The notes below the pieces were generated by a model. It was not told the origin of the DNA. It saw only the letters and a program-made list of their open reading frames with translations, and made no database searches. Shown piece after piece: positions 1 through 32,338 of a stretch of DNA of 32,338 nt (position 1 is the first letter of the stretch; the number at the start of each line of letters is the position of its first letter). The DNA is taken from the NCBI GenBank assembly GCA_030828305.1, contig JAURCU010000019.1, forward strand, positions 1 to 32,338. Direction: 5' to 3'. The position numbers were made by a program, and so were the translations under genes. This stretch comes from Luteolibacter sp. Lineage in GTDB: Bacteria > Verrucomicrobiota > Verrucomicrobiia > Verrucomicrobiales > Akkermansiaceae.

Positions 1-2
1 CC

Positions 3-692
3 AATGTGGATAGGATGCCGAGTGCGGACAACAAGGTGCCCGGCGCGCTCAATGCCACCGGCTTTTACCTATCGGAAGCAGCTCATCCCTATGCTGTGTT
101 CAGGGATGCTGGTTACGAGGTGGTGTTTGCCAGCCCCGAGGGAGGTTTTGCTCCTGTGGATCCAAAGAGTCTGGATCTCAAGGACAAAGAGAATAAGATC
201 TTCTGGGAGGCTCACGGAGTGACCAAACAGGGGCGGGGCGGTGTTGAAGGCACCAAACAGCTATCGGATCTGCAGGCCAAGGACTACGCCGGAATCTACG
301 CCGCTGGCGGTCACGGCACCTGTTGGGATTTCCCCAATAATAGGGAGCTTGCTGATTTTATCTCGAAAATCCACGCCCAGGGCGGTGTGGTTGGCGCGGT
401 GTGCCACGGACCCATGGCCCTGGTGGGCGTGAAGGGGCCAGATGGAAAACCTCTCGTTGCCGGCAAAAAGGTGGCTGTGTTCACCAACGCCGAGGAAAAG
501 GCGGTCAAACTCGATAAAGTGGTACCGCTGCTCCTGCAAAGCGAATTGGAGAAAGCAGGCGCCAGGGTGGTGTTGGCTGATAACTGGTCCGAGAATGCCG
601 TGCGCGATGGTCGCCTGGTGACGGGTCAGAATCCCGCATCCGCCACCAAGTCCGCCAAGTTGTTTGTGGAGGCGCTCAAGGATGCCAAATGA
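3..692 (+). CDS. DJ-1/PfpI family (type 1 glutamine amidotransferase-like) protein, 5' truncated by the window edge
   Basis: ORF open to the window start; nucleophile-elbow region GGVVGAVCHGPMALVGVK and YAGIYAAGGHGTCWDFPNN are typical of DJ-1/PfpI/Hsp31-like proteins. Confidence 0.88.
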   Translation, partial: NVDRMPSADNKVPGALNATGFYLSEAAHPYAVFRDAGYEVVFASPEGGFAPVDPKSLDLKDKENKIFWEAHGVTKQGRGGVEGTKQLSDLQAKDYAGIYAAGGHGTCWDFPNNRELADFISKIHAQGGVVGAVCHGPMALVGVKGPDGKPLVAGKKVAVFTNAEEKAVKLDKVVPLLLQSELEKAGARVVLADNWSENAVRDGRLVTGQNPASATKSAKLFVEALKDAK

Positions 693-742
693 GCGGACAG
701 AAATGGGTTGGCAGTCTGGCCATCTCTCGGCAGGTTTTATTC

Positions 743-1174
743 ATGGACTTTCAAGTGGCGACTCTCTGCGACTATGCTGCGGACTACAACGGCAAGCTGG
801 TCGTTAATGGTACCTTCGATACTCTCGCCGCTCGCCAGCTCCCTGTGGTTCACCCGCATTGTTCGCTGGCCCTTCGAATCTGCTTTACCCCCGAAGATAT
901 CGGGCACCACAAGTTTTCCATCGTCATCATCAATGACGATGGTGAGCCTTTGGATCCAAAGAACATGCCCATAGAACCCGAGTTCGATGTGAAACTTCCC
1001 GAAAACGCCCCATTTATCACCCGCAATATCGTGATGAATCTTCAAGGACTGCGTTTTCCGACAGCGGGCCTCTACTCGCTGGATATTTCCTGCGACGGAG
1101 AACTTTCGGTGCGCCTACCCCTGCGTATTGCCGAGGTCAAGCAGGGTGAGAATGGCCGACCCGGCCTGGGTTGA
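743..1174 (+). CDS. Conserved hypothetical protein (DUF6941-like)
   Basis: MDFQVATLCDYAADYNGKLVVNGTFDTL... start at ATG 743 rather than the ORF-track start 689; compact beta-rich protein; family name from memory. Confidence 0.6.
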   Translation: MDFQVATLCDYAADYNGKLVVNGTFDTLAARQLPVVHPHCSLALRICFTPEDIGHHKFSIVIINDDGEPLDPKNMPIEPEFDVKLPENAPFITRNIVMNLQGLRFPTAGLYSLDISCDGELSVRLPLRIAEVKQGENGRPGLG

Positions 1175-2302
1175 TTATTCTGCCAAGCTTTTGACGAATT
1201 TTATGAAGAATGCAGCGCCGTCCTTCAGGGCCTCGATGTCGATGTGCTCGTTGACCGTATGGGCCTGATCAATGCTACCCGGCCCGATACAAATGCTCGG
1301 CACGCCACCCTGAGAAAGGTGAGCGGCGTCAGAGAACCAAGGGGCGCTTGCGAGTTTGCTGCCGTTTTGCAGGAGTTGCTGAATACCGGGATTGCTGGCA
1401 TCGGTTTCGAGCGGTGGGTTTTCGTGAGGATTGACGATCTCGATGGGCAGTTCATGGTCAACAATGGTGTCGGCGAGAAGCTTGAGTGCGCCACCCGCCT
1501 TCATCAGCGAAGGAGTGAATCGGATGTCAATTTCGGCCTCGACCAGATCGGGCACGATGTTGGGCCGTGAGCCACCGCGGATGACACCGAAGTTGATGGT
1601 CGAGTGGCCGAGGTCGGGGTGGGTGAACTCGGCCAGCTTGGGCACGAGGTGGCGCTCCAACTGGTTGATGGCACGCGTCAGCTTGAGGATGGCGTTCTCT
1701 CCCTTCTCAGGCATCGAACTGTGTGCGGCCTTGCCAGTGGCGCGCAGCGTCGCCCAGGTCGAGCCCTTGTTCTGGTGAACCACGGTCATGTTGGTGGGCT
1801 CACCGACAATGGCAAAATCATAGTCCCCGCCGTGATTGCGCGCAAATGACTTCGAACCCCACTGTCCACTTTCCTCACCCATGAAAGCGACAAAGTCGAT
1901 GGCGATGGGAAGGTTCTCCAGAATGTCGCGGTTCTCGTGCAGGGACCAAAGCATGGCGGCCATGGGGCCCTTGGTGTCGCTTGCACCACGGCCCCAGAGT
2001 TTGCCGTCGCGGATCTCGCCACTGAAGGGATCGATGGTCATGCCCTCGATGCCTACCGTGTCGAGGTGCGGGCCATACATCATGCGTGGGCGGCCGTCCA
2101 TGGGCGCAAAGCGTGCGATGACGTTGGGCCGTCCGGGTTTGATTTCCTCGAGAGTGACATCAGCGCCAATCGACTCAAGCCAGCCGCTAAGGAAGACGGC
2201 GAGCGTCTCCTCTCCAGTCTCGGAGGTGCCCGGGGTATTGTCAGGATTGACCGAGGGGATGCGGACCAATTGCTGCAGCAGTGTGACAAGGTCCTGACTC
2301 AT
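1175..2302 (-). CDS. M20 family metallopeptidase (ArgE/DapE/ACY1-like deacylase)
   Basis: GPHLDTVG, GRGASDTKGPMAAML, GEESGQWGSK and AAHSSMPEKGENAI motifs. Confidence 0.88.
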   Translation of the reverse strand: MSQDLVTLLQQLVRIPSVNPDNTPGTSETGEETLAVFLSGWLESIGADVTLEEIKPGRPNVIARFAPMDGRPRMMYGPHLDTVGIEGMTIDPFSGEIRDGKLWGRGASDTKGPMAAMLWSLHENRDILENLPIAIDFVAFMGEESGQWGSKSFARNHGGDYDFAIVGEPTNMTVVHQNKGSTWATLRATGKAAHSSMPEKGENAILKLTRAINQLERHLVPKLAEFTHPDLGHSTINFGVIRGGSRPNIVPDLVEAEIDIRFTPSLMKAGGALKLLADTIVDHELPIEIVNPHENPPLETDASNPGIQQLLQNGSKLASAPWFSDAAHLSQGGVPSICIGPGSIDQAHTVNEHIDIEALKDGAAFFIKFVKSLAE

Positions 2303-2357
2303 GGGGTCAGAGTCGCTTGCGCTCGGAGATCAGGCAAGGAGATTGCATTCGATGCGC

Positions 2358-2861
2358 TTACATCGCGGAGCTGATGCTGCTAAAGCCGCCCGTCATGAGG
2401 TAGGCGGTGCGGGCGATCAGGAGTGCGAAGATCAAGCCTCCCACCACGATCAGTGCAGTGGAACGAACCGCGGGGTGTTCTTCTTCGCGCATGAAGATGG
2501 CAAGTAGGCCTAGGCCGAAGATGCCGGTCCCCACCTGACACAGGAAGCTCCAGATGACTGCTCCATTGGGCAGGGCGGCCAGAGCATTGGTGGCGTGCAG
2601 ACGCTGTTTGGGCAGCTCCTCGCTACTCAGTTCTTCTATTTTCTCACGCAGCTTGGTGATTTTGGCATCATCGGGCTCCTCTTCTTCGTTTAGCTTGTCG
2701 ATTTTTTGATTCAGCTCACTCATCTTGGCTTTGACCGTGGCGGCATCGCCCATGGCATCGACCACGCGGGCTTGCTTGAAGTTGAGAATGACGGACACGG
2801 AACCCATGAGTAGAAAGCCGATCATAAGCATGCCGAAGGCGGAGAATTTGTTGGCGAACAT
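2358..2861 (-). CDS. Hypothetical membrane protein with coiled-coil-like region
   Basis: MFANKFSAFGMLMIGFLLMGSVSVILNF N-terminal TM, charged EEEEPDDAKITKLREKIEELS segment, two further TM segments; start moved to 2861. Confidence 0.6.
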   Translation of the reverse strand: MFANKFSAFGMLMIGFLLMGSVSVILNFKQARVVDAMGDAATVKAKMSELNQKIDKLNEEEEPDDAKITKLREKIEELSSEELPKQRLHATNALAALPNGAVIWSFLCQVGTGIFGLGLLAIFMREEEHPAVRSTALIVVGGLIFALLIARTAYLMTGGFSSISSAM

Positions 2862-2952
2862 ATGGTTAGACTCTGCGTTCTCGGTCGTGCAGGTCAAGGG
2901 GCAATACTCAATCCCCTGTGGCGAAATGCTCTCCCATGGTGTAGAAGGAGGC

Positions 2953-3747
2953 ATGAATTACGACAGTGTGCTCATCACCGGAGCCTCCTCCGGTCTCGGC
3001 GAGGAGTTTGCCATGCAGTTGGCGCCGCGTTCCCGCCAGTTGGTCTTGGTGGCCCGTCGCGAAAAGATGCTCAAAACCATCGCGGAGCGCATCGTGGAGA
3101 CTAACCCTCATGTGGATGTGCTGATTGAGGTGGCTGATCTTGCCGATGCCGCTGAGCGCGATAGTTTGATGCTGCGCATTGCGCGCCTGGGAATCGTACC
3201 CGACCTGCTCATCAATAATGCGGGGCTGGGTGACTATGGCGAGTTTATCACTGCCGACTGGTCCAAGCTGGAAGCCCAGATCAAGGTCAATGTCGAGGCG
3301 CTGACCCATCTCTCCTATAGAGTAGCCAGCGGTATGGTTGAGAAGGGTAGGGGGGCTATCCTTAATGTGAGCTCCCTGGCGAGTCTGATGCCGATTGCCG
3401 ACTTCGCGGTTTACGCCGCTACCAAGGCTTATGTCACCAGTTTTTCGGAGGCCTTGCGGATCGAACTCAGGGAGCATGGCATTGCGGTGCTGGCCCTTTG
3501 CCCGGGTCCGGTGCACACGGGCTTCGGTGCGGTGGCTCGCCGCGGCGATGGCCATAGGGAAATTCCCGGCCGCGAGTGGTTTTACGTCGAGAAAGAGCAG
3601 GTAGTCGCCGAAGGTCTGGAGGCACTCGAGCGTGGCAAGGCGAGGCACTTCCCTCATTTTAAGACGGCTGCCGCGGCACTGGTGATTGCAGCCGTGCCCA
3701 TGGTGTTGATGCGCTTGGCAATGAGTTCGAGGCCGCGCAAACAATAA
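2953..3747 (+). CDS. Short-chain dehydrogenase/reductase (SDR)
   Basis: SVLITGASSGLGEEFA nucleotide-binding motif, NNAG, and S-x(12)-YAATK active site; start at ATG 2953. Confidence 0.9.
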   Translation: MNYDSVLITGASSGLGEEFAMQLAPRSRQLVLVARREKMLKTIAERIVETNPHVDVLIEVADLADAAERDSLMLRIARLGIVPDLLINNAGLGDYGEFITADWSKLEAQIKVNVEALTHLSYRVASGMVEKGRGAILNVSSLASLMPIADFAVYAATKAYVTSFSEALRIELREHGIAVLALCPGPVHTGFGAVARRGDGHREIPGREWFYVEKEQVVAEGLEALERGKARHFPHFKTAAAALVIAAVPMVLMRLAMSSRPRKQ

Positions 3748-3816
3748 GACCTGCAGGTCCTATAGGACCCACCAGTCCTATCCTGCGATCGATCTCTTCA
3801 GCCCCGCCAGGGAATG

Positions 3817-3844
3817 ACGAAGCACCAAGCACAAGGCACGAAGC
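3817..3844 (-). repeat. Heptad tandem repeat (plus strand ACGAAGC ACCAAGC ACAAGGC ACGAAGC)
   Basis: Four consecutive 7-nt units beside hairpin GGTCGC-GTCA-GCGACC (3848-3863), which overlaps the M29 peptidase stop. Confidence 0.75.
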
Positions 3845-3862
3845 ACCGGTCGCGTCAGCGAC

Positions 3863-4963
3863 CTACCCATTCAAACCCGCCATCGACTTCGGCAGGAACT
3901 TGCCGTCCTTGCGCACGAGTTTGCCGTCGAAGTACATCTCGCCGCCGCCGTAGTCCTTGCGCTGGATGTTGACGATGTCCCAGTGGACCTGTGAGCGGTT
4001 GCCGTTGTCGGCGTCCTCGTAGGCCTGGCCGGGGGTGAAATGAAAGGAGCCGCCGATTTTTTCGTCAAAGAGGATGTCGCGCATGGGTTCGCGGATGACG
4101 GGGTTTACGCCGAGGGCGAACTCGCCGATGTAGCGGGCACCCGCATCGGTATCGAGAATCTTGTTGAGGGCCTTGGTCTTGTCGCCAGCGGTGGCCTTGA
4201 CAATCTTGCCCTTGGAGAACTCGAAGCGGATGTTGTCGAAGGCGATGCCCTGAAAGATGGTCGGCGCGTTGTAGGTGACGTAACCCTCGACCGAATCCTT
4301 CACGGGAGAGGTGAAGACCTCGCCGTCGGGGATGTTGTAGTTGCCGGCTGAAATCAGGGTGGGGATGCCCTTGATGGAGAAATGAAGGTCGGTGAGCGGT
4401 CCCTTGATGTGGACCTTGTCGGTCTTGTTCATCAGGCGCTTGAGTGCGGTCATGGGTTTGACCAGGGAGCCGTAGTCGAAAAGGCAGACATCGAAGAAGA
4501 AGTCCTCGAATTTTTCGGTGCTCATGTCGGCCTGCTGGGCCATGGACGAAGTGGGCCAGCGCAGCACACACCACCTGGTCTTTTTGACGCGGTGGTCGGT
4601 GACCTTGCGCATCTGCTTCATGGCCAAGGCCATGTTCTTGGACGGTACATCGGAGAGCTCGGAGATGTTGTCGCTGCCGCGGATGGCGAGGTAGGCATCC
4701 ATGTCCTTCATCTCGTTGAGTAAGTGCTTGCTGATGAGCTTGTACTGGTCCTCGGTGGCGCCCCTGAGCATCTCGCGGGTGATGCGGCCGTGGGCCAGGC
4801 GCAGCAGCGGGATGGCACCTCGCTTGCGGGTCTCGCGGATCAGGGCCACGCCCATGGCATCGGGGATATCACCGAGATCGAGGAGTATTTTTTCTCCCTT
4901 CTTGAGGTTGCAGGAATATCCAATGAGTTGCTTGGCGAGGGCTTTGATGCGCGGGTCGGTCAT
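3863..4963 (-). CDS. M29-type aminopeptidase (thermophilic metalloprotease family)
   Basis: [30 protein letters not shown]... ; [40 protein letters not shown]...[18 protein letters not shown]. Confidence 0.88.
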
Positions 4964-5062
4964 GCACAGATGCTTCCACGGCGAAATCAAGATTCAAGCA
5001 TGCAGTTGCATTTGGGCACAAAGGCGGTTGCCGAGACTGTCCGAAATCGGTACACCGGGGCC

Positions 5063-5632
5063 ATGGTTCTGGGAATTCTTGGCTCGGGCTCCGGCTCCAA
5101 CATGCAGGCGATCCTCGATGCGATCGAAGCCGGCAGTCTTGACGCCAGCATTTCACTGGTGCTCTCAGACCATGAGAATGCCACCATTCTCGAGCGCGCC
5201 GCGAAACGGGGTATTCCCACCGGAGTAATCGACTGCGCCGGCTTCAAAACCAAGTTTCCACTCGAGGCTCAGATCCAAACCGCTAAGCGCCTCAAGGAGG
5301 CAGGGGTCGAGTTGGTCTGTCTCGCGGGCTTCCTGCGCCTTGTGAAGCGTCCGCTGCTCGACGCCTTTCCTGAGCGCATCATGAACGTGCACCCTGCCCT
5401 GCTGCCGGCATTTCCCGGGCTGGATGCCTGGAAACAGGCTCTTGAGGCTGGAGTGGAAGAAACCGGCTGCACTGTGCACTACGTGGACGAGGGCATGGAT
5501 ACCGGCCCGACTATTTTGCAGGAGACCGTGCCGGTCTTGCCGGGTGATACGGCTGAAAGCCTTCATGCGAGAATTCAGGAGGTAGAGCATCGCTTGTATC
5601 CGGAGGCGATCAAGAAAGTCATGGGTCAATAG
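5063..5632 (+). CDS. purN: Phosphoribosylglycinamide formyltransferase
   Basis: LGSGSGSNMQAIL; ERIMNVHPALLPAFPGLDAWKQAL; GCTVHYVDEGMDTGPTILQETVPV. Start at ATG 5063. Confidence 0.95.
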   Translation: MVLGILGSGSGSNMQAILDAIEAGSLDASISLVLSDHENATILERAAKRGIPTGVIDCAGFKTKFPLEAQIQTAKRLKEAGVELVCLAGFLRLVKRPLLDAFPERIMNVHPALLPAFPGLDAWKQALEAGVEETGCTVHYVDEGMDTGPTILQETVPVLPGDTAESLHARIQEVEHRLYPEAIKKVMGQ

Positions 5633-5634
5633 TC

Positions 5635-6465
5635 ATGAGTGATGTGGTTTCCAAAGGACTGAATCTCATTCATGGTGATTGTCTGGAGGTTTTGCCGACT
5701 CTTGAGGAGAGATCCTTCGATCTTGTGGTGACTTCTCCACCTTACAACATCGGCATTGATTATAGCAGCTACGAGGATGGGGGTTCGCGCGAGGAATTTC
5801 TTGAATGGTGTCTTCAGTGGGCGGCGGAGTTGAAGCGAGTGATGGCCGATGATGCTTCCTTCTTTCTCAACGTGGGTGCGGCTCCCTCCAACCCGCTATT
5901 GCCTCATCAGTTGCTTCTGGCGTTGACCGATGGAGCCGAGCCGCTTTTTGTGCTGCAGAATACCTTCCACTGGGTGAAGTCCATCACGGTGGAGACCCGT
6001 GAGGGAGAATCCATCAGCGCGGGTCACTTTAAACCGATCAACTCCAAGCGCTTCGTCAACGATTGCCATGAGTATGTCTACCATCTGACCAAGGACGGCA
6101 AGGTTTCCGTCGATCGCAAGGCGGCCGGTGTGCCTTATGTCGACAAGTCCAATATCGGACGCTGGGGCCATAGCGAGGGCGAGGATCTGCGCTGTCGCGG
6201 CAACACCTGGTTCATACCCTACGACACAATCCGCTCACGTGAAGAGCAGCGCCCGCATCCGGCGACCTTTCCCGTGGCCTTGGCTGAGCGCTGCATCCGA
6301 CTCCATGGCAGGGGGCCAAAAACTCGAATGATTGATCCCTTTCTGGGTATTGGCAGCACGGCGATTGCAGCAAAACATGCTGGTGCAGAGTCGTTTGTAG
6401 GAATTGAGATCGACGAGAGCTACCTCGCTGCGGCGCTTGAGCGGCTCAAGCTGATCGATGCCTGA
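5635..6465 (+). CDS. Site-specific DNA methyltransferase (beta-class, N4-cytosine/N6-adenine type)
   Basis: Catalytic motif TSPPYNIGIDY precedes SAM-binding motif DPFLGIGSTAIAAKHAG, the beta-class order. Confidence 0.9.
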   Translation: MSDVVSKGLNLIHGDCLEVLPTLEERSFDLVVTSPPYNIGIDYSSYEDGGSREEFLEWCLQWAAELKRVMADDASFFLNVGAAPSNPLLPHQLLLALTDGAEPLFVLQNTFHWVKSITVETREGESISAGHFKPINSKRFVNDCHEYVYHLTKDGKVSVDRKAAGVPYVDKSNIGRWGHSEGEDLRCRGNTWFIPYDTIRSREEQRPHPATFPVALAERCIRLHGRGPKTRMIDPFLGIGSTAIAAKHAGAESFVGIEIDESYLAAALERLKLIDA

Positions 6466-6517
6466 TTTTTCCGTGGCACTTGTTCTGCTTCATGTTTCAT
6501 TGAGCCCAACCCTATCC

Positions 6518-7354
6518 ATGCCCATGCAATTACCTTTACTCGCCACCTCCTATACTCCTGAGCGCATCCTCGATCTGACCATTACCTATGGGCTCAAGGT
6601 CTTGTTTGCATTTGTCATCTTTTTCGCCGGCAAGGCCATAGCTGGCTTCATTCGCAAGGCCGTGTATGGGGGCATGACCAAGCGTGAAGTCGATCCCACC
6701 TTGGTATCCTTTGGCAGTAGCCTGCTCTATTACTTGCTCATGGTGGTGGTGATCATTGCCGCCATCCAGCAACTCGGTTTCCAAACCACATCCTTGGTGG
6801 CTATCATCGGCGCCGCCGGTCTGGCCGTGGGTTTGGCCCTTCAGGGCTCGCTATCCAACTTTGCTTCGGGCGTGCTTCTCATTCTGTTCCGTCCATTCCA
6901 AGTGGGTGATGTGATCGAGACCGCCGGCCACGTCGGTTCGGTCAAGGAGATCGGTATTCTCATGACCATCATGACCACTGGAGACAACCGCAAGATCGTC
7001 ATGCCCAATTCGGCGGTCATGGGCGGCACCATCATCAATATCACCGCCAATGAAACCCGCCGTGTGGACATGACGGTGGGCGTCAGCTACTCAGAGGATC
7101 TTGATAAAGTGCAGGATATCATTCTCGATGTGCTAAAGGCAGATGAGCGCGTTCTTGCTGACCCTGCTCCTCAGGTCGTAGTGGGTGAGCTTGCCGACAA
7201 CAGCGTGAATTTCAGCGTGCGGCCCTGGTGCAAGAAGGAAGACTACTCGGGTGTGTTCTTCGACTTCCAAAAGACCATCAAACAGCGTCTCGACAAGGAA
7301 GGTGTCTCCATTCCCTTCCCACAGCAGGAGGTCCACGTGCATCAAGTTTCCTGA
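6518..7354 (+). CDS. Small-conductance mechanosensitive channel family protein (MscS)
   Basis: AAGLAVGLALQGSLSNFASGVLLILFRPFQVGDVIE is the MscS TM3/beta-domain signature. Start uncertain (6458 or 6518). Confidence 0.93.
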   Translation: MPMQLPLLATSYTPERILDLTITYGLKVLFAFVIFFAGKAIAGFIRKAVYGGMTKREVDPTLVSFGSSLLYYLLMVVVIIAAIQQLGFQTTSLVAIIGAAGLAVGLALQGSLSNFASGVLLILFRPFQVGDVIETAGHVGSVKEIGILMTIMTTGDNRKIVMPNSAVMGGTIINITANETRRVDMTVGVSYSEDLDKVQDIILDVLKADERVLADPAPQVVVGELADNSVNFSVRPWCKKEDYSGVFFDFQKTIKQRLDKEGVSIPFPQQEVHVHQVS

Positions 7355-7369
7355 GGCGCGATGCGCCTC
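7353..7369 (+). terminator. Hairpin GAGGCGC-GAT-GCGCCTC overlapping the mscS-like stop codon
   Basis: Perfect 7-bp stem and 3-nt loop; stop TGA at 7352-7354 lies in the stem. Followed directly by heptads. No long T-tract. Confidence 0.5.
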
Positions 7370-7386
7370 GTTCCTGGTTCCTAGTT
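7370..7386 (+). repeat. Heptad tandem repeat GTTCCTG GTTCCTA GTT
   Basis: 7-nt periodicity; inverted 16/17 match to 7573-7589. Confidence 0.7.
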
Positions 7387-7387
7387 A

Positions 7388-7417
7388 AAGCCCGACACGC
7401 TTCGCGTTGTCGGGCTT
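7388..7417 (+). terminator. Strong hairpin AAGCCCGACACGC-TTC-GCGTTGTCGGGCTT
   Basis: 10-bp near-perfect stem plus inner GC pairs around a TTC loop, downstream of the mscS-like gene. Confidence 0.55.
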
Positions 7418-7429
7418 CCTGCTGTAGCG

Positions 7430-7528
7430 GCAACAACCGAAGGCCCAGCGAGCAATGTGAGCTGGGATATCATCCCAACCAGCCTCGGAGGAGGCTGCAC
7501 CTTTTGTGGATCAAGTGGAACGAGATCA
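7430..7528 (-). repeat. Copy C of the 31-nt block + hairpin intergenic element
   Basis: Minus strand TGATCTCGTTCCACTTGATCCACAAAAGGTG then CAGCCTC-CTCC-GAGGCTG, then GGGCCTTCGGTTGTT 33 nt later. Confidence 0.75.
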
Positions 7529-7572
7529 GTCCATGACCGCCGAGGCTCATCGGGCGGCGGCCATAAGCCGCC

Positions 7573-7593
7573 AACTAAGAACCAGGAACCAGC
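7573..7593 (+). repeat. Heptad tandem repeat AACTAAG AACCAGG AACCAGC
   Basis: 7-nt periodicity; directly follows hairpin GGCGGC-CATAA-GCCGCC (7556-7572). Confidence 0.7.
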
Positions 7594-7642
7594 TGCCTCC
7601 CAATTTGGTTTCCATTGCAGCTGATCGCTGATAGGCAGCTGC

Positions 7643-8836
7643 ATGCGCCGTCTCCGTAACGACTTGCCCTACACTTTCCGGCCGCCGAAGCTGCAGATGT
7701 GGCTGAGGCCTCTGGTGTTGCTGATCAATCGGCACAAGCAACTGCGAAAGGACAACCGCATTGTTGCAATCGAGAGCAGTGGCTTGGAGCAGGTGGCCAA
7801 GCTGCATCAGGCGGGCCATTCCATACTGTTGGCATCCAATCACTCCGACCATTCGGACCCGCACCTGCTTATCGATCAATGCGCCGAGTATGGCATGCAT
7901 CCCTATTTTATGGGGGCGCGCGAAATTTTTGAGCTCAGCCCTTTCACCTGCTGGGCGCTGCAGGCTTCAGGAGTGTTCTCGGTTGATCGCGATGGGCCGG
8001 ATCTCTCCGCAATCAAGACAGCCATCGGCATCCTTGAAGAGGCCCAGCAGCCGCTGGTGATGTTTCCAGAAGGTGAGATCTACCACCACCACCGCCGCAT
8101 CGATCCCCTCAACGAGGGTGTGGCCTCCATCCTGCTCAAGGCCGCCAAGCGCCTGAAGGAAGGCAAGGAGGCCTATTTGGTGCCCGTTGGCATGAGTTTT
8201 TATCACGACCCCAAAGTCGAGCAGACTTTCAGTGATCGACTCTCGAGCCTTGAGGAGCGCATCGGTTGGACGCCAAAGCCCAACATGGGTGTGGTTGAGC
8301 GTGTGGTGCGTTTGGCCACCGGTGTCCTCGCGCTCAAGGAAACCGAGTTTTTAGGTGTTGCCTGCACGGGTGAGATCAAGGACCGCCTCACCCAACTTTG
8401 TGAGAACCTGCTGACTGACGTCGAAAGCCGCTACCCCAAGGATGACAGGGCGGCCACGCCGCCCGAGCGGGTGCGGGCATTGCGCTTTCGGATTCGCCGC
8501 CGACTCCTCGACGAAGAGAATCCGCCTACAGGGGAGGAGCGCGAGCAATTGCTCGATGATCTCGATCGCGCCTTCACCGCTCTCCAGGCCCACAGCTACA
8601 TCGGCGACTACATCTCTATCGACCCCACGCTCGACCGCACCGCGGAAATGATCATGAAGCTTGAGGAGGATCTCTTCGGCTATCCCAACTATCCGGTGGA
8701 GCGCAAAGCCGTGGTCAAGGTGGGTGAGCCGATCGCGGTGAGCAAACTTGTGGCTGATGAAACACTCTCAGGCAAGCAAGCAGCGGGGAAATTGACTACC
8801 ATGCTCGAGGAGCGGCTGCAGGGTTTGTTGGGGTGA
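7643..8836 (+). CDS. 1-acyl-sn-glycerol-3-phosphate acyltransferase-like (PlsC family) protein
   Basis: SILLASNHSDHSDPHLL matches the HX4D motif; MFPEGEIYHH corresponds to the FPEG motif. Confidence 0.88.
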   Translation: MRRLRNDLPYTFRPPKLQMWLRPLVLLINRHKQLRKDNRIVAIESSGLEQVAKLHQAGHSILLASNHSDHSDPHLLIDQCAEYGMHPYFMGAREIFELSPFTCWALQASGVFSVDRDGPDLSAIKTAIGILEEAQQPLVMFPEGEIYHHHRRIDPLNEGVASILLKAAKRLKEGKEAYLVPVGMSFYHDPKVEQTFSDRLSSLEERIGWTPKPNMGVVERVVRLATGVLALKETEFLGVACTGEIKDRLTQLCENLLTDVESRYPKDDRAATPPERVRALRFRIRRRLLDEENPPTGEEREQLLDDLDRAFTALQAHSYIGDYISIDPTLDRTAEMIMKLEEDLFGYPNYPVERKAVVKVGEPIAVSKLVADETLSGKQAAGKLTTMLEERLQGLLG

Positions 8837-8876
8837 ATGATTTTAGTAGCCCTCAGAGCTGCGGATTTTTGAACCG

Positions 8877-9000
8877 CAGAGGAGCAGAGGACACTGAGTT
8901 CAAAGAGATGGATTTGATTGTGGCCTAACTGGTTCAATGCAAGGCTCTGGAGTGTGAGTTGAACACCATCACTGCACACACTGTGTTCTCTGCGCCTCTG
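8877..9000. repeat. 124-bp unit bounded by 18-bp imperfect inverted repeats of the CAGAGG heptad class
   Basis: CAGAGGAGCAGAGGACAC (8877-8894) versus reverse complement of 8983-9000, CAGAGGCGCAGAGAACAC: 16/18 identical. Confidence 0.65.
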
Positions 9001-9095
9001 ATCTCGCTCCGCTCAATCCACGAAGGACGCATGGCTCGCTGGCCATGATCATCGTATGGCCGACGCGCTCCACTTGCTGCCCCTTCAGTCGTTTC
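8999..9095 (+). repeat. Copy B of the 31-nt block + hairpin intergenic element
   Basis: TGATCTCGCTCCGCTCAATCCACGAAGGACG then CATGGCT-CGCT-GGCCATG (7 bp with one G-T pair), then TGCCCCTTCAGTCGTT about 30 nt later. Confidence 0.75.
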
Positions 9096-9124
9096 GGTAA
9101 AGAAAAGCCCAATCTTCTCGCGCC

Positions 9125-9757
9125 TCAACCCTCAATCAACACCTGCAACTCCCGCGGGTCATCAAAGAGGTAATCCGGTCCCTCCTTGCTCATGGCTTCG
9201 CGTGCATTGAAGCCCCAGGTGACGGCGGCGATGGGAATGCCAACCTTCTGGCAGGCCTTGATGTCGCGGATCTCGTCACCGACGTAGAGCATCTCTTTCT
9301 TTTCCAACGAGAAGGTGCGCAGAATGGACTTCAGGTGTTTGGCCTTGCCGCTGAGCTTGGACTTGGACGAGATGAACTGGAACAAGTGATCGAGTCCGTG
9401 GTGCTTGAGGAAGAGCTCGACGTTTTCACTACTGTTGGAAGTGAGGATGCCGAAGTGCTCTACCTTGGGCTGCAGCTCGATCAAGGTCTCGCGCATGCCT
9501 TCGATCAGTTCGATGTGTTCGATACGCGAGCGCAGTATGCTCAGTCCTCGGCCAAGTAGTTTGGGAACCTTGTGTTTTGAGACACCAAGCTTCTTGAGTA
9601 GCTCCTTGGTGGAGAGTTGGCGTAGGTCTTTGACGTCGTCCCCGTGTACTTCCTTGAGCCCGAAGTTGGGGGCCATTTCGTTAAAAATGCGATGCATCTC
9701 GCCCAAGGTATTGGCAATGGTGCCGTCGAAGTCGAAGGCGATCAAGCGGGGCTTCAT
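9125..9757 (-). CDS. HAD family hydrolase (phosphoglycolate phosphatase-like)
   Basis: AFDFDGTIANT, GILTSNS, and YVGDEIRDIKACQKVGI motifs. Confidence 0.9.
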   Translation of the reverse strand: MKPRLIAFDFDGTIANTLGEMHRIFNEMAPNFGLKEVHGDDVKDLRQLSTKELLKKLGVSKHKVPKLLGRGLSILRSRIEHIELIEGMRETLIELQPKVEHFGILTSNSSENVELFLKHHGLDHLFQFISSKSKLSGKAKHLKSILRTFSLEKKEMLYVGDEIRDIKACQKVGIPIAAVTWGFNAREAMSKEGPDYLFDDPRELQVLIEG

Positions 9758-9784
9758 GCGACGATGATGGGTGAGACTGCCGGG

Positions 9785-10792
9785 TTAAACGAGCGGCAAG
9801 TTCGGGTGAATGTCTTCGCTGAGCGGCGAGGATTCTCCTGCCAAGTGGCGCAAGAGGCCGGCGAAGGCGATCATGGCGGCATTGTCGGTGCAGAATTCGG
9901 GTGGGGAAATCGCCAATTCGAGGCCGCTCTGGTTGCAGGCCGCCTGCAGTTGCTCGCGCAGGGCTCCATTCATGCTCACACCCCCGGACAGGGCGACAAG
10001 CGTGTGGCCGGACTGCTTGGCGGCCTTCAAGGTCTTGCCCACGAGGATATCGAGCACGGCCGCCTGGAAGGAAGCGGCGAGATCGGGAATGGAGACTTTG
10101 CCCTTTTCCTTTTGCAGGGTGTAGAGCACGGCGGTCTTGAGTCCCGAGAAAGAGAAGTCGAGGTGGGGCTCACTCAGCATGGAGCGGGGGAAGTCATAGG
10201 CTTGCGGGTTGCCCGCGCGCGCGGCCTTTTCGATTTCGGGTCCGCCGGGGTAGGGGAGTTCGAGCATCTTGCCGACCTTGTCATAGGCCTCGCCGGCGGC
10301 ATCATCGCGGGTACTGCCCAGCTTGCTGTATTGGCCTGCCCCCTGCACGTCGATGAGTAGTGTATGACCGCCCGAAACGATAAGAGCCAAGTGCGGGGGG
10401 ATCGAGCTGTTATGGATGAAGGGCGAGAGCAGGTGCCCCTCCATGTGGTTGATGGCGAGAAAGGGCTTGTTCAACGCGCAGGCCATGCCCTTGGCCGCCG
10501 TGCTGCCAATGAGCAGTGAGGAGGCCAGGCCGGGGCCGCTGGTGGCGGCGAAGGCGTCGATCTCAGTCATCTTGAGGTCAGCTTGTGCAAGGGTTTCTTC
10601 GACCAGTCCCTGCAATCGCAGGGAGTGATTGCGTGAGGCGAGTTCTGGCACCACGCCACCATGTTCGCGGTGAAGTTCTATCTGCGAGGAAATCACCGAA
10701 GCCAGCAGCTCAGCCGCGCTGCCACTCTCACCACGCACGATGGCAACGGCGGTTTCGTCACAGGAGGATTCGATGGCGAGCAAGGTTGGCAT
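9785..10792 (-). CDS. tsaD: tRNA N6-adenosine threonylcarbamoyltransferase
   Basis: LAIESSCDETAVA; HREHGGVVPELASRNH; NHMEGHLLSPF; LIVSGGHT; GGVSMNGALR. Confidence 0.96.
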   Translation of the reverse strand: MPTLLAIESSCDETAVAIVRGESGSAAELLASVISSQIELHREHGGVVPELASRNHSLRLQGLVEETLAQADLKMTEIDAFAATSGPGLASSLLIGSTAAKGMACALNKPFLAINHMEGHLLSPFIHNSSIPPHLALIVSGGHTLLIDVQGAGQYSKLGSTRDDAAGEAYDKVGKMLELPYPGGPEIEKAARAGNPQAYDFPRSMLSEPHLDFSFSGLKTAVLYTLQKEKGKVSIPDLAASFQAAVLDILVGKTLKAAKQSGHTLVALSGGVSMNGALREQLQAACNQSGLELAISPPEFCTDNAAMIAFAGLLRHLAGESSPLSEDIHPNLPLV

Positions 10793-10798
10793 GAGAAA

Positions 10799-10829
10799 AA
10801 CTAAGAACTATGAACTAAGAGCCAGGAAC
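10799..10829 (-). repeat. Heptad tandem repeat, minus strand GTTCCTG GCTCTTA GTTCATA GTTCTTA GTT
   Basis: 7-nt periodicity filling the gap between the antiporter stop and the tsaD start. Confidence 0.7.
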
Positions 10830-10849
10830 AGCCCCGACTTGTCGGGGCT
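10830..10849 (-). terminator. Hairpin AGCCCCGA-CAAG-TCGGGGCT overlapping the antiporter stop codon
   Basis: Perfect 8-bp stem and 4-nt loop; TAG stop lies at the stem base. Confidence 0.55.
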
Positions 10850-12617
10850 AATTGATCTCATCAATCGCTTCCCGCACAACCTGAACCGGGTCGATGTCGC
10901 CACGGTCGTAGGAGGTGAGGGCCTTGCGGACCAGAGCGACTGCACTCTCGCGCTCGTCATGGATGGCCTGCACGCCCATCCCGCGCAGGCGCTCGGCTTC
11001 ATCGGCGAACTTTGCGCGGGCGAAGAGAACGATGCCGGGGTTACGCTCGCGGGCCAGAGGCACAGCAGCACAGGTGGCGTCCACTGCGGGAAAAGTAAAG
11101 GCCATCAAGCGGGCACGTGAAACACCAGCGAGGTCGAGGGCTTCGGGGTGGGTGGCATCGGCGAAGATCACCGGTTGGCCCTCGCGCTTTAGCTTCATCA
11201 CGGTGTTGGCATTCATCTCGAGAATTAGGGTCTGGAGACCAACGCTCTTGAGGCCCTCATTGAGAGCTCTACCCACCGGCCCATAGCCGCAAATGATGGC
11301 GTGGTCGCTGATCTCTTTCACGCTCTCCTTGAGGTCGAGCTTCTGGGGGTAGTGCTGGTGTTGGGCCAGAATGCCCACGTGTTCCAGCTTCTTGGAGAAG
11401 CTGCCGGAGCCACGCATGAGGGTGGGTACGATGGCCATGCCGATGGCAGTGCAGATTAAGAGAATTTGCTGCACCGTGGGATCGAAGGGGGCGTGGATCT
11501 CGGCCTGTTGCAAAAGCACCAGTGAGAACTCACCAGTGCTCGCCAAACTGCAGGCGGCGAGGATGCCGCTGCGCGAGGGCAGCTTCATTAACTTCATGAT
11601 GCCGAAGGCGAGCACGCCCTTGCAAAGCAAGAGAGCGGTGCTGCCAATGAGTACCATCACCCAATTATCGATGATGGCGGACACGTCGATCATCAGGCCC
11701 ACCGAGACGAAGAAGATGGCCAAAAACAGATCCTTGAAGGGAAGAATGTCCGAGAGGATTCGGTGGCTGTAGATGGATTCGCTGACCACCAAGCCGGCGG
11801 CGAAGGCACCCAAGGCAAGTGAGAGATCGAGAGCGCCCCCGGCCAAGGCAATGCCGGCGCAGATGCCGATGACCGTCAGGGTGAAGAGTTCACGGCTCCG
11901 CGTCTTGGCCACCGCGTGGAGGAGGGGAGTGAGGCCATACTGGCCCAGAAGAAAGGCTCCAACCAGAAAGCCAACGCCCTTGAGAAGGGAGGTTGCCAAT
12001 TCCACCGCGAAGTTCGATTCGCTACTGCCGTAGAGCACCGGCAGGAGTAGGAACACCATGATGACGAGAATATCCTGAAACAACAGCACGCCGAGACTTG
12101 CACGGGCTCCCGGGTTGCTCTGCTGGCCCATGTCCTGGAAGGATTTCATGGCCACTGCAGTCGAGCTGAGGGCGATGGCAATGCCCAGCACCAGGCATTC
12201 GATGGCGTTGAAGCCGCCCAGCCATGCGAGTAAGCCGGCGATGGTCGCGGTAATGGCTACCTGCAGGCCGCCGCTAAGCAATGCCGAACGCCACATGTGA
12301 CGCAGCTCGGTCAGGGAAAATTCGATGCCTAGAGTGAACATCAGCAGAATGACGCCGATCTCGGCAAGATTGGAGATGACGGCGTTGTCCTCGGACATGC
12401 CGCTCATCCACATCAGGCCGAAGTTGCCGATCAACACCCCGGTGATCAGGTAGCCCACAAGCAGGCTCTGCTTGAAGCGGGTGAGCACCAGTGACACCAG
12501 GACGGCGCAAACCAGCACCAAGGTCAGCAAGGCGAAGAGCGGCGAGATGTTGGAGGCGCCCGCCGCCAGAATGTTCCACCATGGAGTCATCGCTGGCAGC
12601 TTTTCGATTTTAGCCAT
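10848..12617 (-). CDS. CPA2 family cation:proton antiporter with C-terminal TrkA-N domain (KefB/YbaL-like)
   Basis: MLFTLGIEFSLTELRHMW, many TM segments, then HAIICGYGPVGRALNEGL (RCK/TrkA-N). Start at 12617. Confidence 0.9.
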   Translation of the reverse strand: MAKIEKLPAMTPWWNILAAGASNISPLFALLTLVLVCAVLVSLVLTRFKQSLLVGYLITGVLIGNFGLMWMSGMSEDNAVISNLAEIGVILLMFTLGIEFSLTELRHMWRSALLSGGLQVAITATIAGLLAWLGGFNAIECLVLGIAIALSSTAVAMKSFQDMGQQSNPGARASLGVLLFQDILVIMVFLLLPVLYGSSESNFAVELATSLLKGVGFLVGAFLLGQYGLTPLLHAVAKTRSRELFTLTVIGICAGIALAGGALDLSLALGAFAAGLVVSESIYSHRILSDILPFKDLFLAIFFVSVGLMIDVSAIIDNWVMVLIGSTALLLCKGVLAFGIMKLMKLPSRSGILAACSLASTGEFSLVLLQQAEIHAPFDPTVQQILLICTAIGMAIVPTLMRGSGSFSKKLEHVGILAQHQHYPQKLDLKESVKEISDHAIICGYGPVGRALNEGLKSVGLQTLILEMNANTVMKLKREGQPVIFADATHPEALDLAGVSRARLMAFTFPAVDATCAAVPLARERNPGIVLFARAKFADEAERLRGMGVQAIHDERESAVALVRKALTSYDRGDIDPVQVVREAIDEIN

Positions 12618-12681
12618 GATCTGAAAGGAAAAATGCTCTTGCTGGACAAGAGGGGCCTTGCGCGCCATCACCTTTGTCGAG

Positions 12682-13497
12682 ATGCCTGAATTGCCCGAAG
12701 TCGAGACAACCCGTTTGGGAGTGCTGCCCCACGTGAAGGAAAAGACGATCCGGGAACTCATCGTTCGTCGCCGTGATTTGCGTCAGCCCGTCACGCGAGG
12801 AATATCGGCCATCGAAGGCAAGACCATCCTCGGGGTCAAACGCCGCTCGAAGTACCTGCTCTTTGAACTCAACGGTGCCGGGCACTTGCTGGTTCATCTG
12901 GGCATGTCAGGCAGTCTGCGGGTAACCAAGCCCGCGGATGAATGGCGCAAGCACGACCATGTGGGTATCACGGTCAGCAAGTCCAAGCAGTTGCGCTTCC
13001 ATGATCCGCGACGCTTCGGTCTCGTGCTGTGGATCCAAGGGGACCCCATGGAGCATCCACTGCTCAAGCACCTGGGGCCCGAGCCCTTGAGTGATGACTT
13101 TAGCGTGGACACCTTGAAAGCCGCCTGTGCCAAGCGAAGTGCAGCCATCAAGTTGGTCATCATGGATGCCAAGGTGGTCGTTGGAGTCGGCAACATTTAC
13201 GCTTCCGAGTCACTCTTTCGCGCGGGGATTTCACCACGCATTGCGGCAAAGCGCTTGAGCAAGCCCAAGCTGGCCAAGTTGGTCGAGGTGATTCGCAAGG
13301 TGTTGACGGAGTCCATTGAAGAGGGTGGTACCACGCTGCGTGACTTCGTGAATTCAGAGGGCAATCCCGGGTATTTCAAGCAGCGGTTGTTTGTATACGG
13401 GCGCGAAGGCGAGCCCTGCCGCATGTGCAAAGCTCCAATCAAACAGGCAGTGATGGGACAGCGGGCGACGTATTGGTGTAGCGCTTGTCAGCGCTAG
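12682..13497 (+). CDS. mutM: Formamidopyrimidine-DNA glycosylase
   Basis: N-terminal MPELPEVETT; VVGVGNIYASESLFRAGISP; C-terminal zinc finger CRMCKAPIKQAVMGQRATYWCSACQR. Confidence 0.96.
   Translation: MPELPEVETTRLGVLPHVKEKTIRELIVRRRDLRQPVTRGISAIEGKTILGVKRRSKYLLFELNGAGHLLVHLGMSGSLRVTKPADEWRKHDHVGITVSKSKQLRFHDPRRFGLVLWIQGDPMEHPLLKHLGPEPLSDDFSVDTLKAACAKRSAAIKLVIMDAKVVVGVGNIYASESLFRAGISPRIAAKRLSKPKLAKLVEVIRKVLTESIEEGGTTLRDFVNSEGNPGYFKQRLFVYGREGEPCRMCKAPIKQAVMGQRATYWCSACQR
13480..13495 (+). terminator. Hairpin AGCGCT-TGTC-AGCGCT overlapping the mutM stop
   Basis: 6-bp perfect stem; mutM stop TAG at 13495-13497. Confidence 0.4.
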
Positions 13498-13514
13498 CCC
13501 CGCTGCGCAGTGCT

Positions 13515-13549
13515 GTCCATCGTCCTTAGTCCATCGTCCTTTGTCTATA
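13515..13549 (+). repeat. Heptad tandem repeat GTCCATC GTCCTTA GTCCATC GTCCTTT GTCTATA
   Basis: Five consecutive 7-nt units downstream of mutM; minus-strand GTGCTTC units lie next to the convergent prmA end. Confidence 0.75.
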
Positions 13550-13579
13550 TTCGTCACGAAGCACGAAGCACTCCAGCCG

Positions 13580-14428
13580 TCAGGCCAAATCTGCCATATG
13601 ACCTCCCCGGGCCGTCACCCACTTGCCCTTCTTGATGACTTGGGTGAAGCCAAGCCCGGATTCGGCAGCCGCGGTAAAGCAGTCCCAGGCTTGGGAGGCG
13701 AGGATGCCGGAGACCACCAGTTGGCCGCCGGGAGCGAGTGACTTGGCGATTGCCGGCCAGGCCTGGATGAGCACGGTGGAGAAGATGTTGGCCAGCACGA
13801 CGTCGTAGCCGGACTTGCGCGGCTTCCATTTGAGCACGTCCTGTTGCTTGATGGAGATGCCGGGGGTCCGGTTGCGCTCGGCATTGGACAGGCTCGCTTT
13901 GACGGCAAAGGGATCGAAGTCGCAGGCGTAGAGGTCGGTGCAGCCGAGTTTGTGGGCGGCGATGGCGAGGACACCCGTGCCGCAGCCGAGGTCGGCCAGG
14001 CTCCACTTGTGGCCTTCATGCTTTTGGGCAATGTCGACGAGAAGGCGAAGGCAGGTGGAGGTGGTGGCGTGGTCGCCGGTACCGAAGGCCATCTCGGGAG
14101 GAATGGAGATGATCTTGCGCTTGGGGTGCTCCTTATGAAGTTTTTTGAGGGCGGCGGGCTTGGACCCCTGGGTGAGCAGGAAGGTGTCGCGGATCTTGAT
14201 GGGTGGGGGAGGGCTGAGAGGTTTTTTCCAGTCACCTGACATCTTGCGCACACTGCCCCCCCATTGTTCCTGGACGGCCTCGGCTTCCTTGAGCGTGGCG
14301 CAAAAGAGCTTGAGCCGGATTGATTTGCCGCCCTTGAGGTATTCAATGACGAGGTTGGGGTTGCCTTGGAAGCGTTCTTCCCAGGCGTCGATCCATTTGG
14401 CAGCGGAGAGTTTGGACCAGAGGTGCAT
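13580..14428 (-). CDS. prmA: Ribosomal protein L11 methyltransferase
   Basis: PPEMAFGTGDHATTSTCLRLL; LADLGCGTGVLAIAAHKLG; YDVVLANIFSTVLIQ. Confidence 0.92.
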   Translation of the reverse strand: MHLWSKLSAAKWIDAWEERFQGNPNLVIEYLKGGKSIRLKLFCATLKEAEAVQEQWGGSVRKMSGDWKKPLSPPPPIKIRDTFLLTQGSKPAALKKLHKEHPKRKIISIPPEMAFGTGDHATTSTCLRLLVDIAQKHEGHKWSLADLGCGTGVLAIAAHKLGCTDLYACDFDPFAVKASLSNAERNRTPGISIKQQDVLKWKPRKSGYDVVLANIFSTVLIQAWPAIAKSLAPGGQLVVSGILASQAWDCFTAAAESGLGFTQVIKKGKWVTARGGHMADLA

Positions 14429-14580
14429 GGGTTATGAGAATGCTGCTAGGTGGGGGTGGGGGTCAATGTGGTTTTGGGGTTGGGGGAGCTGGCGCTGAAC
14501 GCGGAGGTGAATGGTGTGACCACTCCTCTGATGAGATTCCTGTGGGCGCCAAGGGACGTGTCAGCCTCGGGCGATGAGAT

Positions 14581-14678
14581 TGATCTCGCTCCGCTCGATC
14601 CACGAGGGGTGCGGCCCCCGCCGGGGCCGGAAATTAGGATTTGCCCATGCGCTTCGCTTTGGGCCCTACGGTCGTTCG
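14581..14678 (+). repeat. Copy A of the 31-nt block + hairpin intergenic element
   Basis: TGATCTCGCTCCGCTCGATCCACGAGGGGTG then CGGCCCC-CGCC-GGGGCCG, then GGGCCCTACGGTCGTT 31 nt later. Confidence 0.75.
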
Positions 14679-14686
14679 AACCTTCG

Positions 14687-14717
14687 GTTCGTAATCTCAG
14701 AGCCCACTCCATTTTCC
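14687..14717 (+). repeat. Inverted partial copy of the tRNA-Gly 3' end and its downstream flank
   Basis: GTTCGTAATCTCAGAGCCCACTCCATTTTCC versus minus-strand GTTCGAATCTCATCGCCCGCTCCATTTTCC (14782-14753); one gap and few mismatches. Confidence 0.7.
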
Positions 14718-14722
14718 GTAAA

Positions 14723-14751
14723 AAACCCCCATCCGGAACGGATGGGGGTTT
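14723..14751 (-). terminator. Intrinsic terminator of tRNA-Gly (near-symmetric, possibly bidirectional)
   Basis: AAACCCCCATCCG-GAA-CGGATGGGGGTTT, 13-bp stem; T-tract on the minus strand. Confidence 0.85.
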
Positions 14752-14758
14752 AGGAAAA

Positions 14759-14833
14759 TGGAGCGGGCGATGAGATTCGAACTCACGACATTCACCTTGG
14801 CAAGGTGACGCTCTACCACTGAGCTACGCCCGC
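14759..14833 (-). tRNA. tRNA-Gly (anticodon GCC), CCA encoded
   Basis: Minus strand GCGGGCGTAGCTCAGTGGTAGAGCGTCACCTTGCCAAGGTGAATGTCGTGAGTTCGAATCTCATCGCCCGCTCCA folds as a cloverleaf; anticodon loop TTGCCAA. Confidence 0.96.
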
Positions 14834-14950
14834 ATACTGATTTGCGCGGGCCGCTTTCTACAATGACGCGGATGGCGGGCAAGAAAAAATTGGAAAAATT
14901 CAGTGTTCAAGCGGCTCAGAAGGGCTTTTCTTGGGGGTCCCTCTTCTGTC

Positions 14951-15751
14951 ATGTCCCAGCCCATTTCCGATAAACTCGCTGAAATCATCGCCACCAAACA
15001 TCAGGAGGTGGAGGCCCTGATGCCGCGCGCCGACCTGTTGCGGGCTGCGGCCCTGCAACGCAATGATTTCGGAGGATTTCGGGCTGCCTTGGACCGAGGT
15101 GCCAATCGTCTGGGCATGATTGCCGAAGTCAAGAAGGCCTCGCCATCGGTGGGGGTGATCGATCCGGATTTTGACCCGGTTCGCCAAGCGAAGCGCTATC
15201 TGGATGGCGGCGCCTCCTGCCTCTCCATTCTCACCGACGAGCAATACTTCCAGGGTTCGCTCAGCTACCTGACCCAGATTTCCAAGTTCTCGGAGGCCCC
15301 CCTGCTGCGCAAGGACTTCACCATCCATGAGATCCAAATTCACGAGGCCAGTGTTTCGGGGGCCGACGCGATTCTTCTGATTGTTGCCGCCCTGAACGAT
15401 GATCAACTCAAGCGCCTCTACGAGGAAGCCAAGTCCATCATGCTCGATGTGCTCGTCGAGGTGCACGACCTGCGAGAGATGGACCGCGCACTTGAGTTGG
15501 GTGCCGACTTGATCGGGGTCAACAACCGCAACCTCAAGACCTTTGAAGTCGACCTGGAAACCACCGCCAAACTCGCCGACGAAGTGCCTGACGACGTGCT
15601 GTTGGTTTCCGAGAGTGGTATCAAGTCACCTCAAGATGCACTGCGTTTGCTCGAAGCGGGTGCCAATGCGGTTCTCATCGGCGAAACCTTGATGCGCGCC
15701 GACGATCCAAGTCGTGAGATCGAGAAGTATCTTGAGTTGGAGATCAGCTGA
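14951..15751 (+). CDS. trpC: Indole-3-glycerol phosphate synthase
   Basis: IAEVKKASPSVGVI; LRKDFTIHEIQIHEA; LIGVNNRNLKTFEVDLETT; SESGIKSPQDAL. Confidence 0.95.
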   Translation: MSQPISDKLAEIIATKHQEVEALMPRADLLRAAALQRNDFGGFRAALDRGANRLGMIAEVKKASPSVGVIDPDFDPVRQAKRYLDGGASCLSILTDEQYFQGSLSYLTQISKFSEAPLLRKDFTIHEIQIHEASVSGADAILLIVAALNDDQLKRLYEEAKSIMLDVLVEVHDLREMDRALELGADLIGVNNRNLKTFEVDLETTAKLADEVPDDVLLVSESGIKSPQDALRLLEAGANAVLIGETLMRADDPSREIEKYLELEIS

Positions 15752-15768
15752 TCACTTCGTCACCTTGG

Positions 15769-17052
15769 TCAGGAGTTTGCCCTTGCAAGGGCCTGATCCA
15801 GATCGGCGGTGATATCGTCAATATGCTCGATGCCAATGGAGAGGCGGACCATTTCGGGTGGGATGCCGGCGTCCTTCTGCTGTTGTTCGTCGAGTTGGCT
15901 GTGGGTCGTGGTGGCCGGATGAATGGCCAGGGACTTGGCGTCACCAACGTTGGCGAGGTGCTTGAACATTTCCAGTGCCTCGATGAATTTGCCGCCGGCC
16001 TTGGCACCACCCTTGATGCCGAAGACGACCATGCTGCCGCCTTTGCCCTTGATGTATTTCTGGTTGGCTGCGTATTGCGGGTCGTCCTCCAGACCAGGAT
16101 AGCGAACCCACTCAACGGCTGGGTGCGCCTTGAGGTGCTTGGCGGTGGCCAGGGCGTTCTCGCAGTGGCGCTCCATACGTAGCGGCAGGGTTTCGATGCC
16201 TTGCAGGGCGATCCAGGCGTTGTCGGGCGAGAGGCAGGCGCCGAGATTGCGTAAGGGACCCGTGCGCATGCGCAGGATGTAGGCAACGGGTGCGAGCGGC
16301 GCGGGTAGGTCGTGGCCCCAGCGCAGGCCGTGGTAGGAGGCATCCGGCTCGTCGAAGAGCGGATGCTTGCCTCCGGCCCAGTTGAATTTGCCGGAGTCAA
16401 TCACGATGCCGCCGATGCCCGTGCCATGACCGCCGAGCCATTTGGTCAGCGAGTGAACGACGATATCAGCCCCATGTTCGATAGGGCGGGTCAGGTAAGG
16501 GGTGGAGAAGGTTGAGTCGACGATGAGCGGCAGGCCCAGCGAGTGGGCGCTGTCGGCGATGGCTTTCAAGTCGGAAACTTCCAGAGCCGGATTCGAGACG
16601 GTTTCACAGAAGAAGGCGCGGGTCTTGTCGTCAGCGGCAGCGGCGAAGCTGGCGGGGTCGGTGGAGTCGACGAAGCGCACTTCGATGCCCAGCGCGGGAA
16701 GGATGTCTTTAAACTGGGTGTAGCTGCCACCATACAGATTGCGCGCCGAGACGATGTTGTCGCCGGCCTGGGCGAGCGTGATGATGGCGTAGAAGATGGC
16801 CGAGGTGCCCGAGGAAACCGCGAGGCCAGCGGCACCGCCCTCGAGAGCCGCAACTCGCTGCTCGAGCACGTCTTGGGTCGGGTTCATGATGCGGCTGTAG
16901 ATGTTACCGAGTTCCTTGAGTGCGAAAAGATTGGCAGCGTGCTCGGTGCTGTCGAAGACGTAGGAGGCAGTGCGGTAAACGGGAACGGCGCAGGCGTGGG
17001 TGGCCGAATCGGAACTAAATCCGGCGTGGAGGCATTGGGATTCGAGTTTCAT
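15769..17052 (-). CDS. metY: O-acetylhomoserine sulfhydrylase (Cys/Met metabolism PLP-dependent enzyme)
   Basis: ESQCLHAGFSSDSATHACAVPVYRTASYVF; SRIMNPTQDVLEQRVAALEGG; HSLTKWLGGHGTGIGGIVIDSG; C-terminal SIGIEHIDDITADLDQAL. Confidence 0.92.
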   Translation of the reverse strand: MKLESQCLHAGFSSDSATHACAVPVYRTASYVFDSTEHAANLFALKELGNIYSRIMNPTQDVLEQRVAALEGGAAGLAVSSGTSAIFYAIITLAQAGDNIVSARNLYGGSYTQFKDILPALGIEVRFVDSTDPASFAAAADDKTRAFFCETVSNPALEVSDLKAIADSAHSLGLPLIVDSTFSTPYLTRPIEHGADIVVHSLTKWLGGHGTGIGGIVIDSGKFNWAGGKHPLFDEPDASYHGLRWGHDLPAPLAPVAYILRMRTGPLRNLGACLSPDNAWIALQGIETLPLRMERHCENALATAKHLKAHPAVEWVRYPGLEDDPQYAANQKYIKGKGGSMVVFGIKGGAKAGGKFIEALEMFKHLANVGDAKSLAIHPATTTHSQLDEQQQKDAGIPPEMVRLSIGIEHIDDITADLDQALARANS

Positions 17053-17064
17053 TTTTTGAGGGTT

Positions 17065-17433
17065 TTAGGTTGGGGTGAGGTGGTGAGATACGGGGCGTGA
17101 GAGTTCTTTTACCACAGAGGCAAGGAGGTGGAGGAGGTCACGGAGTGGGTTGAGAGAAGCCTGGCCGGATGATGCGGCGTTTTCCCAGGGGCCATACCAT
17201 GACACGATGAGAGTATCTTCCACTATCAGGTCTGGCACCAGAAGCCCAATCGGTTTGTCTTTGTAGGATGCTTCGTATTTCGGTTGTTGGCTGAATGTAA
17301 TGCCACGCGCTTCAAACTCAATACACAGAGCGCGCTCGTAGGGTTTCTCATCCAAACCAGGTTTGAGCGTCTTCTGCACCTCAATCGCAGCTGCGATCAC
17401 GCCCCCTGTCAGTTCTTGAAACGGCATGCTCAT
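17065..17433 (-). pseudogene. Truncated GxxExxY (PD-(D/E)XK nuclease-like) protein; C-terminal half replaced by unrelated and heptad-derived sequence
   Basis: AAIEVQKTLKPGLDEKPYERALCIEFEARGITFSQQPKYEASYKDKPIGLLVPDLIVEDTLIV matches the family N-terminal half; the expected (E)LKA... continuation is SWYGPWENAASSGQ..., and the reading frame then enters the heptad repeat. Confidence 0.75.
17111..17145 (+). repeat. Left 35-bp heptad inverted repeat (ACCACAG AGGCAAG GAGGTGG AGGAGGT CACGGAG)
   Basis: Ungapped 25/35 match to the reverse complement of 17441-17475. Confidence 0.7.
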
Positions 17434-17440
17434 ATTCAAC

Positions 17441-17475
17441 CTCTGTGATCTCCAATTCCTCCTTCTCTCCATGGT
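17441..17475 (-). repeat. Right 35-bp heptad inverted repeat (minus strand ACCATGG AGAGAAG GAGGAAT TGGAGAT CACAGAG)
   Basis: Ungapped 25/35 match to 17111-17145; lies 7 bp upstream of the GxxExxY start codon. Confidence 0.7.
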
Positions 17476-17520
17476 AAAACAACCCCAGCGGCAGACTTGC
17501 TCTGGCGTGGCCAAACGGCC

Positions 17521-18672
17521 TTACCGCTCAATCAAGTGATTCGGAAAGTCATCGACCTTCTCACAGGCGAGTTGCTCCATCACTTGCTGTAGCTGGCGCT
17601 TGATCATGCCGATGGTGTGCAGGCCGCCTTTGGAACCGAGAGCACCCACGCCATACATGAAGGAGCGGCCCATGAAGGTGAACTTGGCGCCGCTGGCCAT
17701 GGCGCAGGCGACGTCGGGGCCGGCGCGCAGGCCGCTGTCGATCATGACGGTGGTCTTGTCGCCATACTTCTTGGCGAGCTCCGTCATGGGGACAATGGTG
17801 GACTGGCCTGCATCCAGTTGGCGGCCGCCGTGGTTGGAAGAGATGAAGCCGTCGGCACCGAGTTCGATGACCTTTTCGGCGTCTTCCTCGGTGACGATTC
17901 CTTTCACCACCAACTTGCCGTCCCACTTGTCACGCAGGGCCTTGATCTTGTCCGCATTAAGGCGACCCGAGAAGGTGCGGTTCATGAACTGGGCGAGGTG
18001 TTTCAGGTTCAGACCTTTGGGGATGTATGGGCTCATGGTCTTGAACTCGGGCACGCCGGCGCCGAGTTGGGAGAAGGACCAGGTGGGATGCGTGCACATC
18101 TGGAAGACGTTGCGCAGGTTCATCTGCGGCGGAATGGAGAGGCCGTTGCGGATTTCCTTGGGGCGATAGGCGAAAGTGGGGGTGTCCGCAAGAATGACAA
18201 GTACTTTGGTGCCCGCAGCCGCGGCGCGTTCCAGCAACTTGTCGCGCAGTTCATCCTCGGCGGGGTGGTAGAGCTGAAACCAGAGCTTGCCCTCGGTGAG
18301 TTCGGCGATGGTCTCGATGGAGGCGGTGCCCACGGTGCTCAGCACAAAAGGGATATTGTGGGCGTGGGCGGCCTTGGCGAGGATCTCGCAGGACTTGGGC
18401 CACATCAGACCCTGCAAGCCGATGGGAGCGATGCCGATCGGGGCGTCGTAGGTTTCTCCGAACAGTTCGGTCTTGAGGTTGGAACCCTTGTAGTCGCGGA
18501 TGTAGTAGGGGCGCAGCTGGACCTCACGAATGTCGGCGGTGTTGCGCTTCAGGTTAATCTCGGAGTTGCAGCCACCCTCAAGGTATTCAAAGGCGAATTT
18601 GGGCATGCGTCGGCGGGCCTTTTCGCGGAGGTGATCGATGGAAGGATATTCGGAGTTGAAATACTCGGTCAT
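17521..18672 (-). CDS. FMN-dependent alpha-hydroxy-acid oxidizing protein (LldD-like)
   Basis: FAFEYLEGGCNSE; APIGLQGLMWP; LWFQLYHP; SNHGGRQLDAG; IDSGLRAGPDVACAMASGA. Start at 18672. Confidence 0.92.
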   Translation of the reverse strand: MTEYFNSEYPSIDHLREKARRRMPKFAFEYLEGGCNSEINLKRNTADIREVQLRPYYIRDYKGSNLKTELFGETYDAPIGIAPIGLQGLMWPKSCEILAKAAHAHNIPFVLSTVGTASIETIAELTEGKLWFQLYHPAEDELRDKLLERAAAAGTKVLVILADTPTFAYRPKEIRNGLSIPPQMNLRNVFQMCTHPTWSFSQLGAGVPEFKTMSPYIPKGLNLKHLAQFMNRTFSGRLNADKIKALRDKWDGKLVVKGIVTEEDAEKVIELGADGFISSNHGGRQLDAGQSTIVPMTELAKKYGDKTTVMIDSGLRAGPDVACAMASGAKFTFMGRSFMYGVGALGSKGGLHTIGMIKRQLQQVMEQLACEKVDDFPNHLIER

Positions 18673-19030
18673 GGCAGCAGACACAAGCTAGTGAATAAGG
18701 AGGGCTGGGCAAGTCGGGAAAGGCCTCCCGGTCAAATTACATAGCTTCCACGCGCGCATCATGGGTGAAAAACCAGTTTTTGTTCAATTTGCACCCATCA
18801 AGTCGTCCACTCGAAAGCACATGGCCGATCTCCACGGTCTCGGCGACGCCAGTTTTTTGCCGATAATGAGAGACTACTTAGCAAGATCGTGCGCTTAGAT
18901 CCCCTGCCGGCACCAAGCAGAAGTTCTTGGCTTGCCTTTGGGTCACTCACAAAGGCGGATTCTCTGGTTCATTCTGGCGTATCTCAAATGGTTGGCGCAT
19001 TTGTCAGCTTTCGTTTTCTTTAATCCATCC

Positions 19031-20068
19031 ATGACAGAGACAAGAAACGGTGCTTTTGTCGCTACAAGCATGATGACTTCTCTGCGACATGGACTCTTGG
19101 CCGCCCTGCTTGGCGTTACCCTTGTGGCGCAACCTGCGTCTGCCCAGCAAGTGGCCGATCTGGATGCTCTGTTGAAGCTGGAGGCCAAGGTCAAGGCGGT
19201 GGTCCAAAGGGTGTTGCCTTCCACCGTGGCTTTGCTCAGTGACAGTAGTGGAGCCTCGGGCTCGGGCGTGGTGGTCTCCAAGGAGGGGCTTGTCCTCACT
19301 GCAGCCCACGTGATCCAGGGAGCTGATGAAATTCTGGTGATTTTCCCCAACGGCAAACAGGTCAAGGGTAAGGTGCTTGGTGCCAATTACTCCAGGGACA
19401 TTGCGATGGTTCAGCTTCCTCAGGACCGTGAGTGGAGTGCCCTTGAATTGGGGGACTCCAAGTCACTCGAAGCGGGGGACTGGGTGGTTTCGCTGGGACA
19501 TTCCACCGGCTTTGATGCCAATCGCCCGCCGCCGGTGCGCTTTGGTAGAGTGGTGTCCAAGGGTCCGGGAACCTTCCTGACCACCGATTGCACCCTCATT
19601 GGTGGAGATTCGGGAGGACCTATGTTCGACTTGCAAGGACGCGTCATCGGCATTCATTCCTCAATCGGCCGCTCCCTGGCCAATAACAACCATGCCGGCA
19701 TCGATGGCTTTCGCCAAGACTGGCAGCGTCTGCTGGACGGCGAGGCTTGGGGCACGCTTTCACTCAATCCTTTCGCCAATCCGGATATGCCGGTGTTGGG
19801 TATTGGCATGGGCTCGGCCCGCGGGCAACGCGGAGTGATTGTAGACAGCGTGGTTCAGGCATCCCCAGCAGCTGCGGCCGGCGTGCGCACGGGAGATCTG
19901 ATCAAGAACCTGGATGGCAGAGAGATCCAGCGAGGCGGGGAGTTGTTGCAGCTCCTGGCCAAGCGTCAAGCTGGAGACAAGGTCCAGTTGGGCTTGCAAC
20001 GCGGCCGGCAAAGTCTGGTCGTTGAAGTCGAACTGATGAAACGCAGCGAACTCTTCAAATCAAAATGA
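19031..20068 (+). CDS. HtrA/DegQ-like trypsin-type serine protease with C-terminal PDZ domain
   Basis: Signal-peptide-like LLAALLGVTLVAQPASAQQ; catalytic LTAAHV, RDIAMV, GGDSGGPM; PDZ GQRGVIVDSVVQASPAAAAGVRTGDLIKNLDG. Start may instead be 19070/19073. Confidence 0.9.
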   Translation: MTETRNGAFVATSMMTSLRHGLLAALLGVTLVAQPASAQQVADLDALLKLEAKVKAVVQRVLPSTVALLSDSSGASGSGVVVSKEGLVLTAAHVIQGADEILVIFPNGKQVKGKVLGANYSRDIAMVQLPQDREWSALELGDSKSLEAGDWVVSLGHSTGFDANRPPPVRFGRVVSKGPGTFLTTDCTLIGGDSGGPMFDLQGRVIGIHSSIGRSLANNNHAGIDGFRQDWQRLLDGEAWGTLSLNPFANPDMPVLGIGMGSARGQRGVIVDSVVQASPAAAAGVRTGDLIKNLDGREIQRGGELLQLLAKRQAGDKVQLGLQRGRQSLVVEVELMKRSELFKSK

Positions 20069-21297
20069 AACACGGTTTTCACAGCTACCAACTGAGCTTC
20101 ATGCTTGCGCTGGGGTCGGTGATGATGCTCAGCGCCGAGGACGATATCCCGCTCCTGCGCCCCGAGGAAAAGGAGGTGTTGCGCAAGCAAGAGGGTGATT
20201 TCAGCAAGGCCATTACCCCCATCCTGAAGGCGGCAAGCCGGTCTACGGTGCGCGTCTGGGAGAAGGGGCAGGTCGAGGCTGGTGGTTACCTCGCCTATGG
20301 AACTGTGGTGGGAAAAGGCAATCAGGTCCTCTCCAAGTGGAGCGAGCTGCGCTCGGTCGCACCCACTCGATTGCTTTTGCAGGCCGCCGATGGCCGTGCG
20401 ATTGCTGCCCGCATTGTCAGTGTGTATGCAGATCAGGATCTGGCTCTGCTGGAGTTTGAGGGTGAGGCTCTCACGCCGGTGCAATGGACGGATGAGCAAC
20501 CCCTGCTCGGGAGTTTCATGGCGGCCACCCAGCCGGACGGCCAGTTGGCCGGCTTTGGTGTGATGAGTGTGCGTGAACGAAGCCTGCGGGATGCCGACAT
20601 GGCTTTCCTTGGGGTGGTCGGTGATATTGCTTTCGCGGGCCCTGGTGTCAGGGTGCGCGAGGTGAGTGAAGGGAGCGGAGCTGCTGTCGCGGGTATCAGG
20701 TTTGAAGACATCATCCTGCAGGTCGGCCAACGCCCCATTTCGGGCCTGATGGAGTTGCGCAATGCACTTTTACCCCATCAGCCGGGTGAGATGGTGGTGC
20801 TCAAGATCCAGCGCCAGCAAACTGTCCTGGATGTCGAGGTGACGTTGGGTAATCGTCCCGAATATCCAAACATCGTGGGGGCCAGGCTTCGCCAAATGGA
20901 GCAGATGGGTACGGACATCAGTGCCGTGCGCGATTCCTTCAGCAATGTCATCCAAAGCGATATGAGCCTGCAGCCCAATCAGATGGGGGGGCCGGTCGTG
21001 AATCTGAAAGGCGAGGTTCTTGGGTTGACCCTGGCACGAGCCGATCGCACGCGCACCTTCGTGATGTCCGCCCATGCAGTGGGCAAGTTGCTCGAGCAAG
21101 AAGGCGAGGAGCCTGCAGTGGCGATGGCTGAGCTGCGAGAGCAGATGCTCGCCCAACGTCAGGTAGTTCGGGAGCGCATGCAGCAAGCCCGTCCGCGTCC
21201 CCGTCAAACCCCACCTGAGCAACTGGAACGCCATCTGGGTCAGATGCGCCGCCTGATGCGTCTGATGGAGCGCGAGATGGAGGCTTTGGAAAGATAA
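20065..21297 (+). CDS. HtrA-like pseudoprotease with PDZ apparently inserted in the protease fold
   Basis: Protease-like first part, then PDZ VREVSEGSGAAVAGIRFEDIILQVGQRPI, then FSNVIQSDMSLQPNQMGGPVVNLKGEVLGL. ATGA overlap with the previous gene. Confidence 0.8.
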   Translation: MKHGFHSYQLSFMLALGSVMMLSAEDDIPLLRPEEKEVLRKQEGDFSKAITPILKAASRSTVRVWEKGQVEAGGYLAYGTVVGKGNQVLSKWSELRSVAPTRLLLQAADGRAIAARIVSVYADQDLALLEFEGEALTPVQWTDEQPLLGSFMAATQPDGQLAGFGVMSVRERSLRDADMAFLGVVGDIAFAGPGVRVREVSEGSGAAVAGIRFEDIILQVGQRPISGLMELRNALLPHQPGEMVVLKIQRQQTVLDVEVTLGNRPEYPNIVGARLRQMEQMGTDISAVRDSFSNVIQSDMSLQPNQMGGPVVNLKGEVLGLTLARADRTRTFVMSAHAVGKLLEQEGEEPAVAMAELREQMLAQRQVVRERMQQARPRPRQTPPEQLERHLGQMRRLMRLMEREMEALER

Positions 21298-21300
21298 GAT

Positions 21301-21333
21301 ATTGGATATTGAATATTTGGATATTAGGTATCC
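21301..21333 (+). repeat. AT-rich heptad-like repeat ATATTGG ATATTGA ATATTTGG ATATTAG GTAT
   Basis: Near-7-nt periodicity in the gap before maf. Confidence 0.55.
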
Positions 21334-21336
21334 TTC

Positions 21337-21903
21337 ATGTCCATACGCGTCATCCTCGCATCCAGTTCACCTCGCCGTCGTGAATTATTGGAGAATGCAG
21401 GACTGAAGTTTGAAGTGATCACCTCACCGGCCAAGGAGGTGCACGATGCGTCCATCCCCTTGGAGGAACTCTGTGAGCTCAATGCGGGGCTCAAGGCTGA
21501 GGCAGTGGCAACCCAACATTCGGATGCAGTCGTGATTGGTTCGGACACGTTGGTCTATATCGATGAGACGCCCTTGGGAAAACCCGCTGATCTGGTAGAG
21601 GCTCGCGCCATGCTGCGACAACTCTCAGGGCGCACTCACCAAGTCTGCACTGCGGTCTGCATCATGCAACAGGGTGGCGAGAAAAGGCTGTTTAACGATA
21701 CTACGGAAGTGTGTTTCAAGACCCTCGAGGATGCGGATATCGAGGCCTACATCCAGAAGGCCAATGCCCTCGACAAGGCCGGTGCCTACGGCATCCAGGA
21801 GCATGGAGAGCTCATCATTGAAGCCATTGAGGGCCGATTTGATACGGTCATGGGGCTGCCAGTGGAGCTTGTGCTCGAGGCTCTGGAGGGCTTCAGGGCT
21901 TGA
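21337..21903 (+). CDS. maf: Maf family nucleotide pyrophosphatase
   Basis: ILASSSPRRRELLENAGL; VIGSDTLVYID; DKAGAYGIQEHGELIIEAIEG. Confidence 0.95.
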   Translation: MSIRVILASSSPRRRELLENAGLKFEVITSPAKEVHDASIPLEELCELNAGLKAEAVATQHSDAVVIGSDTLVYIDETPLGKPADLVEARAMLRQLSGRTHQVCTAVCIMQQGGEKRLFNDTTEVCFKTLEDADIEAYIQKANALDKAGAYGIQEHGELIIEAIEGRFDTVMGLPVELVLEALEGFRA

Positions 21904-22907
21904 TGAATGATTGCATGGCGGCGTCCAACGTGGAGAATGGCACCATGCCTCGGCGCTATCCGGTCATCTTCAATCCCAAGGCGCGCAGCCAGAAAAGTGA
22001 CAAGGTGCGGCGCTTTCTGGATCAGCACGAGGATCGCTTCTCGTTGCACGCAACCCAATGCGCAGGCAATGCCCGTGAACTTGCCGCCCGCTTTGCCAAG
22101 GAGGGTGAGCCCGTCGTGATTGCAGCGGGCGGAGATGGAACCCTGAACGAAGTGGTGCAGGGTTTGGCGGGATCCCCTTCCATCCTCGGCGTGCTGCCGG
22201 CTGGCACCATGAATGTGTTTGCGCGTGAGATGGGCATTCCTTTCGACTCGCTCGACAAGGCCATGGGAGTCATCGAGCGTGGCCTGATTCGTGAAGTGGA
22301 CTTGTTCGAGGTCAATGGCTCGCCCTTCATTCAGATGGCGGGAGTGGGCTTTGACGCCAAGGTGATCGAGGAGACCACGTGGGAAGCCAAGAAGAAGCTG
22401 GGACCGCTTGCCTACCTTCTTGCGGCCGTCAAGGTGCTGGGCGAAAAGCCGCCCCAAATTGAAGTGGTGAGCTCCGACGGGCGTCGCGAAACCGGCGTCG
22501 CGGTGCTTGCGGGCAACGGCTCGCTTTACGGCGGGCAATTCAAGGTCTTTCGCAACGCCGACAATCAGGACTCGATGCTCGATGTGCTGATCTACAAGGA
22601 GGCTGGCTACAAGTTGGTCCTCGACTCCCTGAGGGGGCTTGCCTTTGGTGGCATCGATCTGATGAGCTCCACCACCTATTTCCAGGCCGAATCCTTCGTG
22701 GTGAACTCGGATCGTGAAATACCCATTGAGGTCGATGGTGAGCTGGCTGGAAGAAGCAAGCGCTTTGAATTCAAGGAAACCCCGGAGCGTTTGCGAGTCT
22801 TGGCTCCGGATGGGCCACTTGGCGGCAATTTTGCCGAAACCCTCAAATCCTTTTTCCAATGGCCGAAACGCCAGAACGAGATCCAGGCATCCAGCCAGAG
22901 CCGCTGA
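21903..22907 (+). CDS. Diacylglycerol/lipid kinase family protein (YegS/DagK-like)
   Basis: PVIFNPKARSQKS; IAAGGDGTLNEVVQGL; GVLPAGTMNVFARE. Start uncertain (21903 or 21945). Confidence 0.9.
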   Translation: MNDCMAASNVENGTMPRRYPVIFNPKARSQKSDKVRRFLDQHEDRFSLHATQCAGNARELAARFAKEGEPVVIAAGGDGTLNEVVQGLAGSPSILGVLPAGTMNVFAREMGIPFDSLDKAMGVIERGLIREVDLFEVNGSPFIQMAGVGFDAKVIEETTWEAKKKLGPLAYLLAAVKVLGEKPPQIEVVSSDGRRETGVAVLAGNGSLYGGQFKVFRNADNQDSMLDVLIYKEAGYKLVLDSLRGLAFGGIDLMSSTTYFQAESFVVNSDREIPIEVDGELAGRSKRFEFKETPERLRVLAPDGPLGGNFAETLKSFFQWPKRQNEIQASSQSR

Positions 22908-23620
22908 GTCCGGCGCAGACTCCGAAAAGGCCACAGCTGGTCCTGTTGTGGATTCCATCCTGGCCCAGGTGGGCGAACCTGACCTTGCTATCGCTGGTTT
23001 CCACCCTGCTCGTGATCGGTTTGTTGGGAACGGGTATCATTGCCTACGCCAATCTGGCTCCGGTTTGGGTGTCGCGTGGTCGCATCCACGATTGCGTGAG
23101 CGAGGTTTCCCAGTTCAAGGTGGCCCTGGTTTTCGGCACGACTCCCAAAATCGGTGAGCGAGAAAACCTCTATTTTCGCTACCGTATCGACGCCGCCGAG
23201 AAGCTATGGAAAGCAGGCAAGGTCGAGACCATCATCGTCTCGGGAGACAACCGAACGCGCTACTACAATGAGCCGCTCATGATGCGTCAGGCACTCATTG
23301 AGCGTGGCATACCCGATGAGCGTATCGTCAGTGACTACGCGGGTCTGCGCACGCTGGATTCGGTGATCCGAGCCAAGAAGATCTTTGGTACGGACAAGGT
23401 GCTTTTCGTGAGCCAGCGTTTTCATGTGCGCCGCGCCATCTATCTGGCAAAGGCCAACGGCATAGATGCATACGGCTTTGCTGCCCGGGACGTGGAAAGC
23501 AGCGCTGGCTTCAAGACCCGGCTGCGTGAAGTGGGTGCCAGAGTCAAAATGTGGCTTGATGTACACTTCCTCGACACCCAACCCAGGCATCTCGGAGACA
23601 AGGAGCAGATGCCTGACTGA
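22859..23620 (+). CDS. ElyC/SanA/YdcF family (DUF218) membrane protein
   Basis: N-terminal TM; ALVFGTTPKIGERENLYFRYRIDAAEKLWKAGKVETIIVSGDNR; GLRTLDSVIRAKKIFG; VSQRFHVRRAIYLAK. Confidence 0.85.
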   Translation: MAETPERDPGIQPEPLSPAQTPKRPQLVLLWIPSWPRWANLTLLSLVSTLLVIGLLGTGIIAYANLAPVWVSRGRIHDCVSEVSQFKVALVFGTTPKIGERENLYFRYRIDAAEKLWKAGKVETIIVSGDNRTRYYNEPLMMRQALIERGIPDERIVSDYAGLRTLDSVIRAKKIFGTDKVLFVSQRFHVRRAIYLAKANGIDAYGFAARDVESSAGFKTRLREVGARVKMWLDVHFLDTQPRHLGDKEQMPD

Positions 23621-23684
23621 AATTTTGGCAACGCCTCTTGCGCATCATTGACTCGGGACGGGGACTGTATCAGTGTGACAAGCC

Positions 23685-24029
23685 ATGAAGATTCTGCCAT
23701 GTGTTTTGCTCGGCTTGACCATCCTTGGAATGAGCCAGGCAAAGGATCAAGAGGTGGCGAAGCCACCGCTCAAGCCCGAGATCATCAAAGCGGATGTCTT
23801 TGAGAAGCGATTTGCGAGAGTTGGCATGGCTGAGACCATGCAAACCACCGAATTCGTCGGGGTTGTGGATGGAGTTGCCATTCTCAAAGTGGGAGACATG
23901 AATTTGCTCACCAAGGGCTGGAGGGAGAAATGGATTGGCACTCCGGTTGCCGATTTGAACCCGGCTCTACGATCCGAGATTGAAAAACGGGTCGCTGAAA
24001 TCCGCGCCAAGCAGAAAGCCGATGAGTAA
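23685..24029 (+). CDS. Hypothetical secreted protein
   Basis: MKILPCVLLGLTILGMSQAKD signal-like N-terminus; no family recognised. Confidence 0.5.
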   Translation: MKILPCVLLGLTILGMSQAKDQEVAKPPLKPEIIKADVFEKRFARVGMAETMQTTEFVGVVDGVAILKVGDMNLLTKGWREKWIGTPVADLNPALRSEIEKRVAEIRAKQKADE

Positions 24030-24121
24030 CCTCACCATCAGACTGAGGCAATGGAGTAGGTGTTGGCTGTGCGAAAGCCAATCGACACGCCTGGATGCTG
24101 CGGCTAGCTTGGTGCCATTCG

Positions 24122-25312
24122 ATGTCTGATTGCTCCCATCAGCCTCCTTCCGAGGACAAGAATGCCACGTCCGAGCGTAGGGCTCTGCTTCAAATGGGTG
24201 AAAGCAGGGCTGCATCGAAGTTTGGCTTGCCCGATCTGAAAGCCAAGCCCTCCTCCAGTTGCTGCAGAAGTAGTGATATGGCGGATGATTGTTGTGGTGG
24301 CAATGGCCGTTGGGATGGATTGCTTTGGGGCTCATTGGCTGTGTTTGCGATTGGCATTGCCGTTCATTGGCTGTGGCAGGGTGCACCGGATGCGCTGCAC
24401 CGCTTTGGTCATGCCTCGTGGATCTTGGCGAGCAAGGCTTGGTGGGGTTTGGCTGCGGGTATTCTGGCCTTTGCCATTCTGAGCCGTTTTCCGCGCGAAT
24501 TGGTGGCAGCCATTCTAGGAGCCGCAGCAACGAATTCGGGTCTCATGCGCGCGGTGGGAGCTGGTGTGCTGCTTGACCTCTGTAACCACGGAATTCTCAT
24601 GGTGGCCATGGGGCTCTACAAACGGGGTATTTCGCTGGGTCAAACCGTGGCCTTCCTGATTGCCAGTCCATGGAATTCCTTGTCACTAACCCTGATTCTC
24701 GCATCCCTGATCGGCTGGAAATGGATGGGCCTATTCATCCTTCTTTCCATGCTGGTCGCCTTGGTCACCGGTTGGTTGATCAATCGCCTGGTTGCCGCAG
24801 GCAAGCTGCCACGCAATCCGAATGAGGTGGATCTTCCCCATGGCTACCGCATGTGCCCGGAAATTCTCAAGGTCTTGAAATCGCTCAAGCCGGGTTTCTC
24901 CAATTACGGCAAGTTGCTCTCTGAAGGGCTGAAAGGTTCACGCATGATCCTGCGCTGGATTTTCCTCGGCTTTGTACTGACGGCGGCCATTCAGGCGCTT
25001 GTTCCCGATGATTGGTTTCGCGAGTGGTTTGGACCCAGTATGGCCGGACTGTTGCTGACCCTGCTTGCGACCACCCTCATCGAGGTCTGCTCCGAAGGCT
25101 CATCACCGATTGCCGCCGACCTGCTCAATCGGGGAGCCGCGCCTGGCAACGCCTTTGTCTTTCTGATGGCCGGTGTCGCCACAGATTACACCGAAATCAT
25201 GGCACTCAAAGAGACCACGCGTTCATGGCGGGCGACCCTGGCCCTACCCCTGTTCACCGTTCCCCAAGTGCTCATGATTGGCTGGTTGATCCAGATATCA
25301 TCCACAACGTGA
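24122..25312 (+). CDS. Permease (ArsP/DUF318-like), putative metal or metalloid exporter with Cys-rich N-terminus
   Basis: Multiple TM segments; ASPWNSLSLTLIL and EVCSEGSSPIAADLLNRGAAPGNAFVFLMAG; N-terminal DC, SSSCCRSS and ADDCCGG. Confidence 0.75.
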   Translation: MSDCSHQPPSEDKNATSERRALLQMGESRAASKFGLPDLKAKPSSSCCRSSDMADDCCGGNGRWDGLLWGSLAVFAIGIAVHWLWQGAPDALHRFGHASWILASKAWWGLAAGILAFAILSRFPRELVAAILGAAATNSGLMRAVGAGVLLDLCNHGILMVAMGLYKRGISLGQTVAFLIASPWNSLSLTLILASLIGWKWMGLFILLSMLVALVTGWLINRLVAAGKLPRNPNEVDLPHGYRMCPEILKVLKSLKPGFSNYGKLLSEGLKGSRMILRWIFLGFVLTAAIQALVPDDWFREWFGPSMAGLLLTLLATTLIEVCSEGSSPIAADLLNRGAAPGNAFVFLMAGVATDYTEIMALKETTRSWRATLALPLFTVPQVLMIGWLIQISSTT

Positions 25313-25607
25313 GCGCTGGGTTTACCAATGGGTCTTTAAGATGCATCCAATTCGGATGGGTGGACTCTTACTGGAAACGAGCATCAATCATGCGTAAGGC
25401 CAGAAAGACGTGCTCTGAATACAAAGGCCGGCCATCGGGAAGATAGACAATTCGCCCTTGCGATAGACCGGGGGGTGTTGGAGCAAGATGTGCCTCTCTC
25501 GCTGGTGGCCATGACTTCGGTCCGTGGTTGAGACCGCGATGACTGCAGAAATACGAGCCAGTGCCGCACAGAGCAGGACAAACAGCCTTATTTGATGATC
25601 TTGGCGT

Positions 25608-27200
25608 TCATTTGAGTTTTGAGGCGATCATTTTTACAGCCTCGCGAACTTCACCAACCCGCAAGAGGTGGCAGGCGATCAGGTATCCTGTTGCAGCGAG
25701 CCCGCAAACGAGAATCAAGCTGCCCAGGCGTTGCAGGATAGGCAGGGCGCCGGGATCGGCGAAGAGCAGTGCATTGCCGAAGTGGCAGATGGTGGCCAGC
25801 AGTGCACCCGCAATCAGCAAGCGCAAGAGCACTGAAAGCAGGCTCGTGGTGCCGAAGTCACCTGCGAGGACGCGCATGGTGATGAATAGAACCACGAAGT
25901 TGACGCTTGCGACCACGCTGGTGGTCAGGGCAAGCGCTTCATGTCCCCAGCCGAGGTTGAAAACGAAATGGTAGTTGAGCCCGATGTTGATGCCAATGGA
26001 GCCGAGGCTGACCAGCATGGGAACCCAGCGACGATCAATCGCGTAGAACGAAGGTTGAATGACCTTGATCCAAGCGTAGCATAGCAGGCCCAATCCATAG
26101 GCGCGCAGGGCTATTGCGGTCATCTGGCGGTCTTGTGAATCGAAATTACCCCGTTCGTAGAGGACGCTGACGATGGGTTCAGCCAGCATGACTAACATAA
26201 GCGTGGAGGGCAGAACCAGAAAGGCGACCAGGCCGAGGCCTTTTTGTAGGATGCTCTTGAACTCGTTGGTGATGCCATCGGTGGCAGCGCGCGAGAAGGC
26301 GGGGAGAGTGACGGTGGCCACGGCCACCCCAAAGACGCCGATGGGCAGCTGCATCAGTCGAAAAGCGTAACTCAACCAACTGACCGCACCCTCACCAACG
26401 CCATAGGCAAAGATGGCATTGACCATCACATTGACCTGTACGACGGAGGCAGCAATCACAGCCGGAATCATCAGTTTGATGACTTTATGGACTCTGGAGT
26501 CTCGCCATTGGAAGTCGGCATGCCAGCGGTAGCCCACGCCGATCAGAGCAGGAAACTGGCAGCTGAGTTGGGCCAAGCCACCCATCAACACACCTATGGA
26601 GAAGCCGATCAGGCTTCGCGGTCCCCATTCGGGATCCATCCACCAACCGAGGCCTGTTCCACCGATGATGCAACCGAGGTTGAAAAAGCAGGAGGAGAGG
26701 GCAGGAATGCCAAAAACATTCTTTGCATTGAGCATGCCCATCACCAGTGCGGAGAGCGAGAGCAGAAGGATGAATGGAAACATGATACGCACCAGCGTGA
26801 TGATGAATGCGACCTGCTCCGGGTCGTATTTACGGTCAGTGTGACGCGCGAGGAAGGTCAGGGCTTCAACGATCCAAGGGGCAGCAATCATGCCGATCAC
26901 GCAGATTCCACTCATGAACACCGCAGCCAAGGTCAGCATCTTGCTGGCGAGTTGCCAGGCCGAGCGGTCGCCATTGGTCTTGAGTTGCTTGGTGAAAGTG
27001 GTGACGAAGGCTTGGGATAGGGCTCCTTCGGCAAACAGATCCCGCAGCAGGTTGGGCACCTTGAAAGCCAGATAGAAACAGTCCATCCATTTGCTGCCAC
27101 CAAAACAGGCCGCAAAGATCATTTCGCGAACCAAGCCCAGCACCCGGCTTGCCATCACGGCGAAGCTGACTTTCCAGGTGGCTTTACGGGAGATAGGCAT
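25608..27200 (-). CDS. murJ: Lipid II flippase
   Basis: SRVLGLVREMIFAACFGGSKWMDCFYLAFKVPNLLRDLFAEGALSQAFVTTFT is the MurJ/MviN N-terminus; about 14 TM segments. Confidence 0.94.
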   Translation of the reverse strand: MPISRKATWKVSFAVMASRVLGLVREMIFAACFGGSKWMDCFYLAFKVPNLLRDLFAEGALSQAFVTTFTKQLKTNGDRSAWQLASKMLTLAAVFMSGICVIGMIAAPWIVEALTFLARHTDRKYDPEQVAFIITLVRIMFPFILLLSLSALVMGMLNAKNVFGIPALSSCFFNLGCIIGGTGLGWWMDPEWGPRSLIGFSIGVLMGGLAQLSCQFPALIGVGYRWHADFQWRDSRVHKVIKLMIPAVIAASVVQVNVMVNAIFAYGVGEGAVSWLSYAFRLMQLPIGVFGVAVATVTLPAFSRAATDGITNEFKSILQKGLGLVAFLVLPSTLMLVMLAEPIVSVLYERGNFDSQDRQMTAIALRAYGLGLLCYAWIKVIQPSFYAIDRRWVPMLVSLGSIGINIGLNYHFVFNLGWGHEALALTTSVVASVNFVVLFITMRVLAGDFGTTSLLSVLLRLLIAGALLATICHFGNALLFADPGALPILQRLGSLILVCGLAATGYLIACHLLRVGEVREAVKMIASKLK

Positions 27201-27355
27201 GGGTTCAGGGGCGGACAGATTGCGCTACTTGCGCTGTATCAAAACCGATGCGGGGACGCTCTGAAATGACGAAATGACAGATCAGGAGAACTTTCTGGGC
27301 CTTTGATGACAGGATGTTGGCTTGCCAAGGCACTCGCTTGGGGTGTTGATGAAGC

Positions 27356-27844
27356 ATGATGCGATTCATGCCCATAGCCTGTGCTATCCCGCTCTTGGTT
27401 TCCTGTGCTTCCAATTTAGGAAATCAGCCCAAGGTGCAGCCATCCACGCCTGAAGGTCGCATTGTCGAGCAGGCGATTTTATGGGAAGGGGAAATTGATC
27501 AGGGTTGGGATTCGGTGGCGATGAAGAAACTGGTATCCGACAAGCAACGATTCGAGGCTCAGGACATGACATACCTCGCGCTTGAGCCGATTGTGGTTTT
27601 TGGCCACCGCGCCGCCTACGTCAGTTATCTTGGCTTGGATACCCTGGCGGGTCCGAATGCGATTCTCAAAGGAACACCCAAAAGTATTGCGGCCTATATT
27701 TCCAAGCATCACGGCGCGGTCTTCCACGTCAAGAATGGCGTCTATATCAGCGACTACACGCCAACCATACGCATCCTGATCGAGCAACACCCTGATCTTC
27801 AGGGTGCGTCAATTATCATTGGTACCTATGTGGGACCCAGTTAA
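27356..27844 (+). CDS. Hypothetical lipoprotein
   Basis: Lipobox LLVSC in MMRFMPIACAIPLLVSCASN. Confidence 0.6.
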   Translation: MMRFMPIACAIPLLVSCASNLGNQPKVQPSTPEGRIVEQAILWEGEIDQGWDSVAMKKLVSDKQRFEAQDMTYLALEPIVVFGHRAAYVSYLGLDTLAGPNAILKGTPKSIAAYISKHHGAVFHVKNGVYISDYTPTIRILIEQHPDLQGASIIIGTYVGPS

Positions 27845-27882
27845 TGGGTCCGTTCTTTGAAGGCTCAGTCTAGAGGCGCCAA

Positions 27883-28647
27883 TCACATCTTGAAGTCGTC
27901 GCCAAGGTAGTGCTTGCGGGCAATGGGATCGTTGACGAGTTCCTCGGATTTTCCCTCAAGAATGACCCGGCCGTCATGGATGAGGAAAGCGCGGTCGGTG
28001 ATGGTGAGGGTTTCACGAACGGAGTGGTCAGTGATCAGAATGGAAAGGTCATCAGAGTCGCGCAGTTCGCGCACGATGCGCTGAATGTCCTCGACGGCGA
28101 TGGGGTCGATGCCGGCAAAGGGCTCGTCTAGCATCAACAGTTTCGGGTTGGAGCAAAGCGAGCGGGCAATGGCCAGGCGACGCTTCTCTCCTCCTGAAAG
28201 GGTGATGGCCAGCGACTTGGCCAGCTTGGTGATGCCAAAGCGATCCATCAATTCGTCGGCTCTTTCCCTGCGCTCCGCGCGGTTGAGCCCTCCCTGCGTT
28301 TCGAGGATGGCCAGAAGGTTGTCGCGCACCGAGAGCTTGCGGAAAACGGACTCCTCCTGTGGCAGGTAGCCCAGTCCCAGCCGTGCCCGCCGATGCATGG
28401 GCATGTGGGAAATATCATGGCCGAGAAAGGTCACTGAACCGGCATCCGCAGGCACCAGGCCTGCGATCATGTAGAAGGAAGTGGTCTTGCCGGCACCATT
28501 GGGTCCGAGCAGACCCACGATTTCGCCGGGCATCACGGTCATGGAAACGCCGTCGACCACGCAGCGTCCGCCATAGACTTTCTTCAGGCCATCGGCGAAG
28601 AGAATAGCGGTCTCGGTTTGCAGGACGGTGGATCCGGGATCGTGCAT
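27883..28647 (-). CDS. lptB: LPS export ABC transporter ATP-binding protein
   Basis: LLGPNGAGKTTSFYMIAGL; LSGGEKRRLAIARSL; MLDEPFAGIDPIAVEDIQ. Start at 28647. Confidence 0.94.
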   Translation of the reverse strand: MHDPGSTVLQTETAILFADGLKKVYGGRCVVDGVSMTVMPGEIVGLLGPNGAGKTTSFYMIAGLVPADAGSVTFLGHDISHMPMHRRARLGLGYLPQEESVFRKLSVRDNLLAILETQGGLNRAERRERADELMDRFGITKLAKSLAITLSGGEKRRLAIARSLCSNPKLLMLDEPFAGIDPIAVEDIQRIVRELRDSDDLSILITDHSVRETLTITDRAFLIHDGRVILEGKSEELVNDPIARKHYLGDDFKM

Positions 28648-28702
28648 GTGGTGGGTCTTGATCAGCCACTGAGCCGGAAAGCTCAAGGAAAAGTCTTGGA
28701 AG

Positions 28703-30070
28703 TTATCTCACCGGCTTGGGTTCGGGTTTGGGTCCGGGTTTCTTCTTCTGGTTGAGGCGGCCGCCCATTTCCCAGTTGCCCTCAGTGACGAAGTCTCCAT
28801 TCTTCTTCATGCGAAGAGTCAGGTTGGGTTGCTTGGCACGGGCATAGAAATCACCCTGCTTGACCCAAGGGTAACCACCACTCAGCAGGATGTCGCCGGT
28901 TTCGGGGTAGTAGGTAAAGAGCGCGCCGCTGGCCTCAACGGGTTGTTTGCCCTTCTCGACAGACTTTTGCAGAATGCGAACCGCGCCTGTGGCGACGATT
29001 TTTTCCACGCTGTCGAAGCTGCCTCCGATGGTCGGCACCGGGCCCTTATCCGGAGAGGGCTTGGTATCCGCTTGTTTTCTTTCGGAATTGGCGGGAGCTT
29101 TATCATTGTCATGCTTCTGGTCCTTGGAGTCGACCTTGGCCTTTGCGGGCTTCTTGGCCATGTAGACGCGAAGCACGTCCGCGCCGGTGAGGATGTATTG
29201 GGGATCCTTGACTTCCACCTTCTTGAGATAGACCAGATGACCCTTGTCGGAGTCGAAATACATCCCGCCTTCACAGTTGATGACGGTGTGCTCGGGGCTT
29301 GGCTCAACGCTCATGGGCTTAGATGGCGAGGGCGTTGGGTTGTCACCAGTGAGCTTTTGGTAGTCAAGCGGGATGTGTTCCACGAATTCCTTCACCTCCT
29401 TGTCGCTGGTGGATGAGGATTCGATGGCCTTCTTGAGTTGCTCGCGTGCCTCGTCGCGCGCATCCCCAATGGGATTGTTGCTGACGGAGTTCACCTTCAC
29501 AGGCTCCGGTTTGAGAGCGGTATTTCGGGCATCGGCAGAGTCACCAGACTGGGCAATAAGAGCGATTCCGGCAGCGCTGATCAGGGCGGTGGCTTTGGGC
29601 TTCATGGTAGTTTTATGAGGGGTGTTGATGATCCAGGTGACAACTGGTCCGCTCAGAAGCCCCTGGCTACGCCGAATGGCGTAGTGCAGACCGGTGCCAC
29701 GTGCCTTGTAGGTCTCGGCATCCATGGTCACGTTTTCGGAGGCATGCAGCATGCCCATGTTTTGGTGGAAGGTGGCTTGTTTGAGTTTGATGCGCGCATC
29801 CCGTTTGCCGCGATTATCAAAGAAGTCGATGATCACCCGCTCGCCGGACATGGTCTCGTCGTTGACCAGAGTGACGATGTCAGCCGTCAGGGAATTGACG
29901 AGCACGCGCTGCTTGTTGTGGCGCGGAACCACCACGCCATGCAGTTGGCTGCCGTCGGGTAGCAGGGAGGAAGCGGGCAGTTTTTCCTTTTTCTCGGGCG
30001 GTCGCTCGCCGTTTTGCGCTCCGTCAGCGGCAACAGAGAGAGCAAGCAATGCTGGAAGCCAGGGATGCAT
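28703..30070 (-). CDS. LptA/LptC (OstA-like) LPS transport protein with two substrate-bridge-like modules
   Basis: SGERVIIDFFDNRGKRDARIKLKQATFHQNMGMLHASENV and INCEGGMYFDSDKGHLVYLKKVEVKDPQYILTGADVLRVYM; lies between kdsA and lptB. Confidence 0.65.
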   Translation of the reverse strand: MHPWLPALLALSVAADGAQNGERPPEKKEKLPASSLLPDGSQLHGVVVPRHNKQRVLVNSLTADIVTLVNDETMSGERVIIDFFDNRGKRDARIKLKQATFHQNMGMLHASENVTMDAETYKARGTGLHYAIRRSQGLLSGPVVTWIINTPHKTTMKPKATALISAAGIALIAQSGDSADARNTALKPEPVKVNSVSNNPIGDARDEAREQLKKAIESSSTSDKEVKEFVEHIPLDYQKLTGDNPTPSPSKPMSVEPSPEHTVINCEGGMYFDSDKGHLVYLKKVEVKDPQYILTGADVLRVYMAKKPAKAKVDSKDQKHDNDKAPANSERKQADTKPSPDKGPVPTIGGSFDSVEKIVATGAVRILQKSVEKGKQPVEASGALFTYYPETGDILLSGGYPWVKQGDFYARAKQPNLTLRMKKNGDFVTEGNWEMGGRLNQKKKPGPKPEPKPVR

Positions 30071-30073
30071 GGT

Positions 30074-30892
30074 TCAGTGGGCGGCGTTGTGGATGGCGAC
30101 GAGTTTGATCAGCAGGTCCTCGATGAATTCGAGAGGAATCTGGTTGGGGCCATCTGACACTGCATTTTCTGGGTCGGAGTGCACTTCCATGAAGAGTCCG
30201 TCGACGCCGGTTGCCACAGCTGCCTTGGCAAGGATGGGAGCTAGTTCGCCGTCTCCCCCGGTGCTGCCACCGAGTCCTCCAGGGCGTTGCACCGAGTGGG
30301 TGGCATCAAAAATGACTGGCAAGCCTTCCTTACGCATCCAGTAAAGCGAGCGCATGTCAGTGACCAGATTGTTGTAGCCAAAGGTGGTTCCTCGCTCGGT
30401 GATCAGGAATCGCTCACAGCCGAAGGTGCGCATCTTTGCGGCAATGTGGACGGTGTCCCATGGAGCGAGGAATTGGCCCTTCTTGATGTTTACGGCGCGC
30501 CCGGTCTTGGCGGCGGCTTCCAATATGTCTGTCTGGCGGCAGAGGAAGGCGGGAATCTGCAAGAGATCGATGTGTTTTGCCGCGATGGCGGCCTGATCTT
30601 CGGTGTGGATGTCGGTGGTCACCGGCACACCGAGCTCCTTGCCGATTTCGCCCAGGATACGGCAGCCTTCGTCGATGCCGGGTCCGCGGAAGGAGCCAAC
30701 CGAGGTGCGGTTGGCCTTGTCGAAGGAGGCCTTGAATATGAAATGGATGCCGGTGCGATCAGCAATCGTCTTCAGGGAACGCGCCATGTCCCAGGCGAAT
30801 TGCTCATTCTCGAGCGCGCAGGGCCCGAGGATGAAAAACGGGGTTGGGCCACCAACTGGGACACTGCCGATTTGAAAGGGGTCGAAGGACAT
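30074..30892 (-). CDS. kdsA: 2-dehydro-3-deoxyphosphooctonate aldolase
   Basis: FILGPCALEN; FKASFDKANRTS; GPGIDEGCRIL; DIHTEDQA; DATHSVQRPGG; EVHSDPENAVSDGPNQIPL. Confidence 0.96.
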   Translation of the reverse strand: MSFDPFQIGSVPVGGPTPFFILGPCALENEQFAWDMARSLKTIADRTGIHFIFKASFDKANRTSVGSFRGPGIDEGCRILGEIGKELGVPVTTDIHTEDQAAIAAKHIDLLQIPAFLCRQTDILEAAAKTGRAVNIKKGQFLAPWDTVHIAAKMRTFGCERFLITERGTTFGYNNLVTDMRSLYWMRKEGLPVIFDATHSVQRPGGLGGSTGGDGELAPILAKAAVATGVDGLFMEVHSDPENAVSDGPNQIPLEFIEDLLIKLVAIHNAAH

Positions 30893-30928
30893 GGGGCTTG
30901 GGCTGGAAATGGCTCGGACCTTGGGGGC

Positions 30929-31207
30929 TTACTCGGCCTCGGTAGATTCGGCGCGCAGATTTTCGTAGATTGGCTTCAGATTGGTAAGGGCTGTTTCGAG
31001 CAGTTTGGCTTCTGATGATGTGAGATTTCCTGCCGTTTTGGAAGCCAGCATTTCAAGTGAATCGATGACCGAGCGGGCGGCACGCAGATTCACGCTCTTT
31101 TCGCCGTTTGATGGATTGGGAATCTGGCCAAGAAACAATCCGGCGTTCTGGGCCTGAATCAGAATGAATTCATTGAAACGGGGATCCGCATCCGTGTGGT
31201 CTGGCAT
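30929..31207 (-). CDS. DUF1844 domain-containing protein
   Basis: MPDHTDADPRFNEFILIQAQNAGLFLGQIPNP...RAARSVIDSLEMLASKTAGNLTSSEAKLLE; start at 31207. Confidence 0.8.
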   Translation of the reverse strand: MPDHTDADPRFNEFILIQAQNAGLFLGQIPNPSNGEKSVNLRAARSVIDSLEMLASKTAGNLTSSEAKLLETALTNLKPIYENLRAESTEAE

Positions 31208-31313
31208 GGATGGGAGGGTAGGGGTAATCTCGCCTGTGGCAAAGGTGATTTGCCATTTTTGATTTCCCGCCTTTACTGGGCTCGCCGCGTGGCAGTCTGA
31301 CCCCAGATTCCGA

Positions 31314-32084
31314 ATGAAAACAACCCATCCGCTTCCCGAGAATCGACCTGAGGGCCTGGCCCTTTTCGATCTCGACGGCACCCTGATCGCCTGGGACTGC
31401 CAGCTGCTGTTTCGCCACTTTGTGGTGCGCAAGGAGCGGTGGCGCATCGTCTTTCTGAAGCACTTCCTGCTGCTGGCTCCCTTTTCCGGGTTGATTGGTG
31501 CCGAGGGCATGAAGCGCGTCTTTCTGAGCTATCTGTGGGGTATCGACCAGGAGCGTCTGGAGGGGTATGCGGCGGAGTTTGCCGATCAGTTGATGCCGGC
31601 CATCTATCCTGAGGTGAAGGCCATGCTCGATGAGCATCAGCGCAAGGGCGACTTTACCGTGCTTACCTCTGCAAGCCCCGAGTTCTACGTGAAGGAAATA
31701 GGCAAGCGTTTGGGTTTCGATCTCATTCTCGCAACCGAGCTTGAGCTTGGTCACCTCTTTCCCGATTTGGAGAACCACAAGGGGCAAGCCAAGGTCGAGC
31801 GATTGAAGCGGGTCTTGCCAGCAACTTGGTTCGATGGTGAGAGCCTTCACGCCCACGGCTACACCGATAGCACCGCTGACCTGCCCTTGCTCACCCTCTG
31901 CGACCATGCGGTATGCGTGAATCCGGGGGCGCGACTGACCCAACTGGCCCTAGAAAAGGGATGGGAGATTGTCCGACCCGCGCGCCCATGGAGTGGCTTG
32001 TTGGGAAAAGCATGGCGCTCGCTGGCGCTGCTTTTTGGCTTGGGCAGAGATCCGGGTGGGCTTGGACGAAGGACCAGGGACTAA
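31314..32084 (+). CDS. HAD-IB family phosphatase (SerB-like)
   Basis: ALFDLDGTLIAWDCQ; TVLTSASPEFYVKEI; HAHGYTDSTADLPLL. Last codons lie in heptad repeat DNA. Confidence 0.88.
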   Translation: MKTTHPLPENRPEGLALFDLDGTLIAWDCQLLFRHFVVRKERWRIVFLKHFLLLAPFSGLIGAEGMKRVFLSYLWGIDQERLEGYAAEFADQLMPAIYPEVKAMLDEHQRKGDFTVLTSASPEFYVKEIGKRLGFDLILATELELGHLFPDLENHKGQAKVERLKRVLPATWFDGESLHAHGYTDSTADLPLLTLCDHAVCVNPGARLTQLALEKGWEIVRPARPWSGLLGKAWRSLALLFGLGRDPGGLGRRTRD

Positions 32085-32091
32085 GGACCAA
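32064..32091 (-). repeat. Heptad tandem repeat (plus strand GGACGAA GGACCAG GGACTAA GGACCAA)
   Basis: Four consecutive 7-nt units; followed by hairpin GCCTCGAC-TCC-GTCGGGGC at 32097-32115. Confidence 0.75.
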
Positions 32092-32114
32092 TGACGGCCT
32101 CGACTCCGTCGGGG

Positions 32115-32338
32115 CTACAACTCCACCTTGAAGAAGTCGCGCATTACTTCTCGGTAAACGTCTCGCTTGAACTTGGGCAACCACTTCAGTTTGAAGTTCT
32201 TTGGTTTGATCCAGGCGTGGTCCATGAACTCGGGTGGCCGTTGCTTGACGTCAATTTCCGGCGCCTTGGTCTTGAGTTTGCAGAGGAAGTAAGTCTGTTC
32301 CTGGCCGTGATTGCCATGTTTGCGCAGCTTTCGAATGC
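32115..32338 (-). CDS. Nudix hydrolase-like protein, C-terminal part only, runs off the window
   Basis: Minus strand IRKLRKHGNHGQEQTYFLCKLKTKAPEIDVKQRPPEFMDHAWIKPKNFKLKWLPKFKRDVYREVMRDFFKVEL*; resembles a Nudix/RppH C-terminus. Confidence 0.6.
   Translation of the reverse strand, partial: IRKLRKHGNHGQEQTYFLCKLKTKAPEIDVKQRPPEFMDHAWIKPKNFKLKWLPKFKRDVYREVMRDFFKVEL

Follow-up and report, generated by a model that had tools for sequence, protein, structure and literature searches.

A family of small folded insertions at tRNA genes, secA and other sites in Verrucomicrobiales

Rickettsia palindromic elements are palindromic sequences located within protein genes. REP and REPIN sequences are single hairpins of 20-40 bp tagged GTAG or CGTC (PMC3733652, PMC8266576), and RPE-4 and RPE-6 have been classed as CGTC repeats (PMC3733652). 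For larger elements that integrate at tRNA genes, the Islander procedure rejects candidates <2 kb (PMC4383910), so that elements of the size described here would be invisible to it. We addressed a dispersed, folded element found in a 32,338-nt stretch of a Luteolibacter sp. genome (contig JAURCU010000019.1; hereafter the window) and compared its copies within that genome and across Verrucomicrobiales.

Copies, fold and covariation

The preliminary description reported three dispersed copies of approximately 98 nt, and all three are present: copies A (14581-14678) and B (8999-9095) on the plus strand as read there, and copy C (7528-7430) on the minus strand. Its hand counts of identity in the first block (27/31 for A/B, 25/31 for A/C and 23/31 for B/C) were exact on recount. 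A pattern built on this block matched three times in the window compared with none in 100 shuffles, and 10 times in the whole genome compared with none for the reversed control pattern. The parent genome proved to hold many more copies, 16 in all, and 112 distinct copies were analysed across Verrucomicrobiales. The folded core measures 94-96 nt in the window copies, with a median of approximately 88 nt across the family.

The fold probably lies on the strand opposite to the one first read. On this strand, a closing stem (P1) encloses the hairpins H3 and H2 and is followed by H1, in which a GNA triloop is combined with tandem G·A mismatches; on the minus strand, the core of copy A is ordered AACGACC..P1..H3..H2..P1'..H1..TCA. 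The hairpin originally placed between two conserved blocks corresponds to H2, but the structure is larger and also includes P1, H1 and H3; the constancy of the H2 stem and loop lengths holds among these close copies but not beyond them. The features of the window are as follows.

14581..14675, minus strand: folded core of copy A (covariance model match 8.1e-22; consensus fold)
14582..14600, minus strand: hairpin H1 of copy A, GATC-GA-GC-GGA-GC-GA-GATC (tandem G.A mismatches, GNA triloop)
14602..14605, minus strand: stem P1 of copy A, 3' strand, pairing with 14672-14675 (consensus fold)
14612..14629, minus strand: hairpin H2 of copy A, the hairpin first reported
14643..14664, minus strand: hairpin H3 of copy A
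14672..14675, minus strand: stem P1 of copy A, 5' strand
14568..14581, minus strand: displaced tRNA-Gly 3' fragment (AATCTCATCGCCCG, minus strand), which repeats 14764-14777 directly
14677..14691, minus strand: GAACC/GGTTC hairpin linking the core of copy A to the inverted tRNA copy
14692..14717, minus strand: tRNA-Gly 3' end copied in inverted orientation
14724..14750, minus strand: terminator-like hairpin 3' of the intact tRNA-Gly (from sequence)
14759..14833, minus strand: tRNA-Gly(GCC), the target gene, restored and intact (ARAGORN, Rfam RF00005)
8999..9092, minus strand: folded core of copy B (model match 6.2e-16)
7433..7528, plus strand: folded core of copy C (model match 4.6e-21)

The conserved fold is well supported. 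Paired cells amounted to 90.9% in the consensus fold compared with 24-41% in slid controls, and the compensatory changes first noticed in the variable hairpin are real: double-sided changes occurred in 15 of the 25 pairs among eight copies of the Luteolibacter genome, and in 23 of the 25 among 85 distinct copies. P1 likewise covaries across copies. This strong covariation agrees with the earlier suggestion of selection on a folded RNA or a single-strand hairpin and strongly supports selection acting on a folded single strand. Folding energies of single sequences, calculated for each strand as DNA and as RNA, gave no decision on the strand.

The covariation, together with an excess of G.U over A.C on the proposed strand (71 vs 38), would also suit a gene for a structured non-coding RNA, or an element of a 3' UTR, duplicated along with tRNA 3' ends and kept for its RNA function. 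The core is often found downstream of a same-strand gene with terminators nearby, which would suit it too; copy B lies 30 nt downstream of a HAD-phosphatase gene (9757-9125) and copy C downstream of mscS (6458-7354), each on the same strand as the gene and with no tRNA nearby. However, A.C is commoner than G.U in P1, and in Rfam no family matched the core at or near the gathering score, only tRNA matches passing. Given also the insertions described below, we consider an RNA gene or 3' UTR element unlikely.

Scanning GTDB for a strict version of the H1 pattern returned only seven contigs, with the titles Akkermansiaceae, Akkermansia muciniphila, Verrucomicrobiales or Verrucomicrobia, and among IMG/VR phages none carried either element pattern. 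We found no account of an element of this kind from Verrucomicrobia in the literature, and we regard the family as previously undescribed. None of the three outcomes named beforehand as refuting the preliminary description (no further copies, no covariation, a match to a known family) was obtained.

Insertion at tRNA genes and other sites

That the element is an insertion is well supported. Copy A is absent from 17 relatives with a syntenic prmA/tRNA-Gly/trpC locus, and the displaced tRNA-Gly fragment beside it starts at the exact end of the core. In tRNA genes the insertion point is precise and lies inside the T-loop (GGTTCGA^ATCC), as seen in the interruptions of tRNA-Val (locus L083) and tRNA-Pro (locus L034). 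The unit sits between GGTTCGA and ATCC, and thus an intact tRNA is kept while the old 3' half is pushed downstream. These units are 154-244 bp long and often in tandem. Each starts with the 3' half of the tRNA, beginning at the T-loop, and continues, usually through a terminator, with an inverted T-arm copy (often GGGATGAGAACCC), GTTYGA and finally the core; at tRNA-Pro of locus L091, the terminators of the tandem units differ. The displaced fragment and the intact tRNA stand at opposite ends of the unit in the same orientation, which is the arrangement expected of tRNA-targeted integrative islands. Many different tRNAs are used by this one structural family, and the 3' end of secA is also a target, handled like the tRNAs, with the secA end kept in five genomes. 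Judged from these arrangements, insertion at tRNAs and secA would often leave a working gene.

A repeat of nearby upstream sequence started right after the last base of the core in 31 of the 112 copies, compared with 8 of 491 control positions; 32 of the 112 cores were preceded by [GA]TTYGA, and 30 of these 32 continued with [AGT]TC, giving the two halves of a T-arm. In copy A and at two further loci (L014 and L019), direct, inverted and direct tRNA 3' ends surround the terminator and core, as would be expected if replication had switched templates at hairpins, copying tRNA terminators and T-arms forward and back, with the core as a fragile cluster of hairpins where the switches took place. 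Such switching would not yield a homologous, covarying core in many unrelated places with clean empty sites, and we consider it highly improbable as the whole explanation.

Solitary cores were also observed, both within simple repeats and within genes of the IS91 type, RAYT-like genes and reverse-transcriptase genes. Comparison with empty sites in the IS91-type and reverse-transcriptase genes indicated precise insertion with no target duplication. The cores are flanked by A on both sides (98/112 and 95/112), and the targets share little sequence beyond this, unlike ordinary att sites; 5' of the element no fixed target of 4-5 nt was found, only the A (98/112) being constant. Insertions in coding genes are mostly antisense and frame-breaking. 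In many cases their length is not divisible by three and stops are present, so that most of them break the gene, with locus L058 as an in-frame exception. RNA splicing or an intron was therefore rejected as the main reading, most coding insertions being antisense with frameshifts or stops, and in-frame translated insertion of the Rickettsia kind is not the rule, many having a length that leaves the frame or containing stops. Both the coding insertions and the precise empty sites argue against the RNA gene or 3' UTR element considered above.

Candidate mechanism and mobilising enzyme

Our tentative preference is for a non-autonomous mobile element whose conserved core of approximately 90 nt serves as a folded single-strand recombination site. 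A trans-acting recombinase would recognise the folded strand through H1 with its GNA tip and the H2 loop, and would join it to the hairpin loop of the target. Its action would resemble the use of attC by integron integrases, or the way in which tRNA islands are built by integrases. The larger unit carries the core as its 3' end and supplies the new tRNA 3' end. It is possible, if doubtful, that these are lineage-specific, gene-sparing micro-islands: non-coding cassettes of 0.1-0.24 kb, each with a conserved four-stem site for single-strand recombination at its end, integrated one after another into the T-loops of tRNAs and the end of secA with the gene 3' end rebuilt, and moved wholly in trans, as an integron-like cassette system whose platform is the hairpins of host tRNAs. 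Several observations count against the preferred model. Solitary cores in coding genes and simple repeats are explained by islands only as secondary sites; template switching is another possible source of the tandem repeats and the inverted copies; the targets are nearly without common sequence; and no recombinase was found, the Luteolibacter genome encoding only two tyrosine recombinases (PF00589), as many as XerC and XerD would account for. No integron integrase was found beside the element.

The hairpin ends, the lack of target duplication and the A at both flanks would also fit a miniature IS200/IS605/RAYT (HUH Y1) element, the single-stranded hairpins of which a Y1 transposase would cut and paste. 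The tandem tRNA repeats would then stem from later ordinary duplication. Y1 transposases are common in the genus and near-universal in the sampled genomes. However, Y1_Tnp (PF01797) is absent from the Luteolibacter genome, the copy-richest with its 16 copies, and RAYT was rejected as the mobiliser in view of this distribution. Element-free genomes carry Y1_Tnp equally, none of the 12 RAYT-type loci examined adjoins a copy, and there is neither a fixed target of 4-5 nt nor a GTAG motif. Thus, the proposed REP/IS200-like membership found no support. A Y1 element alone also leaves the new tRNA or secA end unexplained, and we regard it as rather unlikely.

The order of scaffold and then target, in which the sequence after the core continues the empty site and a short motif lies on its 5' side, recalls the scaffold of a guide RNA as used by a TnpB/IscB-type nuclease; what follows the core on its 3' side would then be the guide against the empty site. 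This is a very remote prospect, as the TnpB zinc ribbon (PF07282) was found in 0 of 36 genomes tested with positive controls, and neither HEARO nor any other Rfam family matched. A GIY-YIG frame between two copies at locus L084 was rejected as cargo, being present in that genome only; the single GIY-YIG match of the Luteolibacter genome lies inside a 520-aa frame and is probably UvrC.

If the preferred model is right, these units would be among the smallest integrative elements known, would rely on a code of structure instead of sequence, would target tRNA hairpin loops, and would spare the gene that they split. The more than 100 covarying folds form a natural set with which the enzyme reading them could be sought, and the split tRNA genes of Verrucomicrobiales genomes would require re-annotation.

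Comparison with known systems

Like Rickettsia palindromic elements, the element is a palindromic insert in protein genes, but it mostly breaks the gene. It shares hairpins and the lack of target duplication with miniature elements derived from IS200/IS605, but has no fixed target tetra- or pentanucleotide; the copy-richest genome lacks a Y1 transposase, and the units carry rebuilt gene ends. REP/REPIN sequences, mobilised by TnpA-REP (PMC3733652, PMC8266576), are likewise dispersed, non-autonomous, structure-conserved small hairpins of single-stranded DNA type; the present element differs in its branched fold of approximately 90 nt, its untagged conserved ends and the lack of a linked RAYT.

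Integron cassettes and attC sites (PMC2727003) share with it a structure-conserved folded site at the unit 3' end, serial arrays, and isolated sites elsewhere. However, the R'' RYYYAAC and R' GTTRRRY boxes are missing at the junctions, where ATCC, ACAA, ATGC and other sequences follow the core; attC is one long hairpin, whereas the element has a branched four-stem fold; and it uses host tRNAs instead of attI, usually with no cargo gene. As in tRNA islands, the insert brings the sequence that rebuilds the split tRNA, and the far end can be told by the old 3' fragment (the logic of Islander, PMC4383910), tandem arrays are formed, and the site lies in the T-loop, as in attB of phage Ms6 (PMC1762012). 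In contrast to such islands, it measures 0.15-0.24 kb instead of kilobases, has no integrase gene inside, uses many tRNAs, and has a common folded core adjoining the displaced fragment. By analogy, the element may be likened to a genomic island made approximately a hundredfold smaller and without its own enzyme.

Copies and consensus fold

The preliminary description had located all three copies of the element in the window (A, B and C) correctly, and its hand-counted identities between their first conserved blocks (27, 25 and 23 of 31) were exact on recount. The pattern of this block matched three times in the window versus 0 times in 100 dinucleotide shuffles, and 10 times in G000, the parent genome (2.39 Mb, 181 contigs, ~90% complete), in which the reversed pattern gave 0 matches. 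With a covariance model built from eight copies, 16 copies were detected in this genome, 12 of them at E ~2e-8 or better.

Alignment of the strand opposite to that first described produced a consistent consensus fold of the conserved ~90-nt core. Stem P1 (ACGA/TCGT in copy A) surrounds H3 and H2, the latter being the hairpin recognised previously, and H1 directly follows P1 as GATC-GA-GC-GGA-GC-GA-GATC, then A. Across 85 distinct sequences, including relatives' copies, 90.9% of cells were paired, two-sided changes occurred in 23 of 25 pairs (488 cells), and the covariation score was 0.541 compared with 0.150 for shuffles and <=0.088 for slid partners, in an alignment that was fitted to the covariance model, which favours structure; the first, eight-copy alignment was made with MAFFT and was model-free. 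P1 variants were AATGC/GCAT, AAAGC/GCTT, AACGA/TCGT and AACAA/TTGT. Of the 92 copies parsed, 85 had a GNA triloop in H1; CGGAGGAG was the H2 loop in 65 of the 112 distinct copies analysed across Verrucomicrobiales. In DNA, small GNA hairpins such as GCGAAGC are known for exceptional stability. On the proposed folded strand, G.U and A.C numbered 71 versus 38 overall, but 11 versus 15 in P1 alone, so that the folded molecule may be either DNA or RNA. That the fold belongs to a structured RNA gene was ranked third among the readings and appears improbable.

Insertion at tRNA genes and secA

The sequence 3' of the core frequently duplicated nearby upstream sequence, starting exactly at the last core base; such a repeat was observed at 31 of the 112 copies compared with 8 of 491 control positions (Fisher p 9e-18, nominal since the copies are related). 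A tRNA gene adjoined 8 of the 16 copies in the parent genome (binomial chance ~3e-13 with 80 tRNAs, a number assumed and not counted). The insertion site shared among tRNA-associated copies was the T-loop: [GA]TTYGA preceded the core in 32 of the 112 copies and [AGT]TC then followed in 30 of these 32, representing the two T-arm halves. In particular, a core split tRNA-Val in the T-loop beside an intact tRNA-Val (L083), and tRNA-Pro bodies were split likewise at two loci (L034 and L129). Other sites lay between the D-arm and anticodon arm of tRNA-Arg (L097) and, on the other strand, within a D-loop (L017). We consider it highly probable that the family as a whole is an inserted element with a conserved fold. 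At L082 6450-7200 (genome G044), two elements interrupted tRNA-like sequences of a single cluster; these sequences were unusual and degenerate, and ARAGORN detected no tRNA there.

The units at tRNAs were ordered as intact tRNA, usually a terminator-like hairpin, inverted T-arm copy (frequently GGGATGAGAACCC), GTTYGA, core and displaced tRNA 3' half, with a repeat spacing of 154-244 nt (median 196). Copy A showed this anatomy on the minus strand.

Features of copy A, and simple repeats, in the window
14833-14759, minus: intact tRNA-Gly
14750-14724, minus: terminator hairpin
14717-14692, minus: inverted tRNA 3' copy
14691-14677, minus: GAACC/GGTTC hairpin
14675-14581, minus: core
14581-14568, minus: displaced tRNA fragment
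7375-7387, 7573-7592, 8870-8998, 13512-13545, 32065-32098: degenerate simple repeats

At 14526-14540, CTCTGATGAGATTCC again resembled the tRNA-Gly 3' end (GATGAGATTC) and may be what is left of another unit. The gene order prmA, tRNA-Gly, trpC was kept across the genus; in 17 relatives with both neighbours on the fetched stretch, the tRNA lay near prmA, the compared slice being 112-329 nt versus 431 nt in the window, and the covariance model detected no element at these loci. Copies B and C lay downstream of a phosphatase gene and mscS, respectively, each in the direction of its gene and with no tRNA there. Degenerate simple repeats of the AACTAAGAACCAGGAACC, TCCATCGTCCTTAGTCC and CGCAGAGAACACAG types occurred between genes in the window and in relatives, and several element copies lay inside such repeats (L012, L016, L018 and L126-L128).

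Units were also stacked: three at one tRNA-Pro with differing terminators (L091), two at tRNA-Glu (L085), and identical ones at tRNA-Leu (L081). The secA end carried a core in five genomes (..GKKFKQ^CCG; SecA identified by Pfam); here the unit provided the last codons and stop, and a remnant starting ATGCTGCGG came after. Between two elements of one array (L084 ~7018-7257, minus strand, genome G018) lay an 80-aa GIY-YIG nuclease ORF, which may be cargo or a coincidence; a truncated copy was present in L096.

Cores in protein genes and candidate mobilising enzymes

Unit-free cores were observed inside an IS91-type transposase gene (L027: PF04986, PF14319), group-II-type reverse transcriptase genes (L053: RVT_1) and RAYT-like genes (recognised by eye). 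Cores in coding genes were mostly antisense, many with stops or a length not divisible by three, and appear to break their host protein genes. The joined flanks were collinear with uninterrupted homologues, only 1-2 junction bases differing, and this empty-site comparison, made for IS91-type and reverse transcriptase genes, revealed no target duplication; these observations favour insertion at the DNA level over RNA splicing. RAYT-like loci of genome G026 (L028, L036, L121, L122 and L123) carried cores at the same positions, one of them two, which suggests that the interrupted gene multiplied after insertion. In genome G033, a core lay within a longer four-copy repeat (L132, L134, L135 and L136; 3' flank ATCGAGATTCACGACTCGACGCGCAACGCAGC), which is probably some other, unrelated mobile element with the core as a passenger.

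PF07282 (TnpB) was found in 0 of 36 genomes, and Y1_Tnp in 35 of 36. A Y1-type miniature element, the second-ranked reading, is nevertheless unlikely: the sole genome without Y1_Tnp was the parent genome itself, element-free genomes possessed it, and no element lay near 12 Y1 loci. Only two tyrosine recombinases were present in the parent genome, the number expected for XerC plus XerD, and two other carriers also had two. The ORFs around arrays, inspected by eye only, included no obvious recombinase.

Distribution and relation to known systems

Within the genus, 22 of 40 genomes gave matches (E 1e-3); in the order, 30 of 289 genomes did so (E 1e-4), spread over 12 of 50 genera. A sample of 388 drawn from the whole phylum gave matches solely in members of the host's own family. 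A strict pattern searched across 84,980 species matched seven contigs, titled Akkermansiaceae, Akkermansia muciniphila, Verrucomicrobiales or Verrucomicrobia, and neither of two patterns matched in IMG/VR.

REP sequences (PMC3733652; PMC8266576) were ruled out by size, tag and partner gene. As in tRNA-targeted islands, in which the insert restores the split gene and the displaced fragment marks the far end (PMC4383910), both features were found here; however, the inserted unit measures 154-244 bp, whereas the Islander search floor is 2 kb (PMC4383910). The attB of phage Ms6 is likewise described, in one account, as sitting in a tRNA T-loop (PMC1762012). Integron cassettes with attC are alike in conserved fold, unit-then-site order and arrays, and one source describes attC sites as being read through the structure of a single strand (PMC2727003); the element, however, lacks the attC boxes. 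Thus, from the island-like behaviour, the attC-like fold, order and arrays, and the non-REP character, we tentatively favour a micro-island, mobilised in trans and bearing a folded single-strand site.
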